DNA from: Alistipes sp.
GTDB taxonomy: Bacteria; Bacteroidota; Bacteroidia; Bacteroidales; Rikenellaceae
Length of the DNA: 64,000 nt
Assembly (NCBI GenBank): GCA_017398045.1
Contig: JAFQHI010000009.1
Location: 124,001 to 188,000, forward strand
Direction of reading: 5' to 3'
The translations under genes and the position numbers were made by a program. The notes under the pieces are model-generated. The model was given only the letters and a program-made list of their open reading frames with translations. It was not told the DNA's origin and did no database searches. This document shows positions 1 through 64,000 of this stretch, in pieces (position 1 is the stretch's first letter; every line of letters starts with the position of its first letter).

Positions 1-1266
1 GGTGATGGTGTCTGCATCGCCGGCCAGACGTTCCAAATCGATACGCACGATGTAATTATCCGCCATATGCGTTTCCGTCGCGGTGAGACAATGTCGTGGC
101 ACCGTGAGGATGCGTTTGGTGGCAACCCCGTGGGTAACATCATGATTGACCACTGCTCCTGCACGTGGGGTCTGGATGAGAATATCTCGTTCTATCGCCA
201 TATGTACGACCCGAGCGAGGGCTATTACCAGGCGCGCAGCGAGAAGTTGCCGACCGTCAATGTCACGATTCAAAACACCATTTCGGCCAAGGCACTCGAC
301 ACCTACAACCACTCGTTCGGTTCGACCCTCGGTGGCGAGAATGCCTCGTTCATGCGAAACCTCTGGTCGTCGAACATGGGCCGCAACCCCTCGGTGGGTT
401 GGAACGGCGTCTTCAACTTCGTGAACAACGTCCTCTTCAACTGGCACCTGCGCACGGTGGATGGTGGCGATTACACGGCCATGTTCAACATGATTAACAA
501 CTACTACAAGCCCGGTCCGGCCACGCCGAAAGGTACGCCCGTATCGCACCGCATCCTCAAGCCCGAGGCCGGTCGCTCGAAGCACCCCTACAAGCAGTAT
601 GGTCGCGTCTTCGCCCAGGGCAACATCGTAGAGGGTTCGCCCAAGGTGACGGCCGACAACTGGAACGGTGGTATCCAGGTCGAGAACAAGCACAACACGG
701 GCGACTATACGCAGCAGATGCGTGCCTACAAGCCCTTCCCGATGCCCTACGTAAAAATCATGTCGGCCAACGAGGCCTATGACTACGTGCTGAACAACGT
801 AGGTGCCACGATTCCCTGCCGCGACAAGGTGGATGAGATTATCGTAAACGAGGTGCGCACGGGCGAGATTTACTACGAGAAGAAGCTCCCGAAAAAGAAT
901 CCCTATGGCGACACGTGGGGGTTGGCCGAGAAGTCGCAGAACGAGGACGGCTCGTTCCGCCACCGTCGTATGGGCAACGATTCGTACAAGGTGGGTATCA
1001 TCACCGACCCCTGCCAGATGGGTGGCTACCCCGAGTATAAGGGTGAGCCTTATGTCGATACGGACAAGGACGGCATGCCCGACGATTGGGAGCATAAGAA
1101 CGGCCTGAATCCGAATGATGCGTCGGATGCAAACGGCGACCTGACGGGCGACGGATACACCAACATCGAGAAGTACATCAACGGCATCTCGACGAACCAC
1201 TACACCAATTGGCGCGATTTGTCGAACAACTACGACACGTTGGCCGCCAAGGGTAAGTTGATGTAA
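1..1266 (+). CDS. Pectate lyase-like polysaccharide lyase, 3' part of gene
   Basis: The reading frame is open from base 1, so the 5' end lies outside the window; 421 residues are visible. The first residues (GDGVCIAGQTF, then VIIRHMRFRRG) look like a turn of a right-handed parallel beta-helix of the pectate lyase (PL1) type. Repeated Asn-rich turns such as IDHCSCTWG and NNVLFNW follow. The C-terminus carries a calcium-binding, thrombospondin-3/dockerin-like stretch (TDKDGMPDDWEHKNGLNP, then ANGDLTGDGYTNIEKYI) that is common on secreted Bacteroidota carbohydrate enzymes. It probably acts outside the cell or on its surface on pectin-type polysaccharide. The DUF3826 gene 23 bases downstream supports this, since that family often sits beside pectinolytic genes. 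Family assignment is firm; substrate is inferred. Confidence 0.85.
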   Translation, partial: GDGVCIAGQTFQIDTHDVIIRHMRFRRGETMSWHREDAFGGNPVGNIMIDHCSCTWGLDENISFYRHMYDPSEGYYQARSEKLPTVNVTIQNTISAKALDTYNHSFGSTLGGENASFMRNLWSSNMGRNPSVGWNGVFNFVNNVLFNWHLRTVDGGDYTAMFNMINNYYKPGPATPKGTPVSHRILKPEAGRSKHPYKQYGRVFAQGNIVEGSPKVTADNWNGGIQVENKHNTGDYTQQMRAYKPFPMPYVKIMSANEAYDYVLNNVGATIPCRDKVDEIIVNEVRTGEIYYEKKLPKKNPYGDTWGLAEKSQNEDGSFRHRRMGNDSYKVGIITDPCQMGGYPEYKGEPYVDTDKDGMPDDWEHKNGLNPNDASDANGDLTGDGYTNIEKYINGISTNHYTNWRDLSNNYDTLAAKGKLM

Positions 1267-1289
1267 ACCTCATCAAAACTACGATAAAG

Positions 1290-1982
1290 ATGAAAAAACT
1301 GATTTTCGCGCTGCTACTGGCAGTAACTACATTGAACGCTTCTGCCGTAGAGCTGAAGAGCGAGGGTCGCGATGCGGCCTACGTGGAGGCTATCGTAAAG
1401 CGTTCGCAGAAGATTGTCGATAAACTCGACCTGAAGGACAAGGCACAGGCCGAGGCCGTGCTGCACATCATCGCCAACCGCTACTTCGAGCTGAACGACA
1501 TCTACGAGGCACGCGATGCCCGCAAAGCGGAGTTCAAGGCGTGGAATCTGCCTGCCGAATACCAACAGTTGGCCGACGATTTTGTGCGCTATGAGTGTGA
1601 CTCGAAGCTCTATCGTTCGCACTTTGCCTTCCCCGCCACGCTGGGCATCTACCTTACGCCGGAGCAGGTGACGGCCGTCATCGACGGCATGACCTACGGT
1701 GTGGTGAAGGTGACCTACGATTCGCACCTGGATATGATTCCTTCGCTCACCGACGAGGAGAAGGCACAGATTGAGGCCTGGCTTATCGAGGCGCGTGAAT
1801 TTGCCGTCGATGCCGAGAACTCGAACAAGAAACATGGCGCGTTCGGTAAATACAAGGGGCGCATCAACAACTACCTCTCGAAACGCGGCTATGACCTGAA
1901 GGCCGAGCGTGAGGCGTGGTATAAGCGCATCGAGGAGCGCAAAGCCAAAGCGGAGAAGAAGAGCAAGAAGGAGCGCAAGTAA
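1290..1982 (+). CDS. DUF3826 family exported protein
   Basis: This 230-residue protein has a clean signal peptide (MKKLIFALLLAVTTLNASA) and a mostly helical body ending in a very Lys/Glu-rich tail (residues about 205-230). Features such as YVEAIVKRSQKIVDKLDLKD and ELNDIYEARDA match what I recall of DUF3826, a family of unknown function that often accompanies pectate lyases and rhamnogalacturonan genes. The 23-base gap to the lyase and the shared downstream terminator suggest one transcript. It is probably periplasmic or secreted. No catalytic motif is evident. Confidence 0.8.
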   Translation: MKKLIFALLLAVTTLNASAVELKSEGRDAAYVEAIVKRSQKIVDKLDLKDKAQAEAVLHIIANRYFELNDIYEARDARKAEFKAWNLPAEYQQLADDFVRYECDSKLYRSHFAFPATLGIYLTPEQVTAVIDGMTYGVVKVTYDSHLDMIPSLTDEEKAQIEAWLIEAREFAVDAENSNKKHGAFGKYKGRINNYLSKRGYDLKAEREAWYKRIEERKAKAEKKSKKERK

Positions 1983-2006
1983 TTGCACCCTCCTGCCACA
2001 AGACAA

Positions 2007-2042
2007 AGGGGTTGTCCAAATCGTTGGACAACCCCTTTTTTA
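2007..2042. terminator. Bidirectional intrinsic terminator between convergent genes
   Basis: A perfect 12-base-pair stem (GGGGTTGTCCAA / TTGGACAACCCC) with loop ATCG is followed by T6 on the plus strand and preceded by AAA. It separates the DUF3826 gene from the converging phage-structural island. The upper stem shares the GTTGGACA arm seen in three other hairpins of the window. Confidence 0.9.
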
Positions 2043-2063
2043 GGGCGCGTGGCGGTTACGACA

Positions 2064-2468
2064 TCATCCATCGACATACAGTTCCCAACCGCGCTCAATG
2101 GCTTGAAAATCGGCTTTTGTGCCGTTTTCGACCTCCGAGATGGCCGCTACGAGGGGTATCATCTGCCCCTTCAGGCGGATATCCAACACCTCGTCGGGCG
2201 CAAAACCCGTGCGGTCGCTGACGGCACGGATATAGGCCTCGGTATGGTTCTCCGTGGGTGGGGCCCAACGCGAAATCATCTCACGGATGGTCCGCAAACC
2301 ATATTTTTGCCGGTAGGTGCGGAGCGTAACGAAGATGGCGCGGTAGCCCCATTCAAGGCTCTCGAACTGTTTGAAAGCCGCATCGCGCGAGGGGCGCACC
2401 TCGCCCCGATAACGACTCGCCGAGCGGCGGATATTGCCCGGGTTGCAATTCGACAAACCCCTACTCAT
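2064..2468 (-). CDS. Phage endolysin-like protein ("structural protein P5" type)
   Basis: This 134-residue protein starts with MSRGLSNCNPGNIR, and the NPGNIR motif with later FKQFESLEWGYRA is typical of the Bacteroidales phage proteins annotated as P5-like peptidoglycan hydrolases. I chose the start at 2468 because upstream in-frame sequence lies inside the holin gene and is not family-like. The ATG overlaps the holin stop codon (ATGAGTAG), implying translational coupling. It is the last gene of the minus-strand island and probably cleaves peptidoglycan for lysis or entry. The hydrolase role is family-based. Confidence 0.75.
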   Translation of the reverse strand: MSRGLSNCNPGNIRRSASRYRGEVRPSRDAAFKQFESLEWGYRAIFVTLRTYRQKYGLRTIREMISRWAPPTENHTEAYIRAVSDRTGFAPDEVLDIRLKGQMIPLVAAISEVENGTKADFQAIERGWELYVDG

Positions 2469-2886
2469 CGCCCACCTCCTTCTCCAGCCGTCGATGCACA
2501 TAGCGACGCAGCCACTCGAAGAGGGGCGCATCCGAAAGCTGGGCGGCATTTTCGAGGAACGACCACAGCTCCACACCGCAGATAAATCCGGCAAAGAGCC
2601 TTGCCAACTTCAGATTGAGGAAATCGAGGATGCAGCTGTCGATGAGCCAGGCCATGGCGAGTGCCACCACGACCAATGCCGCCTTGCGAATCGTGCGCCA
2701 CGCCTTGGCACTCTCGAAATACCACGTCCGCTGCTCCTTGCCGGCCTGCTTTCTGTCGGCCATCACGCCCGACAGGAAATCGATGGCAATGAAGCACATC
2801 GAGCAAAGAATCATCGGAGCGGCAGGGGCAAACAGCCCGATGAGCGAGAGCATCAGCCCGCTAAAAAGTTTGTACAAAGCCTCCAT
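2461..2886 (-). CDS. Phage holin family protein
   Basis: The 141-residue product has three or four hydrophobic segments (residues about 8-40, 67-85 and 92-110) and ends in a charged helix (LRRYVHRRLEKEVGDE). Size, topology and position directly before the lysin gene match the holins of Bacteroidales prophages. Its 5' end overlaps the upstream gene by 26 bases. If functional it would make holes in the inner membrane to release the lysin. The pairing with the lysin is the main support for the call. Confidence 0.75.
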   Translation of the reverse strand: MEALYKLFSGLMLSLIGLFAPAAPMILCSMCFIAIDFLSGVMADRKQAGKEQRTWYFESAKAWRTIRKAALVVVALAMAWLIDSCILDFLNLKLARLFAGFICGVELWSFLENAAQLSDAPLFEWLRRYVHRRLEKEVGDE

Positions 2887-3334
2887 GGGTCATGCAGCGA
2901 TTTAAGATGTTGTTTTTCGGGTCGTATGCTGTAAACTCCTCCGCGTGCTGTTCCAGGTAGTCGGTCGCACGTCGCAGGAGGGTCATCGCCTCCTGCTTCA
3001 AGGCTTTTCGCTCCCCTTCGAGCGTTGCGGCATCGAGGAGCGAGGTGTTGGATGGGTCGGGACGAAACAGCCCCATCGGGGAGCAGAACGAAAGCAGACG
3101 AGGCAGCAGCAGATAGCGGGTCAAGAGTGCCACCGCATCGGCTAAATAGTCCTCAATGAAGGAGTTATCGCCGCCCGTCAAAAGGCGTGCATACAACTCC
3201 TCGCCCAGCACGGGACGAATATAGCGGCTCTCAACGGTCAGGATATCGGCCTCCGTTACAGTATCGACCGGCAACCGTTCTCGGTTGCGAAATGCGCGGA
3301 GCAACACCTCGGAGGGTGGAATCAAGGTCTTCAT
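2861..3334 (-). CDS. Phage head-completion/connector-like protein
   Basis: This 157-residue protein directly follows the portal gene with a 2-base gap. Features such as ILTVESRYIRPVLGEELYARL near the N-terminus and EFTAYDPKNNILNRCMTHGG near the C-terminus resemble a small, otherwise uncharacterised protein conserved in Bacteroidales phages beside portal and capsid genes (DUF6712-like, from memory). A head-tail connector or head-completion role is inferred from gene order and size only. Confidence 0.5.
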   Translation of the reverse strand: MKTLIPPSEVLLRAFRNRERLPVDTVTEADILTVESRYIRPVLGEELYARLLTGGDNSFIEDYLADAVALLTRYLLLPRLLSFCSPMGLFRPDPSNTSLLDAATLEGERKALKQEAMTLLRRATDYLEQHAEEFTAYDPKNNILNRCMTHGGFVQTF

Positions 3335-3336
3335 GG

Positions 3337-4560
3337 TTAATTGATACTTTTGATGTTATACTTCGTGATTTCGGAGAGGAACTGCTGCTGGCGTTCGTCC
3401 TCGGGGTCGTAGTCCAGACCGTCGGCCTTACGCGCCTCCCAGACCTTCATATAGATAGGTTTCGAGCGGGTGGGCGGGCGATTCACGATTTCGAGCGACG
3501 AAGCATCGACCCCCAGCACCGAGGCGATAAGCTCGCGAATCGGCTCCGTAAGGTCGGCCTGCTCGGAGAGAATCACCGTATTGAGGGCCACCTCATACTC
3601 TTGCAGGATGCGTTCCGAGCTGAAGCCCGAGGTGTAATCCAAGCCGCTGAGCGAGCGGAACCAGGAGTGCGCCACGACAATATCCGAGGTGGCCTGTTCG
3701 TGCAGCGACTGCCAATCGCCCTCGTTTCGGGATTCAATCGGGATGAAGCGCGAATGGTCATCCTCCGACCCTTCGCGGATGACAAACATCACCTGCCCGG
3801 GGTTACCGGCAAATTTCTCCTCTGCCAGACGGACGATGCGCTCGGCCTCGGCATCGTTATCGACCGACGAGTCGAGCATCATCACCCCCGAGAGCTGGAA
3901 CGAATTGTCGAGGCGGGCAATATTCCAACGGTCGGTCTTGTAGGCGATGGCCGAGACGTTCATACCGGCAATGTAGGCCGGCACGCCGTAGTGACGATAC
4001 GTCGGCTCGTAATCCTTGTAGTGAATCATCGTGCGCAGGGTACCATCGGCCTGCTCTTCGTAGCGGGGGTAGAGCGGCAGGGAGCGTGCCTCCTTTTCGT
4101 GAAAATTGCTCCAATCGGGGTGGAGCAGAATATGCTCCGAATCGCGTGCCACACGACACCGCGAAGCATCCTGATGGTAGAGCGAGAGGAAGGTGTGGGC
4201 GGGGTCGGTCACCACCTCCAGGAAGGCGTTACCGAACAAGGCTTTGTCGAAGGCCAGGCGATGCAGGATGCTACGCAGACTCTCCCCCTCGCCATTGGCC
4301 GAGCGGATAAAATCGAGCAGGAGCGGTTGCTGCTCGTCGCACGTAAAACCCTTACCGGCAATGTAGTCGGCCTTGTCGTTGATGATGCGGCGATGGGTGG
4401 TCGAACGGCGTGCCATAAGTGCCAGGGCTACAGGCAACAGGTTATCGTCGCCCCATCGCCAAAAGTGGTCGTTATGCACCTTGGCCGCCCCCAGGAAGTA
4501 GGGGTCCACGCGATTTTCCACCGCCACCGCGCGTGTTTTGATAGCTTTGTTTTGGGACAT
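3337..4560 (-). CDS. Phage portal protein
   Basis: The 407-residue product resembles tailed-phage portal proteins. It has an N-terminal segment (NDHFWRWGDDNLLPVALALM) that I associate with Bacteroidota phage portals, a central mixed alpha/beta region, and a polar C-terminal helix (DPEDERQQQFLSEITKYN). Portals form the dodecameric ring at one capsid vertex through which DNA is packaged and to which the tail attaches. It lies downstream of the capsid gene in transcription order, whereas most phages place portal before protease and capsid. A 77-base gap holding a hairpin separates it from the capsid gene. Confidence 0.8.
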   Translation of the reverse strand: MSQNKAIKTRAVAVENRVDPYFLGAAKVHNDHFWRWGDDNLLPVALALMARRSTTHRRIINDKADYIAGKGFTCDEQQPLLLDFIRSANGEGESLRSILHRLAFDKALFGNAFLEVVTDPAHTFLSLYHQDASRCRVARDSEHILLHPDWSNFHEKEARSLPLYPRYEEQADGTLRTMIHYKDYEPTYRHYGVPAYIAGMNVSAIAYKTDRWNIARLDNSFQLSGVMMLDSSVDNDAEAERIVRLAEEKFAGNPGQVMFVIREGSEDDHSRFIPIESRNEGDWQSLHEQATSDIVVAHSWFRSLSGLDYTSGFSSERILQEYEVALNTVILSEQADLTEPIRELIASVLGVDASSLEIVNRPPTRSKPIYMKVWEARKADGLDYDPEDERQQQFLSEITKYNIKSIN

Positions 4561-4590
4561 ATCGGTTCGTTTTAGGGTGATTCAGGGGGC

Positions 4591-4619
4591 GTGTCCAACC
4601 CAAAAGTTGGACACACCCT
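4591..4619. other. Hairpin between capsid and portal genes
   Basis: GTGTCCAAC and GTTGGACAC form a 9-base-pair stem with loop CCAAAA, extendable by flanking G/C pairs. There is no T-run on either strand, so it is not a standard intrinsic terminator. It could be an attenuation or RNA-processing point that sets capsid above portal expression in the minus-strand transcript (inference). It carries the GTTGGACA arm found in three terminators of this window. Confidence 0.6.
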
Positions 4620-4637
4620 ATGTGGTCGGACGTAAGC

Positions 4638-5615
4638 CTACGCACGGTAGGCATAAACGAGCATCTCCTCGTCCAGAATCTCGCAACCGGCCATAAAGAC
4701 GGCACGCTGGCGATTCTCCATCTCGTCGGGGTTGTACCACATACGCACCTCGTTGCCGGGCATATCGGCCGTATTCACGGCCATCACCAGGTTGCGACGG
4801 TCGGTTAAGAGGCAGAACGACTGGTGATGAGCCGTCTGGGGCAGGTAACGGCCCAACTGCACATCCACGACCGGAATACCGTGATAAGCCAACGCAGGGT
4901 GACCCTCGACGGTGGTGCGGAACGAGCTATCTACCCCCATCTTGTCGAGGTAACGCTCATACTGGTAGTAGATGTCCGAGGTGCAGAAGAGGACCAGCTG
5001 ACCCTCCGGACGCAGCGACTGCATACGCTGGTCACCGGCCTTCCACAGCTTGTCGAACAGCTCGACCACCGCCTCCGGCTCCTCCATCTCGGCTGCCGTG
5101 TAGGTCTGGTAGTTAATCATATCGTCCTCGACACCACCCTTGATGGAGGTAAGGAAGCCGTTGAAGGTGTTGAAGCCCGACGACTGTGCCGTGTCGCCCA
5201 ACCACATCGTGACGCGCAAATCCTCGGCAATGTGCTGCTTGAACAGCTCCGTCTCGGCCTGCTCGAGAATCGTCCCCGTGAGGTCCTGCATATTGACATC
5301 CGCGCGGGCCGAAATCTGCTCATAGACGAGCGAGAAGTAGTCGGCGGCCGAGAAACCGATTTCGGCCTTCACGCGCTCCATCGGAATCTGCTTCTGGTAC
5401 TTCACGGCAGGTGCGCCACCCGTCCAGCCCTTCGAGGTGAACTTCTTCAGCAGGTTCTGGTTGGCATCCCAAAGCTGCACGATGGTCGGAACGGGCATAT
5501 TGTAAAGGACGCGCACGCCCAACTCCTGTGCGCCCGGACCGGTGAGAATGGGGCGGAAGAAAATCGACTCAACGTCGTTACCGGTGTACTGCTTGGCGGT
5601 TTCAATGTAATTCAT
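4638..5615 (-). CDS. Phage major capsid protein (HK97-fold type)
   Basis: This 325-residue protein follows the protease-scaffold gene, the normal position for a major capsid protein. The sequence has the mixed alpha/beta character of HK97-fold proteins: GWTGGAPAVKYQKQIPMERV near residue 63, a long central helix region, and a C-terminal strand with NRQRAVFMAGCEILDEEMLV. It would assemble the icosahedral shell. The N-terminus has no obvious cleavable delta domain; a scaffold role may instead be supplied by the tail of the adjacent protease. A structural comparison would settle the fold. Confidence 0.7.
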   Translation of the reverse strand: MNYIETAKQYTGNDVESIFFRPILTGPGAQELGVRVLYNMPVPTIVQLWDANQNLLKKFTSKGWTGGAPAVKYQKQIPMERVKAEIGFSAADYFSLVYEQISARADVNMQDLTGTILEQAETELFKQHIAEDLRVTMWLGDTAQSSGFNTFNGFLTSIKGGVEDDMINYQTYTAAEMEEPEAVVELFDKLWKAGDQRMQSLRPEGQLVLFCTSDIYYQYERYLDKMGVDSSFRTTVEGHPALAYHGIPVVDVQLGRYLPQTAHHQSFCLLTDRRNLVMAVNTADMPGNEVRMWYNPDEMENRQRAVFMAGCEILDEEMLVYAYRA

Positions 5616-5676
5616 AGTAAATCTGATTTTTAAGGTTAAAATGGATTAGAAAAAGGGGTTAAGTGGTTGAAAAAGG

Positions 5677-6543
5677 TTAGTAGCGACGGAACGCCTTGGC
5701 GTCGCGGGCATAGGCCGCTTCGTTGGCCGAGAGGTTTCTATCCCCCATCGAGGGGTCCTCCACGGGGCTTACATCGGTGGGCTTGACGCTGCGCTGGCCC
5801 TCGAGGAGCAGGGTCGAGGCGCGACGTTGCAGCTCGGCCGAGTCGGCATGAAGGATGTTGCGGTCTTCGGGCAGCGGCTCTTCGCGCTTCAGCCCGATGG
5901 CACGCGCCAACCGCTCAAGGCCGGAGGCGATGTTCTCCGTCAGGGTCGGGGTCTCTACTCCCTGGCCGATGATGCGGTCGGCCAGGCCGGCCTCAAGCAC
6001 CTCCTCGGGGCGCAACCAGCGACCATCGCCACCATTCTCGGCCATCAGGCTTTCGAACCGCTCTTTGGGCTGACCGGAACGCTCGGCATAGAGCGAGGCG
6101 AGGCGGTCATCCGTCACGCGCAGCAGGTCGAGTTGCGAGGCGAGGTCATCGGCATTGCCCTCGGTGGAGCAGGTGGCACGGTGAATCAGGTAGAGGGCAT
6201 TGGCCGAGAGTTCGCGGCACCCCTCGGAGGCGGCTTGGGCGATGATGGTGGCAGCCGAGGCGGTGTAGCCATAGCAACGGGTTGTCACACGGCTCTTAAG
6301 CTGACGCAGGGCATCGTGAATGAGCAGGGCATCGTTCACATCGCCACCCGTCGAGCGAATCGTTACAACCACCTCCTCGGCGTCGATGGCTGCGATGCGT
6401 GCCACCGCCTCGCGGAAACGCTCATAGGTCGCCACCCGCGAATCGGGGTCGTCGAACTGCCACTCCTCGGGAACGCCGATGGTACCCTCGATTTCGATGA
6501 GACAGTGTTCGGCTTCGTTTTTAATCTGGATGTTGGTTTTCAT
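5677..6543 (-). CDS. ClpP-type prohead protease with C-terminal scaffold-like extension
   Basis: Residues about 1-200 form a ClpP-like serine protease: STGGDV at 64-69 (oxyanion loop), the nucleophile Ser96 in YTASAAT, and His121 in LYLIHRA. Residues about 205-288 are polar and rich in Glu, Arg and Ala, like the scaffolding extension fused to many phage ClpP/S49 prohead proteases. It lies 61 bases upstream of the capsid gene. The likely job is to process or chaperone capsid assembly. Apparent conservation of the catalytic Ser and His argues that the protein is under selection rather than decaying. Confidence 0.8.
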   Translation of the reverse strand: MKTNIQIKNEAEHCLIEIEGTIGVPEEWQFDDPDSRVATYERFREAVARIAAIDAEEVVVTIRSTGGDVNDALLIHDALRQLKSRVTTRCYGYTASAATIIAQAASEGCRELSANALYLIHRATCSTEGNADDLASQLDLLRVTDDRLASLYAERSGQPKERFESLMAENGGDGRWLRPEEVLEAGLADRIIGQGVETPTLTENIASGLERLARAIGLKREEPLPEDRNILHADSAELQRRASTLLLEGQRSVKPTDVSPVEDPSMGDRNLSANEAAYARDAKAFRRY

Positions 6544-6560
6544 TCGGTTGGGAAAAAAGG

Positions 6561-6827
6561 TTAAAGGGGTTTGTGTTTATAGTAGATGTTTCGCGCCTTT
6601 TCGAAGGAGCAACAAAAGCGGTCGGCAGCCCAAAGAAAGGCATCGGTGCGGATGGCTCCGGAGCGTATCGAACGCTCGATATCGCGTCGAATGGCCAACT
6701 CCTCGCACCCTTTGTGGTTAATCAGCCCCAGGCGATTGAGTTCTTCGAAGAGGGCGCGCGAACATCCTTTCGGCAGGAGAGGGGTCAGCTCATCCAGCAA
6801 TTCGCGCTCTAAACGGGTGTTTTTCAT
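6561..6827 (-). CDS. Small phage-island protein, helix-turn-helix-like
   Basis: The 88-residue product is helical and basic. Residues about 45-85 (RDIERSIRSGAIRTDAFLWA, then FEKARNIYYKHKPL) have the spacing of a small helix-turn-helix seen in uncharacterised Bacteroidales phage proteins. It sits between the tail-tip gene (4-base overlap, ATGA type) and the protease gene. A DNA-binding or small-terminase-like role is conceivable, but no specific function can be assigned. Confidence 0.5.
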   Translation of the reverse strand: MKNTRLERELLDELTPLLPKGCSRALFEELNRLGLINHKGCEELAIRRDIERSIRSGAIRTDAFLWAADRFCCSFEKARNIYYKHKPL

Positions 6828-9184
6828 CTATCAAGGCGGAAGAAGGTGCAACGTACTTTACCACTGTCGTGTACGCCTCGCTCGATGGCGTGCAGACGAC
6901 CTACAAATTCGCCATGCGAGGTGCGCAGGCGGAAGCGGGAGCGGAGCGTAGCACCCTCCCCTTCGGGGCGCAACAGACTCTCCAAATCGTGGGGCAAAAG
7001 GCGCAGGGTCAACTCCACCAACCCGCCCTCGGCTTCACAGCGCAGCTCATGGTCGTAGTAGCTATGCAGCCCCTTCACCCCGTCGCGCGACTCGAAGCAG
7101 AGCGTGCAGCCCGGCTCCTCACCCTCTGCGGGGAGGTGGAAGACGGCCAGCGGATAGTAATTCGCGTGGGCCGGACTCCCCCACCGCTCCCCCTCGGGCA
7201 GGGGCTGCAAACCACGATAGGAGACAATGCGCGGTGTGAAATTCGTGCCGTTCGCATCCGTCGAGTCTCGGTCACCGACCTGCAACAGACGGGCCGAGGG
7301 GGCATTCAGGTAGTGACCCACACTGCTCAACGTAGGATGAAACAGCGGGTTGCGGCGCACCTGTTCGCCCATCAGCGCGGCCTGGCTCTCCACTTCGGTA
7401 CTCCAGGCTCCGAAGCGGCTCCCCTCCTCGCGTTCGAGACGCGCCACCGCTCCATCGCTCACGCCATAGGCCAGCGTGCGCACTTCGTGGAGATCGCCCG
7501 AGAGGTCAATCATCGTGGCCGGCTCCTCCTGCACCACGCGACTCCGCCAATCCTCGACCGGACTCGTCAGATACATCACATCGGCCGGTTCGACCCGCAC
7601 CGTTTTCTGCTCCTCATCGGTCAAAAAGCGCAGGTTGAAGAGGTGCGCCACCGCCTCCAAGAGTTCGATTTGGCGGATTTGGTGCTGTGCCACGGTGGCA
7701 AAATCGATTTTCGAGCCGTAGCCCGGGGTCGAGAGGAAGAGGGGGCGAATCGAGCAGTGTTTGTCGAGCGTGAGGGTCATCCCCTCCTCGGCTCCGCCAA
7801 AGAAAATCGTGTCGAAATATTTCGGACTTTCGGGCGTAACGCGCTCGGCTGCCGAGTGCAGGCGCATCTCGACGGTCGTCTTACCCACCTCCCGGATGTA
7901 GCCGTCGTAGAGGGCCCAATCGAGTGTCGTGGTGACCCATTGCCCATCGACCTCCTGCTGAAGAATAGCCGTCGAAAGTGTGCCATCGACGGGCGATGTA
8001 ACGAGTGTCGTGCGACTCGAAAACACCCCCTCCGAGGCCGGCACAGGCACTCCGTCAACGAGCCAAACAAGGCGATAGCGCGTCCCTTCGGTGTGGTCAA
8101 AGACAATCAGCCGATAGATGTAGTTGTTATCCAACGCCTCACGTCTATCCACATAGCGATTCGTCAGATGCGAAGTGACCATGCCACACCCGGGGATGTA
8201 GAGCGTATCGAACCCCGTCAGTTCGTGGCGCGTAAGGATGCGATGCTCGGTCACATACTTCAGGTAATACTCAAACCCGACGCTCACCTCGCTCAACGGG
8301 CGGAAGAGGATGCGCCCGTTGTTCATCGTGAAGCAGTTACCGGCCGTGTACAGCTCCTGGTCCGGTTCGCCATCCTCGTCCGGCGTGGTCGGATTGGCCG
8401 ACTCGACCAGATTGCCCACCGTGCTGTAGAGAGCCGAAGGGTTGGCATAGACGCGCCCCGAGGAGTCGGCCGTAGCCGTGACCGATGTCAGACGACGCGC
8501 CAAAAAGCCCATGCGGTTCATCGCAGCCGTCGTATCACGCGAAGCGTAGGCACCGCTCATGTAGAGCTTTTGGAAGAATTCCGAGCCAAAGAAACGACTT
8601 TGGAGCGTGTAGCCCGACTCCCTGAAAATCTGCTCGATAAGGCTTTTGATGTGCAAGAAGGGGTGGTAGTCATCGACCGTCAGCAATCGCTCGGCCGTCA
8701 GCAGGTCCGAACCGCTCATCTGCTGCTCATAGCTGTCGCGGTGAATCGGGAAAAACTTCACGGGGCTGTCATTGGTCCAACTCTCGAGGATGGCCTGCGG
8801 TGTCAGGGTGGCCTGAAAGTCGAGGCCCAATTCGTTGAACATCTTGAGGGCGGCCTGATTCGCCCACGAGCTGCCACCCTCACGAATCAGCACCTCATAG
8901 CCCGCATCCGAGGCCCGCTCGAGCAGCACCTCGCCCTGCATCAACACAGCCCCATCCGCCTCGAGGCGTGCCGTGTGGCGGTCGGCATTGAATCGACGCG
9001 CCGTTTCGGGGTCACGGGCGCATCCGAAGAGGTCATCATTGCGACGCGAGGCGGGCAGCTTTAGGCGCAACTTTCGCCCCTCGCGGTGGGCCGAAACTTC
9101 ACCCAGACGGCTCAAATCGAGCTTCGGGAGTGTAATCTTCGAAGTGGCTAAATCACAGTACGTTTGGTCGATAAAGAGTCTCAT
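6824..9184 (-). CDS. Large tail-tip/baseplate-hub-like phage protein
   Basis: I place the start at 9184, where the ATG overlaps the upstream stop codon (TAATG), giving 786 residues. The N-terminal layout (LRLKLPASRRNDDLFG, then RFNADRHTARLEADG and VLMQGEVLLERASD) matches a large protein common in Bacteroidales prophages, in which a short beta domain is followed by an extended hub or adsorption region. The C-terminus (ATLRSRFRLRTSHGEFVGRL) is beta-rich. A role at the tail tip or in receptor contact is inferred from that resemblance. A gene of this size with coherent protein-like composition is not what a decaying prophage would show. Confidence 0.55.
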   Translation of the reverse strand: MRLFIDQTYCDLATSKITLPKLDLSRLGEVSAHREGRKLRLKLPASRRNDDLFGCARDPETARRFNADRHTARLEADGAVLMQGEVLLERASDAGYEVLIREGGSSWANQAALKMFNELGLDFQATLTPQAILESWTNDSPVKFFPIHRDSYEQQMSGSDLLTAERLLTVDDYHPFLHIKSLIEQIFRESGYTLQSRFFGSEFFQKLYMSGAYASRDTTAAMNRMGFLARRLTSVTATADSSGRVYANPSALYSTVGNLVESANPTTPDEDGEPDQELYTAGNCFTMNNGRILFRPLSEVSVGFEYYLKYVTEHRILTRHELTGFDTLYIPGCGMVTSHLTNRYVDRREALDNNYIYRLIVFDHTEGTRYRLVWLVDGVPVPASEGVFSSRTTLVTSPVDGTLSTAILQQEVDGQWVTTTLDWALYDGYIREVGKTTVEMRLHSAAERVTPESPKYFDTIFFGGAEEGMTLTLDKHCSIRPLFLSTPGYGSKIDFATVAQHQIRQIELLEAVAHLFNLRFLTDEEQKTVRVEPADVMYLTSPVEDWRSRVVQEEPATMIDLSGDLHEVRTLAYGVSDGAVARLEREEGSRFGAWSTEVESQAALMGEQVRRNPLFHPTLSSVGHYLNAPSARLLQVGDRDSTDANGTNFTPRIVSYRGLQPLPEGERWGSPAHANYYPLAVFHLPAEGEEPGCTLCFESRDGVKGLHSYYDHELRCEAEGGLVELTLRLLPHDLESLLRPEGEGATLRSRFRLRTSHGEFVGRLHAIERGVHDSGKVRCTFFRLDR

Positions 9185-10137
9185 TACATACCATTTTTTC
9201 GGGTGGGACAAAGGGTCAGCTCAAAGCAGGTGAACAACCCATCACACAAAATCTCCAGCTCGTCGTTCACCACCTCCATCGGCTCATAGACCCCGTCGCA
9301 AAGCATCCAGACCTGCTCGGCCGACAACAGCTCCTTCAGACCCTGCATCATCTCCTCGCTCTCGAGGGCCGATTGCAGGACGATGCACGCACGGGATGCA
9401 CAACGCACCACCTCGCTACCCGTATCGCTGTCGATGCGCTCCTTTTCAACGGTGAGGCGTTTTGCCTTCACAAGGGGGAAGGTGTACTGCTCAAGCGAGC
9501 CACGCGAGGAGTGCCAGGCAACACGGCAACCACCTTCAAGGGGGTGGGTCAGGGTGTAGCCGACTACGGCCGTGGGTGAACCATCGACCACGATGCGGGT
9601 GGCATCGGGATAATCGGCAGCATCGAGGCGGAAGCGGAAGAGGCCCGTACCCGGAATGATGAACGAGGAGGTGGAGATTGTTCCATCGCGATGGGTGACA
9701 ACGAGTTGCAACGGTTGGGGCGGGCCGGAGAGGAAGGTCAGTTCATCCATCTCGTTTGCGGCCAGCAGTCGCTCGGTGGGGAGGGTGGTCAATAGGGCGG
9801 TCGGCTCCTCGTTATCCTGCGCCGGACGATAGATGATTGTGGGCGAGGTGATGCGTTCACTCGCGCTCACCGCCACGAGGGTCAGCATCAGCTGGCGGTC
9901 CGAGCCAATCTCGACGGCACTGCCCGCGAGGGGAATTTTGAACCGAACACGCCGTGCCAGGTAGGGGGCCACATCGAAGGTGACGGAGCTTTGATTGACA
10001 AATCGTTTGATGCCGATAATGCCGTGCGAAGAGAGGTGTAACTGCACCTCCATCACGGGGTCGGTAATCTCGGTGATGGTACACCACATCGGCTGCCCGG
10101 TGGGGGCATAGGAGGGGGGAAGGGATTCAAAATGCAT
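9184..10137 (-). CDS. Tail-associated phage protein, first gene of the island
   Basis: The frame is open further upstream, but those residues are hydrophobic and low in complexity, so I take the ATG at 10137 (MHFESLPPSYAPTGQPMWC), giving 317 residues. It is a beta-rich protein; the C-terminal pattern (CRVAWHSSRGSLEQYTFPLV, then KELLSAEQVWMLCDG) resembles a tail-associated protein paired with the hub-like gene in Bacteroidales prophages. It precedes that gene with a one-base stop/start overlap. The specific role is unknown. Confidence 0.5.
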   Translation of the reverse strand: MHFESLPPSYAPTGQPMWCTITEITDPVMEVQLHLSSHGIIGIKRFVNQSSVTFDVAPYLARRVRFKIPLAGSAVEIGSDRQLMLTLVAVSASERITSPTIIYRPAQDNEEPTALLTTLPTERLLAANEMDELTFLSGPPQPLQLVVTHRDGTISTSSFIIPGTGLFRFRLDAADYPDATRIVVDGSPTAVVGYTLTHPLEGGCRVAWHSSRGSLEQYTFPLVKAKRLTVEKERIDSDTGSEVVRCASRACIVLQSALESEEMMQGLKELLSAEQVWMLCDGVYEPMEVVNDELEILCDGLFTCFELTLCPTRKNGM

Positions 10138-10350
10138 AAAAAAAGGTAGAAGAGGTAAGACAAAAAAGGGGGCAAAATGAAGCAACGGGCGAAAAAAGAT
10201 GAACCCCCCGAAAAGCGCGAAAAAGATGTCGATAAAACGACGAAAAGATGTCAATAAGTTTTGATAACTCCCCGTAGAAGATTGTTTGTCAGCCGCTTAA
10301 AGATTGTTGATAATTACGGCTCGGGGGCTGTTGATTGTCGATTGACAGTG

Positions 10351-10383
10351 CAAATATACAACGGCCGATACCCCCTTGTCAAG
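10351..10383 (-). promoter_or_regulatory. Promoter of the phage-structural island
   Basis: On the minus strand, a -7 box TATATTTG (complement of 10351-10358) lies 21 bases from a -33-like CTTG (complement of 10380-10383). This is a good match to the Bacteroidota consensus and points into the island. The predicted start near 10344 would leave a leader of about 200 bases before the first gene, containing two AAAGATGTCrATAA-like repeats. Confidence 0.6.
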
Positions 10384-10780
10384 AGGTTTTTTCACTTTTT
10401 CTAAATTTTATGGAAAAAAATTCCGATTTTTGTGTACTTTTGCACTACAAACCAAATTCTGTTTCAACTTTTATGGACGATGGCTCTTGTTACACGGATA
10501 GTTGCAGCCTTGCGAATCTTCGCAAAGCCGAGCCGCTGTGGTGTTAAGCACGGGATACTTCCCCGCGCCGAGCTTTCGTATGCCTTATTGAAACTGCACG
10601 CACGTCGCCTGCTCGAGGCGATGATTCTCTCACTCGATAAAACTTGTTGGGATGCGGGAGTAAAGATTGCCCCTGTTCCCAATCCCGGCTGAAGAGGTTA
10701 GCGGCCCCACGAACGAGGGTCGCCGTCACTGGATGCGAATAAACCAAAGTACACGCAACATTACAGAGCGAACCTTTGCC
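10384..10780 (+). promoter_or_regulatory. Long corA upstream region with -7 box and hairpins
   Basis: A -7 box TACTTTTG at 10435-10442 would start a transcript with a leader of about 330 bases before corA; its -33 box is weak. The leader can form local hairpins, including TTGCGA/TCGCAA near 10512-10527 and GCACGGG/CCCGCGC near 10549-10570. A 70-codon frame from ATG 10480 to 10692 also lies here, but it has no recognisable features. The length suggests RNA-level control of the magnesium transporter, but I see no known magnesium riboswitch core. Confidence 0.4.
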
Positions 10781-11764
10781 ATGATTACCATCTACCTCAA
10801 GCAATACAACAAGATTATCCGCAACGCCGACACCCGCCTCTTCGACGAGTTGGGTTACGATGATATTCTCTGGATTGACATGATGCAACCCACCATCAAG
10901 GAGCAGCGTGCCGTGGAGAACTTCATCGAGATCAACCTCCAATCGCGCCAGCAGGTCGAGGAGATTGAGTCCACCTCGAAATACTCCGAGAACGAGAACG
11001 CCATTATCTCGAACTCGAACTTCTTCATCCCCACGGGCGATTCGTTCCTCGTCGAACCGATGTCGTTCATCATCTCGAACGAGGGCGTGCTGGTCTCGGT
11101 GCGTAACACCGAGTCGCGAACCTTCCGCGAGACGGAGAAGCGTTTGCAGATGAACTACCGCAACTATTCGACGGGCTACCACCTCTTCATCTCGCTGCTG
11201 GAGGTGCGCATCGACTTCGATGCCGACCTCGTGGAGCTGGTCGCCAAGCAGGTGGCCACCCTCTCGAAGGATATTACGTCGGAGGACTCGATTGATAAGG
11301 AGATTCTGCACCGCATCAGTGCCTTGCAGGAGAGTACGATGTCGCTGCGCGAGAACATCTTCGACCGCCAGCGTGTCCTCTCGGGCATCTTGCGCTCGGA
11401 GCGATTCCCCCACGATATTTATCCGCGTCTGCAACTGATGATTAAGGACGTGAACTCGCTTATCAGCCATGCCGACTTCTCGACCCAGCGTCTGGACTAC
11501 ATCCAGGATGCCGCCCTCGGTCTTATCAACATCGAGCAGAACGAAATCGTCAAAATCTTCTCGGTGGTAACCGTGATTTTCATGCCTGCGACGCTCATCG
11601 CCTCTATGTATGGTATGAACTTCAAGGTAATGCCCGAGCTGGACTGGCAACTGACCCTCTCAAACGGTTGGACCCTGCCCCTGGGTTACATCTTTGCCGT
11701 CTGCCTGATGCTGCTCTGTTCGGGTCTTACGATATGGTATTTCAAATACAAGAAATGGTTGTAA
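10781..11764 (+). CDS. corA: CorA-type magnesium/cobalt transporter
   Basis: The start at 10781 (MITIYLKQYNKII) fits the family; residues upstream in the same frame do not. The 327-residue protein has the soluble funnel domain, the long stalk helix, and two C-terminal membrane segments. The first membrane segment ends in the signature YGMN (Gly278-Met279-Asn280), which forms the selectivity filter of the pentameric channel. The tail IWYFKYKKWL is the usual basic end. It acts in the inner membrane in Mg2+ uptake. A strong terminator follows immediately. Confidence 0.95.
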   Translation: MITIYLKQYNKIIRNADTRLFDELGYDDILWIDMMQPTIKEQRAVENFIEINLQSRQQVEEIESTSKYSENENAIISNSNFFIPTGDSFLVEPMSFIISNEGVLVSVRNTESRTFRETEKRLQMNYRNYSTGYHLFISLLEVRIDFDADLVELVAKQVATLSKDITSEDSIDKEILHRISALQESTMSLRENIFDRQRVLSGILRSERFPHDIYPRLQLMIKDVNSLISHADFSTQRLDYIQDAALGLINIEQNEIVKIFSVVTVIFMPATLIASMYGMNFKVMPELDWQLTLSNGWTLPLGYIFAVCLMLLCSGLTIWYFKYKKWL

Positions 11765-11772
11765 CAAATACC

Positions 11773-11803
11773 AAAAAAGCCGCTCGTTTGAGCGGCTTTT
11801 ATT
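11773..11803 (+). terminator. Intrinsic terminator after corA
   Basis: GCCGCTC-GTTT-GAGCGGC stem followed by TTTTATTG, with an A6 run before it, so it may also serve the converging minus-strand gene. Confidence 0.9.
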
Positions 11804-11828
11804 GTATCATCAACAACTCCTTTTCGGG

Positions 11829-12527
11829 TTAATTCATCGAGGCCGTTTCGGCCGATTTCGTACGGACGACAATCGCGCCATTACCACCTCTTACGCCATA
11901 CATCGCAGCATCCTTCATCACAATCACATAGGCCACCTGATTGAGGTGGATATGGTCGATGGATTTCACCTCAACCTCATCAACGATGTAGAGCGGTGCG
12001 CTGTTTTCGTGATAGGCGGCACCGCGAATCGACACCTGATAGGTTCCCGTTTCAAAATCCTCCGTCACGGTCAGACCCGGTATCATGCCCGAAAGAGCCG
12101 ACAAGATATCCGTACAACCGGTGGCCAGCAGCTCGGCACCCGTGATGCGGCTGTTGTAGCCCACATACTCGCGCTGGCCGACATAGCCCATGCCGTAGTC
12201 GAGCAGCGACTGCGACTCCTCACTCTCGAATTTATCGACATCGTAGATGCGAATCTTCATGCTGCGCTTGCCATTGACGGGAATCAGGTAATCCTGCTTC
12301 TCGTAGCGGATGTGGAGCGTATCGTTAGGCTGCACATTCGTCAAGCCGAAACGCCCCTTGCGGTCGGTTTGCGCATATTTATCGGGATTTGAAACATAGA
12401 TGCGGACGTTACGAGCCGGCTTGCCATCGTGGCCGAGCAACAATCCGTTGAAGGGGACCGGTTCGTTTTGTGCCGAGGCCGACAAGGCAACCAACAGCAG
12501 TGAGAATAGGCTAAAAATTGTCTTCAT
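11829..12527 (-). CDS. Secreted protein with carboxypeptidase-like and TonB plug domains, no barrel
   Basis: Starting at 12527 (MKTIFSLFSLLLVALSASAQ, a clear signal peptide) the protein has 232 residues. Residues about 22-105 look like the CarboxypepD_reg-like beta domain found at the N-terminus of SusC proteins (GHDGKPARNVRIYV). Residues about 130-230 are a TonB receptor plug, ending in the hallmark AAMYGVRGGNGAIVVRTK. It then stops where a SusC protein would begin its 22-strand barrel. I see no frameshifted barrel remnant downstream, where corA converges on it. It may be a free-standing plug module or an old truncation. Confidence 0.75.
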   Translation of the reverse strand: MKTIFSLFSLLLVALSASAQNEPVPFNGLLLGHDGKPARNVRIYVSNPDKYAQTDRKGRFGLTNVQPNDTLHIRYEKQDYLIPVNGKRSMKIRIYDVDKFESEESQSLLDYGMGYVGQREYVGYNSRITGAELLATGCTDILSALSGMIPGLTVTEDFETGTYQVSIRGAAYHENSAPLYIVDEVEVKSIDHIHLNQVAYVIVMKDAAMYGVRGGNGAIVVRTKSAETASMN

Positions 12528-12713
12528 AGTGTAAGGATTTGGTGCGAAATTACAAATTATAAACGAAAAATCAAACAAAAGATTGTATTCCGACGGTTCA
12601 AAAGAGCCGAATACTCGTTCGTAGCACACACGCGCAGGCACACATTATGGCCCGCACGCACCCGCACGCGCAAGATTTCTCGCTTTTCATGCTGACTTAT
12701 CGCCAAAAAACGC

Positions 12714-12721
12714 TATCTTTG
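12714..12721 (+). promoter_or_regulatory. -7 promoter box of the flippase-to-DUF4296 operon
   Basis: TATCTTTG lies 19 bases before the flippase ATG; the -33 region is only weakly T-rich. The short leader agrees with the chosen start. It is the only clear promoter box I see for the co-directional genes up to 22.5 kb. Confidence 0.6.
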
Positions 12722-12740
12722 CAAGATAGATTGGGGTATT

Positions 12741-14213
12741 ATGCTCGAAAAATTGGCCAAACAGACCGCCATCTATGGCGTCAGCACGATTCTCGTGCGA
12801 TTCCTGAGCTACCTGCTCACGCCCTTTTACACGCGCGTATTCGGGCAGGAGGCTTACGGCATCGTCACGGATGTCTATGCGCTGATTCCGTTGGCATTGA
12901 CGCTCCTGACCATGGGTATGGAGTCGAGCTACTTCCGCTTTGCGGCCAAGGCCGAGGCGGAGGGAGGCGATGTGGTGCAGGCCAAACGAAAGCTCTTTGC
13001 CACGACGTGGGGTATCACCACGTTGGCGGCCCTCGCCTTTGTCTGCCTGGTCGCCCTTTTGCGCGACACGTTGGCCGGCTGGATGGGCGAAAGCTACCTG
13101 CTGCACCCCGAATACCTGCTGTGGGTTGCGCTGATTATCTTCATTGATGTCTCGTCGGCCATCCCCTTCGCTCGCCTTCGGGAGGAGCGACGCTCGATGA
13201 CCTTCGTGGGGCTGAAACTGTTGGGCGTGGTGGTCAATGTGGCGTTGGCCTTCCTCTTCGGTGCGCTGGGACTCTTTGCCACCGACTTCGGTGTAGGCTG
13301 GGTCTTCGTGGCCAACCTCGCTGCCAGCCTCATCAGCTACCTGCTGTTGATGGGCAAGGTGGGGCTGCATGGTAGTTTCGACGGGGCGTTGTTGAAACGC
13401 ATTTTGGTCTATTCGCTCCCGCTGTTGGTGGGTGGACTGGCCGGCACGGCCAACGAGTTCCTCGACCGCCAACTGATTAAGTACCTCGTGCCGGAGGGAG
13501 CCATGGCCGAGCTGGGCATCTACGGAGCCATCACCAAGATTGCCGTCGTGATGATGCTCTTCTACCAGATGTACCGCCTGGCGGCCGAGCCGTTCTTCCT
13601 CTCGAACTTCAAGAAGGAGGAGTTCAAGGAGATGAATGCCGCCGCGCTGAAGTACTACATGATGGCCTCGATGGTGATATTCCTCGGCATTGCCCTCTTC
13701 CGCGACCTCTTCGCGCTCATCGTGGGGCGCGATTTCCGCGAGGGAATCCACATCCTGCCCGTGGTGCTGATGAGCAACGTGCTGGCAGGCGTATGGCTCA
13801 ACCTCTCGTTCTGGTACAAACGCGAGGAGCGCACCTCGCTGGCCATCGTGGTGACGGGAGCCGGCTTGTTGGTCACCCTCCCCGCAGGCTTCCTCCTGAT
13901 TCCCGCCTTGGGGTACTACGGAGCGGCCTGGATGCGTTTGATGAGTGAGCTGACGATGGTGTTGGTGAGCCTTCTCATCACCCGTCGCTACTACCCTACC
14001 CCCTACCCGTGGGGGCGCATTTTGGAGTATGTTGCGGTAGCTCTGCTGCTCTTTGTGGGAGCCGAGTATGCAGCCGACTCGTTCGGTGGCGAATGTCGCG
14101 TGGCGGTCTATGGCATCAACCTCCTCCTGTTCGGAGGTTACCTGTGCTACCTCATTAAGCGCGAAAAGATTGACTTAAAGGCGATGGCTCGTGCCATCGT
14201 AAAACGAAAATAG
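12741..14213 (+). CDS. Polysaccharide flippase (Wzx/MATE-like)
   Basis: This 490-residue protein is almost entirely hydrophobic, with about 14 predicted membrane segments and the N-terminal pattern of oligosaccharide flippases (KQTAIYGVSTILVRFLSYLL, then PFYTRVFGQEAYGIV). This family moves lipid-linked saccharides across the inner membrane. No glycosyltransferases lie nearby; the next gene, holB, is 7 bases downstream. The partner glycan pathway cannot be read from context. Confidence 0.85.
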   Translation: MLEKLAKQTAIYGVSTILVRFLSYLLTPFYTRVFGQEAYGIVTDVYALIPLALTLLTMGMESSYFRFAAKAEAEGGDVVQAKRKLFATTWGITTLAALAFVCLVALLRDTLAGWMGESYLLHPEYLLWVALIIFIDVSSAIPFARLREERRSMTFVGLKLLGVVVNVALAFLFGALGLFATDFGVGWVFVANLAASLISYLLLMGKVGLHGSFDGALLKRILVYSLPLLVGGLAGTANEFLDRQLIKYLVPEGAMAELGIYGAITKIAVVMMLFYQMYRLAAEPFFLSNFKKEEFKEMNAAALKYYMMASMVIFLGIALFRDLFALIVGRDFREGIHILPVVLMSNVLAGVWLNLSFWYKREERTSLAIVVTGAGLLVTLPAGFLLIPALGYYGAAWMRLMSELTMVLVSLLITRRYYPTPYPWGRILEYVAVALLLFVGAEYAADSFGGECRVAVYGINLLLFGGYLCYLIKREKIDLKAMARAIVKRK

Positions 14214-14220
14214 AGAAACG

Positions 14221-15366
14221 ATGCAGTTTAAGGATATTATCGGACAAGAGGAGTTGAAACGTCACCTGATTCGCTCGGTGGACCAGGGGCGCGTGAGCCA
14301 TGCCCAGCTCTTTACGGGGGCGGCCGGCCAAGGGTCGTTGGCACTGGCTGTGGCCTACTTCCAATACCTCTGCTGCCGCCACCGCCACGATGGCGACTCG
14401 TGTGGCGAGTGTCCCGACTGCCGCCAGATAGCCGCGTTGGCCCACCCCGACCTGCACCTGGTCTTTCCGGTCAATAAGCAGGGTAAGAAGTCGGGCGAGA
14501 AGATGCTTTCGGACGAGTTCCTACCCCTGTTCCGTGCGCTGTTTGAGGAGCGCGGAGGCTATTTCGCACCGCGCGAATGGTACGAACGACTCGATTTGGG
14601 CAAGACCCTCAAGGGGATGATTTCGGCAGCCGAGGCGGACGAGATGATTCGTAAACTCTCGTTCAAGAGTTTCGAGGCCGACTACAAGGCGATGCTGATT
14701 TGGTTGCCCGAGACGATGAACGAGGAGGCGGCCAACAAGATTCTCAAGATTCTGGAGGAGCCATGGGAGAAGACCCTCTTTCTGCTCGTCACGGAACAAC
14801 CCACGCGCCTGCTGCCGACGATTCTCTCGCGCACGCAGGAGGTCACCGTCGGGCGCATCGAAAAGGAGGTGCTGGCCCGCATTGCCACCACCGAGGGGGT
14901 AAGCGACCCCTTGCAGGCCCGCAACATGGCCCGCCTTTCGGATGGCGATTTATTGGAGCTGCGCCACCTCTTAACGGGCGAGAGCGACCAGCAACGCAAA
15001 GAGAATTTCGACCTCTTCTGCGCGCTCATGCGCTTAAGCTACAACGATAAGCACCTCGAGCTTATCACCTGGGCCGAGGAGGTTGCGCAGCTGCCTCGCG
15101 AGCAACAGCGCAGCTTTCTGCGCGATGCGGCACGCCTCTTGCGCGAGAGTTTCATGCTCCATGCCGGCATGAGCGATATCTCCTATCTCTGGGGTGAGGA
15201 GCTTCAGTTCTGCTCGAAATTTGCCCCCTTCGTAGGGGTCGAAAACATCGAACCGATAGTCGCCCAGATTGAGACGGCACAAGCCCAAATCAACCAAAAC
15301 GGCAACTCAACGATTGTATTTACCCATTTTGCGTTGGCTGTAAGCAAAATGATTAAACATTTATAA
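14221..15366 (+). CDS. holB: DNA polymerase III subunit delta'
   Basis: The 381-residue protein begins MQFKDIIGQEELKRHL and has the AAA+ clamp-loader fold. A degenerate P-loop (FTGAAGQGSLALA, lacking the usual GKT) is typical of the non-ATPase delta' subunit. Four cysteines (CCRHRHDGDSCGECPDC region, about residues 44-61) form the zinc module. The segment NEEAANKILKILEEP is characteristic. It works in the clamp loader that places the sliding clamp on DNA. Confidence 0.9.
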   Translation: MQFKDIIGQEELKRHLIRSVDQGRVSHAQLFTGAAGQGSLALAVAYFQYLCCRHRHDGDSCGECPDCRQIAALAHPDLHLVFPVNKQGKKSGEKMLSDEFLPLFRALFEERGGYFAPREWYERLDLGKTLKGMISAAEADEMIRKLSFKSFEADYKAMLIWLPETMNEEAANKILKILEEPWEKTLFLLVTEQPTRLLPTILSRTQEVTVGRIEKEVLARIATTEGVSDPLQARNMARLSDGDLLELRHLLTGESDQQRKENFDLFCALMRLSYNDKHLELITWAEEVAQLPREQQRSFLRDAARLLRESFMLHAGMSDISYLWGEELQFCSKFAPFVGVENIEPIVAQIETAQAQINQNGNSTIVFTHFALAVSKMIKHL

Positions 15367-15382
15367 TGAAACACGAAACGAC

Positions 15383-15892
15383 ATGGCACGTGTAGCACTT
15401 CTTTTGGGAGGAAACGAGGGTGACATGAAGCGCACCCTGCAAACGGCCCAGCGACTCATCAACGAGCGCGTGGGTGCCGTGATGCGTTGTTCGCATCGTT
15501 ATCAGAGTGAGGCGTGGGGCTTCAACGCCACGCTGCCCTTCACGAACCAGGCACTCGAAATATCAACCGACCTCCGCCCGCTCGAGGTTTTGGATGCCAT
15601 ACAGCAGATTGAGAACGAGCTGGGACGCAACCGCGCAGCCGAGCAGATTGAGAAGGCTGCCACGGGGGCGCGCTACGCTTCGCGTCCGATTGATATCGAC
15701 ATCATCTTCTACGGCTCGGAGATTATCGACGAAGAGCGACTTCGGATTCCCCATCCGCTCCTGGCCGAGCGACAGTTCGCGCTCCAACCTTTGGCCGAGA
15801 TTATGCGCTCGTTCCCCCATCCGGTGACGGGCAAGAGCGTAGGCGAGATGCTGGATGCACTGCGCACGGAGGAGGTCACCACTGAACCATAA
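15383..15892 (+). CDS. folK: 2-amino-4-hydroxy-6-hydroxymethyldihydropteridine pyrophosphokinase
   Basis: The 169-residue product has the HPPK signatures: LLLGGNEGD at the N-terminus, YQSEAWGF, NQALEISTDLRPLEVL, and RPIDIDIIFYG with the metal-binding Asp pair, then RLRIPHPLLAERQFALQPLAEI. It transfers pyrophosphate from ATP to 6-hydroxymethyl-7,8-dihydropterin in folate synthesis. It lies 16 bases after holB and 4 bases before the following lipoprotein gene, consistent with one transcript. Confidence 0.95.
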   Translation: MARVALLLGGNEGDMKRTLQTAQRLINERVGAVMRCSHRYQSEAWGFNATLPFTNQALEISTDLRPLEVLDAIQQIENELGRNRAAEQIEKAATGARYASRPIDIDIIFYGSEIIDEERLRIPHPLLAERQFALQPLAEIMRSFPHPVTGKSVGEMLDALRTEEVTTEP

Positions 15893-15896
15893 CACC

Positions 15897-16850
15897 ATGA
15901 AAAGAGTCCTATTCACCCTTTTGACAGCCTTGCTGCTGACCGGTTGTTTTAAGGATGTAGCCGAGAACACGGCCTACATCCTCAAGCCCCTTGTGCAACG
16001 CACCTCGGGCGGATTAAACGAGCCTTTGCCGGGCGTGCTGGTCTTCGCCTTCGAGGCCGACACCACCGAGTGGACCGTGGCCAGCTACGAGGAGGCTCTG
16101 CAAGGCATCATCACCTCGAAGAGCAATCCGCAGGAGAAAAACTCGACCCCCATCACCGAGGCCTTCCCTTACGAGGTGGAGGGGATGACCGACCGCCTGG
16201 AGATGACCCTTCCGCCGCGCGAGGTGATGTTGTTGGCCATCGACACCGAGAACCGCCTCTACGCCTACACCAATATCGAATTGAAGGAGAACATCGGCTC
16301 GCTCTACGTGACGCTGATTTTCAAGACCTGGAAAGAGGGGGCCTCGTGGACCGAGGGGTGGTCCTTCTACAACTCCTTCTACAGCCCCGCCAAGGAGATT
16401 GAGAGCTTCGTGAAGGTGGCCGCACAGTTGGCCGAAGGGGCTGCCGAGGAGGTGATTCCGAATGTCAAGGTGATGGCCTTTGCCGCCGACACCACCGAGT
16501 GGCGTATCGCCTCCTACGACGATGCCGTGGGCGGTATGCTGACCTCGAAGCAGGATGAGCAGATTACCCGCTCGAACCCCGAGTACAACGGCTACGAAAC
16601 GAACGAAAAGGGAACCTTCCGCCTCAAGGTGGGGGCTTCGCCCCTGATGGTGGTGGTCGTGGACCGCACCCACCGTATGTACGCCTACTCGAAGCAGACG
16701 GTTGACCTCGAAAGCGACCTTTCGCCCACCTTCTCCGTCCTGTTCCGCCCCTGGCTCACGGCCTGGATTTCGGAAGAGAACGGCTGGCGCGTGGTCAACC
16801 CCGAATATGAACCAGAAACCGAGGAGCAGACTCCTACCGAAACCGAATAA
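15897..16850 (+). CDS. Lipoprotein with an internal tandem duplication
   Basis: The start at 15897 gives a lipoprotein signal (MKRVLFTLLTALLLTGCFKD, lipobox Cys17) and 317 residues. The mature protein is two similar units: residues about 44-165 (VLVFAFEADTTEWTVASYEE) and about 188-303 (VKVMAFAADTTEWRIASYDD). Both continue with a LLAID/VVVVD strand and a Tyr-Ala-Tyr motif (RLYAYTN, RMYAYSK), then close on a Trp-rich segment. I do not recognise the family. It precedes another lipoprotein and an outer-membrane barrel, so a cell-envelope role is likely. Confidence 0.75.
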   Translation: MKRVLFTLLTALLLTGCFKDVAENTAYILKPLVQRTSGGLNEPLPGVLVFAFEADTTEWTVASYEEALQGIITSKSNPQEKNSTPITEAFPYEVEGMTDRLEMTLPPREVMLLAIDTENRLYAYTNIELKENIGSLYVTLIFKTWKEGASWTEGWSFYNSFYSPAKEIESFVKVAAQLAEGAAEEVIPNVKVMAFAADTTEWRIASYDDAVGGMLTSKQDEQITRSNPEYNGYETNEKGTFRLKVGASPLMVVVVDRTHRMYAYSKQTVDLESDLSPTFSVLFRPWLTAWISEENGWRVVNPEYEPETEEQTPTETE

Positions 16851-16852
16851 CG

Positions 16853-18907
16853 ATGCGTTGTCTTAAATCGCCTGTTACCCTCTTACGCACGGCAGTAGCC
16901 CTGCTCTTCACGACGGCCTTCCTGTGCCGTTGTGCCACCATCGGCAGCCCTACGGGCGGACCGAAGGATTCGTTGCCACCCGTGATTATCAACCTCACAC
17001 CCGACAACTTCTCGACCAATCGCCCGCTGACGGGTCACGAGCGCATCCTGATTGAATTTGACGAGTATGTCCAAATCAAAGACCAACAAAAGGAGTTCTT
17101 CACCTCGCCTGCGATGAAGAAGAAGCCCCTCATTACGCTCAAAGGCAAGGGCATTGTGGTGCAGCTGCGCGACACGCTCGAACCGAATACGACCTACGCG
17201 CTGAACTTCGGTGGTTCGATTCGCGACAACAACGAGAACAACCCCCTGAACGCCATGCGCTACGTCTTCTCGACGGGGCCGGAGGTCGATTCGATGATTG
17301 TCTCGGGCTACACGGCCGACAGCTACAAGGCCGACTCCGTATCGAAGAGCTTCATCTGGTTCTTCGCCGCCGACTCGGTGGAGCAGGTCATCGACCACGA
17401 CTCGACGCTCTTTAAGTACAAGCCCGACGCGATTGCACGTGCCGAGAACAACGGCATCTTCATTGCCCAGAATCTCAAGCCGATACCCTATCGCGTCTAT
17501 GCCATTCAGGACAAGAACGACAACCAGATGTACGAACCGGGGTCGGACCAGGTAGGCTTCCTCGGTGAGGTGGTCAATCCGGCCGAGCAACCCGATTTCG
17601 CCATTTGGTACGACTCGTTGCGCCTCTACCCTTCGGCCGAGCCGCAGCTCTATTTCCGTATGTTCACCGACCGCGCCTTCCGTCGTCAGGTCTTGCAGGA
17701 GTCGAAACGCCCCCTGCAACACAAAGCCGAACTCTTCTTCTCGGCCGAGCGTCCCGAGATTCTCAGCCTGAAATTCGACAGCATCCCCTCGGACAGCGTG
17801 CTGATTGAGCCGGTGACGCAGGGGCGCGATACGCTCAACCTCTGGTTCAACATCTCGCCCGAGGCACTGCCCGACACGATTAAGGGCGAAATGATTTACC
17901 TCAAGCACGACACGGCCAACATCCTGCGTCCCGATACGGCACAGCTGAAACTCGCCTGGCGCAAAATCGAGACAAAGGAGGAGGAGAAGGAGCGCGAGCG
18001 GTTGGAGCGTGAGCGCAAAAAGGCCGAGGCTGCCGGTGAGGAGTTCGTCGAGCCGAAGAAACCCAGCCCCTTCGGCCACTCGATTCCCACCAGTGGCGAC
18101 ATCAACCCCGAACGACACCTCACGGTCGATTTCGACTACCCGCTCACGAAAATCGACTCGGCCAACATCCGTCTTGTGCGCACCTGGGAGGATGGCACCT
18201 CGGAGGATTGCCCGCTCCACTTCGTGCAGGATACCTTCTGTATGCGTCGCTACGAACTGCGCAGCGATTGGCAGACGGGGGCCAAATACACGCTCACCAT
18301 CCCCGAGGGGGCTTTGGAGAATGTGGCCCGCGAGAAGAACGACTCGATAGAGGCCTCCTACACGGTCTATGACCCCGACAAGTATGCTGTGCTGATGCTC
18401 ACGGTTCAGAGTTCGGACCCCGAATCGAGCTACATCATTCAGCAACTCGATGCGGGTGGCAAGCTGCAGCAGGAGAAGAGCAACGTCCGCCCGGGTACCG
18501 TACAGATGAACTATGTGCCGGTGGGCGAGATTCAGATTCGCGTTGTGGAGGACAAGAACCACAACGGCAAGTGGGATACGGGCAACGTGGTCGAGATGCG
18601 CCAGCCGGAGCGCACCGAGCTGTATGCCGATGACGAGGGCGAGACGCTCTTTGCCACGAAGGCCAACTGGGAGATTGAGCTAACCATCGACATGGATAAG
18701 CTCTTTGCCCCGATGACCATGCAATCCTTGCAGCAGATGCTCGACGAGCGCGAGCTGCGTCGCCTGGAACGCGAGGCGGAGAAACGACGCAAGGAGGGTC
18801 GAAAGCAGAACGATGACGACCACAACCACACCTCGGGCGGCTTCGGCGGCATGGGTGGCGGTATGGGCGGCATGATGGATATGACCGGCGGAATGTTTAA
18901 TCGATGA
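16853..18907 (+). CDS. Large lipoprotein with bacterial Ig-like (Big_5) domain
   Basis: The 684-residue product has a signal peptide with Cys at CRCATIGSPTGGPKDSLPP; this beginning and the following PPVIINLTPDN, ILIEFDEYVQI and NTTYALNFGGSIRDN are typical of a widespread Bacteroidota Ig-like lipoprotein. A charged coiled-coil insertion (EEEKERERLERERKKAEAA, about residue 380) splits the central region. The tail is a Gly/Met-rich low-complexity stretch (GGFGGMGGGMGGMMDM). It is probably anchored to the outer membrane. Its function is unknown. Confidence 0.8.
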   Translation: MRCLKSPVTLLRTAVALLFTTAFLCRCATIGSPTGGPKDSLPPVIINLTPDNFSTNRPLTGHERILIEFDEYVQIKDQQKEFFTSPAMKKKPLITLKGKGIVVQLRDTLEPNTTYALNFGGSIRDNNENNPLNAMRYVFSTGPEVDSMIVSGYTADSYKADSVSKSFIWFFAADSVEQVIDHDSTLFKYKPDAIARAENNGIFIAQNLKPIPYRVYAIQDKNDNQMYEPGSDQVGFLGEVVNPAEQPDFAIWYDSLRLYPSAEPQLYFRMFTDRAFRRQVLQESKRPLQHKAELFFSAERPEILSLKFDSIPSDSVLIEPVTQGRDTLNLWFNISPEALPDTIKGEMIYLKHDTANILRPDTAQLKLAWRKIETKEEEKERERLERERKKAEAAGEEFVEPKKPSPFGHSIPTSGDINPERHLTVDFDYPLTKIDSANIRLVRTWEDGTSEDCPLHFVQDTFCMRRYELRSDWQTGAKYTLTIPEGALENVAREKNDSIEASYTVYDPDKYAVLMLTVQSSDPESSYIIQQLDAGGKLQQEKSNVRPGTVQMNYVPVGEIQIRVVEDKNHNGKWDTGNVVEMRQPERTELYADDEGETLFATKANWEIELTIDMDKLFAPMTMQSLQQMLDERELRRLEREAEKRRKEGRKQNDDDHNHTSGGFGGMGGGMGGMMDMTGGMFNR

Positions 18908-19704
18908 TTAGGAGCATGAAGAAGATACGTTTTTGGATGGGCAGCCTGTTGCTGTTGCTTATCACCCTTCCCGCAACGGCCCAACACACGGTGGGCTTCT
19001 TTGGCGGTGGCGGTATGGCCAACGGCCGTTTCGAACCGACCCAGGAGACCAAACCGATTTGGGGCGTCATCACCTTTGGTGCATCGTGGCGTTACTACTC
19101 CCCGCAACGGGTCGTGGGTGGCGTAGGTGCCGATTTGGAGTTTATCCAGCGCGGATTCCAGGTGGCGACCAACACGTCGCGCGTGGACGACGAGAAGGAC
19201 TACCTCTACTACACGCGTCGCGTCAATTCGCTCTCGTTGCCCATCGTTTGGCAACCCCACACCTATATGTTCAATCACCACCTGCGTCTTTATGGCGAGG
19301 CGGGCATCACCCTCTCCTACAACCTCTCATCGGAGTATGAGATGGAGCGACTCGGAGCCGACGGAGAGAAGACAACCGAAAAGGGGGACTACTCCTTTTC
19401 GACCGTGCGCGACAACCGCTGGGGCTATGGCCTTTGTGCCGGTGGTGGTCTGGCCCTGCTCGTCAAGCAGTTTGAGGTGGTGGCACGTGTGCGCTACTAT
19501 TTCGGCTACTCGGACATCCTCAAAAACCGCAACAAGCACTACGACACGGTCGAAGGATTTATGCTCACCCCCTTGCGTTCGCCGCTCGACAACCTGACCA
19601 TCACCATCGGTCTTTCCTACCGCTTCAACAAGGAGGGCTTCGAGAGCTGGAAACCGCGTCGCAAACGCGAAAAGAACCGCGAGGTCTTTGAATACGTACA
19701 ATAA
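18904..19704 (+). CDS. Outer-membrane beta-barrel protein
   Basis: The 266-residue protein overlaps the preceding stop codon (ATGA); MKKIRFWMGS at 18916 is an equally possible start. A signal peptide ends near LPATAQ. Alternating hydrophobic strands (ITFGASWRYY, LRLYGEAGITLSY, VARVRYYFGY, LTITIGLSYRF) point to an 8- to 10-strand barrel. A basic tail follows the last strand (ESWKPRRKREKNREVFEYVQ), which is unusual because barrels normally end on an aromatic strand. The family resembles small PorT-like or porin-family proteins of Bacteroidota. Function unknown. Confidence 0.75.
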   Translation: MIRSMKKIRFWMGSLLLLLITLPATAQHTVGFFGGGGMANGRFEPTQETKPIWGVITFGASWRYYSPQRVVGGVGADLEFIQRGFQVATNTSRVDDEKDYLYYTRRVNSLSLPIVWQPHTYMFNHHLRLYGEAGITLSYNLSSEYEMERLGADGEKTTEKGDYSFSTVRDNRWGYGLCAGGGLALLVKQFEVVARVRYYFGYSDILKNRNKHYDTVEGFMLTPLRSPLDNLTITIGLSYRFNKEGFESWKPRRKREKNREVFEYVQ

Positions 19705-19718
19705 AACATCATCCCAAT

Positions 19719-20057
19719 ATGGAAACAACACGCCAACAAAAGGTATCGAAACAGATTCAGAAGGACATTGCCGACATCTTCCAGAAGGAGGGTTCGCACC
19801 TCGTGCGCGGACTTTTGGTGACGGTGACCACCGTGCGCGTATCGCCCGATTTCGGCTATGCGAAGATTTACGTCAGCGTCTTCCCCTTCGACAAACACCC
19901 CGAACTGCTGAAAACGCTCGAGGAGAACAATTGGTTCATCCGTCGTCAGCTCGGTCAGCGTATCCGCAACCAGCTCAAGGTGGTTCCCGAGTTGCAGTTC
20001 TTCCTCGACGACTCGCTCGAATATATCGAGAACATCGAGGAGGCACTGAATCGCTAA
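19719..20057 (+). CDS. rbfA: Ribosome-binding factor A
   Basis: This 112-residue protein has the RbfA hallmarks: RQQKVSKQIQKDIADIFQ at the N-terminus, VTVTTVRVSPDFGYAKIYVS in the KH-type fold, and VVPELQFFLDDSLEYIENIE at the end. RbfA binds the 30S subunit during late 16S rRNA maturation. It is 14 bases from the preceding gene and followed by an AT-rich repeat tract before the next gene. Confidence 0.95.
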   Translation: METTRQQKVSKQIQKDIADIFQKEGSHLVRGLLVTVTTVRVSPDFGYAKIYVSVFPFDKHPELLKTLEENNWFIRRQLGQRIRNQLKVVPELQFFLDDSLEYIENIEEALNR

Positions 20058-20071
20058 CGCGGTGCCAATGC

Positions 20072-20142
20072 AAAATTTAGAATTTAGGATTAAGCCCCCA
20101 ACCCTAATTTTTAATTCTTAATTCTTCATTTTTAATTCCCGA
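20072..20142. repeat. AT-rich intergenic repeat tract (AATTTAGAATTTAGG / TTAATTCTTAATTCTT)
   Basis: The segment begins AATTTAGAATTTAGGATT and ends with repeated TTTTTAATTC units. Similar tracts occur at about 27546, 40528, 43180 and 56172, all between genes. The two halves are roughly inverted copies and could pair as a weak hairpin. Confidence 0.7.
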
Positions 20143-20145
20143 CCT

Positions 20146-21351
20146 ATGCTCGCATCACTCTTCGCCCGCAGGTATCTCTTCTCGGCCAAGTCGCGCTCGG
20201 TAATCAATCTCATTGCCGCACTGAGCGTCGTGGCCGTAGCTATACCCGTGGCCGCCATGGTGATTCTACTCTCGGTGACCAACGGCTTCGAAGGGCTGAT
20301 ACACGACTCCTACTCGGTCTTTGATGCGCCGTTGCAGATTCGACCCCGCACGGGCCAACTCTTCGCATTGAGCAAGGTCGATACCGCCTCCCTGAATCGC
20401 CTGGAGGGGGTTGATGGATGGTCCGCCATCCTCGAAGAGAAGGTCTTGGTCGAGGCCGACGGCCACCAGGCCACCCTGACGCTGCGCGGTGTGGATGACC
20501 ACTACCCTGCCATCCTGCCCATCGACAAGGCCGTGACGGTGGGCGAGAGCCAATACCGCCTGGGAGAGCTGGACCGCCTGCTGATGGGTCATGCCACGGC
20601 CTATGAGCTGGGATTCCGACAACTGCTGGGGGCTACGGTCAACCTCTATGCCGTGCGTCGCGGCTCCTTCTCGACCCTCGTCCCCTTTGCCAACTACACC
20701 ACCCGCCAACGGATTCCCGTGGTAGGACTTTTTGCCGTCGATTACACCGCCGAGCGCGAGTATATCATCGCTCCGCTCCGCCTGGCACGCGAGCTGGCCG
20801 AGCGTCCGGACGGTGTTTCGGCAATTCTGCTGCAAACCGCACACCCCGAGCGGGTCAAGAAGTTGCTTGCACCGCACCTCGACGAGGAGTTGGAGTTGAT
20901 TGACCGCGAAGAGCTGCGCGCCTCGTTCTACCGCCTTGTAAAGCTCGAGAAGTGGGGCATCTTCTTCATCGCCCTGCTCGTGCTTATCATCGCCTCTTTC
21001 TCGGTGGTCGGGGCCCTCTCGATGCTCATTCTCGAGAAACGCGACGACCGAGATACGCTTCGCGCCTTGGGTGCTACCGAACCCTTCATCCGCTCCATCT
21101 TCCGCCGCGAGGGCTACCTGATTTGCGCCTTGGGAGGCGGTATCGGGTTGGTAATCGGCATCGCACTTTGCCTCCTGCAACAGCACATCGGCATGATTCG
21201 TATGCCGGTCGATACCTTCCTCACCGACCGCTACCCCGTTGCGCTGCAGGTAGGTGACCTGCTGTTGATTGGAGTAGCCACGCTCCTTGTCAGCTATGCC
21301 CTCTGCTCGCTGACCGTACATACGATGATTAAAGACGAAAAACGCCCATGA
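20146..21351 (+). CDS. ABC transporter permease, LolC/LolE (FtsX-like) type
   Basis: The 401-residue product has the four-helix FtsX-like topology: one N-terminal membrane helix (SVINLIAALSVVAVAIPVAA), a large periplasmic MacB-type domain, and three C-terminal helices. The motif RDTLRALGATEPFIRSIF and the start RRYLFSAKSRSVINLI are typical of the LolC/E group, which extracts lipoproteins from the inner membrane with the ATPase LolD. No ATPase gene is adjacent, so the partner must be encoded elsewhere. Its 3' end overlaps the next gene by 4 bases. Confidence 0.85.
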   Translation: MLASLFARRYLFSAKSRSVINLIAALSVVAVAIPVAAMVILLSVTNGFEGLIHDSYSVFDAPLQIRPRTGQLFALSKVDTASLNRLEGVDGWSAILEEKVLVEADGHQATLTLRGVDDHYPAILPIDKAVTVGESQYRLGELDRLLMGHATAYELGFRQLLGATVNLYAVRRGSFSTLVPFANYTTRQRIPVVGLFAVDYTAEREYIIAPLRLARELAERPDGVSAILLQTAHPERVKKLLAPHLDEELELIDREELRASFYRLVKLEKWGIFFIALLVLIIASFSVVGALSMLILEKRDDRDTLRALGATEPFIRSIFRREGYLICALGGGIGLVIGIALCLLQQHIGMIRMPVDTFLTDRYPVALQVGDLLLIGVATLLVSYALCSLTVHTMIKDEKRP

Positions 21352-22169
21352 AACGTATTTTTCTATTCATGATAGGGGCCATGCTGACCCTTTCAGCCTG
21401 CAAACGCACGGTGATTATCCCCGACGAAGAGCTGGCATTGATTTTTCGCGATGCCTTCCTGACGAACGCCTACCTCGAACACGAGCGCGTAAATCTCGAT
21501 TCACTGAATCTCTATGCCCCACTCTTCAACCATTACGGCTACACGACCGAGGATGTGCAACTCACCATCGGCAACTTCTCGAAGCGCAAGAGTGCGCGTT
21601 TGAGCGATGTGGTGGAGCGTGCCATCGAGCTGCTGGAGGAGGAGGGCATGGCGTATGACCGCCAGGTGGCCATTCTCGATACGATTCGCCAGGTCTCGTT
21701 GCGAAAAGCCAAACGGGTTGTCTATTCGGATTCGCTAATTCGGGTCAGCTCGCTCAAAGATACGGCGCGCCTTCGCCTCACGCTCCCCATCGAAGAGGGC
21801 GATTACGAGGTCAGCTACACCTATCGGGTCGATTCGCTCGATAAGAACAAACGCCTGCAACGCAAGATGTGGATTCGTCGCAAGAATGGCTCGAAGGCGG
21901 CCATGCAAATCTACACCCTGCAACGCAACCGCGAAGATAAGACCCTGCGCACCTTCCGTGCCGACTCGCTCTCCGACTCGCTCTGCCTGCAACTGCTGGT
22001 CTTCCCCGATGAGGCAAAACGCCCCTCGATTACGGTGCGCGACCTCCGTGTGACCTACACCCCCGACGAACGCGCTGCGACCGAAGAGTTGTATAAAAAA
22101 CAGCTCGGCATCCGCATCTTTGCCGAGGAGATGTACCGCCAAATCCTTGCGAAAGATAGCATCCAATAA
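21348..22169 (+). CDS. DUF4296 family lipoprotein
   Basis: The 273-residue protein has a lipoprotein signal (MKRIFLFMIGAMLTLSACKR, Cys18). The N-terminal half contains the DUF4296 pattern: PDEELALIFRDAFLTNAYLE, LFNHYGYTTEDVQLTIGNF and the helix following it. The C-terminal half is polar and beta-rich. Function is unknown; the family is restricted to Bacteroidota. It overlaps both its upstream neighbour (ATGA) and the fragment downstream. Confidence 0.85.
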   Translation: MKRIFLFMIGAMLTLSACKRTVIIPDEELALIFRDAFLTNAYLEHERVNLDSLNLYAPLFNHYGYTTEDVQLTIGNFSKRKSARLSDVVERAIELLEEEGMAYDRQVAILDTIRQVSLRKAKRVVYSDSLIRVSSLKDTARLRLTLPIEEGDYEVSYTYRVDSLDKNKRLQRKMWIRRKNGSKAAMQIYTLQRNREDKTLRTFRADSLSDSLCLQLLVFPDEAKRPSITVRDLRVTYTPDERAATEELYKKQLGIRIFAEEMYRQILAKDSIQ

Positions 22170-22470
22170 GGCCCTTACGCACCAGGGCGTAATCGATAAC
22201 CCGCTCGTGGAATTGGACGAGCGGGGCGTTGTCGTGCGCATCACACGGTGCGAAACGCCCGACCGCGAACCCTTCACCGAACACTACGCCGGACTGCTCG
22301 TCGTCGGATTGGATGATGCCCTGCAAAAGGAACTTCTCTCGCGTTATGACCCCCTGCCCGATTGGCTCCCCGAACGGCTGCCGCAGCAGGGAGAGCTGTA
22401 TCTTGTCACCGGTCTGGATTATCGCTCGCTCCGCACGACTCCGCACACCACCTTCCGCCGCCTCGGATAG
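22147..22470 (+). CDS. Amidohydrolase N-terminal fragment (TTG start)
   Basis: The frame has no ATG near its homology. The TTG at 22147 begins LRKIASNKALTHQGVIDNPL, then VELDERGVVVRI and FTEHYAGLLVVGL. This matches the N-terminal beta-sandwich of a Bacteroidota amidohydrolase (typically MRKIAANYI..., ending ...YNGLLVPGFVNAHCHLE). Exactly where the metal-binding HCH motif should follow, the sequence diverges (DDALQKELLSRYDPLPDW) and ends after 107 residues. It overlaps the upstream gene by 23 bases. Either a truncated gene or a small standalone beta protein; expression is uncertain. Confidence 0.5.
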   Translation: MRKIASNKALTHQGVIDNPLVELDERGVVVRITRCETPDREPFTEHYAGLLVVGLDDALQKELLSRYDPLPDWLPERLPQQGELYLVTGLDYRSLRTTPHTTFRRLG

Positions 22471-22549
22471 GCGTTCCGCTGCACACCTTTCGGCATATAC
22501 CAAGCCACCCGCTCGCCTTTGTCACACCCCGCTTTACCCCTATGAAGCC

Positions 22550-22568
22550 TGCCCAAAAGGGCTTTTCG
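22550..22568 (+). terminator. Weak terminator at the end of the 12.7-22.5 kb operon
   Basis: GCCC-AAAA-GGGC stem followed by TTTTCGTT. The stem is short, so confidence is limited. Confidence 0.5.
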
Positions 22569-22608
22569 TTAAAGAATTGTTAAATTTATTTAATTTATTC
22601 CTAAAATA

Positions 22609-22640
22609 TTTGCATAATTAAAAATTACGCCTTACCTTTG
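22609..22640 (+). promoter_or_regulatory. Consensus Bacteroidota promoter of a small RNA
   Basis: TTTG at 22609-22612 and TACCTTTG at 22633-22640 are spaced by 20 bases, a full match to the -33/-7 consensus. No open reading frame starts downstream; a structured RNA candidate and terminator do. Confidence 0.8.
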
Positions 22641-22645
22641 CAGTG

Positions 22646-22817
22646 AAGTTTTAAGGTTCATTTTAGGTTAGTAGTTTTAGGTTGGTAGAGGAAAAATCGG
22701 CCGGCTGTTGTGCAAAGCACGACTTAGATGACTCCGAGCGGTGCTCGCCGGAGAAGTCGAAATCCAGCTGATTCACCTCAGAACAAAGGGTTGAACTTTC
22801 GAGTTCGACCCTTTTTT
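22646..22817 (+). ncRNA. Candidate structured small RNA, about 170 nt
   Basis: Downstream of the promoter is a pyrimidine- and G-rich 5' tail with three related units (TTTTAAGGTTCA, TTTTAGGTTAGTAG at 22661, TTTTAGGTTGGTAG at 22675). A probable three-way junction follows: closing pairs GAGG/CCTC and AATCGGC/GCTGATT, hairpin GTTGTGC-AAA-GCACGAC, and a second hairpin built on GACT/AGTC, CTCC/GGAG and GAGC/GCTC. It ends at an intrinsic terminator (22786-22817). There is no plausible coding frame. It does not match the cores of SRP RNA, RNase P, tmRNA or the common riboswitches that I can recall. A trans-acting RNA with a repeated single-stranded seed is the simplest reading. Confidence 0.6.
22786..22817 (+). 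terminator. Intrinsic terminator of the small RNA
   Basis: GGGTTGAAC-TTTCGA-GTTCGACCC stem with one mismatch (A-C), followed by TTTTTTCTT. Confidence 0.85.
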
Positions 22818-22959
22818 CTTGCCTCTACGGGGTATTCGTGGCGACCAAAAAGAGGCGCACCGGACCTCGAAAAGAGGATTGTTTTCACTCCTTCATACCC
22901 GCGCCACAACGCGCTCCAGGGCCGATTCTTAATTTTTTTGTATTTTTTTACACCAAAAA

Positions 22960-22991
22960 TTTGCAGGGAATAAAATCTTGCCTTATCTTTG
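22960..22991 (+). promoter_or_regulatory. Promoter of tRNA-Glu
   Basis: TTTG at 22960-22963 and TATCTTTG at 22984-22991, spaced by 20 bases, lie 17 bases upstream of the tRNA 5' end. Confidence 0.8.
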
Positions 22992-23008
22992 CATCAACAA
23001 ACAATAAT

Positions 23009-23080
23009 GGTGGATTCATCTAAGGGCTAGGATACGTGCCTCTCACGCACGACATAGGGGTTCGAATCCCCTATCCACTA
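23009..23080 (+). tRNA. tRNA-Glu (anticodon CTC)
   Basis: The 72-nt cloverleaf starts GGTGGATTCATCTAAGGGCT. The acceptor stem GGTGGAT pairs with ATCCACT (one G-T pair), the anticodon stem is CGTGC/GCACG with loop CTCTCAC, and the T arm is AGGGG-TTCGAAT-CCCCT. The discriminator is A and CCA is not encoded. It reads GAG codons. Its last 21 bases are repeated at 23299, as described under the att-like repeat. Confidence 0.95.
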
Positions 23081-23084
23081 CAAA
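23060..23084 (+). repeat. att-like direct repeat, copy 1 (3' end of tRNA-Glu)
   Basis: The 25 bases beginning GTTCGAATCCCC and ending CCACTACAAA cover the T loop, the 3' acceptor strand and 4 bases beyond the tRNA. An identical copy is at 23299-23323. This is the classic arrangement left by tRNA-targeting tyrosine integrases. Confidence 0.8.
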
Positions 23085-23298
23085 GCAGAGCAGACGACTA
23101 TCAGTCGTCTGTTTTTGTTTTGTGCCAATGGCTTGTGTGCAAGCCCACGCCATTGCCTCAAACCAAAGCAGTCTGCGACTCGCTCTGCTTTTGACGCGAA
23201 AAGGCATTGCTCACAGGGAAAAGGGGTTGAGCCGATAGAACATATATATTGCTCGACCTACGGTCTGCGCTAAGAGGAATCGGCTCTTCGGCTGCGCC
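23085..23298. mobile_element. Short segment between att-like repeats, probable element remnant
   Basis: The 214 bases between the two copies hold no gene. They contain the tRNA terminator, an imperfect inverted pair AAAGCAGAGC / GCTCTGCTTT, a hairpin CAATGGC / GCCATTG, and GAGCCGAT / ATCGGCTC just before copy 2. Too short to encode an integrase; it may be the residue of an integrated element after internal deletion, or stacked integration scars. Confidence 0.45.
23092..23121 (+). terminator. Terminator after tRNA-Glu
   Basis: AGACGACT-ATC-AGTCGTCT stem followed by GTTTTTGTTTT. Confidence 0.85.
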
Positions 23299-23323
23299 GT
23301 TCGAATCCCCTATCCACTACAAA
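23299..23323 (+). repeat. att-like direct repeat, copy 2
   Basis: Identical over 25 bases to 23060-23084. The upstream bases (CGGCTCTTCGGCTGCGCC) do not form the rest of a tRNA, so it is a displaced 3' fragment, not a second gene. Confidence 0.8.
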
Positions 23324-23438
23324 AGAAACAAAAAATATAAGGAGCGCCAATCGCACTCCTTTATTTTTTTATTCATTCTGAAGCAGTTAGGGCGATTCGG
23401 AACGACAACCCCCACTCCTGCTCGTTGCTACGACACCG

Positions 23439-25070
23439 CTATTCGTGCAGCACCTCGATGGCCTTTAGAATAACCGTATCAATCGGATAGATGTTTTTAT
23501 AGAAACCGTCATCCTCCAAGACTGTATTACGACCGATATAGGCACGCAGTTGGGCCTCAATCAGGCGACGCGAAACGGCAATATCGCGGTAATTGGGTTT
23601 CACGCCCTGTCGTGCGGCATAGCGGATGAAATCCTCCACAAGACGCTTGTCGCTATCGAGCAGCTGCTGCAAATCGTCGAGCGAGGCGACCTTGTTCAAC
23701 GCCTCACGCTTGCGGTCGGCATACTCAATCGTATAGCGATAGAGGATGTTGCGCCCCGAAACCTCCAGGAAGTAGGGCGTGAGGTCGGTCGTATCGGCCG
23801 GAATAAAGCAATCAGGCATGATACCGCCACCGCCATAGACCACCTTACCACCTGCCGTTACGCGCTTCAGCGAATCGGCAAAGTGAATCGAATCGGCCGA
23901 GAAGAACTCGTTGTTCTGGTAGCGATTCCACAGGTCGGCATCGTAGCTCTCCTGGTCGCCAATGGTATAGGGCTTTTGAATCGAACGACCCGTGGGGGTG
24001 TAGTAACGGGCAATCGTAAGGCGCAAGGCGGAGCCGTCACGGAAGGGTATCTGCTTCTGCACCAAACCCTTACCAAATGAACGACGGCCGATAATCGTAC
24101 CTCGGTCGTTATCCTGCAAGGCACCGGCCAAAATCTCGCTTGACGAGGCACTGTATTCGTCTATCAATACGGCCACCTCCATATCCTGCGCCATGCCCAT
24201 GCCATCGGCATACTCGCGCATCTGCTTGCGATAGCGGTCTTCGGTATAGACAATCAACTGATTTTTGAGCAGGAACTCGTTGGCAATCAAAATCGCCTGG
24301 TCGAGGAATCCGCCCGAATTGCCACGCAGGTCGAAAATCAGCTTTTTAACCCCCGCGGCACGCAACTTCAGCAGTGCCAACTGCAACTCGGCGTGCGAGG
24401 TCTTGGCGAATTGGCCCAACTTGACATAGCCGATGCTATCGGTAAGGACAAAGGCCGACTCGATGCTTTTAATCGGAATCTTGTCGCGCGTCACCTCCAC
24501 CTCGACCAATTCGTCGATATGCTGACGCTCAAGCCCCAGGCGCACCGTCGTACCGCGCTTGCCGCGCAACTGTTTCACGATATCATTCTGCGGAATCTTG
24601 CGACCGGCCACAATCGAGTCGTTGATTTCGATGATGCGGTCACCGGCCTTCACACCCGCCTTGTCGCTCGGTCCTTTGGGAATCACGTTCAGTACAATCA
24701 CCGTATCGGTGGCCATATTAAAGACCACACCGATGCCGTCGAACTCACCCTCCAACGGCTCGTTCAACTCGGCCATCACCGAGGCGGGGATGTATTCCGA
24801 ATGGGGGTCTAACTCTTTGAGCAACACCGGAATCAGATGCTCCGAAAGGGTGTCCATCGAAAGCGAATCGACATACTCCTGCTCGATGAGTGCGAGGGTC
24901 TGCGTGAGTTTATTCTGCGGCATCTGCCCCATCTGTTGCAGCATACCGCGCAGTTGGGCGGCCGAATTAAAGCGACCGAAATAGTTGCCGGCAAAGAGGC
25001 CGACAACCAGCACCACGGCCAGCACGACAGGCATCAAAACGGCCCGCTTCGAATTGCGATAACTGCTCAT
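23439..25070 (-). CDS. S41-family carboxy-terminal processing protease
   Basis: The 543-residue protein has an N-terminal membrane anchor (MPVVLAVVLVVGLFAGNYFG), a PDZ domain (about residues 100-190, with GPSDKAGVKAGDRIIEIND), and the S41 catalytic core. The latter shows KLIFDLRGNSGG, the nucleophile Ser in EYSASSSEILAGAL and the catalytic Lys in RRSFGKGLVQKQ. A long C-terminal extension follows. It acts in the periplasm on the C-termini of proteins. Its ATG shares a base with the stop codon of the upstream DUF3078 gene (TAATG), so the two are coupled. Confidence 0.9.
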   Translation of the reverse strand: MSSYRNSKRAVLMPVVLAVVLVVGLFAGNYFGRFNSAAQLRGMLQQMGQMPQNKLTQTLALIEQEYVDSLSMDTLSEHLIPVLLKELDPHSEYIPASVMAELNEPLEGEFDGIGVVFNMATDTVIVLNVIPKGPSDKAGVKAGDRIIEINDSIVAGRKIPQNDIVKQLRGKRGTTVRLGLERQHIDELVEVEVTRDKIPIKSIESAFVLTDSIGYVKLGQFAKTSHAELQLALLKLRAAGVKKLIFDLRGNSGGFLDQAILIANEFLLKNQLIVYTEDRYRKQMREYADGMGMAQDMEVAVLIDEYSASSSEILAGALQDNDRGTIIGRRSFGKGLVQKQIPFRDGSALRLTIARYYTPTGRSIQKPYTIGDQESYDADLWNRYQNNEFFSADSIHFADSLKRVTAGGKVVYGGGGIMPDCFIPADTTDLTPYFLEVSGRNILYRYTIEYADRKREALNKVASLDDLQQLLDSDKRLVEDFIRYAARQGVKPNYRDIAVSRRLIEAQLRAYIGRNTVLEDDGFYKNIYPIDTVILKAIEVLHE

Positions 25071-26290
25071 TACTTATTCTTAAACGTGTAGCTCAAACCT
25101 ACGCTCAAGAGCGTTTTGGTCTGAATCGAGGTGTTCTGCGCACGGTTGTAGTAGAGCTGGAACGAGATAGAGGTCGTCAGGAACTTCGTCGCCTTGATAT
25201 CAATCGTATTCTCCCAACGCACCGTAGGGTGAATCGGCAGGCGGGGTTTGGTCTTGATATTACCATCCCAGGCCTCCAACGCCTCCTTATAGGCATCCCA
25301 ACGCTTCACCTTATTATCCAACCCCAGGTTGGTAATCCAGCCCCAGAACGAGAAGAGGGTCGTGCGGTAACGCAGGTACTCGTTTTTGCCAAACGTGCGG
25401 TCGAAATCGAGCTGAATCGACGAACCGCCCTCATACTTTGCACTCTTGTCGGGGTCCTCGATACCATAATTGAAGGCCTTCTTGATGCGGTTGCCATTCC
25501 CATCATACTGCTCGCGGCGAATCCAACTGTTATTGGCATAGACGGCACTCAACGCCAAAGGCGAGAGGTCCACCTTGATGGGGAACTTCTTGCTCGGGCA
25601 GGCATATTTCAAACCGACCGAAAGGTCCAAATAACCCGGGGTCATAAAGCTGCTCTTCAGGTCTTTGCGCTCCTGCTCCGTGCGCGAAACATAACCCTTT
25701 GCAATCTGCGAACGGAACTTAAACGTGGCACCATACGACCAGTTCTTCGACATCTTCCACGAGGGTGAAATCTGTATCGAGAACTCGTCCTGGTTCTTGA
25801 ACCAGATGCCCTCGCGGTCCATCAGCTGATTGCCCGCCTCATCCACCATGGCATCGCCCGTGGCGGCATCGAACATCGGCATCTCGACCTTCATGCGGTT
25901 GTAGCCGAACTTACCCTCAAACTTCGTTTCCACCGAGAAGAGGTTCTTCGTAAATTTATGGTTGAGGTAGAGGCTCGCAACGATGGCTATCGAGTTATCA
26001 CCACCCGACACATCGACCCAGGGGTCGTTGTACGAAGTGAGCGTACCTTGCAGGCCGCTCGTAATCTCCAACGTATTACGCTCCTTGCGAATCGCGGCAC
26101 GCTCGGCACGATAGCGGGCGCGGGAAAAATACTCCGTGTCGGCCGTGGTCTTTTTCAGCGTGTCGGCAGTCGTGAAGTTGATGCTCTCCTTTTTAGGCTC
26201 CACGCGGTCAATCGTAAACTGTGCGCGGGCGGGCATCGCTGCCACCAGAGCCACAAGGGCAAAAATCGCGCAAAAGAGGATTCTTCTCAT
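25070..26290 (-). CDS. DUF3078 family outer-membrane protein
   Basis: The ATG at 26290 begins a signal peptide (MRRILFCAIFALVALVAAMP) and gives 406 residues; the frame upstream is not protein-like. Repeated amphipathic strands with aromatic ends (FSIQISPSWKMSKNWSYGA, YLRYRTTLFSFWGWI, TTSISFQLYYNRAQ) and the terminal VGLSYTFKNK mark an outer-membrane barrel of the DUF3078 type. A -7 box TACTTTTG lies 30 bases upstream on the minus strand (26320-26327). Function unknown. Confidence 0.8.
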   Translation of the reverse strand: MRRILFCAIFALVALVAAMPARAQFTIDRVEPKKESINFTTADTLKKTTADTEYFSRARYRAERAAIRKERNTLEITSGLQGTLTSYNDPWVDVSGGDNSIAIVASLYLNHKFTKNLFSVETKFEGKFGYNRMKVEMPMFDAATGDAMVDEAGNQLMDREGIWFKNQDEFSIQISPSWKMSKNWSYGATFKFRSQIAKGYVSRTEQERKDLKSSFMTPGYLDLSVGLKYACPSKKFPIKVDLSPLALSAVYANNSWIRREQYDGNGNRIKKAFNYGIEDPDKSAKYEGGSSIQLDFDRTFGKNEYLRYRTTLFSFWGWITNLGLDNKVKRWDAYKEALEAWDGNIKTKPRLPIHPTVRWENTIDIKATKFLTTSISFQLYYNRAQNTSIQTKTLLSVGLSYTFKNK

Positions 26291-26367
26291 ATCGTTTGGT
26301 GCAATTGTGTTCGTTCGTGCAAAAGTACAAAAAATTTGTGGACTATACCTATTTATTATATATAAAG

Positions 26368-26400
26368 AGGATGTCCGACCAAAAAGTTGGACATCCTCCA
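26368..26400 (-). terminator. Terminator after deoC
   Basis: On the minus strand, GAGGATGTCCAAC-TTTTT-GGTCGGACATCCTC is followed by TTTATATATA. It shares the GTTGGACA arm with other hairpins here. Confidence 0.75.
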
Positions 26401-26445
26401 TCATATCGCAACCGCCCAAAACGGGTAGTGCGCCAATAGTTACCG

Positions 26446-27330
26446 TTAATAGTACTTGACCGGCTGCCCCTCGATGGCCGAAATCAGGTTGTTGGCCACC
26501 GATGACGCTCCGATACGGAACAGGTCGGGCGTGAGCCACTCCTTGCCCAACGTCTCCTCGACAATCGTATAGTAGAGGGCGGCATCCTCGGCCGTGCGCA
26601 CACCGCCGGCAGCCTTGAAGCCAATCTTCTTACCCGTCTTTTCGTAGTAGTCGCGGATGGCCTGGCACATCACCAACGCAGCTTCGGGCGTGGCGGCCAC
26701 ATCAATCTTGCCGGTCGAGGTCTTCACAAAGTCGGCACCGGCGAACATCGACAAGAGCGACGCCTTGCGAATCAGTTCGGGCGTCTTCAGCGCACCCGAC
26801 TCAATGATGACCTTCAGCACCACATCGTCGCTGCACTCCTCGCGCAACATCTCCACCTCCGAGGCGGCCTCGTTATACTCGCCCGTGAGCATATGGCCCA
26901 CGTTCAGCACGATATCAATCTCATCGGCACCATTCTCAACCGCCATGGCAATCTCCAACGCCTTCACCTCGAGGAAGGTCTGCGAAGCGGGGAAGCCACC
27001 CGCCACGCTCGTAATGCGCATCGGTGTGCCATCCACAGCCAGACCCACCGTCTCAACAAACGAGGGATAGACGCAAATCGAGGCCACGTTGGGGATGTGG
27101 GGATATTTCTGGTAGAACTCCGCCGCCTTTGTGGCAAAGGCCGTCACCGACTCCACCGAGTCGTTGCACGAGAGGGTCGTAAGGTCAATGGTCGAGTAGC
27201 AGAACTTATAGACCTCGGTCGTACAGTTCTTCTTGGCTGCCTCCTTCAGACGGGCCACCTCGTTATCCACCTGCTCCACGCTCCACGCGGGTGCATATTC
27301 GTTGAGTTGATTGATGTACATATCTTTCAC
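26446..27330 (-). CDS. deoC: Deoxyribose-phosphate aldolase
   Basis: The 294-residue protein carries DeoC signatures: the DLTTLSCNDSVESV strand near residue 50, ADEIDIVLNVGHMLTGEYN, the acid VVLKVIIESGALK, and the Schiff-base lysine in ADFVKTSTGK, then IGFKAAGGVRT. It splits 2-deoxyribose-5-phosphate into glyceraldehyde-3-phosphate and acetaldehyde. Met4 (27321) is an alternative start. A -7 box TATATTTG lies at 27346-27353 on the minus strand, 16 bases upstream. Confidence 0.95.
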   Translation of the reverse strand: MKDMYINQLNEYAPAWSVEQVDNEVARLKEAAKKNCTTEVYKFCYSTIDLTTLSCNDSVESVTAFATKAAEFYQKYPHIPNVASICVYPSFVETVGLAVDGTPMRITSVAGGFPASQTFLEVKALEIAMAVENGADEIDIVLNVGHMLTGEYNEAASEVEMLREECSDDVVLKVIIESGALKTPELIRKASLLSMFAGADFVKTSTGKIDVAATPEAALVMCQAIRDYYEKTGKKIGFKAAGGVRTAEDAALYYTIVEETLGKEWLTPDLFRIGASSVANNLISAIEGQPVKYY

Positions 27331-27427
27331 TTTTAAGGTACATTACAAATATAGTAATTTTTTTGCAAAGAGTATACTATCGCCCCTAAAAAAAGCAAAT
27401 CCGATTCCACAACACGGATGAACCATA

Positions 27428-27460
27428 TAATAAAGGTGGGAGCAACAATTTGCTCCCACC
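27428..27460 (-). terminator. Terminator of the OmpA/TPR lipoprotein gene
   Basis: GGTGGGAGCAA / TTGCTCCCACC stem; on the minus strand it is followed by TTTATTATAT. It lies about 125 bases after the stop codon, beyond a low-complexity segment of CGAATCTTG-like and AATTCTAA repeats (27466-27586). Confidence 0.85.
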
Positions 27461-27545
27461 CTATTTTGAATCGTGAATTTCGAATTTTGTGCGAATCTTG
27501 GCTTCATTCATGCTCGAATCTTGCTCGATTACCGATGGAATCTTG

Positions 27546-27586
27546 CCCGACTCTTGAAAATTCTTAATTCTAAATTCTAAATTTAA
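27546..27586. repeat. AT-rich intergenic repeat (AATTCTTAATTCTAAATTCTAAATT)
   Basis: Tandem AATTCTAA-type units lie directly after the stop of the OmpA/TPR gene, preceded by several copies of a TCTTGC(T/C)CGA-like unit. Same family as at 20072, 40528, 43180 and 56172. Confidence 0.7.
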
Positions 27587-29326
27587 TTAAGCCTCCATGA
27601 TGGCCTTCAGCAGGACATCCTTAGCAGCCTTCTCGGCCAGCTCCGGAGCCTTGGCGATAGCCGACTTCAGCTGAGCCTTGGCCTGGGCAACCTGACCCTC
27701 CTTGGCAGCGATAACGGCACGCAGGTAGTCAGCGTCAGCCGACGTCTCGTTAGCCAGTGCCTTCTTGGCAGCAGCCAGGTCGTTGTTCATTACATAAGCG
27801 ATAGCGGCGTTGTAACCCTCGAGCTGGGCAGCAGCAGCCTGGTAGTTACCCTCGGCAGCAGCAACAGCAGCCTTGGCCTCACTGTCAGCAGCAGCAGCAT
27901 ACTTCTTGGCAGCAGCCGTGTTGCCGTTAGCCAGGTTAGCCAGCAGCAGGTTCTTGTTCAGGTCAGCCGACGGATCAACCTTGGCAGCCTTCTCAAATGC
28001 CTTCAGAGCCTCAGCCTTCTCACCGGCCTTCGTCAGAGCAACACCGAGGTTGTTCCATACGCGAGCGTCGTTGGGATACTGCTTGGCAGCCTCCTTGAGG
28101 AAAGCAACAGCCTGCTCGGGCGTCTTGGCCAGCTCCTGAGCCGTGAAGAGGTACTCCTCAACGGTCATCTCCTGACCCTGGTTGGCAGCAGCCATCAGCT
28201 CAACGTCCGTCTTACCCTGGATGTCGGTGCTGTTTACAATCTGAGCGCGACGCAGCTCGGGAAGCACGTCATCCTTCAGCTCACCGTAAACCGACGAGAG
28301 GTTCTTAATCTCGGCCTCACGCTCGGCGGGCGAGTTGTAGAGGCTCAGTACCTGAAGAATCAGGTTCTTGTCCTTGATATCCGAAGCGGCAACCATCTCC
28401 TTGAAGCCGTCCCAGTCCTCACCATAAGCAGCAGCATCTACATCGAGACCGGTCTCCTCGAGTACCTTGGCAACAACCTCCTTCGACGACTCGCTACGAG
28501 CCTTCGAGAGCTTGTCGTTGAACTTCTCCGGACCATCGGGCGAAGCGTAACCCTTCACGGCGATGTTCTGCGTAGCACGGTCGTTACCGAGCTTCTCATC
28601 AACGTCAGCCTTGAAAGCGTCCAGGTCAGCAGCAGCCTGGTTCTTCTTCGTTACCTTCGACGAGTTGATGGCGTAGAGCAGGTCGGTCTTGTTCACAACC
28701 GTCGTTACGCGCTTGTAGTTGTTGGCCATGTTCTCCATCAGGTCACCGTACTTGATGTCCTTCTGCAGCGTGTTCAGACCGTAAGCTACAACCAGGCCAA
28801 ACTCACGCTCGATGGCGTTCTTGGCAGCAGCGTCGTCACCGGCAAGGATAGCAGCCTCCTCCTTGGTCGGGATGGCACCGTTGTTCAGGTTCACGAGCGT
28901 GAACTCCTTGCACTTACCCTTCGGACACTTAATCTCGGCACGCATCTGAAGAGCGCACTGGTCCATGCGGGCGTCGTAGGGGAACTCAACGTGCATCGTG
29001 TAGTTGCCACCGCTTACCTTGTCAACTACGGCATAGTTCTCATCTACCTTCGAACCCTGGAAGTACTTCGTCTGACCGGCAACCTCGCCACCCTCGAATA
29101 CGAGAACGGGCGTTACCTTCAGAACAGCCTTCTTGTTGAAATACTCAACCGGGAAGGTTACATTAACATCGGCAGCAATCACGCCGTTGTTCAGCACCAA
29201 AATCTCAGGCGTGCAGGTTACCTTAACCTCGTCCTGGGCCTTGGCCATCTGCTTGAAGCAGTTGCAGCTCGAGAAAGCCAGCGCGGCAGCTACCAGCACC
29301 ACGCTCAGTTTCATGAAGTTTTTCAT
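27587..29326 (-). CDS. OmpA-like lipoprotein with TPR repeats, likely highly expressed
   Basis: The 579-residue protein starts with a lipoprotein signal (MKNFMKLSVVLVAAALAFSS, Cys21). Residues about 33-160 are beta-rich. Around residues 260-300 there is an OmpA-like motif (IAVKGYASPDGPEKFNDKLS, then KARSESSKEVV). Residues about 400-470 hold TPR units (YPNDARVWNNLGVALTKAG, then EALKAFEKAAKVDP). The tail is Ala/Lys-rich helix. Codon choice is far more restricted than in neighbours (Ala almost only GCA/GCC/GCT), a sign of high expression. Probably an abundant outer-membrane lipoprotein that touches peptidoglycan. Confidence 0.8.
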   Translation of the reverse strand: MKNFMKLSVVLVAAALAFSSCNCFKQMAKAQDEVKVTCTPEILVLNNGVIAADVNVTFPVEYFNKKAVLKVTPVLVFEGGEVAGQTKYFQGSKVDENYAVVDKVSGGNYTMHVEFPYDARMDQCALQMRAEIKCPKGKCKEFTLVNLNNGAIPTKEEAAILAGDDAAAKNAIEREFGLVVAYGLNTLQKDIKYGDLMENMANNYKRVTTVVNKTDLLYAINSSKVTKKNQAAADLDAFKADVDEKLGNDRATQNIAVKGYASPDGPEKFNDKLSKARSESSKEVVAKVLEETGLDVDAAAYGEDWDGFKEMVAASDIKDKNLILQVLSLYNSPAEREAEIKNLSSVYGELKDDVLPELRRAQIVNSTDIQGKTDVELMAAANQGQEMTVEEYLFTAQELAKTPEQAVAFLKEAAKQYPNDARVWNNLGVALTKAGEKAEALKAFEKAAKVDPSADLNKNLLLANLANGNTAAAKKYAAAADSEAKAAVAAAEGNYQAAAAQLEGYNAAIAYVMNNDLAAAKKALANETSADADYLRAVIAAKEGQVAQAKAQLKSAIAKAPELAEKAAKDVLLKAIMEA

Positions 29327-29389
29327 AATTTTTGTTTATTAAAGTGTTTTGTGTTTGAAGTTTATTTTCTTTCACTTGCGCGTCAAACG

Positions 29390-29397
29390 CAAATATA
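29390..29397 (-). promoter_or_regulatory. -7 box of the OmpA/TPR lipoprotein gene
   Basis: TATATTTG on the minus strand, 64 bases upstream of the ATG. It abuts the pnp terminator hairpin; no clear -33 box is visible. Confidence 0.6.
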
Positions 29398-29463
29398 AAA
29401 AAAGTACTCGAAAAATGCTACTCTTTCGACCCGAAATTATCACTTTTCCGAGTACTTTTTTTC
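29398..29463 (-). terminator. Large hairpin terminator after pnp
   Basis: AAAAAAAGTACTCG and CGAGTACTTTTTTT flank a loop of about 40 bases. The A/T-runs make it readable in both directions. Confidence 0.6.
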
Positions 29464-29472
29464 TGCCTGCGA

Positions 29473-31689
29473 CTATTTGTGGTCGTTTCGCTCACGGCGC
29501 GGACGGTCGCCACGCTCGGGGCGGGGACGACGCTCACGCTCCACATAGCCCTCCGGCTTGGGAAGCAGAGCCTTGCGCGAGAGGCGGAGCTTGCCCGTCT
29601 TCTCGTCCAGACCGATGAGCTTCACATCAATCTCGTCACCCTCCTTGATACCGGTCTCCTCCATCGTCTCGAAACGCTTGTAGTCAATCTCCGAGATGTG
29701 GAGCAGGGCATCCTTACCGGGCATAATCTCGACGAAGGCACCGAAGGCAACAATCGAGCGCACCTTACCGTGGTACGTCTCACCCACCTCGGGGATAGCC
29801 ACGATAGCCTTGATGCGGGCCAAAGCACCGTCGAGCGACTCCTTATCCACACCGAAGATATCGACGATACCCTTCTCGTCCACCTCCGTAATGGTGATGG
29901 TCGTCTGCGTGGTCTTCTGAATGTCCTGAATCACCTTACCGCCCGGGCCGATAACGGCACCAATCATATCCTGCGGGATGGTAATCTGAACGATGCGCGG
30001 CACAAACGGACGGTAATCCTCACGCGGCTCGGCGATGGTCTCCGTCAGCTTGCCCAGGATGTGGAGACGACCCTGACGAGCCTGCTCCAAAGCGGCAGCC
30101 AGCACCTCGTACGAGAGGCCGTCCACCTTGATATCCATCTGCGTAGCGGTGATACCATCCTTCGTACCCGTCACCTTGAAGTCCATATCGCCCAGGTGGT
30201 CCTCATCGCCCAGGATATCCGACAGCACGGCCCACTTACCCGTGGCCGAGTCCGAAATCAGACCCATGGCGATACCCGAAACGGGCTTCTTGAGCTTCAC
30301 ACCGGCATCCATCAGAGCCAGCGTACCGGCGCAAACGGTAGCCATCGACGACGAACCGTTCGACTCCAGGATATCCGATACGACACGCACGGCATAGGGA
30401 TTCTCCTCGCCCAGCGGAATCATCGGCTTCAGGGCGCGCCATGCCAGGTGGCCGTGGCCAATCTCACGACGCGACAGACCGCGCGTGGGGCGAGCCTCAC
30501 CGGTCGAGAAGGGCGGGAAGTTGTAGTGCAGCACGAACTGCTCGGTACCCTGAACGAGTACCTCGTCCTTCACCTTCTCGTCGAGCTTCGTACCGAGCGT
30601 TACGGTCGTCAGCGACTGCGTCTCACCGCGCGTGAAGATGGCCGAACCGTGGGCGCAGGGCAGGTAACCTACCTCGCACCAGATGGGACGAATCTCATCC
30701 GTGCGACGGCCGTCGAGACGCTTACCCTCGTCCAGAATCATGTTGCGCATGGCCTTCTTCTGCACGTCGTCGTGGAAATATTTGTGAATCAGGACAGCCT
30801 TCTCCTCCAGCTCCTCCTCCGTGAAGCGGGCAGCAAACTCGGCCTCCAGGTTGTTGAACAGCTCCTCACGCTCGTGCTTCATCGTACCGCTCGTAGCGAT
30901 GGCATAAGCCTTGTCGTAAAGCTCCGAGATAATCGTCTGGCGCAGCTCCTCGTCGTTCGTTTCGTGGCAATACTCGCGCTTTACATCCTTGCCCAGCTCC
31001 TTCGAAAGCTCAATCTGCACGGCGCAGTGCTTCTTGATCTCCTCGTGAGCGAACTTGATGGCACCAAGCATCACCTCCTCCGAAACCTCTTTCATCTCAC
31101 CCTCGACCATGAGGATGTTGTCAATCGTACCGCCGACCATGATGTCCAGGTCGCACTCCTCCATCTCCGAGAAGCCAGGGTTGATTTTGTACTCGCCGTT
31201 CTTACGAACCACACGTACCTCCGAAATCGGACCACCGAACGGAATGTCCGACACGGCCAAAGCGGCCGAAGCGGCCAGACCGGCCAGTGCATCGGGCTGA
31301 ATATCCTTCTCGGCCGAAATCAGGTTCACCGTTACGAATACCTCGGCATGGTAGTCAGCCGGGAAGAGGGGGCGCAGTGCGCGGTCAATCAGACGGGCCG
31401 TCAGCACCTCGCTATCGTTCGCCTTGCCTTCACGCTTCATAAAACCGCCCGGGTAGCGACCACAAGCGGCGTACTTCTCCTTGTACTCGACCTGAAGGGG
31501 CATAAAATCAGTGTCGGGTTTTGCATCCTTGGCGGCCACCACCGTACCGAGGAGCATCGTGCCGCCCATCTTGACGACCACCGCACCGTCGGCCTGTTTG
31601 GCCAGCTTGCCCGTTTCGATCTCGATTACGCGACCATCTTCGAGCGTAATCTCCTTACGGACAGCATTGTACAGCTTCTTTTCTTCCAT
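29473..31689 (-). CDS. pnp: Polyribonucleotide nucleotidyltransferase (PNPase)
   Basis: The 738-residue protein has the full PNPase layout: two RNase PH-like domains ([36 protein letters not shown]), the [18 protein letters not shown] motif, a KH domain ([19 protein letters not shown]) and an S1 domain ([20 protein letters not shown]). The tail is Arg-rich ([20 protein letters not shown]). It degrades RNA 3' to 5' by phosphorolysis. It lies downstream of rpsO, the classic order. Confidence 0.97.
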
Positions 31690-31743
31690 GTTTGTTTTTG
31701 TTTCCTATAGTGTTTGTTTGTCGTTGTGTCTTTACGAAAATGA

Positions 31744-31773
31744 AGGCAACCCCTGCCTCGGCAGGGAATTGCC
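31744..31773 (-). other. Hairpin in the rpsO-pnp spacer
   Basis: GGCAA..CCTGCC-TCG-GGCAGG..TTGCC stem in the 103-base spacer, without a strong T-run on the minus strand. By analogy with enterobacterial pnp leaders it may be an RNase processing or partial termination site (inference). Confidence 0.5.
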
Positions 31774-31792
31774 CTCATCTCTTCCTCGCGGA

Positions 31793-32065
31793 TTACTTGC
31801 GGAGGTTCAGCTTCTTCACGATAGCGCGGTAACGCTCGATGTCCACTGCCTTCAAGTACTCCAGCAACTGACGACGCTTACCAATCATACGCAACATGGC
31901 GCGCTGCGTACCGAAGTCGTGACGGTTGCTCTTGAGGTGCTCCGTAAGGTGGGCAATACGGTACGAAAACAGGGCAATCTGGCTCTCGGGCGAACCCGTA
32001 TCCGTGTTAGACTTGCCGTACTGACCGAAAAGCTCTTGCTTTTTCTCTGCTGTTAAATAAGCCAT
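31793..32065 (-). CDS. rpsO: 30S ribosomal protein S15
   Basis: The 90-residue protein has S15 features: DTGSPESQIALFSYRIAHLT, HLKSNRHDFGTQRAMLRMIG and KRRQLLEYLKAVD. It binds the central domain of 16S rRNA and nucleates assembly of the platform. A -7 box TACCTTTG (minus strand, 32139-32146) lies about 75 bases upstream. Confidence 0.97.
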   Translation of the reverse strand: MAYLTAEKKQELFGQYGKSNTDTGSPESQIALFSYRIAHLTEHLKSNRHDFGTQRAMLRMIGKRRQLLEYLKAVDIERYRAIVKKLNLRK

Positions 32066-32138
32066 AAAAATTTTGATTATTTAATAGTTCCACTCTACGA
32101 CGCATTCCCCTTACACGGAATCGCGCCAGAGCGTCGCG

Positions 32139-32146
32139 CAAAGGTA
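32139..32146 (-). promoter_or_regulatory. -7 box of rpsO-pnp
   Basis: TACCTTTG on the minus strand; -33 match is weak. It leaves a leader of about 70 bases, long enough for the usual S15 autoregulatory RNA structure. Confidence 0.55.
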
Positions 32147-32424
32147 CGAAATAAATTGATATTTACGAAGTAAAGCGTAAAATTTTATGCCACTTTTCGC
32201 CATAATTTCACACTTTCACCCCCAAAAACGACCAACACGACCGCATTGCAGCCCCGCAAACGGGTCGCAACCCCCTCTTCACCCCGATTCCGCACCCCTT
32301 TTGCGCCGGTGATGCAGCGGGGTAAAATGGTCATTTTTACCACACAAATCGCAAAATTCGCCTTTTTGGCCACTTTTTGGCAACATTCATACGGAAAAAT
32401 GGCACAATTTCGCGAAAAAGTGGT
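32147..32424. other. Intergenic region between rpsO and apbE
   Basis: The region between the two divergent genes holds the rpsO and apbE promoters. The rest is C/A-rich with short repeated motifs (CACTTTTTGGC, CGCAAAATTCGCC). I see no gene in it. Confidence 0.5.
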
Positions 32425-32432
32425 TATATTTG
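32425..32432 (+). promoter_or_regulatory. -7 box of apbE
   Basis: TATATTTG ends 20 bases before the apbE ATG; this supports the start at 32453 rather than upstream ATGs. Confidence 0.6.
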
Positions 32433-32452
32433 CCGAAAAATCGAAAAGTTCT

Positions 32453-33457
32453 ATGAAAATCGCACGGCATAAGTTGTTGTTATTGCTGCTCCTACTGGCT
32501 CTCACGGGGAGTGGTTGCACGCCCAAGCAGACCTACCGCGTCATTGACGGGGTCATGCTCGGTACGCGCCTGCACATCATTGCCGACTCACCGTGCGATA
32601 CGCTCTATCAGGGGGCCATGGCTCTCGACCGCGAAGCCAAAGCCTCGATGTCGATTTTCGAGCCGACGTCGCTCCTCAACCGACTGAATCAAAACCTCAC
32701 CGACTCGCTCGACAGCCACATCCTGCGCAACATCCTGCTGGCCGATTCGATACACCGCATCAGCGACGGAGCCTACGACATCACCGTCAAACCGCTTGTC
32801 GAGGCGTGGGGCTTTGCCGGACGCAAGGCCGAAGAGCAACCCAACGTGGATTCGCTGTTGGCCTTTGTCGGCATGGACAAAATCACCATCGAGGGGAATC
32901 GCCTACGCAAAAAGGACCCGCGCACGGCCCTCGACCTGAACTCGATAGCCAAAGGCTACACGGTGGACCTGCTGGCCGAATACCTCGAACTGACGGGAGC
33001 CGAAAACTACATCGTCGATATCGGTGGCGAGGTGCGTTGCAAGGGGGTAAACCGCCAAGGCAACCCCTGGCGCATCGGGGTCGAATCACCCTTCGACGGC
33101 AACATGACCGACGGAGCCTACATCGAGCGACGCATCGCCCTCACCGAGGGAGCGATGGCCACTTCGGGCAACTATCGTCGCTACTACCTGAACGATAAGG
33201 GGCAGAAAATTGCCCATACGATAGACCCCCGCACCGGATACAGTCGCACCTCGCGTCTGCTGTCGGCTACGGTCGTGGCCCCCACCTGTGCCGAGGCCGA
33301 CGCCCTCTGCACGATGCTCCTGGCGATGGGCGACGAGGCCGCGTTGGCCTTTACGGAGAGCCATCCGACGATGGCCGTGTACCTGATTCTGGCTCCCCGC
33401 GAGGGCGACAAATTCGAAGAGGTTGTCTCCCCCACCATGGAGCAACTCATGATGTAA
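32453..33457 (+). CDS. apbE: FAD:protein FMN transferase (ApbE)
   Basis: Starting at 32453, the 334-residue protein has a lipoprotein signal (LLLLLLLLALTGSGCTPKQT) and ApbE motifs: GTRLHIIA, the central ALDLNSIAKGYTVD, NYIVDIGGEVRCKG, and the C-terminal HTIDPRTGYSR with TVVAPTCAEADALCT (metal and flavin site). It attaches FMN covalently to Thr/Ser of exported proteins such as NqrB/NqrC or RnfG. It acts on the periplasmic face. The following lipid-kinase gene starts 11 bases later. Confidence 0.92.
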   Translation: MKIARHKLLLLLLLLALTGSGCTPKQTYRVIDGVMLGTRLHIIADSPCDTLYQGAMALDREAKASMSIFEPTSLLNRLNQNLTDSLDSHILRNILLADSIHRISDGAYDITVKPLVEAWGFAGRKAEEQPNVDSLLAFVGMDKITIEGNRLRKKDPRTALDLNSIAKGYTVDLLAEYLELTGAENYIVDIGGEVRCKGVNRQGNPWRIGVESPFDGNMTDGAYIERRIALTEGAMATSGNYRRYYLNDKGQKIAHTIDPRTGYSRTSRLLSATVVAPTCAEADALCTMLLAMGDEAALAFTESHPTMAVYLILAPREGDKFEEVVSPTMEQLMM

Positions 33458-33468
33458 GCACGAAGGAT

Positions 33469-34347
33469 ATGAAGCAGGCGATTTTCATCTATAACCCCCA
33501 CTCGGGCCGTGGCCGTATCGAGCGCAACTGCGCAGCGATTGTGGAGCTATTCCGCCGTCACGGATTCGCCATCGAGCCGCTGCCGATTGACTTCTCACAA
33601 AACCCGTTTGAGGGACGCGAAGCGATTGATTTGGCGGTCGTTGCGGGCGGAGACGGAACCGTCAACTTCGTCATCAACCGCATGAAAGAGAAGGGATTGG
33701 ATATTGCCCTGGGAGTGATTCCGGCCGGCACGGCCAACGATTTCGCCCTGGCCATCGGCATGGACCGTGACCCGCTGAAGGCGGCCGAACAGATTGCCTC
33801 GGGCGAGGAGATTGCGGTCGATTGCGGTCGGGTAAACGATATTTATTTCATCAACATCTTCTCGTTCGGCCTCTTCACAACCACCTCGCAACGCACGCCC
33901 GATCAGCTCAAACACCGCTGGGGCAAGCTGGCCTACATCGTCGAGGGGCTGAAGGAGTTGAAGCGGATGCACAAGATTCCGTTAGCGATTGAGGCCGACG
34001 GCCGACGTTTCTCGCTCGACACGCTCATTGCACTGATTTTCAACGGAGAAACAGCCGGAGGATTCCGCCTTGCACGCCGCTCCTCGTTGCAGGATGGGCA
34101 CTTCGAGTGCCTGCTGCTCGAGAAGCGAAATTTCCTGCACGCCTCGTGGACGATGCTACGTTACCTCTTCGGAGGCAACCCCAAAACGATTCACCACCTC
34201 CACGTGCGGGAGCTGACCATTCATGCTGCCGTCCAGGAGCCGACCGACGTGGACGGACAACGCGGAGCTTCGTTTCCGCTCACGGTGCGCTGTCTGGAAA
34301 AGGCATTGCGCATTCGCTGTCATCGCGACCATACTACCAATCCATAA
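33469..34347 (+). CDS. Diacylglycerol kinase family lipid kinase
   Basis: The 292-residue protein has the DAGK catalytic domain: IYNPHSGRG near the N-terminus, the nucleotide loop GGDGT at residues 60-64, and GVIPAGTANDFALAIG. The C-terminal beta domain contains FNGETAGGFRLARRSSLQDG. It phosphorylates a lipid (diacylglycerol, sphingoid base or similar) using ATP; the substrate is unknown. Bacteroidales make sphingolipids, so that substrate is possible (inference). Confidence 0.9.
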   Translation: MKQAIFIYNPHSGRGRIERNCAAIVELFRRHGFAIEPLPIDFSQNPFEGREAIDLAVVAGGDGTVNFVINRMKEKGLDIALGVIPAGTANDFALAIGMDRDPLKAAEQIASGEEIAVDCGRVNDIYFINIFSFGLFTTTSQRTPDQLKHRWGKLAYIVEGLKELKRMHKIPLAIEADGRRFSLDTLIALIFNGETAGGFRLARRSSLQDGHFECLLLEKRNFLHASWTMLRYLFGGNPKTIHHLHVRELTIHAAVQEPTDVDGQRGASFPLTVRCLEKALRIRCHRDHTTNP

Positions 34348-34367
34348 TCCAAACAAACCAATCCATT

Positions 34368-35267
34368 ATGCCTAAAGAGTTTATCCCAACCATTCGACGA
34401 TTCGACAAGGTGTCGATTTCGCGCATCAAAAAGACGATGAGCGATGCCTCCTACCTCACCGATGACCTGGTCTTTCTGCCCATGTCGGCCGAGATTAACC
34501 CCACGGCCGAGGCTCCGCGCTCGATTGATGGATTTGCTGCCATCATCATGCTTTCGGGCGAGGCTGTCGTGCAGGTAAACACGAAGAGCTACACGATTAA
34601 GCCCAACATGATTCTCTTCTTCAGCCCCGATGCGGTGATTCGCACCGAGCGAGCCTCATCGAGTGCTGCGGGCTACTTTTTGGCCTACTCGAAATCCTTC
34701 ATCAACCGCGTACAGGTGGGCCTTTCGACCGCCTTGCCGGTGATTATGCACTACCGCAAATCACCGATTTTGAAGGTCACGGAGCAGGATGTGCATGAGA
34801 TTTTGGCCGTCTTCCGCCTCATGAAGCTGCTCTTAAGAAGCGACAAGACCCTTTACCGCAACGAGATTATCGAATCGTTGTTCCGCACCGCCTTCTACAT
34901 CATCTCCGAGGTCTCGAACCGCGAGAAGGAGCAGCTGCCGAAGCAGGGACGTTGCGAGGTGATTTTCGACGATTTCATGCATCTCTTGGAGCAGCATTGC
35001 CGTCGCGAGCGCAACGTAAGTTTCTATGCCGAGCAGCTCAACATCACGCCCAAATACTTCTCGTCGGCCATCAAGCAGGTGAGTGGCAAAACGGCCGCCC
35101 GCTGGATTGACGATGCGGTGATTCTGGAGGCCAAGACGATGTTGAAATTCTCCGGTTTAAGCATCCAGGAGATTGCCTACCGCCTCAACTTCTCGACCCA
35201 GTCCTTCTTTGGCAAGTACTTCAAACAGCACACCGGTGTTTCGCCCTCGCGCTACAAACACAGATAA
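34368..35267 (+). CDS. AraC-family transcriptional regulator
   Basis: The ATG at 34368 gives 299 residues. Residues about 30-115 form a cupin-like sensor (AAIIMLSGEAVVQVNTKSYT), then a helical linker. Residues about 200-299 are the double helix-turn-helix (VSFYAEQLNITPKYFSSAIK; LSIQEIAYRLNFSTQSFFGK), ending FKQHTGVSPSRYKHR. It probably responds to a small ligand; the target is unknown. It lies 20 bases after the lipid kinase gene. Confidence 0.9.
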   Translation: MPKEFIPTIRRFDKVSISRIKKTMSDASYLTDDLVFLPMSAEINPTAEAPRSIDGFAAIIMLSGEAVVQVNTKSYTIKPNMILFFSPDAVIRTERASSSAAGYFLAYSKSFINRVQVGLSTALPVIMHYRKSPILKVTEQDVHEILAVFRLMKLLLRSDKTLYRNEIIESLFRTAFYIISEVSNREKEQLPKQGRCEVIFDDFMHLLEQHCRRERNVSFYAEQLNITPKYFSSAIKQVSGKTAARWIDDAVILEAKTMLKFSGLSIQEIAYRLNFSTQSFFGKYFKQHTGVSPSRYKHR

Positions 35268-35459
35268 AAGAGAGGAAAGAGAAAAGAGCAAAGAGTTGAA
35301 AAAAGATTAAAGAAATAATAATTCAAGGAGATTAAGGGTTGTCTTTAATCTCCTTAATTTCTTTATTATCCTTAATATCTTTATCCTTTATCCTTTCTCT
35401 CTTCGCTCTTTCCTCTTTCCTCTTCGCTCTCTCCTCTTCGCTCTTTCCTCTTAAAACGC
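35268..35459. repeat. Convergent polypurine/polypyrimidine tract between araC-type gene and nfo
   Basis: Plus-strand purine tract right after the stop (AAGAGAGGAAAGAGAAAAGA), then a hairpin AAGGAGATTAA-GGGTTGTC-TTTAATCTCCTT near 35326-35356. A T/C tract then runs to the nfo stop (repeated CTCTTCGCTCTTTCCTCTTT). The two outer tracts are imperfect inverted copies, so purines follow the stop codon on both coding strands. It may act as a bidirectional terminator. Confidence 0.75.
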
Positions 35460-36302
35460 TTAAATCGAGAACCCTTTCAGCGTTGCAATCTCCTCGGCCC
35501 AACGGCTTTCGTCGGGGGTTTCGAGGATTAAGGGAATGTTTTCAAAGCGGGGGTCGGAGGCGATGTAGCGGAAGCACTCCCACCCAATCAGGCCATCGCC
35601 CAGGGGCGTGTGGCGGTCCACCTTGCTGCCACGCGGTTTGAGGGCATCGTTCAGGTGCATACCGCGCAGGTACTCAAACCCTACCACGCGGTCAAACTCC
35701 GCAAAGGTCTCGGCACAAAGTTCGGCCGAGCGCAGGTCGTAACCGGCTGCAAACGAGTGGCAGGTATCGAGGCAGACGCCCACTCTCGATTTATCCTCCA
35801 CGCGGTCAATCAGGTAGCGCAAATGCTCAAAACGGTAACCGAGGTTTGAACCCTGCCCGGCCGTATTCTCAATCACGGCCGTCACCCCTTGCGTGCGCTC
35901 CAGGGCAAGGTTGATGCTCTCGGCAATCCGGTCGAGCGACTCCTCCTCCGAAATCACACGCAGATGGCTTCCCGGGTGGAAATTCAGGCGGTCGAGGCCC
36001 AACTGCTCACAACGGTGCATCTCCTCGATAAAGGATTGGCGCGACTTCTCCAACGCTGCATCATCGGGATTGCCGAGGTTGATGAGGTAGGAGTCGTGGG
36101 GCAAAATCTGCGCAGCGGTGTAACCATACTCCGCACAGGCGGCCTTGAAGCGGGCTATCTCCTCTTCGATGAGGGGTTTAGCCAACCATTGTCGTTGATT
36201 TTTCGTAAAAAGTGCAAAGGCCGTAGCACCAATGGCATGGGCATTTTTCGGGGCATTCTCCAGCCCGCCGCTTGCACTCACGTGCGCTCCGATATAATAC
36301 AT
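35460..36302 (-). CDS. nfo: Deoxyribonuclease IV (endonuclease IV)
   Basis: The 280-residue TIM-barrel protein has Nfo signatures: [92 protein letters not shown] and ILETPDE. The His, Glu and Asp residues bind three zinc ions. It cleaves at abasic sites in base-excision repair. The stop of the upstream gene is 2 bases before its start, so it is the last gene of a minus-strand operon. Confidence 0.97.
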
Positions 36303-36303
36303 C

Positions 36304-36972
36304 TTATTCGTTCAATTTTTCGTGATCGTTCAAAAACTCCGCAGGCTGTAACGCCTTCGGTGTGATGCGGATACGATACATATCGCCCTTGAACCAGCAG
36401 ACCTGGTTTTGACGCACACCGACCGAGGTGATACCCTCCGAAATCTCGCGGTAGGGAATCTCGCCCGTGAGCTGCTGCACGCCATTCACGTAGCTCGTGG
36501 CCTTGCCATCGGCTACCACCATGGCCAGGTTATACCAGCGGTCGCAGGGGTGGGTCTGCTCGGGGTCAATCAACACCAGGTCGGTCTCCTTATCGAGACG
36601 GATGAAGGTGTCGAGGTACCACGTGGCATCGGGATTCACGCGCGTCTCAAACAGAATACGCGCCCCACGAATCGTACCCATGTGGAGGAATCGTTGCTCG
36701 AATTTCGCATCGCCCGCCTGACGGAAGATGACCTCGACAGTCACCTCCTCCATGCCCTGCAACGGATTGACACCGAGGTAGTAACCATCCGTTTCACCAT
36801 TGAAACGAACCGCCTTGCCGAGCTTCGTATCAACGAGCGTCGGTGCGCCTTTTACGCTGTCAATCGCGGGCAGGTCGGCCACGCGCCAATCAATCGTGCC
36901 GGGAATCGGCTCCGGCGTTGTGCAAGCCACCGCAAAGAGCAGGGCAGCAACCACTGTAAAGGTTTTCATCAT
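36304..36972 (-). CDS. LamG/concanavalin-like lipoprotein
   Basis: The 222-residue protein has a lipoprotein signal ([20 protein letters not shown], Cys17). The rest is a jelly-roll of LamG type: [52 protein letters not shown] and [20 protein letters not shown]. This family binds carbohydrates or forms accessory domains. It sits between an aminotransferase and nfo, which gives no functional hint. Confidence 0.8.
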
Positions 36973-36984
36973 CGTTGTAAAGTG

Positions 36985-38196
36985 TTAAGGGAGTTCATTT
37001 TCCAGTCGGTCGAGTGCCTCACGAATCAGCAGGACACTCTCTAAAATCTCGGCCTCGGTAATCACCAGCGGGGGCGAGATGCGGAAGGCCGTGTCGCAGA
37101 AGAGGAACCAATCGCTCAAGATGCCCACCTCTTTGAAAATCTCCATGATGCGGTAGAGGCGGTCCGAGCGACCCAGCTCCACGGCCAGCAGCAGCCCCGC
37201 ACGACGCACCTCCTGCACGGCCGAATGGTCTTTGAGGAGCGATTCGTAGAGTGCGCCCTTCGCCTCCACACCCTGCAAGACCCTCTTTTCGAGCAGGTAC
37301 TTCATCGCCGCCAAACCCGCGGCACAGCAGACCGGATGGCCGCCAAAGGTGGTGATATGACCCAGCACGGGGTTCACCTGGAGCGTATCCATGATTTCAT
37401 GACGGGCCGCAAAGGCTCCGAGCGGCATACCGCCACCGAGGGCCTTCGCCAGACAGATAATATCGGGCGTAACGCCGTAATGCGTCGAGGCAAACATCGA
37501 TCCCGTGCGCCCCATGCCGACCTGAATTTCATCGAAGATAAGCAAGGCCCCCACCTCGTCGCACCGACGACGCAGTGCCTCCAGATAGCCCTTCACCGGA
37601 GGGCGCACACCGGCTTCACCCTGCACGGGTTCAACCAAGACGGCAGCCGTGCGGCGGGTGATGCGCTGCAACTCCTCGAAATCGTTGAATTCGAGCGACT
37701 GCACATCGGGCAGCAGGGGGCGGAACGCCTGCTTCCACTCCTCGCCTTCGGGTTGTCCCATCATGCTCATCGCACCGTGGGTCGAGCCGTGGTAAGCACG
37801 ACGCATCGAAATCAGCTCCGTGCGCCCCGTAAAGCGTTTGGCCAACTTCAACGCACCCTCCACCGCCTCGGCACCCGAATTGAGGAAGTAGATGCTGTCG
37901 ATATCGGCCGGCAGATGCTCCGCCAAAAGCTTGGCATACTGCACCTGGGGCGTCTCGACCAACTCGCCATAGACCATCACGTGCATATAGTTGGCCGCCT
38001 GCTCCTGCACCGCCTTTACGACCGCAGGGTTGGCATGACCTACGTTGCTCACCGATACACCGGCAATCAGGTCATAGTAGCGTTTCCCCTCGGGGGTGTA
38101 GAAATAGACCCCTTCGGCACGCTCCACCTCGACAAGCATCGGCGAAGGCGACGTCTGCCCCACGTGAGACAGGAATTGTTTGCGTAAGATATTCAT
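36985..38196 (-). CDS. Class-III PLP-dependent aminotransferase
   Basis: The 403-residue protein shows fold-type I class-III features: IYFLNSGAEAVEGALKLAKR, RAYHGSTHGAMSMMG, VEPVQGEAGVRPP, IFDEIQVGMGRTGSMFA and the PLP lysine in IICLAKALGGGMPLGAF, then HITTFGGHPVCCAAGLA. It resembles acetylornithine/ornithine aminotransferases and is usually annotated only as an aspartate aminotransferase family protein in Bacteroidota. No arginine-synthesis genes are nearby, so substrate is open. Confidence 0.9.
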   Translation of the reverse strand: MNILRKQFLSHVGQTSPSPMLVEVERAEGVYFYTPEGKRYYDLIAGVSVSNVGHANPAVVKAVQEQAANYMHVMVYGELVETPQVQYAKLLAEHLPADIDSIYFLNSGAEAVEGALKLAKRFTGRTELISMRRAYHGSTHGAMSMMGQPEGEEWKQAFRPLLPDVQSLEFNDFEELQRITRRTAAVLVEPVQGEAGVRPPVKGYLEALRRRCDEVGALLIFDEIQVGMGRTGSMFASTHYGVTPDIICLAKALGGGMPLGAFAARHEIMDTLQVNPVLGHITTFGGHPVCCAAGLAAMKYLLEKRVLQGVEAKGALYESLLKDHSAVQEVRRAGLLLAVELGRSDRLYRIMEIFKEVGILSDWFLFCDTAFRISPPLVITEAEILESVLLIREALDRLENELP

Positions 38197-38199
38197 CGC

Positions 38200-38910
38200 T
38201 TAAAATCCGAATTTTCGTTCCAAAATGCGCCCTGCATCCTTTACGCTGAGGCGCGTCCAATCGTACAGGAGGCGCGTCTGCTCCTCTTCGGTGAGTTGCC
38301 ACCCCTCGACCTGCTCACGCACACGCTGGGAAAGCTGGTAAATCAGAATGGCAGCCGAGGCCGAGACATTCAGACTCTCGACCATGCCGCACATCGGAAT
38401 ACGCAGGTATTCGTCAGCCGCCTCCATCGCCTCGTCCGAGATACCGGCATGCTCCGTGCCGAAGATGAGGGCAAATTTTCCCCGCCCGACATCGAAAGTC
38501 TCGGGCGTACAACTCTCGCGGTGGGGCGTGGTGGCCACCAGGCGATAGCCCTCCGCCTTGAGGGCCGACAGGGCCTCCGACGTGGAGCTGTGACGCACCA
38601 GGTTGAGCCAACGGTCCGAACCGCGCGAAATGTTTTGCGAGGGGTCGAATTGGCAGCGGGTCTCAATCGTATGCATACGTTGTACGCCAAAGGCCTCGGC
38701 GTGGCGAATCAGAGCCGCCGCGTTGTGCGGATGGAAGGTATTCTCCGTGAGGAGGGTCATGTAGTTAGTCCGCATCGAAAGGGTCTTCACAAAGAGCGAA
38801 AAACGCTCCTCGGTCATAAACGTAGCGAGGTAGTCGATGCGCTCCCGATACCACGACAGGGGATGCTCCTCGGTGGGGAGCGAGGGGATGTTATTTGCGA
38901 TATTTGTCAT
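38200..38910 (-). CDS. TrmH-type tRNA/rRNA 2'-O-methyltransferase
   Basis: The 236-residue SPOUT protein has the three knot motifs: TENTFHPHNAAALIRHAEAF, KFALIFGTEHAGIS, and YLRIPMCGMVESLNVSASAA. Overall length and the N-terminal segment fit TrmH (Gm18 of tRNA) better than RlmB, but specificity is inferred. It overlaps rsgA by 20 bases and lies 3 bases upstream of the aminotransferase gene. Confidence 0.88.
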   Translation of the reverse strand: MTNIANNIPSLPTEEHPLSWYRERIDYLATFMTEERFSLFVKTLSMRTNYMTLLTENTFHPHNAAALIRHAEAFGVQRMHTIETRCQFDPSQNISRGSDRWLNLVRHSSTSEALSALKAEGYRLVATTPHRESCTPETFDVGRGKFALIFGTEHAGISDEAMEAADEYLRIPMCGMVESLNVSASAAILIYQLSQRVREQVEGWQLTEEEQTRLLYDWTRLSVKDAGRILERKFGF

Positions 38911-39814
38911 CGTCGTCCATCATTTTGAGGTAACTCTCGTAGCGAAGCTCCGAAATCTCACCCGCCTCCAAAGCGGCCATCACGGCACAACCCGGCTCGT
39001 GGGTGTGGGTACAATTATAGAAACGGCACTCGCGGCCGTAATGCATCATTTCGGGGAAGTAGTGCCACAGCTCCTCCTCCTCGATATCAATCAGGCCAAA
39101 GCCCTTGATGCCCGGCGTATCAATCAGTGCGCCCCCTTCGCGCAAGGGGTACATGGTCGAGAAGGTGGTCGTGTGACGTCCCTTGTGGTGGCTGTCGGAG
39201 ATGTCGCCTGTGCGGATATCGAGCGTAGGGTCGATGCGTTGTACGAGGGTCGATTTCCCGACACCCGAATTGCCCGAGAGGAGCGTGGTGCGTCCCACCA
39301 AAAGGTCATGCACCGCTTCGACGCCCTCCCCCGTTGTGGCCGAAACCTCCACCACGCGGTAGCCGATAGGCTCGTATATCGAACGGAAAAAGGCCACCTC
39401 TTCGGCCGCTTGCAGGTCGATTTTGGCCAGCAGAATCGTCACCGGAATCTTGTAGGCCTCACACGTGACCAGGAAGCGGTCCACAAACTCCAGTGCCGTC
39501 TCGGGTTGGCGCAACGTAACAAGCAACAGGGCCTGGTCGATGTTGGCAGCGATGATGTGGGACTCCTTCGAGAGGTTCGAGGCGCGACGAATCACATAGT
39601 TGCGACGGGGCGTGATGTCGATAATAAGGTGGCTCCCCTGCTCGTCCGTGAGGCATCGTACCTCATCGCCCACGACCACCGGATTGGTCGAGCGGACCCC
39701 CTTCAGGCGCAGCTTGCCGCGAATACGACACTGCAAGCGTTCGCCCGCACACAACACCTCATACCAGCTGCCCGTAGCGCGTATGACCACACCCGTAAAG
39801 TAGTTCTCTGCCAT
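38891..39814 (-). CDS. rsgA: Ribosome small-subunit GTPase
   Basis: The 307-residue protein is a circularly permuted GTPase: OB-fold first, then LLAKIDLQ (G4), SATTGEG (G5), LLSGNSGVGKSTLVQRI (G1), and DTPGIKGFG (G3). The C-terminal zinc domain has CRFYNCTHTHEPGCAV. RsgA checks late 30S assembly. It lies 3 bases after the cvpA-like gene. Confidence 0.96.
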   Translation of the reverse strand: MAENYFTGVVIRATGSWYEVLCAGERLQCRIRGKLRLKGVRSTNPVVVGDEVRCLTDEQGSHLIIDITPRRNYVIRRASNLSKESHIIAANIDQALLLVTLRQPETALEFVDRFLVTCEAYKIPVTILLAKIDLQAAEEVAFFRSIYEPIGYRVVEVSATTGEGVEAVHDLLVGRTTLLSGNSGVGKSTLVQRIDPTLDIRTGDISDSHHKGRHTTTFSTMYPLREGGALIDTPGIKGFGLIDIEEEELWHYFPEMMHYGRECRFYNCTHTHEPGCAVMAALEAGEISELRYESYLKMMDDDDKYRK

Positions 39815-39817
39815 CGG

Positions 39818-40318
39818 TTACTCCTTGTGTAGTTTTTCGACTTCGTCCTCCAACCAATCGATAAAGGGCAGTATCTGCCGCGAGAGGTTACGCACGGGGG
39901 CATACCCCTTCGATTGTTCGATTTTCTCTTGCGAGAGGAGGGCATTATCGATGTTGATTTTCTCGAAAGCGGCAAATGCCAAACTGAGCAGCAGCAGGTA
40001 TTTGGCGGCTGCTACCACCACACCGAGTAGGATATCGACAAAGCCGAAACCGGCAAAGTGGAACAATTTGCGCACCACACGCCCCGTAAGGCCGACCAGC
40101 AGCATCGCCACGACCAGCACCACCACGAAGCCACCCGCTTCGGCATACTGCGCATCGAGTTTCAACAACGCTCCCGCCTCGGCACCGAAACGGGCAGCCA
40201 GCCAGATGGCCGCCACAACAGCCACAAGGGAGCAGAGTTGCAAAATAAAACCGCGTCGCCAACCGTTAATAAGGGCAGCAAGCAGCACCACACAGACGAT
40301 TAAATCGAGTATATTCAT
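39818..40318 (-). CDS. CvpA family membrane protein
   Basis: The start at 40318 gives 166 residues (MNILDLIVCVVLLAALINGW). Four hydrophobic segments and the early glycine/arginine pattern NGWRRGFILQLCSLV are typical of CvpA, a membrane protein linked to colicin V export in E. coli and of broader unknown envelope function. A polar C-terminal helix follows. It heads the minus-strand operon. Confidence 0.85.
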   Translation of the reverse strand: MNILDLIVCVVLLAALINGWRRGFILQLCSLVAVVAAIWLAARFGAEAGALLKLDAQYAEAGGFVVVLVVAMLLVGLTGRVVRKLFHFAGFGFVDILLGVVVAAAKYLLLLSLAFAAFEKINIDNALLSQEKIEQSKGYAPVRNLSRQILPFIDWLEDEVEKLHKE

Positions 40319-40344
40319 CTTCGACAGGGGGTTATTTTGGACAA

Positions 40345-40562
40345 AAATAACAAAAAAAGAGGAAAGAGGCAAGAGGCAAGAGCAAAGAGAGTGGAAAGAG
40401 AGAAAAGTTAAAAATCCTTTGGCTTCCTTTAATCGCCTTTAGTTACCTTTAGTTACCCTTAGTTACCCTTTCCGCCTTTCTCGCCCTTCTCGCCTTTCTC
40501 GCCTTTCCGCCTTTCTCGCCCTTCTCCCCTAATTTTTAATTCTTAATTCTTAATTTTTAATT
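40345..40562. repeat. Low-complexity intergenic block upstream of the GH2 gene
   Basis: Purine tract (AAGAGGCAAGAGGCAAGAGC, then GTGGAAAGAGAG), three units of TTTAGTTACC-type sequence, then five or six units of CTTTCTCGCC/CTTCTCGCC, and a terminal TTTTTAATTCTTAATTC tract (about 40528-40562). Unlike other purine tracts here it lies between divergent genes. No gene is present. A -7-like TATCTTTG overlaps 40571-40578. Confidence 0.7.
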
Positions 40563-40610
40563 CCGAAAGTCGTATCTTTGCACTTGGTTAGGTTATAAAC
40601 AGCTAAAAAC

Positions 40611-42611
40611 ATGAAACGATTTCTGCTACTTTGCCTGCTGGGATGCCTCACATTTTCAGCCTCGGCACGCGATATATACCAGCTTAACGACGGCTGGGAG
40701 TTCTTCTTCAAATCGGAAAACACCTCCGACAATGCCCGCATCGTGAGCCTGCCTCACTCGTGGAATACCGACCCGCTGGCCGGACAGAATTTCCGCGAAA
40801 CGACGGGCAACTACCTGCGCGAGGTCTATATCCCCGACGAGTGGGCCTCGAAGCGCATCTTTATCCGTTTCAACGGCGCACAAACCGTTGCCGACCTCTT
40901 TCTGAACGGAGCGCACGTGGGCGAGCATAAGGGGGGCGGTACGGCCTTCTGTTTCGAATTGACCGACCTGATTCGTTTCGGCATGGACAACTCGTTGCAG
41001 GTGGTCGTAAGCAACACCTTCCGCTCGGATGTGCTGCCCGTATCGACCGACCAAAACCTCTACGGCGGTCTCTACCGCGAGGTGGAGCTGATTGTGACCG
41101 AAGAGCAGGCCATTTCGCCGCTCTACTACGGTTCGGAGGGTGTGCTGTGTCGTCCTTCGCGTGTTACGAAAGAGCGTGTCGAGGGCGAAATGGAGGTACA
41201 CCTGCTCACCAACCCCAATACGGACGCCACACTCCGACTCGAGATTTTCAACGCACAGGGCAAGACGGTTTACACCCGCTCGCAACGTGTCATGGGGCAG
41301 CATAAGTCGGTGCGCATCCCCTTCCTCTTCGAGCAACCCCGATTGTGGAGTCCCGAGAACCCCAACCTCTACACCGCTTCGGTGCGCTTCTCGAACGACT
41401 CGTTCCAGGACGAGGTGTCGATTCGCACCGGATTCCGCAGCGTGGAGCGCGACGAAAAGAGCGGATGGATTGCCATCAACGGCTCACCGCAACGTCTCCA
41501 CGGAGTGGTACTGCACCACGACAACGCGCTGGGCGGTCTGCTGGGTTCCATGGAGCTGGAGGAGGACCTGAAGATGGCGCAGGAGCTGGGAGCCACGGCC
41601 ATTCGCTCGGCCCTGCAACCCCACGAGCAAACCCTCTACCACCGATGCGACGAGCAGGGTATGTTGGTCTGGATTGACCTGCCGATGCACCGCGCCCCCT
41701 TCATCGGGGATGTGGCCTTCTATTCGACCCCGGCCTTCGAGCATAATGCCCGCGAACAGCTGCGCGAAATCATCGCCCAGAACATGAACCACCCCTCGGT
41801 CATCATGTGGGGTATCTTCTCGCGTCTGGTGCCGCGAGGCGAGGAGATTCTGCAATGTGTCCGCAACCTCAACACCGAGGCCAAACGCCTCGACCCGAAG
41901 CGTTTAACGGTGGCTTGCAGCGACCAGGACGGCCCGATTAACTTCCTTACGGACCTCATTGCCTGGCGACAGGATGTGGGTTGGCAGCGCGGTTCGACCG
42001 CCGACCTGACGCTCTGGCGCGACCAGCTCAAAGCCAACTGGTCACACCTCGGTTCTGCCGTGACATATGGTGGGGAGGGGTTCCTCGGCATGAGCGCACG
42101 CGCACCCCAACTTGCCCAACGCTCACTCCCGACCGAGGAGCGACAAACGCGCTTTCATGAGGAGTACAGCCGCCAGTTGGAGGCCGACTCGCTCTTCTGG
42201 GGTACGTGGGTGGAGAATATGTTCGAATACGGCTCGGCACGTCGTCCCTACGGACTGAATGCCAACGGGTTGGTCACGCTCGACCGCCGCGAGAAAAAAG
42301 ATGCCTACTACCTCTACCGCGCCATGTGGAACAAGGAGGCCAAGACGGTTCACCTGGCCAATCGCCGTGACCGCCAACGCTATAATGCACAGCAGAGTTT
42401 CACGATTTACTCTTCGGAGCCGCACCCCGTGTTGGTTATCAACGATGACACGGTGCGCCTACACAAAATCGCTCCGGTTATTTACCGAAGCGATACGTTA
42501 CAGTTGCGTGGTCAGGTGCAGGTGCGGGTCTCGGCCGGAGGTGTGGGTGACGGTGTCACCATGCAGGTCGGCAACGTCTTAAGACCCCAAGCGCGGCCGG
42601 GCCTTCGTTAA
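40611..42611 (+). CDS. GH2-family protein lacking catalytic glutamates (pseudoenzyme candidate)
   Basis: The 666-residue exported protein has the GH2 layout: signal peptide (to about residue 20), sugar-binding jelly roll (RETTGNYLREVYIPDEW), Ig-like domain, then the TIM barrel. The acid/base site, normally NHPS..WG.xNE, reads NHPSVIMWGIFSRL (393-406), with Arg405 where Glu belongs. The nucleophile site, normally SEYG, reads AVTYGGEG with Thr485 in place of Glu. The usual HYP of the substrate loop is LQP (335-337), and the WNMFDFG region reads ENMFEYG. The fold seems intact and the frame unbroken, so it looks like a retained non-catalytic lectin or regulator rather than a fresh pseudogene. Confidence 0.8.
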   Translation: MKRFLLLCLLGCLTFSASARDIYQLNDGWEFFFKSENTSDNARIVSLPHSWNTDPLAGQNFRETTGNYLREVYIPDEWASKRIFIRFNGAQTVADLFLNGAHVGEHKGGGTAFCFELTDLIRFGMDNSLQVVVSNTFRSDVLPVSTDQNLYGGLYREVELIVTEEQAISPLYYGSEGVLCRPSRVTKERVEGEMEVHLLTNPNTDATLRLEIFNAQGKTVYTRSQRVMGQHKSVRIPFLFEQPRLWSPENPNLYTASVRFSNDSFQDEVSIRTGFRSVERDEKSGWIAINGSPQRLHGVVLHHDNALGGLLGSMELEEDLKMAQELGATAIRSALQPHEQTLYHRCDEQGMLVWIDLPMHRAPFIGDVAFYSTPAFEHNAREQLREIIAQNMNHPSVIMWGIFSRLVPRGEEILQCVRNLNTEAKRLDPKRLTVACSDQDGPINFLTDLIAWRQDVGWQRGSTADLTLWRDQLKANWSHLGSAVTYGGEGFLGMSARAPQLAQRSLPTEERQTRFHEEYSRQLEADSLFWGTWVENMFEYGSARRPYGLNANGLVTLDRREKKDAYYLYRAMWNKEAKTVHLANRRDRQRYNAQQSFTIYSSEPHPVLVINDDTVRLHKIAPVIYRSDTLQLRGQVQVRVSAGGVGDGVTMQVGNVLRPQARPGLR

Positions 42612-43170
42612 AGAGGAGGTCTACCACCGAGAGGTTGCCCACGTAGGGTTGGCGGTCGGCAAAAACCTGGATATAGGGTTCGGTCACAAAGGCCGGACCC
42701 TCTTTTTGTTTCGGGCGCAAATCCAAATCGTCTGCTTCGGCCTCGATGTATTGCTCCGTGACGGGGGGCATCTGAAGGCCGAGCATCGCACACAGCTCGG
42801 CAATGAGCGCGAGGTTAAACTCGACAAGCGAGGGGTATTCGCGGTCGTAGAATCGCTCCAGACGGGGAGCGTAGTAGTCGAAATAGGGCGACGCCTTGTA
42901 GGCGGCCATCAGTGCGCCCCAATGCTGCTTCTGCCACCGCTTCGAGTAGTCGAGCCGCATCGCGTGCATCGGTTGGCGCGGACGATTGGCACGCACCACC
43001 TGGGCCGAAAGCTCCATCACGCCGTCCGAAGTCATGATACGGGCGCGATTGCGCTCCGAGCGTTTCAGGAAGTGTTCGCCCGTGTCGATGATGCACGCCC
43101 CCTGTTCAAGGGCGCAAAACCACGAAATCGAGGGCAGATAGGCTGCCGGAAGAAGAATACGCCGATTCAA
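42556..43170 (-). CDS. WbqC family protein
   Basis: The 204-residue protein has the WbqC pattern: LLPAAYLPSISWFCAL, the HFLKRSERNRARI segment, and a C-terminal region VFADRQPYVGNLSVVDLLFN ending near NEGPAALGVL. WbqC-like proteins are linked to polysaccharide synthesis, but their reaction is uncertain. Its last 56 bases overlap the 3' end of the converging GH2 gene. The overlapped part includes family-typical residues, so the overlap looks real. Confidence 0.85.
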   Translation of the reverse strand: MNRRILLPAAYLPSISWFCALEQGACIIDTGEHFLKRSERNRARIMTSDGVMELSAQVVRANRPRQPMHAMRLDYSKRWQKQHWGALMAAYKASPYFDYYAPRLERFYDREYPSLVEFNLALIAELCAMLGLQMPPVTEQYIEAEADDLDLRPKQKEGPAFVTEPYIQVFADRQPYVGNLSVVDLLFNEGPAALGVLRRCRPAW

Positions 43171-43177
43171 AGCGGTA

Positions 43178-43215
43178 TAATTTGTAATTTTTAATTCTAA
43201 ATTCTACATTCTACA
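43178..43215. repeat. AT-rich intergenic repeat (AATTCTAAATTCTACATTCTACATT)
   Basis: Three or four 7-base units (AATTCTA, AATTCTA, CATTCTA, CATTTTC) fill the spacer between wbqC and ispG. Confidence 0.7.
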
Positions 43216-43223
43216 TTTTCTTT

Positions 43224-44711
43224 TCACCTCTCCTCGGTCCAGTCACCGTTGCGCTTAATCAGCTCGATGAGTCTATCGAGTGCCTCCTCCTGCGGGATAT
43301 TCTTTTCGATGACCTCACGCCCCTTGTAGAGCGTAATGCGTCCCGGGGCAGCCCCCACATAACCGTAATCGGCATCGGCCATCTCGCCCGGGCCATTGAC
43401 GATGCACCCCATCACACCGATACGCAGATTCTTCAGGTGCGAGGTTTTCGAGCGAATCTCGGCCAGCGTCTTCTCGATATCGTAGAGCGTGCGACCACAC
43501 GAGGGGCAGGCGATATATTCGGTGTAGGAGAAGCGCACACGGGCGGCCTGAAGAATCATCAGCTCCACCTCGCGCAACTCCTCGGCCGAAAATTGGGGCG
43601 CATCGACCCAAACACCGTCGGCCAGTCCATCCAGCAGGAGCGGACCCAAATCGGCTGCCGCCTTCACGGCCACCGTCTCCAACTCCTTGTCATCATACTT
43701 GCGACGCACCATCACCGGCTCCGCAGCCTCGTCGAGCGAGAGAATCGCAGCACGCAACTCGGCCGTGGGGTTCTTGCTCACCGCCTCCAAAACGCGGAAA
43801 CCTGCGTGCGGTTCATCGTGCGTGAGGGGAATCTGTACCCCGCTACGACGACGATAGCGATAGGGCGAATAGCGTTCGGGGTATTTCACCTCAAACGCGC
43901 CTTCGCGTCCGGTAAAGTATTCGGAGAGGAGCTTTGCCGTCGGTATCTCGTTTTCGGGGGCCTCGGTCAGCGATACGCGAATCGTATCACCGATACCGTC
44001 CGAAAGGAGCGCACCGATGCCTACGGCACTCTTGATGCGTCCTTCGAGGCCGTTGCCCGCCTCCGTTACGCCCAGGTGAATCGGGTAGGTCATCCCCTCC
44101 TCCTCCATCGCCTTGACCAAAAGGCGATAGGCGGCCACCATCACGCGCGTGTTGCTCGACTTCATCGAGACAACCACCTGGTCAAAGTCCTCGCGACGGC
44201 AGATGCGCAAAAATTCCATGGCCGAGACGACCATCCCCTCGGGCGTGTCACCCCACTCGTCAAAGACGCGCTTGGCAAGCGAACCGTGGTTCACACCGAT
44301 ACGCAGTGCCACACCACGCTCCTTGCATTGGGCAATCAGGGCCTCCAGCTCGCCACGGTCGAGGCGGTAGTTGCCCGGATTGATGCGGACCTTATCGACG
44401 TAGTTGGCCGCCACGGCTGCCACCTCCGGAAGGAAGTGGATGTCGGCCACGATGGCTGTCTGAAAACCATCCGAACGAAGCCCTGCAACGATGTTGCGCA
44501 GATTTTCGCCCTCTTTTCGTCCCTGCGCCGTGAGGCGGACAATCTTACCTCCTGCACGGTCGATACGCTCGATTTGTGCCACCGAACCTTCGGTGTCGTT
44601 CGTGTCGGTGTTGGTCATCGACTGCACGGCTACGGGATATTCACCGCCAATCATCACCGTTCCGATGCGGACCGCGTGGCTCTTACGCCGCGCATAGTGT
44701 GTCAGTTCCAT
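43224..44711 (-). CDS. ispG: 4-hydroxy-3-methylbut-2-enyl diphosphate synthase
   Basis: I place the start at 44711 (MELTHYARRKSHAVRIG), because the -7 box at 44739-44746 lies downstream of the frame's first ATG. The 495-residue length is that of the long, insertion-bearing form. Motifs include VAVQSMTNTDTNDTEGSV, VDKVRINPGNY, RIGVNHGSLAKR, and the [4Fe-4S] cysteines CPSCGRTLYDIE and GVMGCIVNGPGEMADADYG. It converts ME-cPP to HMBPP in the MEP isoprenoid pathway. Confidence 0.95.
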   Translation of the reverse strand: MELTHYARRKSHAVRIGTVMIGGEYPVAVQSMTNTDTNDTEGSVAQIERIDRAGGKIVRLTAQGRKEGENLRNIVAGLRSDGFQTAIVADIHFLPEVAAVAANYVDKVRINPGNYRLDRGELEALIAQCKERGVALRIGVNHGSLAKRVFDEWGDTPEGMVVSAMEFLRICRREDFDQVVVSMKSSNTRVMVAAYRLLVKAMEEEGMTYPIHLGVTEAGNGLEGRIKSAVGIGALLSDGIGDTIRVSLTEAPENEIPTAKLLSEYFTGREGAFEVKYPERYSPYRYRRRSGVQIPLTHDEPHAGFRVLEAVSKNPTAELRAAILSLDEAAEPVMVRRKYDDKELETVAVKAAADLGPLLLDGLADGVWVDAPQFSAEELREVELMILQAARVRFSYTEYIACPSCGRTLYDIEKTLAEIRSKTSHLKNLRIGVMGCIVNGPGEMADADYGYVGAAPGRITLYKGREVIEKNIPQEEALDRLIELIKRNGDWTEER

Positions 44712-44738
44712 CTCCTTAAGTTTTCTTTTTTCGATAAG

Positions 44739-44766
44739 CAAAGATAATGAAAATTTCGTATCTTTG
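44739..44766. promoter_or_regulatory. Divergent promoters for ispG and recG
   Basis: TATCTTTG occurs on the minus strand (44739-44746, toward ispG) and on the plus strand (44759-44766, toward recG). Only 12 bases separate the two boxes, so one polymerase would block the other. Neither has a good -33 box. Confidence 0.6.
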
Positions 44767-44782
44767 TCCTATGGAGCGCGTA

Positions 44783-46888
44783 ATGATGCAGGATATACAG
44801 TATGTGTCGGGGGTCGGTGAGGCACGCGCCAAGCTGCTCAATCGGGAACTCGGCATCCGCACGGTGGGGGATTTGTTGAACCATTTTCCCTTCCGCTACA
44901 TCGACCGCACGCGCATCTACCCCATCCGCGAAATTACGGAAGCCGCCCAACTGACCTACGTGCAACTTCGCGCCCGCATCCTGGGTGTCGCCTATGCCGG
45001 TGAGGGGCGCAAAAAGCGTTTCACGGCCTATGCCCAGGACGAGACGGGACGTGTCGAGCTGGTCTGGTTTCAGGGCATCAAATGGATAGAGAAAAAAATC
45101 GAAGTTGGACGCGAATACCTCATCTTCGGCCGACCGTCGTTCTATCGGGGCGAACTGCAATTGGCCCACCCCGAAATCGAAACAATGGAGCAGGCCCTCT
45201 CGCGCAAGGCCGAAAGCGGGATGCAGGGCATCTACCCCTCGACCGAGAAAATTACCTCTTCGTTCGGCACCAAGGGCTTTTACCGCCTGATTCAAAACGC
45301 CTGGGCCTTGGTCGGGCGGTCGCGCCTTGCGGACCCGCTACCCGAGGAGATGCGCCGCGAATATGGCCTTCTCGCGCTGCACGAAGCCTACTACAACATC
45401 CACTTTCCGCAATCGGCCGAACTCCTGCGACAAGCGCAATATCGACTGAAATTCGATGAGTTGCTCGGTGTGCAGCTCGGTGTGCAGTCGCGCCGCACGG
45501 AGCGTCTGGAGCGACAAAACGGATTCCTCTTCCCGAAGGTGGGCGAAACATTCAACACCTTCTACAACGAAAAGCTCCCCTTCCCGCTCACGGGTGCGCA
45601 GAAGCGCGTCATCAAGGAGATTCGCCAAGATACCGTCACGGGCTACCAGATGAACCGCCTCTTGCAGGGCGATGTGGGGTCGGGCAAGACGCTCGTCGCG
45701 CTGATTTCGATGCTGCTGGCCGTCGATAACGGTTTCCAGGCCTGCCTGATGGCTCCAACCGAGATTCTGGCCCGCCAACACTTTGCCACCATTACGCGGA
45801 TGCTGGAGGGGATTCCGGTGCGTGTGGCGATTCTCACCGGCTCGTCGAAAACGAAGGAGCGACGCACGGCCCTCGAAGGCATTGCTTCGGGCGAAGTGGA
45901 TTTATTGATTGGCACCCACGCCCTGATTGAGGACAAGGTGCAGTTCCAAAACCTCGGCTTTGTCGTCATTGACGAGCAACACCGCTTCGGTGTGGAACAA
46001 CGCGCCCGCCTCTGGACCAAGAACCAACGACCGCCCCATATCCTGGTGATGACCGCCACCCCCATCCCCCGCACGTTGGCCATGACCCTTTATGGCGACC
46101 TGGATGTCTCGGTCATCGACGAACTTCCCCCGGGTCGTCGTCCGATTCAGACCTTCCACTACACCGACTCGGCACGCCTGCGGTTGTGGGGCTTTCTGAA
46201 GAAGCAGATTGCCCTCGGACGGCAGGTCTATATCGTCTATCCGCTCATTCAGGAGTCCGAGGCGATGGATTACAAGGACCTCACGGATGGCTATGAGGCC
46301 GTCTCGCGCGACTTTCCCCTGCCACAATATGTGACGGAGATTTGCCACGGCAAGATGAAACCCCAGGACAAAGAGGCCTCGATGGCCCGCTTTAAGTCGG
46401 GCGAGGCTCATATCTTGGTCGCCACCTCGGTTATCGAGGTCGGTGTCGATGTGCCGAACGCCACGGTGATGGTCATCGAGTCGGCCGAGCGATTCGGCCT
46501 TTCGCAGCTCCACCAATTGCGTGGGCGCGTAGGGCGCGGTGGCGAACAGTCCTACTGCATCCTCATGTCGGGCGAAAAACTCTCGAAGGAGAGCCGCGCA
46601 AGGTTGGAGGCCATGTGCGAGACGACCGACGGATTCCGCCTCGCAGAGTTGGACCTTAAGCTACGCGGTGCAGGCGATATCAATGGCACGATGCAGAGCG
46701 GCATGGCCTTTGATTTGAAGATTGCCAACCCCACGCGCGATGTGCAGGTGCTGACCCTCACGCGCGAAGCCGCCGAAAAGGTGTTGAAGCAGGACCCCCA
46801 CCTCGACCAACCCGCTCACGGCGGACTGAAGAGCCTCATGGAGCGATTCTCGGCCCGCGAAAAGATTGATTTTTCACGCATTTCGTAA
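44783..46888 (+). CDS. recG: ATP-dependent DNA helicase RecG
   Basis: The start at 44783 (MMQDIQYVSGVGEARAKLL) fits the family and the -7 box 17 bases upstream; the ATG at 44771 would fall at or before the transcript start. The 701-residue protein has the wedge OB domain, Walker A GDVGSGKTLVAL, the DEQH box VVIDEQHRFGVEQR, and the C-terminal helicase motifs (VATSVIEVGVDVPNATVMV, LHQLRGRVGRGG, LAELDLKLRGAGDINGTMQSG). It remodels stalled forks and Holliday junctions. Confidence 0.96.
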   Translation: MMQDIQYVSGVGEARAKLLNRELGIRTVGDLLNHFPFRYIDRTRIYPIREITEAAQLTYVQLRARILGVAYAGEGRKKRFTAYAQDETGRVELVWFQGIKWIEKKIEVGREYLIFGRPSFYRGELQLAHPEIETMEQALSRKAESGMQGIYPSTEKITSSFGTKGFYRLIQNAWALVGRSRLADPLPEEMRREYGLLALHEAYYNIHFPQSAELLRQAQYRLKFDELLGVQLGVQSRRTERLERQNGFLFPKVGETFNTFYNEKLPFPLTGAQKRVIKEIRQDTVTGYQMNRLLQGDVGSGKTLVALISMLLAVDNGFQACLMAPTEILARQHFATITRMLEGIPVRVAILTGSSKTKERRTALEGIASGEVDLLIGTHALIEDKVQFQNLGFVVIDEQHRFGVEQRARLWTKNQRPPHILVMTATPIPRTLAMTLYGDLDVSVIDELPPGRRPIQTFHYTDSARLRLWGFLKKQIALGRQVYIVYPLIQESEAMDYKDLTDGYEAVSRDFPLPQYVTEICHGKMKPQDKEASMARFKSGEAHILVATSVIEVGVDVPNATVMVIESAERFGLSQLHQLRGRVGRGGEQSYCILMSGEKLSKESRARLEAMCETTDGFRLAELDLKLRGAGDINGTMQSGMAFDLKIANPTRDVQVLTLTREAAEKVLKQDPHLDQPAHGGLKSLMERFSAREKIDFSRIS

Positions 46889-46932
46889 TAAAGAACTCCG
46901 AAAAGGCGTTAGATAAGAAAATTCCCACGACT

Positions 46933-47730
46933 ATGAAACGACTGCTATTTGCGCTCTTTGCCATCCTTTGGGCATCGACCAGCTCGGCACAACTCTACCA
47001 CCCGGGTGAAGCGTTGGAGTACCGCGTAAGCTATCGCGCCAAATATTTCCCCAACACCGAAATCGGTTCGGTGGAGGTCACGACCGAAGAGGTCGATTTT
47101 CAAGGTACGCCCCACTATCGCGTGGTGGGCGTGGGCCGCACGTTGCCGACCTACCGCTGGTTCTTCAACATGGAGGACCGCTACACGATTCATATCGACC
47201 CCGCGACCCAACGCACGGTTCACTTCGCAAGCGACCTCCAGGAGGGCAACTACACCTTCGAAAGCACCTACCGCTACGATTGGGAGCAGATGCAGGTGGC
47301 AACCCGCTGGAGCAGCCGCAAACGCCCCTTCAAGGAGATGACCCTGCCGCTCACCGACCGTTCGATGGATGCCATCTCGCTCTTCTTCAATATGCGTTCA
47401 GCCTCGGTCGACGAGTTCACCGAAGGGGGTGTCGGAACGCTGGAGATGGTGCTGGAGGATACCGTGCGCCACATCAACTACCGTTACCTGGGGCGCGAGG
47501 TGAAGAAGATTCGCAACAAGGGTAAATTCCGCGCCCTGAAGTTCGAATGTCAGCTCGGCACGACCGAAGGATTCTCTTTCACCGACGGCACCGTTTTCAC
47601 GCTCTGGATTTCGGACGACAGCAACAAAATCCCCCTTGCGATTGAATCGCCCGTGCGCATTGGCAGCATCCAAGCCTACATTTACGACTTCAAAGGGCTG
47701 AAATATCCCGTTGAAAGTTTGATAAAGTGA
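46933..47730 (+). CDS. DUF3108 family exported protein
   Basis: The 265-residue protein has a signal peptide (MKRLLFALFAILWASTSSAQ) and DUF3108 features: PGEALEYRVSYRAKYF, HYRVVGVGRTLPTYRWFFNM, the beta-strand ladder with VATRWSSRKRPFKEMTLPL, and VFTLWISDDSNKIPLAIES. The fold is a half-barrel like LolA-type lipid binders (recalled for the family). It lies 44 bases after recG. Confidence 0.85.
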   Translation: MKRLLFALFAILWASTSSAQLYHPGEALEYRVSYRAKYFPNTEIGSVEVTTEEVDFQGTPHYRVVGVGRTLPTYRWFFNMEDRYTIHIDPATQRTVHFASDLQEGNYTFESTYRYDWEQMQVATRWSSRKRPFKEMTLPLTDRSMDAISLFFNMRSASVDEFTEGGVGTLEMVLEDTVRHINYRYLGREVKKIRNKGKFRALKFECQLGTTEGFSFTDGTVFTLWISDDSNKIPLAIESPVRIGSIQAYIYDFKGLKYPVESLIK

Positions 47731-47747
47731 TTTTTTCGCTATCTTTG
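47718..47747 (+). promoter_or_regulatory. Promoter of the coiled-coil membrane protein gene
   Basis: TTTG (47718-47721) and TATCTTTG (47740-47747), spaced by 18 bases, overlap the end of the DUF3108 gene. Confidence 0.65.
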
Positions 47748-47776
47748 TAGGTAGAAACCACTTATAACTAAACGCC

Positions 47777-48706
47777 ATGAAAGAAGATAAATACGGCTAC
47801 AACCCTGCCGAGGAGGATGACGAGGAGTATTACGACGACCCCCGCCCCCAGCAAGACCAATCGATTCGCGGTTATCGCATCGTAATCGGTATCTTGTCGG
47901 TGATTCTGGTAGCCATTTCGCTGCTCTACTTCAGTATTCACCGCGAGCAGATGCGCGACAACGCCCTTCTGGCGGCCGACCGCGACTCGATTCAGGCCGG
48001 TCTGAACGACCTGATTATCAACTACGACAGCCTACGCTACCAGAACGATTCGATTGCCGAGTCGCTTACGAAGGCTAACGAGCTGGTCGAGCAACTCAAG
48101 CAGGAGCGTCGTTGGAACTACAACAAGATGCGCCAATACGAGAAGGAGTTGGGTTCGTTGCGCACCGTGATGCGTGGCTATATCCGCCAGATTGACTCAC
48201 TCAACACGCTCAACAAGAAGCTTATCACCGAGAATGTCTCCTACCGCAAGGAGATTACCTCGGCAAACCTGCGTGCCGATATGGCCGAGGAGCGTCAGGC
48301 CGAGCTGGAGAACAAGGTGAAGGTGGGTGCCGTGGTTCGCGCCCGCGATATTCGCCTGATGGCCCTCAATGACCGCGGTCGTGAGGTGACGCGCATTAAG
48401 AATGCCGCCCGCCTGCGCGTCGATTTCGTGCTGGCCGCCAACGAGTTGGCCACGCCCGGCAACAAGGCCATCTATGTCCGCATCACCTCGCCCGACGGCT
48501 ACGTGCTGACCACCGAGTCGATGCCCACCTTCGAATTCGAGGGTTCGGCCATCAGCTACTCGGCCATGCGTGAGGTCGATTACCAAAATGCCGACCTCGA
48601 GGTGGGTATCTACTTCAACTCCTCGGGCTTTGCCACCGGCACCTACAAAATCGAACTCTACATGGAGGGCCGCATGATTGGCTCCACAGAAATCGCCATG
48701 CGATAA
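47777..48706 (+). CDS. Membrane-anchored coiled-coil protein, unknown function
   Basis: The 309-residue product has an acidic N-terminus (EEDDEEYYDDPRP), one membrane segment (about residues 34-56), a coiled coil of about 110 residues (DSIQAGLNDLIINYDSLRYQ onward), and a C-terminal beta domain (KAIYVRITSPDGYVLTTESM, then GTYKIELYMEGRMIGSTEI). The topology is cytoplasmic tail, helix, periplasmic coil and domain. I know of similar Bacteroidota proteins but of no function. It could sense or tether envelope structures. Confidence 0.75.
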   Translation: MKEDKYGYNPAEEDDEEYYDDPRPQQDQSIRGYRIVIGILSVILVAISLLYFSIHREQMRDNALLAADRDSIQAGLNDLIINYDSLRYQNDSIAESLTKANELVEQLKQERRWNYNKMRQYEKELGSLRTVMRGYIRQIDSLNTLNKKLITENVSYRKEITSANLRADMAEERQAELENKVKVGAVVRARDIRLMALNDRGREVTRIKNAARLRVDFVLAANELATPGNKAIYVRITSPDGYVLTTESMPTFEFEGSAISYSAMREVDYQNADLEVGIYFNSSGFATGTYKIELYMEGRMIGSTEIAMR

Positions 48707-48795
48707 AAAAAGAGGCAAGAGGCAGGAGGCAAGAGGCAGGAGGCAAGAAAAATAAAGGATATTAACGAAATTAAGGAGATTAAAGAAAAACGCTT
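48707..48795. repeat. Polypurine tract after the coiled-coil gene
   Basis: Right after the stop codon: repeated AGGCAAGAGGCAGG units, then an A-rich ATTAACGAAATTAAGGAGAT stretch. Same family as tracts at 35268, 50140, 56222 and 57804. Confidence 0.7.
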
Positions 48796-48810
48796 TGATT
48801 GCTTGAGAAC

Positions 48811-48840
48811 AAAAAGCGAGGGGAACCCCTCGCTTTTTTT
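48811..48840. terminator. Bidirectional terminator
   Basis: GCGAGGGG-AA-CCCCTCGC stem with A5 before and T7 after, between convergent genes. Confidence 0.9.
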
Positions 48841-48850
48841 GTACGAAATA

Positions 48851-49447
48851 CTATTGGCGCAGCTGCTCAATTTGATGAAGCACCTCATCGACCTGTCGAC
48901 AACGGCGTTTTAAGAGTTTGAAGCCCCACATCAAAGAGACGACAATCAATGCGGAGGTAAGCACGAAGATCGGTAAATTCAGCGTAAAACGCGATGCGTA
49001 TAGCACCGTCCACACCACAACGACCACAAGCGGAACGGATAAAATGAATTGGTTGCGTGCAACCATTTTGCGGTGACGACACACCCGTTCGGTCGCCTCG
49101 GTCATGGACTTGGTAGCCAAATGGACAATATCGAGGGTACGATATTCCGAAAGGGTAAGGATCAGCTCCAGCAGAGCGACCAACAGCACGAGCAGGCCAA
49201 AACCCCACGATGCGACCCCCATATCGCAATTGTGGGCTATGAAGACAACCGCTACCACCGGAGCGGCCACACCACTCAGGAGCATACGCTGCTTATACCA
49301 CCGATTGACAGAGTTCATTTTTGCTTTCATCGAGCTTTGCAACAGTTCATCGGTCACGATGCGCTGATGTTCGAGTTTTTTATGAAGGAGGCCGAATTGA
49401 CTTTTCAGGTCCTGAAAATCGGCCATATCTACTATTTGTTGATTCAT
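48851..49447 (-). CDS. Four-helix membrane protein downstream of an ECF sigma factor
   Basis: The 198-residue protein has an N-terminal polar region (MNQQIVDMADFQDLKSQFGL, then LHKKLEHQRIV) that could be helical, four membrane segments (about residues 55-72, 80-98, 132-150, 153-172), and a basic tail. It begins 9 bases after the sigma gene. The position is that of an anti-sigma factor, but there is no zinc motif or FecR domain. Function unknown. Confidence 0.6.
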   Translation of the reverse strand: MNQQIVDMADFQDLKSQFGLLHKKLEHQRIVTDELLQSSMKAKMNSVNRWYKQRMLLSGVAAPVVAVVFIAHNCDMGVASWGFGLLVLLVALLELILTLSEYRTLDIVHLATKSMTEATERVCRHRKMVARNQFILSVPLVVVVVWTVLYASRFTLNLPIFVLTSALIVVSLMWGFKLLKRRCRQVDEVLHQIEQLRQ

Positions 49448-49456
49448 GATTGATGC

Positions 49457-49942
49457 TTATTTATTGTTGGACATTGCTTTCAGTTGCTCCTTGACGCGAA
49501 ACAGCCGAGTTGTTACATTCGACAGCGTGATACCGACCACGTTGGCTATCTCTTGATAGGTCATATTCTCCAGCCAAAGAAGAATGATGGCCCTATCGAA
49601 AGGGTCGAGGCGATTGATTCTGTCGTAGAGTTTTTGGATTTGTATGGTGTGGTCGTCGTCATCGTTGTACAAATCGATGCCGACCGAAAGAGGAATGGTT
49701 TGTACACGACCTCTCCGCTTTCGCTCATAGTTACTGCATGTGTTGAGGCTCACGCGCCATATCCAGGTTTTCAGCGCGCTCTCACCCCGAAACGAGGGAA
49801 AACCGCGCCATAGGTTAATCAACACCTCCTGGAAAAGGTCGTTCACCTCCTCCTTATCCTTCGAGAAAAAGTAACAAACCGTATAAATCGTCTGTCGAAA
49901 TTCTCGAACCATTGCCGTAAATTGTTGTTCAATCTGCTCCAT
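49457..49942 (-). CDS. ECF-family RNA polymerase sigma factor
   Basis: The 161-residue protein has region 2 (FSKDKEEVNDLFQEVLINLW, then RGFPSFRGESALKTWIWRVS) and region 4 (LDPFDRAIILLWLENMTYQE, then IANVVGITLSNVTTRLFRVK). The DLFQEVLINLWRG core is standard for Bacteroidota ECF factors. It likely directs transcription of envelope or stress genes and is probably controlled by the membrane protein encoded next to it (inference). Confidence 0.92.
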   Translation of the reverse strand: MEQIEQQFTAMVREFRQTIYTVCYFFSKDKEEVNDLFQEVLINLWRGFPSFRGESALKTWIWRVSLNTCSNYERKRRGRVQTIPLSVGIDLYNDDDDHTIQIQKLYDRINRLDPFDRAIILLWLENMTYQEIANVVGITLSNVTTRLFRVKEQLKAMSNNK

Positions 49943-50038
49943 TTCCGATCATGTTCTACAACATTAGACACAGGAATCGCACAATCCTTTCACAAATTTC
50001 GGGTTTTCTTCAAAAAAATTAAGGGGATAAAAGAAAAA
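49943..50038. other. Upstream region of the ECF sigma gene
   Basis: AT-rich; no clear TAnnTTTG box was found on the minus strand, which may mean the sigma factor drives its own promoter. Confidence 0.35.
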
Positions 50039-50119
50039 CGTCATGCTGAGCTGTTGGCGAAGCATCTCTATCATAGCAGTCTGACTGAATAGAGATCCTT
50101 CGTTTCACTCAGGATGACG
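50039..50119. repeat. Intergenic inverted-repeat element (CGTCATcCTGAGnGAAaCGAAGGATCTCT type)
   Basis: The ends CGTCATGCTGAGC and CTCAGGATGACG are inverted, as are inner segments (GCGAAGCATCTCTAT and ATAGAGATCCTTCGT), so about 80 bases fold into one long imperfect hairpin. This sequence type recurs in the intergenic DNA of many Bacteroidota and other phyla. No coding frame. Confidence 0.8.
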
Positions 50120-50135
50120 CTCTTTAATCCCTTTA

Positions 50136-50200
50136 TTATCTTTGCTCTTTTCTCTTCGCTCTTGCCTCTTTCCTCTTCGCTCTTGCCTCTTTCCTCTTGA
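50136..50200. repeat. Polypurine tract after the nucleoside-recognition gene (minus strand)
   Basis: On the minus strand, right after the stop codon, AAGAGGAAAGAGGCAAGAGC is tandemly repeated. Same family as the tract at 35268. Confidence 0.75.
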
Positions 50201-51325
50201 TTAAATCAAGGCATAGAGCAGGTAAATCCAGTGCGCCACGATAGCCGCAGCGAGACCGCCGATGGTGTGTGCAAGAATGGCTTTGCTCGTCAGCTGGCGA
50301 TAGCCGAGCGAGTCGAGCATGGCCGTATGGGTGCTTAAATAGCCGCTCCAGCACATACCGATTGCCGTGCAGACGGCAATGGCGTTGCCATCCATCCACC
50401 CCTCAGCCACGAAGTTCGGCACCACGCTCAAAGCGGCACCTACGGCTCCAAGAGCTGTGATGGGGAAGGCAATCAGATGCGGGTCGGTAAAGCCGAAGAG
50501 CCACTCAAAGAGCCATGCACACTGGTTGGCAAGCCACGGCAACAGTTCCACACCCTCAAAGGCAGCTCCTGTATATCCCGTTGCCGAGGGTCCAAAGGTG
50601 AGAATCATGACAAAGGTGGAGATAATCAACACACCCGGAATAATCGCAATGCCGACATCGACACCCGACCGTCCGCCATCCAAGAGGGCATTCAGGATAC
50701 GGATAAAGAGCGACTCGTGGGGTTGCTTCTCCTCGGCAGCGACTTCGAGCGGCTCCTCAACGACCTGCTCGTCAGCAAATTGCGGATAGGCCTTGACGAC
50801 AAATCGTTGCATAATGCGCGTCGAAACCACACAACCGACAAAGGCCCCCGCAAGACCGATAAACGGCTCGACATAAAAACCCTGCCCCACCATAAAGACG
50901 ATGACCAGGAGTCCCATGCCGAAGGCGGTGCCGAAATTCGTCAGCGAGATATATTGATATTTCTTAAAATAGGCGGCAAAGCGTTTGTCCTGGGCCAGGG
51001 AGATGATGGCGGGGTTATCCGAAAGGAAGGTGACCACCGCACCGAGCGAGGCGACACCCGGAAGGTTGAACAGGGGCTTCATCAGCGGACGCAGCAACCG
51101 CTCGATGAGTTTCACCACCCCGAATTCGATGAACAGACGCCCCAAGGCTCCCGTGATGACACAGATACCCATCAGATAGAACACCGTGTCGAGCAGCAGC
51201 GCGTGCGCCGTTTTCATGATGGTATTGAGCATATTCGGAAGCCCCATGACGGAGCCGAGATAGCCGAAAATGAGGCCGATAATCACCAGGCAGGGGATGC
51301 CGTCGGGTATGCGTAGTCGTTTCAT
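50201..51325 (-). CDS. Nucleoside-recognition (Gate/YjiH-type) membrane protein
   Basis: The start at 51325 (MKRLRIPDGIPCLVIIGLIF) gives 374 residues. It has eight or more membrane segments in two blocks, each with Gate-domain features (TVFYLMGICVITGALGRLFI, VTFLSDNPAIISLAQDKRFA; GVDVGIAIIPGVLIISTFVM), split by an acidic linker (about residues 200-225). The family is related to nucleoside transporters and spore-maturation proteins, but substrates are unclear. It lies 5 bases after the porin gene. Confidence 0.8.
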   Translation of the reverse strand: MKRLRIPDGIPCLVIIGLIFGYLGSVMGLPNMLNTIMKTAHALLLDTVFYLMGICVITGALGRLFIEFGVVKLIERLLRPLMKPLFNLPGVASLGAVVTFLSDNPAIISLAQDKRFAAYFKKYQYISLTNFGTAFGMGLLVIVFMVGQGFYVEPFIGLAGAFVGCVVSTRIMQRFVVKAYPQFADEQVVEEPLEVAAEEKQPHESLFIRILNALLDGGRSGVDVGIAIIPGVLIISTFVMILTFGPSATGYTGAAFEGVELLPWLANQCAWLFEWLFGFTDPHLIAFPITALGAVGAALSVVPNFVAEGWMDGNAIAVCTAIGMCWSGYLSTHTAMLDSLGYRQLTSKAILAHTIGGLAAAIVAHWIYLLYALI

Positions 51326-51330
51326 CTTTG

Positions 51331-52359
51331 TTATTTTCGTCTGTTGGGGGTAAACGAGAGGAGATTCATGCGCCAAGTCAGGCCAAAGTCGATAATCGAC
51401 TGTTTGTTGCGCAAGACGTTCAGCTCCGCGTCATCCGACCCGTAGGTGTAACTGTATGCGGCGTGCAGGCGTACGTTGCGCTTGCCGCGAATGGGATAGA
51501 CCTCCACGGCGGCACTCAGGCGGGTCAGCTCCGTGCCGGGCTGCACACAGAAATCACCGGCATGGTGGGTGCGGTTTACATCGTAGGTCGCCCTGGCCGA
51601 GAGGTGGAGATAGTCGCACGCCGTGACCTTCACCTGCCCCATCACCGAGCAATCGTTGAAGAAGAAGGGCTGACGGTCGGTGGCGCGGTTCATGATATCG
51701 AGGTCCAGCGTCACGCGCCCCACCTCGAGGCGGTTGCCCAATGCAACGTAGTAGATATACTCGCCCGGAAGATACTCGATGGCATTGAGCGAATAGAGTG
51801 CGCTGAACGAACCGTGCTTACCGACCCACATGAGGTTGTAGGCATACATCTCTTTCTCGGCACGGAAGGGGCTTTCGGTCACCTGCGCCATGAAGGAGTC
51901 GCGCCCACCCTTGAGGGTGTGCGTAAGGCTCGCTCCAAGCTGATAACACGCAATTTGGCTGCAATATTCCGAGTAGAAATAGGCATCAATCGGGGCCATG
52001 TCGTACTCATAGCCGCCGATGCCCAGCACCTGCTTACCGGCCGAGAGCGTCCACCGGTCGTTGGGTGTCGTGTAGCTCAAATAGAGGTAATCCGTGGCAT
52101 CGAAGAAGCTTTGGTCCTTGTGGGCCTTGTTCAGTCGCTGGCGATAGGCGTAGCTCAACCCGTGTCCGAGGTCACCACTAATCAGGAGGTTGATAAACTT
52201 CCCTTTGAAGCCCGACTCATCGTTGATATGGTGGCCGTCGATGGTCTGTCGCGTATAGTCCACACGGGCCTCCAGGCCCAATTTCAGCAACTCCTCCTCT
52301 TGAGCGGAAACCGTTTGAACAAGGAGTGAAATGAGCAGCAGTGTAAAGAGTTTTTTCAT
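51331..52359 (-). CDS. Porin-like outer-membrane barrel protein
   Basis: From 52359 the 342-residue protein has a signal peptide (MKKLFTLLLISLLVQTVSAQ) and about 16 alternating strands (LKLGLEARVDYTRQT, YAYRQRLNKAHKD, WTLSAGKQVLGIGGYEYDMA, LSAAVEVYPIRGKRNVRLHA). The end (SIIDFGLTWRMNLLSFTPNRRK) places the last aromatic strand near the C-terminus. It resembles Bacteroidota porins. It lies between a response regulator and an inner-membrane transporter-like gene, suggesting an uptake pair across both membranes. Confidence 0.78.
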   Translation of the reverse strand: MKKLFTLLLISLLVQTVSAQEEELLKLGLEARVDYTRQTIDGHHINDESGFKGKFINLLISGDLGHGLSYAYRQRLNKAHKDQSFFDATDYLYLSYTTPNDRWTLSAGKQVLGIGGYEYDMAPIDAYFYSEYCSQIACYQLGASLTHTLKGGRDSFMAQVTESPFRAEKEMYAYNLMWVGKHGSFSALYSLNAIEYLPGEYIYYVALGNRLEVGRVTLDLDIMNRATDRQPFFFNDCSVMGQVKVTACDYLHLSARATYDVNRTHHAGDFCVQPGTELTRLSAAVEVYPIRGKRNVRLHAAYSYTYGSDDAELNVLRNKQSIIDFGLTWRMNLLSFTPNRRK

Positions 52360-52387
52360 GTTTGTTTGGATTGGCTGAAGGGAAGGG

Positions 52388-53023
52388 TTATACCTCAACG
52401 ATGCCGGTGCGGATGGCATAGACGACCAGTGCGGCCGTATTCTTACACTCGGTCTTTTCGAGGATGTTGGCGCGGTGCTTATCCACGGTACGCTTCGAGA
52501 TGAAGAGTTCGTCGGCAATCTCCTGGTTCGACAGACCGCGGCAGATGGCCACCAAAATCTCCTTCTCGCGCTCCGAGAGGGGGTCGTTCTCGGTGGAATT
52601 TTCGAAGTGCATACGGCGCGTGATGGACATCAACAGCTGGGGCGAGAAGTAGCTCCCCTCGGTCATCACCTGGTCAATGGCCTCAATCACCTCGCCAATG
52701 GCCGAGTCCTTCAACAGAAAGCCGCACGCGCCGGCCTTGACCATGCGCGTATAGTAGCTCTCCTCGCCGAACATCGAGAGGGTGATAATCTTCAGGTCGG
52801 GACGACGCTCCAAGGCGCGTTCCGTGGTCTCGGCACCATCGATGCCGGGCATCGAGAAGTCCATGAAGACCACATCGGCCTCCAGCCCCTGCAACATCTC
52901 CAGAAACTCTTCGCCCGAGGCAGCTTCGGCTACAACATGATGCGGGGTGCTGTGTTCGAGCAGACCGCGTAATCCGGTGCGAAACAGGGCATGGTCATCG
53001 ACCAAAGCGATTCGGTAGGTCAT
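52388..53023 (-). CDS. NarL/FixJ-type response regulator
   Basis: The 211-residue protein has a receiver domain (Asp55 in FMDFSMPGIDG as phosphoacceptor, acidic Asp9/Asp10, Lys in FLLKDS) and a LuxR-type helix-turn-helix (LSEREKEILVAICRGLSNQE, then IADELFISKRTVDKHRANIL). It lies 14 bases after the histidine kinase gene and 28 bases before the porin gene, so the porin and transporter genes are likely in its operon and perhaps its targets. Confidence 0.93.
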   Translation of the reverse strand: MTYRIALVDDHALFRTGLRGLLEHSTPHHVVAEAASGEEFLEMLQGLEADVVFMDFSMPGIDGAETTERALERRPDLKIITLSMFGEESYYTRMVKAGACGFLLKDSAIGEVIEAIDQVMTEGSYFSPQLLMSITRRMHFENSTENDPLSEREKEILVAICRGLSNQEIADELFISKRTVDKHRANILEKTECKNTAALVVYAIRTGIVEV

Positions 53024-53037
53024 TATGAAAGGTTTGT

Positions 53038-54018
53038 TTAGCGTTTTTTGTTCTTTTTGTGGTCACTCTTCGGGGTTGGTTCGCCTCCCGCGAGTGCAAT
53101 GCAGATATGCGCCTGCATACCCGCTCCGGGTTGTGAGTGCAGCTCGTAAAGACCGCCCAGCGAGCCGATTCGTGACGAGATGTTGGACAGGCCCATGCCG
53201 CACTCGCTGGCCACGACGGGGTTGAAACCGCGCCCATCGTCACGATAGTCGAGTTGCAAGGCCGTGGGCGAGGCGGTGAGTTGCAGTTCGATAAGCGAGG
53301 CCGAGGCGTGCTTGAGCGAGTTGTTAATCAATTCGCAGATGACACGGTAGAGAATCACTTCGATATCGGTCTCGAAACGCTCTCGACCGAGGTTGGTTTT
53401 GAACAGAATCTTCACGTTGTGCATCGAGACGCTCTTATCGATGAAGTTCTGGACACCGCGTGCCAGACCGAAATCCTGCAAGACGTGGGGGGAGAGGTTG
53501 TTTGAAATCTCACGAATCGAGCGAATCGCCTCGTTGATAAGATAGGTCGTATTCGAGAGCATCTCGCGACGGGCGGGGTCCTGTTCCTCGCTTTGCAGGG
53601 CCGAGAGGGACATCTTGGCCGACGAGAGGAGGGGTCCGAGGCCGTCGTGCAACTCTTTGGAGAAGGTGCTGCGGGCCTTCTCCTCGGTGCGGAGCGTGGC
53701 GGTGAGCATACGGCGATTCCAAAGCTGGCGTTGGTGGTTCAGGCGGTCGATGTATTTGAAGAGTTTATGGGCATACATCACACCAATCGAGAGGCAGATG
53801 GAGACCACGAAACCGATATCGGCCATAAAAAAGCGCGGGATGGGGTGGCCGGCAAAGACAAGGAGCTGAATGATACGCTCGACCGATAGTACCGAGAATC
53901 CGATGATGAAGAGAATCCAGATGGAGTTGTATTTGGTGGCGCGTACCAACTTCAGGGCATAGACCGTGGCGATGGTCTGCACCAAAATGGCAAGGAAGAG
54001 AAGAATCTGAATAAACAT
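53038..54018 (-). CDS. Sensor histidine kinase (HisKA_3 type)
   Basis: The 326-residue protein has an N-terminal membrane region of three or so helices (residues 1-85), a short linker, the HisKA_3 motif with His124 (SKELHDGLGPLLSSAKMSL), the N box ELINNSLKHA and GG-type box DDGRGFNP with MGLSNISSRIGSLGG. It is partnered with the next gene. The input domain is small and membrane-embedded, so it may sense a membrane or redox signal. The minus-strand -7 box TATATTTG lies at 54041-54048. Confidence 0.92.
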   Translation of the reverse strand: MFIQILLFLAILVQTIATVYALKLVRATKYNSIWILFIIGFSVLSVERIIQLLVFAGHPIPRFFMADIGFVVSICLSIGVMYAHKLFKYIDRLNHQRQLWNRRMLTATLRTEEKARSTFSKELHDGLGPLLSSAKMSLSALQSEEQDPARREMLSNTTYLINEAIRSIREISNNLSPHVLQDFGLARGVQNFIDKSVSMHNVKILFKTNLGRERFETDIEVILYRVICELINNSLKHASASLIELQLTASPTALQLDYRDDGRGFNPVVASECGMGLSNISSRIGSLGGLYELHSQPGAGMQAHICIALAGGEPTPKSDHKKNKKR

Positions 54019-54040
54019 CTTTTCGGCCGGTTCTGTTTGA

Positions 54041-54088
54041 CAAATATAGCGTTTTTTTGAAGATTTAGAAAAATAACCACTATCTTTG
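54041..54088. promoter_or_regulatory. Divergent promoters: two-component operon and ftsX
   Basis: TATATTTG on the minus strand (54041-54048) points to the kinase gene; TATCTTTG on the plus strand (54081-54088) points to ftsX. Confidence 0.65.
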
Positions 54089-54132
54089 TTCAGTTAAACC
54101 TCAGGATTTTCCGACGAAACCGCTTCCGTAAG

Positions 54133-55014
54133 ATGAAAGACGACAAACGCCTGAAGCGCAAGGTGCGCAATTCGTACATCGTGTCGATGGTCAGCATGGC
54201 CCTCGTGCTGTTTCTGCTCGGCTCGGTGGGCTACCTGATGATGGCCGCCGAGCGCGTAGCCTCGTCGCTCAAGAACAGCATCGTGGTGATGGTCGAACTT
54301 AAAAACGGCCTTTCGGAGGTGGAGCGCGAGGCCATCGGAAAACTCATTGAGGAGGATGACCTAACCGCTTCGTTGCGGTTTGTGAGCCGCGAGGAGAAGG
54401 CTGCGGACGAGGAGTTTCGCAAGGTTTTTGAGAGCAGTTTCGAGGAGGTGCTGGATGAGAATCCGTTGCTCGACTCGTTCGAGGTGACCCTCACGGCCGG
54501 CTCCGAGGAGCGCGATGAGGTGGACCGTTTCCTGACCATGGTCGAGCAGATTGACGGAGTGGACCGCGCCACCTTCCCCGCCCTGATGGCCGAGCAACTG
54601 CATCGCACGGTGGGTAAGATACGCTTCGTGATGTTGCTTTTTGGAGGTGCATTGCTGCTGATTTCGCTCATCCTGCTGAACAATACGATTCGTCTGGCGA
54701 TTTTCTCGAAACGCTACCTTATCAACACGATGAAGTTGGTCGGTGCAACGAAGTGGTTCATCATGCGTCCCTTCCTCTCGAGTGCCATTTCGCAGGGGGT
54801 CATGTCGGGCCTGCTGGCCGCACTGCTGTTCGCTGCAGCCGTATATGGCCTCTCGGAGGCGGTTCCGGAGCTTACGACCCTGGCCGAGTGGCAACACGTC
54901 GGGATAATGCTGGGGCTGTTGGTCGCTGTGGGCATCCTTCTTTCGTTGCTCTTTACGGCGGTGGCCATCAACAAGTTTGTGAATATGAAGTCGAATAAAA
55001 TATACCTCTATTGA
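54133..55014 (+). CDS. ftsX: Cell division protein FtsX
   Basis: The 293-residue protein has the FtsX layout: one N-terminal helix (SIVSMVSMALVLFLLGSVG region), a periplasmic domain (residues about 50-165, VVMVELKNGLSEVEREAI), and three C-terminal helices with FSKRYLINTMKLVGATKWFI. With FtsE it controls cell-wall hydrolases at the septum. No ftsE is adjacent. The DUF3098 gene starts 1 base after its stop. Confidence 0.9.
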   Translation: MKDDKRLKRKVRNSYIVSMVSMALVLFLLGSVGYLMMAAERVASSLKNSIVVMVELKNGLSEVEREAIGKLIEEDDLTASLRFVSREEKAADEEFRKVFESSFEEVLDENPLLDSFEVTLTAGSEERDEVDRFLTMVEQIDGVDRATFPALMAEQLHRTVGKIRFVMLLFGGALLLISLILLNNTIRLAIFSKRYLINTMKLVGATKWFIMRPFLSSAISQGVMSGLLAALLFAAAVYGLSEAVPELTTLAEWQHVGIMLGLLVAVGILLSLLFTAVAINKFVNMKSNKIYLY

Positions 55015-55015
55015 T

Positions 55016-55261
55016 ATGAACAAGCAACTCGATAATCAACCCGAGAATCCGCGTATGCCCCTTACGCGCAAGAACTACATCATCCTGGCCATCGGCTTTG
55101 CCATCGTGCTGCTGGGCTTTGTGTTGATGGCCGGTGGCGGCAACCACTCGACCACCGAGTTCAACTACGAGATTTTCTCCTTCCGTCGTATTACCTTGGC
55201 TCCGATTTTGGTCGTAGGAGGCTTTGTAGTCGAAATTTACGGCATTCTGAAGCGGTATTAA
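55016..55261 (+). CDS. DUF3098 family small membrane protein
   Basis: The 81-residue protein has two membrane segments (NYIILAIGFAIVLLGFVLMA; ITLAPILVVGGFVVEIYGIL) separated by a short acidic/aromatic loop (TTEFNYEIFSFRR). This family follows ftsX in many Bacteroidota. Its role is unknown; the conserved link suggests a function in cell division. Confidence 0.85.
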   Translation: MNKQLDNQPENPRMPLTRKNYIILAIGFAIVLLGFVLMAGGGNHSTTEFNYEIFSFRRITLAPILVVGGFVVEIYGILKRY

Positions 55262-55297
55262 ACCACACGATTCGCCCTATACGACATCAGACAATAG

Positions 55298-55338
55298 AGC
55301 GGGTGTTCGAACCGAAAGGTTGGACACCCGCTTTTTTT
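55298..55338 (+). terminator. Terminator of the ftsX operon
   Basis: AGCGGGTGTTCGAACC-GAAA-GGTTGGACACCCGCT followed by T7. It carries the GTTGGACA arm. Confidence 0.9.
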
Positions 55339-55423
55339 CGGACACGGCAGATGCCGCAAGAGGCTTGTGAGGCGGATTCGCTTTCCCCGGCTTTTGGGTG
55401 GGGCGAGGTACACCATAAACACA

Positions 55424-55451
55424 AAAAAGGGTCAGCTTTCGCTAACCCTTC
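55424..55451 (-). terminator. Terminator of tRNA-Leu(GAG)
   Basis: On the minus strand AGGGTTAGC-GAAA-GCTGACCCT is followed by T5 or more. Confidence 0.8.
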
Positions 55452-55453
55452 TG

Positions 55454-55537
55454 TGCCCAGGACAAGACTCGAACTTGCACGAACTAATGTTCACTACCCC
55501 CTCAAAGTAGCGTGTCTACCAATTTCACCACCTGGGC
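55454..55537 (-). tRNA. tRNA-Leu (anticodon GAG)
   Basis: The 84-nt class-II tRNA begins GCCCAGGTGGTGAAATTGGT. The acceptor stem GCCCAGG pairs with CCTGGGC; the anticodon stem CTACT/GGTAG holds loop TTGAGGG. A long variable arm (about GAACATTAGTTC) and a T arm with GTTCGAGTC follow. The discriminator is A; no CCA is encoded. It reads CUC and CUU. Confidence 0.93.
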
Positions 55538-55577
55538 AGACACTGTTTCCGTCAAGGCTTTGTGCCTTTCGGGAGTG

Positions 55578-55608
55578 CAAATATAGGGAGGATTTTGCAA
55601 AAAGCAAA
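55578..55608 (-). promoter_or_regulatory. Promoter of tRNA-Leu(GAG)
   Basis: Minus-strand TTTG (complement of 55605-55608) and TATATTTG (complement of 55578-55585), spaced by 19 bases; full consensus. Confidence 0.8.
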
Positions 55609-55752
55609 ATTTTCGCTAAAAAATAATTCTTTTTGCGAAAAAAGTTGCCCGCCACGGCAGTTGTCGAAACCGCGGGTGAGACGGGCGAGAAAGAATCAGG
55701 TGCCTTAAGGGGCTTAAGGGTTTTTGCGTTCCATGCAACTCTTTCCTCGCAT

Positions 55753-55787
55753 AAAAAAACGGGGTTGCTTTCACAACCCCGATTTCT
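55753..55787 (-). terminator. Terminator of hpf
   Basis: On the minus strand CGGGGTTGT-GAAA-GCAACCCCG is followed by T7. Confidence 0.88.
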
Positions 55788-56069
55788 TTATTCCTTTCGT
55801 TTTTCGATTTGACGCTTGATGGCGTCGATTGCATTATCCACAGCCTCTTCGAAGGTGCGGGCCTGCGATTCGGCACGCATATCGCCACCGGGAACACGAA
55901 GGGTAATCACTGCGATTTTATTGCCTTTTTCGGCATCCTTTTCGAGCTTGAGTACCACCTCGGCACTCGTAGGCTCTGCAAAACGCTCCAATTTAGCCAT
56001 TTTGGCATTGATGAACTCGATGAGTTGCTTACCGGCATCGAATTTTACGGATTGAATCTGTACGTCCAT
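55788..56069 (-). CDS. hpf: Ribosome hibernation-promoting factor (HPF/RaiA)
   Basis: The start at 56069 (MDVQIQSVKFDAGKQLIEFI) gives 93 residues, the size of the short HPF. Features are the beta-alpha-beta-beta-beta-alpha fold with KMAKLERFAEPTSAEVVLKL, ITLRVPGGDMRAESQARTFE and EAVDNAIDAIKRQIEKRK. It binds the ribosome in stationary phase. It lies 172 bases downstream of xerC, with a repeat-filled spacer, and is probably co-transcribed. Confidence 0.92.
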   Translation of the reverse strand: MDVQIQSVKFDAGKQLIEFINAKMAKLERFAEPTSAEVVLKLEKDAEKGNKIAVITLRVPGGDMRAESQARTFEEAVDNAIDAIKRQIEKRKE

Positions 56070-56125
56070 AGCCTTATGTTTTAATGGTTTAACTTCGGTT
56101 GCAGGCCCCATTACCTGCTGTATTA

Positions 56126-56171
56126 AGCTATCAGCTATCAGCCATCAGCAGTCAGCTATCAGCTTTTAGCC
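56126..56171. repeat. Heptamer array (CTATCAG) between hpf and xerC
   Basis: Six tandem units of a degenerate 7-base motif (GCTATCA, GCTATCA, GCCATCA, GCAGTCA, GCTATCA, GCTTTTA). It is followed by the AATTCTAA tract. Confidence 0.75.
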
Positions 56172-56241
56172 ATTTTGAATTCTAAATTCTAAATTCTACA
56201 TTCTAAATTTTGAATTCTAATTCTTTCCTCTTGCCTCTTCG
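56172..56241. repeat. AATTCTAA tract and polypurine tract after xerC
   Basis: TTTTGAATTCTAAATTCTAA-type units (56174-56222), then a T/C tract (TTCTTTCCTCTTGCCTCTTC) whose purine strand follows the xerC stop codon. Confidence 0.75.
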
Positions 56242-57177
56242 CTACTCTTCCCTTTCGCGGGGGTGGGCGGCGGCATAGACCTCGCGGAGGCGGGCGATGC
56301 TGTTGTGGGTATAGACCTGCGTCGATTGCAGGGAGCTATGCCCCATCAGTTCCTGAATCTCGCGCATATCGGCACCTCCGTTCATGAGGTGGGTGGCAAA
56401 CGTATGACGCAACACGTGGGGACTCTTTTTGCCCTTCACGCCCGCCTCGCTCAAGACCCGCTGCACAATGCGATAGACCTTGATGCGGGAGATTCTGTCA
56501 CCTCGGCACGTTAAAAATAGTGCTTTTTCTCCACTTTTGCAAATTTGTTGCCACTGAATTAGGTGTCGGTGGGCAATAATTTTTTCGGCTACTGGGGGCA
56601 AGATGGGGACAAGTCGCTCTTTATCACCCTTTCCCACTACGCGCAGGGTGCGCATATCGGCTGAAAAATCAGACCAGTCGATGGCCACCAATTCGGCCAG
56701 ACGCAACCCCGTGGTGTAGAGGAGCAGGATGATTAGCTCGTCGCGTGACGACTCGAAATCGTTCGTCGGCGTTTCGGCCGTATCGTGGAGCAGCTCCTGC
56801 ATCCTGCTTTCGGGGACAAACGAGGGGAGGCGTTGCGCCGTGCGCAGTGCGGGGAGATGCAACGCAGGGTCGCTCTCCAGCTTGCCGTGCCGATGCAGAA
56901 AGCGGAAGTAGGCCCGCAGCGACGAAAGTTCGCGGTTGATGGTGTCGGCCTTGAGTTTCACACGCCTACCGGCTGTCGATTTTCCTCGCCCCTGCTCACT
57001 GCGATAGACAATCCATTCGCGCAGATGCTCCTTCTTCACCTTGTTCGCCACGAACGGTTGTTTGTTTTTCTCGCTCCACCACACCATGAAACGCTCCACA
57101 TCGCGGCAATAGTTGCGCACGGTGAGGGGCGAATAACGGCGTTCAACGGTCAGGTATCGGGTAAAGTCGTCAAGCAT
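56242..57177 (-). CDS. xerC: Tyrosine recombinase of the XerC/XerD type
   Basis: From 57177 (MLDDFTRYLTVERRYSPLTV) the protein has 311 residues: N-terminal SAM-like core-binding domain, then the catalytic domain with Arg159 (TTGLRLAEL), Lys183 (VGKGDKERLV), His254 and Arg257 (HVLRHTFATHL), His280 and the nucleophile Tyr289 (STQVYTH). It resolves chromosome dimers at dif with its partner. C versus D is not certain. It lies upstream of hpf, an order I recall from other Bacteroidota, which argues for the housekeeping recombinase and not a mobile-element integrase. Confidence 0.88.
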   Translation of the reverse strand: MLDDFTRYLTVERRYSPLTVRNYCRDVERFMVWWSEKNKQPFVANKVKKEHLREWIVYRSEQGRGKSTAGRRVKLKADTINRELSSLRAYFRFLHRHGKLESDPALHLPALRTAQRLPSFVPESRMQELLHDTAETPTNDFESSRDELIILLLYTTGLRLAELVAIDWSDFSADMRTLRVVGKGDKERLVPILPPVAEKIIAHRHLIQWQQICKSGEKALFLTCRGDRISRIKVYRIVQRVLSEAGVKGKKSPHVLRHTFATHLMNGGADMREIQELMGHSSLQSTQVYTHNSIARLREVYAAAHPREREE

Positions 57178-57183
57178 ACGATA

Positions 57184-57212
57184 CAAAGTTATAAAAAAAT
57201 ATCGTACCTTTG
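57184..57212. promoter_or_regulatory. Divergent promoters: xerC and flavin reductase
   Basis: TAACTTTG on the minus strand (57184-57191) and TACCTTTG on the plus strand (57205-57212). The minus box ends 7 bases from the xerC ATG, so xerC would be leaderless or nearly so. Confidence 0.55.
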
Positions 57213-57235
57213 TTTTATAATAAATAACAAAGAGT

Positions 57236-57841
57236 ATGAACCTGACACGCGAAGATTTCAAGCCCGGGACCCTGGTCTATCCCCTGCCGGCCGTATTGGT
57301 GAGTTGCGGTGCAACGGACGAAGAGAAGAATCTGATTACGGTAGCCTGGACGGGTACTATCTGCTCCGACCCCGCGATGTGCTATATCTCGGTACGCAAG
57401 GAGCGTCACTCACACGCCATCATCAGCCGCACGGGTGAGTTTGTCATCAACCTCACAACCCGCGCCCTGTGTCGTGCAACGGATTGGTGCGGAGTGCGTT
57501 CGGGACGCGATTACGACAAATTCAAGGAGATGGGGCTGACCCCCGTGTGGGCCAAACACGTGAAGGCTCCGCTGGTGGCCGAGTCACCGGTCAATATCGA
57601 ATGTCGCGTCAAGCAGGTCATGGAGCTGGGTACGCACGATATGTTTATTGCCGAGGTGGTGGGCATCGAGGTGGACCCGCAATATCTCGACCCCGAGACG
57701 GGTAAATTCCAACTCGAGAAGGCCGACCTGGTGGCCTACTCGCACGGAGAGTACTATACGCTGGGCGAGAAACTGGGTACGTTTGGCTTCTCGGTCAGAA
57801 AGAAAAGAGCAAAGAGGAAAGAGCAAAGAGCGAAGAGATAG
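57236..57841 (+). CDS. Flavin reductase family protein with repeat-derived basic tail
   Basis: The 201-residue protein has the FMN-binding split-barrel fold of the flavin reductase family: PLPAVLVSCGATDEEKNLIT, VAWTGTICSDPAMCYISVRK, GEFVINLTT, and HDMFIAEVVGIEV. It probably reduces or binds FMN. The last 15 residues (VRKKRAKRKEQRAKR) are encoded by the beginning of a polypurine repeat tract that continues past the stop codon, so the C-terminus appears to have been extended by that repeat. Confidence 0.85.
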   Translation: MNLTREDFKPGTLVYPLPAVLVSCGATDEEKNLITVAWTGTICSDPAMCYISVRKERHSHAIISRTGEFVINLTTRALCRATDWCGVRSGRDYDKFKEMGLTPVWAKHVKAPLVAESPVNIECRVKQVMELGTHDMFIAEVVGIEVDPQYLDPETGKFQLEKADLVAYSHGEYYTLGEKLGTFGFSVRKKRAKRKEQRAKR

Positions 57842-57960
57842 TAAGAGAAAGAGATTAAAGAAATTAAAGAAATTAAAGATTTTAAGGAGATTAAGGAATG
57901 ATTCTTTAATCTCCTTAATTTCATTAAACTCCTTAATATCCTTATAATTATTAGCACCAC
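57804..57960. repeat. Polypurine tract and hairpin overlapping the flavin reductase 3' end
   Basis: AAGAGCAAAGAGGAAAGAGC units run from inside the coding region to about 57860. ATTAAAGAA units and a hairpin AAGGAGATTAAGGA-ATGA-TTCTTTAATCTCCTT (57889-57923) follow. The same hairpin sequence occurs at about 35326. Confidence 0.75.
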
Positions 57961-57984
57961 CGCTTTTTTCTGTCAAACTCAACG

Positions 57985-58012
57985 CAAAGGCCCGTTCTTA
58001 ACGGGCTTTTTT
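57985..58012 (+). terminator. Intrinsic terminator
   Basis: GCCCGTT-CTT-AACGGGC stem followed by T6 on the plus strand; the minus-strand side has only T3. Confidence 0.8.
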
Positions 58013-58123
58013 GATTTTAGAGGAGCAGATTTTGTCATGACGAAGTTCGGCCTGGATGGGACATACTAAACGTATTTCCCATTCAGGCCGGACAAGGAAG
58101 GGCGAAATCTGCCCTATAAAATC
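58013..58123. ncRNA. Long imperfect hairpin, 6S-like RNA candidate
   Basis: About 111 bases fold end to end: closing stems GATTTTA/TAAAATC and CAGATTT/AAATCTG, a large internal bubble (about 14 and 12 bases), then CGGCCTG/CAGGCCG, ATGGGA/TCCCAT and an apical ATAC-TAAAC-GTAT. The layout (closing stem, central bubble, apical stem) recalls 6S RNA, which mimics an open promoter. The length is shorter than typical 6S RNAs. Strand is unclear; a minus-strand -7 box TACCTTTG lies at 58150-58157 inside the end of the polyprenyl synthase gene. Confidence 0.4.
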
Positions 58124-58129
58124 GAAAAA

Positions 58130-59119
58130 TCACTTGTTGCGTTCTGCAACAAAGGTACAGAGATGTACCAGAGAAGTTCTGTAGGGGGTGTCGGGATATT
58201 CGGAGAGGAGCTGAACGGCACGGGCGATATAGCCTTGCATGACGGCCTGTGACTCCGCCAGTCCACCCTCTTCAATCACCAAATTTTGCAGCTCCTCGAC
58301 AGCCGCTTCGTCCTCATGGCACTTTTGGAGGCGGTCGAGCAGATAGGCACGGCGTTTGTCGTCGGCTCTATCGAGAATAACGAGCAGCGGCAGGGTAATT
58401 TTCCCCTCACGCAGGTCGTTGGCCAGGGGTTTTCCGGTAGCGGCCGAGGGGGAGTAGTCGAGGATATCGTCCTGAATCTGGAAGGCCATACCGAGTGCCT
58501 CACCGAAGCGACGCATGGTGGTCACCTTGTCGCGCGTGGCACCTACGGCCAAGGCACCCGAAGAGGCACTGACACCCAGCAGGCAGGCGGTCTTCTTGTA
58601 GATGATGTCGAGGTAGGTGCGGCGCGTCATGTTCTGCTTTCTCACGCAGTCGTCCTGCAACAGCTCCCCTTCGCAGAGGGTTGCCATGCGGCCGCAGATG
58701 TGCGACACGAGGTCGAACTGGCCACTTTCAAGACCGATGGCCATGTTGCGCGCCAGGATGTAGTCGCCGAGCAAAACCGCCTTGCGCGACTGCCAGAGGG
58801 CATTGGCCGAGGGGCGACCGCGTCGCTCGTCGGCTTCGTCAATCACATCGTCGTGGATGAGCGAGGCGGTATGAATCATCTCGACCAACATGGCGGCCAA
58901 CGAAACACGTTGTCCACCCGCAGCTCCGGCCGTGCGGGCATTCATAGCGGCCGAGAGGGTTACCAACAGTGGGCGGACCCCTTTGCCACGCGACGAGAGG
59001 GCGTGCTGTAACATCTCGTTCAGCAGGTCACCCTCGGCCGTGAATTGTCGTTCGAGAAAGGCCTCATAGGCCTCCAACTCCTTTGTGACGGGTTGGCGGA
59101 TGGCATCGAGTGTTATCAT
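58130..59119 (-). CDS. Polyprenyl (octaprenyl-type) diphosphate synthase
   Basis: The 329-residue protein has both aspartate-rich motifs: LIHDDVIDEADERRGRPSAN (Asp90, Asp91, Asp94) and FQIQDDILDY, with SSRGKGVRPLLVTL at the substrate end. It elongates farnesyl diphosphate with isopentenyl units, giving the side chain of menaquinone or a related lipid. The chain length cannot be read here. A minus-strand -7 box TATCTTTG lies at 59145-59152. Confidence 0.93.
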   Translation of the reverse strand: MITLDAIRQPVTKELEAYEAFLERQFTAEGDLLNEMLQHALSSRGKGVRPLLVTLSAAMNARTAGAAGGQRVSLAAMLVEMIHTASLIHDDVIDEADERRGRPSANALWQSRKAVLLGDYILARNMAIGLESGQFDLVSHICGRMATLCEGELLQDDCVRKQNMTRRTYLDIIYKKTACLLGVSASSGALAVGATRDKVTTMRRFGEALGMAFQIQDDILDYSPSAATGKPLANDLREGKITLPLLVILDRADDKRRAYLLDRLQKCHEDEAAVEELQNLVIEEGGLAESQAVMQGYIARAVQLLSEYPDTPYRTSLVHLCTFVAERNK

Positions 59120-59144
59120 GACGATTCAAACTTCAACTACAATG

Positions 59145-59203
59145 CAAAGATAGGCATTTTCTTGGACGAATCGCCTTTGTGTCCGCTTTTTTTCGTACCT
59201 TTG
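59145..59203. promoter_or_regulatory. Divergent promoters: polyprenyl synthase and YfhO gene
   Basis: TATCTTTG on the minus strand (59145-59152) and TACCTTTG on the plus strand (59196-59203), the latter with TTTG at 59176-59179 at a short 16-base spacing. Confidence 0.65.
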
Positions 59204-59224
59204 AGGTGCTTTAGAAGAGTTTTT

Positions 59225-61732
59225 ATGAATCGTTTGAAGAGTTTCATTCCCCACCTCCTGCCGGCCGCTGTGGCCGTGGCCCTCTTTTTTGTGGTTTCGG
59301 CCCTCTATTTTGCCCCGCAATTCGGGGGCGATAAGCTCGCCGCGCACGATACGGTGCAGTATGAAGGCATGGCCCACGAGATTTTGCAGACCCGCACAAC
59401 TACGGGTGAGGACCCGCAATGGACGGGGGCGATGTTTGGCGGTATGCCGGCCTACCTGATTAACGTGAGCTACCCCACACAGCTGGTCATGCAGAGCGTC
59501 GGACGCATCAAAAATCTGATGGATACACCGGCCGCCTTTCTCTTCTTTGCGATGCTCGCGCTGTGGCTCATGCTACGCATCCTGAAGATTGACCCCTGGC
59601 TCTCGATAGCCCCCGCGCTGGCCTACGGACTTTCGACCTATTTCCTGCTCATCATCGGGGCGGGACACGTGACCAAGATGTGGGCCATGGTTTGGGCCCC
59701 GCTCATGATGGGTGGGGCGTGGATGGCTCTACGCGGTCGAATGTGGCCGGGCGTTGCGCTGACGGCCTTGGCCGCATCGCTCGAAATCGGTGCCAACCAC
59801 CCGCAGATTACCTACTACTTCCTGATGGCCATGGCGGCCTTCTGGTTGAGCGAACTCTGCTTCGCGCTCCGCGAAAAACGAATGGCTGATTTCGTGCGTC
59901 GCACGCTGTGGCTGGCCGCTGCGGGCGTGGTAGCCGTTCTCTCGAACCTGGCTCCCCTCTATTACACGATGCAACACACCCCCGACACCATCCGCGGAGG
60001 CTCGGAGTTGGCCGTTGCGAGCGATGCTCCGCAGTCGGGACTCGATTTGGAGTATGCCACCGCCTGGAGCTACGGCAAGGCGGAGAGCTGGAATATGCTG
60101 ATTCCCGACTTTGCAGGACGCGATTCGGGTCACAGTTTTTCGTCGAATGGCGAGGTGGCAGCCGTAGCCAACGAGCTGGGGCTGAATGGTCTGGCCGAGC
60201 AACTCCCGACCTATTGGGGCGGACAGCCCTTCACGGCCGGCCCGACCTATCTCGGAGCTGCCGCCATCTTCCTGGCGGTGCTGGGTCTGATGCTGACCGA
60301 GGGGCGCAATCGCTGGTGGATGGTCGCCGTGATGCTGTTGATGCTGCTCCTGGCCTGGGGACGCAACCTGATGGGATTCACCGAATTTTTCTTCCACTAC
60401 CTGCCCGGCTACAATAAATTCCGCACCGTCTCGATGACCCTCGTGGTGGTACAGTGGGCCGTACCGGTGCTGGGGGCTTTGGCCCTCGGGGAGTTGGTGC
60501 GCACGGAGCGCGACCGCAAGCTGACCCTGAAAAAGGTGGGCTGGGCGGCCGGCATTACGGGCGGTCTGTGTCTGGTGATGATACTGCTGGGCGGTGCGCT
60601 CTGCTCGTTTGGCGAAGGGGAGGCTACGGAGCTGATGACGGGCTATATGCGCGAAATCTTTGCCGCCAACAACCTCCAAAGCTATATCGACCGCGGCATG
60701 GACCTCGAATGGGGCGAGATGCTCGCTTCGGCCATGGTGTCGGAGCGTATCTCGATGATGCAGGCCGACGGTTGGCGTTCGCTCCTCATGATTATCCTTG
60801 CCGCAGGGGCTGTCCTGCTCTTTGTCGGAGAGAAAATCAACCGCTCGATGTTGGCCGGTCTGCTGGCCGTGGTGATGCTCATCGACCTCGTTCCGGTCGA
60901 TATACGTTTCCTCTCGCACGATGATTTCGTATCGCCTGCACGTCGCAAGATGACGATGACGGCAGCCGACAAGGCCATCTTGCAGGACAAGGAGCCGGGC
61001 TACCGTGTGATGAACCTGACGGTTAGCACCTTCAACGATGCCACGACCTCCTATTTCCACCGCTCGGTGGGAGGTTATCACGGTGCGAAGCTCGCCCGTT
61101 ACCAGGATTTGATTGACCACTACCTCTCGAAGATGGATAACGGGGTACTCGATATGCTCAACACGCGCTACCTGATTGTGCGCGGTGAGGAGGGACAACC
61201 CACCCCCCGTCGTCGCGACACGGCCTTTGGCCCCGCGTGGTTCGTATCGGAGGTAGCCTATGCCCCCACCGCACAGAGCGAAATCGAGCAACTCGGGCAG
61301 GTCAATCTGCGCGAAACGGCCGTTGTGGCGGGCAAGGATGGTGCGCTCATCACGACCCCTGTGGCCGATGTGGCGAACCACCGCATCACGATGACCGACT
61401 ACCACCCCCACTACCAACGCTACACCTACTCGGCTCCGACCGATGCCGTGGCCCTCTTCTCGGAGATTTACTATAACAAGGGGTGGAAGGCCTATATCGA
61501 CGGGGTGGAGGCACCCTATTTCCGCGCCGACTACGTGTTGCGCGGTATGCAGTTGCCCGCAGGCGAACATACGGTCGAATGGCGATTCAAAGCACCGAAT
61601 TGGGGATTGATTTCGACCCTGACTTTAGTGGCCTCGATGGTGATTCTGCTGGGTGCCGTCGTTGCGCTTCTCCTCTTCTTGCGCTCTGCTACCGCCCCCG
61701 CCCCTGCCCCCACCTCCATGCCCAAGCAGTAA
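59225..61732 (+). CDS. YfhO family multi-pass membrane protein
   Basis: The ATG at 59225 gives 835 residues with about 12 to 14 membrane segments. YfhO-like features include FFVVSALYFAPQFGGDKLAAHD, DPQWTGAMFGGMPAYLI, the GAGHVTKMWAMVWAPLMMGG segment and a C-terminal soluble part (YHPHYQRYTYSAPTDAVALF, then GWKAYIDGVEAPYFRADYVL). The family is a GT-C-like membrane protein; glycosylation of lipid or polymer is suggested but unproven. A terminator follows directly. Confidence 0.85.
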   Translation: MNRLKSFIPHLLPAAVAVALFFVVSALYFAPQFGGDKLAAHDTVQYEGMAHEILQTRTTTGEDPQWTGAMFGGMPAYLINVSYPTQLVMQSVGRIKNLMDTPAAFLFFAMLALWLMLRILKIDPWLSIAPALAYGLSTYFLLIIGAGHVTKMWAMVWAPLMMGGAWMALRGRMWPGVALTALAASLEIGANHPQITYYFLMAMAAFWLSELCFALREKRMADFVRRTLWLAAAGVVAVLSNLAPLYYTMQHTPDTIRGGSELAVASDAPQSGLDLEYATAWSYGKAESWNMLIPDFAGRDSGHSFSSNGEVAAVANELGLNGLAEQLPTYWGGQPFTAGPTYLGAAAIFLAVLGLMLTEGRNRWWMVAVMLLMLLLAWGRNLMGFTEFFFHYLPGYNKFRTVSMTLVVVQWAVPVLGALALGELVRTERDRKLTLKKVGWAAGITGGLCLVMILLGGALCSFGEGEATELMTGYMREIFAANNLQSYIDRGMDLEWGEMLASAMVSERISMMQADGWRSLLMIILAAGAVLLFVGEKINRSMLAGLLAVVMLIDLVPVDIRFLSHDDFVSPARRKMTMTAADKAILQDKEPGYRVMNLTVSTFNDATTSYFHRSVGGYHGAKLARYQDLIDHYLSKMDNGVLDMLNTRYLIVRGEEGQPTPRRRDTAFGPAWFVSEVAYAPTAQSEIEQLGQVNLRETAVVAGKDGALITTPVADVANHRITMTDYHPHYQRYTYSAPTDAVALFSEIYYNKGWKAYIDGVEAPYFRADYVLRGMQLPAGEHTVEWRFKAPNWGLISTLTLVASMVILLGAVVALLLFLRSATAPAPAPTSMPKQ

Positions 61733-61747
61733 CGGGGAGGGATAAAA

Positions 61748-61782
61748 AAGCAAAAGGGTTGGCCAAAAGCCAACCCTTTTTC
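61748..61782. terminator. Bidirectional terminator after the YfhO gene
   Basis: AAAAGGGTTGGC-CAAAA-GCCAACCCTTTTT; serves the YfhO gene on one side and tRNA-Leu(CAG) on the other. Confidence 0.88.
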
Positions 61783-61785
61783 CAG

Positions 61786-61867
61786 TGCCCAGGACAGGAA
61801 TCGAACCTGCACGCCTTGCGGCACACGCACCTGAAACGTGCGCGTCTACCTATTCCGCCACCTGGGC
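61786..61867 (-). tRNA. tRNA-Leu (anticodon CAG)
   Basis: The 82-nt class-II tRNA begins GCCCAGGTGGCGGAATAGGT. The acceptor stem is the same as in tRNA-Leu(GAG). The anticodon stem CACGT/GCGTG holds loop TTCAGGT. A variable arm of about TGCCGCAAGGCG and the T arm with GGTTCGATTCC follow. The discriminator is A; no CCA is encoded. It reads CUG. Confidence 0.93.
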
Positions 61868-61885
61868 ATTTCGGAATTGCAGGGG

Positions 61886-61916
61886 CAAAGGTAGTGAAAA
61901 AAACACAACCTGCAAG
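61886..61916 (-). promoter_or_regulatory. Promoter of tRNA-Leu(CAG)
   Basis: Minus-strand CTTG (complement of 61913-61916) and TACCTTTG (complement of 61886-61893), spaced by 19 bases. Confidence 0.7.
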
Positions 61917-61950
61917 CGTTTTGCAAAAAAAATCGCAAAAAACTCCCTCC

Positions 61951-62562
61951 CTACTTGTTCAAATACTTAAAGTGGAAGAGCAACAGATAGACCACCGCCA
62001 CCGAAATATAGCTGTCGGCGAGGTTAAAAACGGGGCCGAAGAAGTAGTTGTTCTGGTCCACCAGGAACGAAAGCCAACTCGGGCAACTGCTCCACTCAAA
62101 GAGCGGGAAGTAGAACATATCGACCACCTTACCCATCATAAAGCCGGCATACTCACCGCCAAAGTGGGCCACGGTCATCGGGGTCGAGGCCGAGAAACAG
62201 AGACCGTAGAAGGCCGAATCGAGGATATTACCCACGGCACCGGCCAAAATCAACGCCAACCCCACCAACACCCCTTTGGGGGTATCCTCGCGGCGGTTGA
62301 GGTAATAAATCAGGTAGGCGATACCGCACGAGGCGGCCACACGAAAGAGGCCCAAAATGAGTTTGCCCCAATCGTGCCCCCCGCCCGTCATAAGGCGCAT
62401 ACCGAAGGCCGCACCCGGGTTCTCGATAAAGCGCAGCTGGAACCAATCGGGGCAGACGATGATACCTTCACCGAGGGCGAGGTGCGTTTTAATCCAAATC
62501 TTAAGAGCCTGGTCGGCGATAAGCAACACGACAACCAGCCATGCAAGGTGTTTGAGTTTCAT
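61951..62562 (-). CDS. lspA: Lipoprotein signal peptidase (signal peptidase II)
   Basis: The 203-residue protein has four membrane segments and both catalytic aspartates: Asp115 in GAVGNILDSAFYG and Asp183 in VFNLADSYISV. The NPGAAFG motif (residues 48-54) is also conserved. It has longer loops than the E. coli enzyme, as is usual in Bacteroidota. It cleaves lipoprotein signal peptides at the inner membrane. A TATTTTTG box 5 bases from the ATG suggests a leaderless or nearly leaderless transcript. Confidence 0.95.
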   Translation of the reverse strand: MKLKHLAWLVVVLLIADQALKIWIKTHLALGEGIIVCPDWFQLRFIENPGAAFGMRLMTGGGHDWGKLILGLFRVAASCGIAYLIYYLNRREDTPKGVLVGLALILAGAVGNILDSAFYGLCFSASTPMTVAHFGGEYAGFMMGKVVDMFYFPLFEWSSCPSWLSFLVDQNNYFFGPVFNLADSYISVAVVYLLLFHFKYLNK

Positions 62563-62639
62563 TCCACAAAAATAGGGTAAAATGTGAAAAGATACAACAA
62601 TCGTGGCGACTTTACACCGCGAGCGGTTGCATCGCGCGG

Positions 62640-64000
62640 CTAAAAGTCGAAATGGAGGCTGGCGTTAATCGAGAAATTTTGCGGTTTATGGCCATCGGGA
62701 CGCGCACCGCGGTGCGAGAGTCGCCAGATGAAATCGACGCGCAGCAGGCGGAAGATGTTCTCGACACCGAAGCCCGCCTCGAAGTAGGGTTTGGCAACCG
62801 AACTCATGCCCGCAGGGAAGAGCAGGGAGGCCTCGGTGGCGGCCAACGAACCATCGTTCTTTTCCGAAAGATTGCCCCATACGCCCTTGGCTACCAGCAC
62901 CTCGCGCAGTTTAAGCCGCTTGAGCAGCGGAATCTTGCCCAACAACGCCCCACCGAAGTGATGCTCATAGAAGCAGGCCACCCATCGATCGGAGGCAAAC
63001 TCGTAGTAGTCCATGCACGAGAAGGCATAGGGGTCGTAGAAGTAGGTGCCGTTACCCTCGTGCAACTTCAGCAGCGGATAGGGCAGGCGACCCCAGATTT
63101 TACCCGCCTGAATCAGGATTTCGGAGCGACCCATCGGAGGCAGTTCGGGACGGAAGAAAATCGAGCCGTCGATGCGGTAATATTCGGGGCTTCTGGGCAG
63201 GAGTCCCTTCAGACCGGCCGTTGCGCTGAGGGTCAGAATCGGGTAATCCGACCCGAGCGAATTTTTATCGAAGGCCGTGCGGTAAATCTTCTCATTTTTC
63301 GACAACCGAATACCCACCGAAAGCGAGGCATCATCCACCGACTCAATGGGTTGCGGAAGCTCACCGGAGCGCACCATCGGGACATAACGATTGCTGTAGA
63401 TGCGACGCATCTGCCCCGTGAGGAAGGTACTGACGCCGTGAATCCACTCGTGTTCGTACTGCACCTCGCCACGGTCCACCATCGAAAGTCGCTGGTCGCC
63501 ACGCGAGAAAATCGACGAGAGGATGTTGCTCTCGGTGAGGGCATTGGCACCCGCACCGAGCTGCATCACATCGTGCGCACCCTTCAGCGTAAGTTTGCGC
63601 GTGAGGCGACGACTGAGCGAAAACTCCACGCCTCCGCCACCCTTCCAGCGTTCATCCTTCGTGCCGTAGGCCGCGTAGGCCGAGAAGCGCACACGACGGC
63701 TGAATTGGGTGGTCGTGCGACCGCCCAACTGGGGACGGAAGCCCTCCAAATCGTTGAACGAAGCGAGTTTATAGTAGGGGCCGATACCGATATATTTCGT
63801 GTTGTAGTGACCCACGATAAACATATTGATTATCGTGTAGATGTTGCGATAGAGGGGTGCCTGCTGAATCGAATCGACCATGTGGTAGATATTCCTCTCG
63901 CGCTCCGAGAGGGCGTAGGGACGCACCTTGTCCCAATAGGCATCCTCCTTGGTCTCCTCGCGGGCCTCGACATAGACATTGTTGTCCATCGCCAGCACCT
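62640..64000 (-). CDS. DUF5686-type outer-membrane barrel protein, 3' part of gene
   Basis: The frame is open to the window edge, so the 5' end is missing; about 452 residues are visible. They are barrel strands such as RRVRFSAYAAYGTKDERWKG, GGGVEFSLSRRLTRKLTLKG, FDKNSLGSDYPILTLSATAG and the terminal FSINASLHFDF, ending in Phe as expected. The motif MFIVGHYNTKYIGIGPYYKL fits DUF5686 (carboxypeptidase-regulatory-like plus barrel). The missing N-terminus should hold the signal peptide and beta domain. Function unknown. Confidence 0.8.
   Translation of the reverse strand, partial: VLAMDNNVYVEAREETKEDAYWDKVRPYALSERERNIYHMVDSIQQAPLYRNIYTIINMFIVGHYNTKYIGIGPYYKLASFNDLEGFRPQLGGRTTTQFSRRVRFSAYAAYGTKDERWKGGGGVEFSLSRRLTRKLTLKGAHDVMQLGAGANALTESNILSSIFSRGDQRLSMVDRGEVQYEHEWIHGVSTFLTGQMRRIYSNRYVPMVRSGELPQPIESVDDASLSVGIRLSKNEKIYRTAFDKNSLGSDYPILTLSATAGLKGLLPRSPEYYRIDGSIFFRPELPPMGRSEILIQAGKIWGRLPYPLLKLHEGNGTYFYDPYAFSCMDYYEFASDRWVACFYEHHFGGALLGKIPLLKRLKLREVLVAKGVWGNLSEKNDGSLAATEASLLFPAGMSSVAKPYFEAGFGVENIFRLLRVDFIWRLSHRGARPDGHKPQNFSINASLHFDF

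Follow-up and report, generated by a model that had tools for sequence, protein, structure and literature searches.

A phage-derived head, tail-tip and lysis island with a detached terminase gene in Alistipes and related Rikenellaceae, best read as gene-transfer-agent-like

Phage capsid genes that stand in a bacterial chromosome without the other genes of a phage raise the question of what they are kept for. The question is posed here by a window of 64,000 nucleotides (the whole stretch of DNA that was analysed) from Alistipes sp., family Rikenellaceae, which contains an island of nine minus-strand genes whose junctions overlap or nearly so. An earlier note on this DNA had described these nine genes, as the gene calls confirm, and had proposed either a domesticated particle (gene-transfer-agent-like, a DNA-free shell or a lytic weapon) or a capsid-forming satellite that borrows a terminase and a tail.

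The first two genes in the direction of transcription are ORF9 (9184-10137), a Dit-like tail-tip protein with two predicted Ig/FN3-like domains and a baseplate-like C-terminal domain, and ORF8 (6824-9184), with a predicted baseplate-hub (Mu gp44/VgrG-like) fold and an inserted knob domain at residues 219-487; the predicted folds back the tail-tip identity already proposed for both. They are followed by a small protein, ORF7 (6561-6827), which has a homologue at the equivalent place in a phage contig discussed below (E 1.2e-4). Searches of PHROGs, Pfam and NCBIfam at E 0.1 gave no family for ORF7, ORF8 or ORF9, and the rows listed by a fold search with ORF9 were mostly Ig-like domains of complement and receptor proteins, from which no function was inferred. 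The fourth gene codes for a ClpP-type head maturation protease (5677-6543; phrog_94 E 2.2e-36, PF00574 E 3.1e-27), whose catalytic residues are intact as first read, Ser96 being present in 78 of 80 alignment rows (two gaps) and His121 in 77 of 80. The major capsid protein (4638-5615) was assigned from position and conservation, together with a weak match to phrog_1623, "virion structural protein" (E 7e-9). A PDB sequence search with the capsid, ORF8 and ORF9 gave no convincing relative; the sole match of the capsid (E 0.076), a eukaryotic cleavage factor, was dismissed. The portal (3337-4560) is PBSX/HK97-like, matching phrog_11226 at E 1.2e-21 and the PBSX-type family TIGR01540 at E 1.2e-16, which lies under that family's cut-off. 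It is followed by a connector-like protein (2861-3334; DUF6712, PF20459, E 2.4e-7), a holin (2461-2886; PF05105 E 2.5e-12) and a lysin or virion-type transglycosylase-like protein (2064-2468; phrog_873 E 1.6e-46), which in profile matches also resembles parts of tape-measure and tail-transglycosylase families. The TTG at 2594, start of the long open frame of the lysin, is probably wrong, and the ATG at 2468 begins MSRGLSNCNPGNIR.

As the earlier note had stated, family searches found no integrase, tape measure or tail tube within the nine genes. Replication families are likewise missing from the nine proteins and the identified flanking genes are host-like, so that the island does not unite integrase, replication genes and a complete tail in one unit as a functional temperate prophage does. 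A repeat search bore out the absence of att-like repeats around the island: of six families of direct repeats, the longest (27 nt) has both copies inside the portal gene. In the window the lysin is followed by a DUF3826 gene. The promoter-like site at 10353-10382 (minus strand, TTGACA-18-TATATT) is the best of 6 promoter-like matches, but shuffled sequence yields 5.7; its second box, TATATTTG, is compatible with TAnnTTTG, the Bacteroidetes promoter form. At the operon end, a strong terminator-like hairpin (minus strand, ~2004-2040; 15-bp stem, -27.7 kcal/mol, z -3.88) lacks a proper T-run and is absent from the list of the terminator scan.

The portal was found in 181 of 200 sampled genomes of the Rikenellaceae/Alistipes family (105 of the 109 good genomes; 17 of 22 genera), as a single match in 175 of the 181 and as two in 6; order-wide it occurred in 8 of 247 genomes, 3 of which belong to the family, the other five matching at E 2.5e-80 or weaker. 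Gene content and order were counted in 58 long-enough loci among the best 80 of 180 confirmed relatives, to which all counts out of 58 given here refer. ORF9, ORF8, protease, capsid, portal and connector are each present in 58/58, the lysin in 51, the holin in 48 and ORF7 in 35; gene order is identical in every one, and two genes, both coding for the protease, are split. The same host locus in relatives was to be checked according to the earlier note: in 43/58, the gene upstream of the block, in divergent orientation, is corA, whereas in other genera the block adjoins rnhB or a DHH-family gene. In those genera it is often accompanied by the gene family f19, and genus g9 has two further leading genes, of which the small one (~100 aa) showed no detectable relation to a 218-aa gene of the phage discussed below. 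Beyond the lysin, 30/58 loci have a comEC-like gene close to the island, on the same strand in 28; comEC is absent from the window. Its identity was supported in one example scanned (PF03772 E 1.6e-54), and the family calls for rnhB, DHH, f9, f14, DnaB and RecT also come from one example each. Internal stops were flagged in the portal of 9 of 17 mostly deep-branching genomes; six of the nine were rechecked (G005, G025 and G065 were left out), and in five a single open frame spans the complete portal profile, while the portal of G026 is truly split. The portal of G139, from the family sample of 200, likewise carries a stop flag.

The earlier statement that a terminase is missing is correct for the island itself, but not for the genome, where the proposed search for a terminase elsewhere turned up an intact large subunit (TerL) at a second locus. 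It is a full-length open frame of 469 aa on the minus strand (G000:C1:102877-104286, or L166:8878-10287; phrog_38 E 2.1e-89). PF03237 (Terminase_6N) matches 34 of 35 good genomes, with a single weak match in 33 and four in G087, which carries a second TerL copy at 46% identity and one unrelated match. Seventeen other family proteins are 53-88% identical to the TerL of the window genome, and a protein search with the latter reached 181 of the 200 family genomes. The Walker A and B motifs and the nuclease D/E/D residues are intact in every covering row of the alignment (20 or 21 of 21; a broken gene supplies one row, in which the N-terminal half is missing). In a table built by hand from the two search lists, incomplete genomes included, portal and TerL occur together in 175 of 200 genomes, portal only in 6, TerL only in 6 and neither in 13; both are absent from genera g2, g10, g12 and g22 (8 genomes). 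A DNA-free shell of the encapsulin type, one of the options first raised, does not fit a portal and a TerL that are each so widely present. A different candidate partner, the prophage TerL of the PF03354 family at ~33 kb of G000:C1 (L001; E 4.6e-34, with a recombinase-like ORF close by), was rejected, as only 6 of 35 genomes match PF03354 and the genes around it resemble those of an ordinary prophage. A small terminase (TerS) was not identified for Alistipes.

Upstream of TerL, a divergent repressor with XRE and S24 domains (PF00717 E 3.4e-13; phrog_4 E 1.6e-34) is present in 19 of 21 loci, the exceptions being G007 and the second copy of G087, and a small ORF of ~95 aa lies between the two genes in 17 of 21. 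The repressor marks the family only partially, since XRE/S24 matches are widespread in the order (some match in 74 of 148 genomes), suggesting a regulator of older origin, perhaps from a phage or from the host; with at least 44% identity over at least 150 covered residues, the matches listed comprised only G000, G019, G327, G219 and G252. An exact-match test for an operator common to the island and TerL promoters gave none in 8 genomes (own mean 9.0, cross mean 9.0). Some block and TerL promoters of genus g20 are preceded by AT-rich stretches resembling TTCAAATATT (L167, L168, L175, L159); they are a possible common operator, without support from that exact-match test.

Do the two loci belong together? 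Their genes were compared with that of the cysteinyl-tRNA synthetase (CysRS), taken as host reference, in trees of the 21 of 24 genomes that have all four genes, the broken TerL of G006 being represented by its better piece. Mantel r was 0.896 for portal and CysRS, 0.927 for TerL and CysRS and 0.892 for portal and TerL, with 13, 14 and 15 of 18 splits in common, respectively. The capsid tree tracks the host more loosely (r 0.39, 10 of 18 splits; genus g9 is not monophyletic). In Alistipes the loci are apart, TerL being found in 0/58 long island loci (best 80 of 180). In G037 and G059, TerL and the block share a strand and are separated by ~4 kb, and in G013 (genus g14) and G007 (genus g8) it is contiguous with the ClpP protease, capsid, portal and DUF6712 genes, which links the island and TerL loci. 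It could be argued that the capsid island and the orphan TerL were domesticated separately and have different roles: they occupy separate sites in Alistipes, and the nearest TerLs outside the family (44-47% identical) are in prophage-like regions where no island profile matched nearby. The contiguity in G013 and G007, the proximity in G037 and G059, the joint absence from four genera and the correlated trees speak against this, and we regard two unrelated domestications as decidedly improbable. As to the prophage-like regions of other Bacteroidales families (G253, G425, G298, G419; L231-L234, L236-L238, L240), their TerLs are 34-47% identical to the orphan TerL, and in G253 and G298 TerL is followed by long genes (1180 and 1285 aa) as large as those of tape measures.

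Selection was estimated by the Nei-Gojobori method on 16 of 181 candidate pairs, each locus being used at most twice, plus the pairs of the window with L032 and L033; TerL was left out. This check, proposed in the earlier note, indicates purifying selection on all nine island genes, with median dN/dS from 0.10 to 0.30: portal 0.10, the most constrained, holin 0.17, capsid 0.18, protease 0.19, lysin 0.19, connector 0.24, ORF8 0.24, ORF7 0.29 and ORF9 0.30; the host neighbours gave 0.05 (corA), 0.16 (g13), 0.23 (f9) and 0.25 (comEC). An old prophage remnant, retained by chance and drifting to loss, would explain why ORF7 was not found in 23/58 long loci, the holin in 10 and the lysin in 7, and why copies are broken in genus g7, yet it is largely contradicted by selection and conservation: the medians are similar to those of comEC and f9, the order is kept throughout and retention is family-wide at two loci. 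We give it a very slight probability. The broken genes of genus g7 are the split portal of G026 (L141) and the DUF6712 connector and TerL of G006 (L140, L179); in this genus the genes look as if the system were undergoing loss. Evidence named at the outset as able to overturn domestication was a complete prophage of this type in closely related genomes; none was seen among the loci read.

The ancestry of the island is illuminated by a viral contig of 37.6 kb (L244/G444, IMGVR_UViG_3300001596_000105), whose portal is 46% identical to that of the island. Its genes run in the order TerS (phrog_51 E 1.2e-28), TerL (phrog_979 E 4.7e-20), a 281-aa gene akin to a block-leading gene of genus g9 (E 6.7e-13), f19 (E 2.3e-5), ORF9 (similar in its C-terminal part, E 4e-7), ORF8 (E 2.8e-23), a tape measure of 1015 aa (phrog_3336 E 4.5e-13), ORF7, ClpP, capsid, X147, portal, holin (phrog_199 E 4.5e-9) and integrase (phrog_1 E 1.9e-19), and it also codes for DnaB (PF03796 E 4.6e-88) and RecT (PF03837 E 5.7e-45). 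Between the phage and the island, or the relatives of the island in other genera, gene order agrees all the way from the 281-aa gene and f19 to the portal. The phage differs in that TerS and TerL precede the structural genes, a tape measure stands between ORF8 and ORF7, and DnaB, RecT and integrase are present; in the window, the overlap of ORF8 and ORF7 falls exactly at the position of the phage tape measure. The gene order had been called unusual in the earlier note, an argument that falls with a free phage that has it too: a rearrangement was rejected, and the order with tail-tip before head genes can be taken as ancestral because the phage contig has the same one.

Other viral records are of several kinds. 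A compact contig of 14.8 kb (L118) carries an integrase (PF13102 E 5.1e-16), ClpP, capsid, a portal 52% identical to that of the island and DUF6712, and no tail tube or tape measure was recognised in it; similar compact head modules adjoin a TerL-looking gene in L129-L131. The L118 portal, searched against phage records, gave 110 matches, 103 of them from Streptomyces and at ~23% identity among the matches listed, which were set aside as distant portals only. With ORF8, the sole match among 50,697 phage records was one stool scaffold, and of six matches in viral contigs, L112, L113, L114, L116 and L241 are pieces of the island and L242 is apparently one as well. Island pieces filed as viruses in IMG/VR and GenBank comprise L112-L117, L241, L242, MT838736 and MT838805, with host neighbour genes in L241 and the last two.

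Capsid-forming PICI satellites are compact islands with head genes and no tail tube, and the Alistipes island resembles them in these respects; the integrase-bearing L118 also shows that a compact relative exists among viral contigs. The island differs in showing no sign of mobility and in keeping tail-tip and lysis genes. It has no integrase, no flanking repeats and no plasmid record with its portal, its distribution is not patchy but usually a single copy in nearly every genome, its tree is host-like, corA is the same neighbour in 43/58 long loci, and the system has a conserved TerL of its own. A satellite depending on the tail or terminase of a helper is, on these grounds, very improbable, and this half of the first proposal is poorly supported; the other half, a domesticated particle, is strongly supported by conservation, host-like inheritance and purifying selection.

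No tail tube was found for Alistipes, and no tape measure conserved in the family emerged from a profile search of 35 genomes, in five of which phrog_3336 matched weakly; tape-measure proteins diverge fast. Of a possible delivery device, the predicted tail-tip folds of ORF8 and ORF9 are visible. In the four genomes read from genera g8 and g14, the block is reduced to protease, capsid, portal and connector, and the profiles of ORF8, ORF9, holin and lysin were unmatched in the stretches read. These head-only clusters (G013, L137/L161; G007, L138/L165; G027, L139; G040, L151) have a DUF6712 protein extended to 327-382 aa; in G040, TerL was not within the 20 kb read. A domesticated particle could also serve without gene transfer, as a lytic weapon or other delivery device in which DNA packaging is a by-product. 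The presence of tail-tip genes with the capsid in 58/58 long loci and of lysis genes in most, with no conserved long-tail genes found, would agree with this. It is at odds with the portal being the most constrained gene and with the intact ATPase and nuclease residues of TerL; moreover, the most reduced versions keep TerL (not seen in the 20 kb read of G040), protease, capsid, portal and connector, and it is the tip and lysis profiles that are unmatched. Such a weapon is an unlikely explanation.

Gene content and trees show a head, tail-tip and lysis locus and, at a second locus, the packaging motor TerL, both co-inherited. As in a gene transfer agent (GTA), phage-derived head and packaging genes reside in host chromosomes with a functional-looking TerL and portal, and vertical inheritance goes with purifying selection, the congruence of the capsid being weak and dN/dS coming from island genes. 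Of the options first proposed, the GTA-like one is the best match, given the catalytically intact and co-inherited TerL at the second locus. The island probably encodes a domesticated phage particle that the bacterium maintains and that is most likely GTA-like, with its packaging gene at a separate locus and a tail tube undetected; the main uncertainty concerns function. Several results count against this reading: no tail tube, conserved tape measure or TerS was found for Alistipes, the capsid tree fits that of the host loosely, the exact-match test gave no common operator, genes are broken in genus g7, and the particle-borne DNA of a stool study described below came mostly from other families. 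The ancestor would have been a temperate tailed phage whose genes already stood in this order; it would have lost its integrase, replication and tape-measure genes, and its TerL would have become detached. In the proposed mechanism, stress or DNA damage would relieve the S24 repressor, which may control both loci; the operon would then produce a proteolytically matured capsid, into which TerL would pack host DNA through the portal; instead of a long tail, the head would receive a stub-like tip made of DUF6712, ORF9 and ORF8, which would close it. Opening the cell would be the task of holin and lysin, and delivery would proceed through the stub tip. ComEC is the protein of competence DNA import and aids DNA uptake in recipients of RcGTA, the agent of Rhodobacter capsulatus; a comEC beside the island, seen in some loci though not in the window, would suit the uptake of particle DNA.

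RcGTA resembles the Alistipes system in being derived from a phage and inherited vertically, with head, tail and lysis genes spread over several loci, TerL among the genes retained and no integrase. RcGTA has a full tail cluster and its TerL is inside the head-tail cluster, while the Alistipes system, in another phylum, has a TerL detached beside an S24 repressor and no tube or tape measure found. The genes of RcGTA occupy five loci, one of which is the head-tail cluster, according to the part of the source available (PMC7947584). FpGTA of Faecalibacterium, a gut commensal, is described in the available part of another report as having two operons with baseplate, holin and endolysin genes and no visible or identifiable tails, and its particles and their ~9-kb DNA were demonstrated (PMC12946183). 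The two-locus arrangement, baseplate and lysis genes, lack of an identifiable tail and gut host are shared with Alistipes; in FpGTA, however, the host is Gram-positive, TerL, portal and capsid are in one operon with baseplate and lysis genes in the other, and particles and DNA are established, whereas the Alistipes system is a matter of genes (PMC12946183, same part).

Stool data touch on the question of packaged DNA. MT838736 and MT838805, deposited in GenBank as "Bacteriophage sp." scaffolds from Mexican stool, hold island pieces with host flanks (f14 in one case; comEC, f9 and f15 in the other). They may come from a study of DNase-treated particles (PMC8361208), in whose available passages these accessions are not printed, and contamination is equally possible; scaffolds with island and host flanks are no proof of random host DNA in particles. 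In a stool study of three donors, the available part of which does not contain the word "Alistipes", total DNA had Rikenellaceae as one of its most abundant families, while particle-borne bacterial DNA was mostly from other families, the differences being without statistical significance (PMC12946183); this speaks against packaging by Alistipes particles.

A fuller picture can be offered with somewhat less than even confidence. The system may be an ancient, family-wide GTA of Bacteroidota, split between two loci and controlled by a repressor, in which tube and tape measure were lost and a tip of hub and Dit-like protein sits straight on the portal as its cap; it would share chromosomal DNA in animal guts, uptake being helped by ComEC near about half of the Alistipes-type loci, and sister genera would have head-only versions. 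No GTA or conserved capsid island of Bacteroidota, Rikenellaceae or Alistipes was found described in the literature searched, preprints and most subscription papers excepted, and if the reading is true, Bacteroidota would gain a GTA. With a full temperate phage contig, the island and its detached TerL, the head-only cluster and copies in decay all at hand, the successive steps of domestication can be tested. If the particles carry host DNA, a genus common in human and animal guts would have a built-in, vertically kept device for gene exchange, and one could ask directly why bacteria keep such devices and whether domestication is possible without a tail tube.
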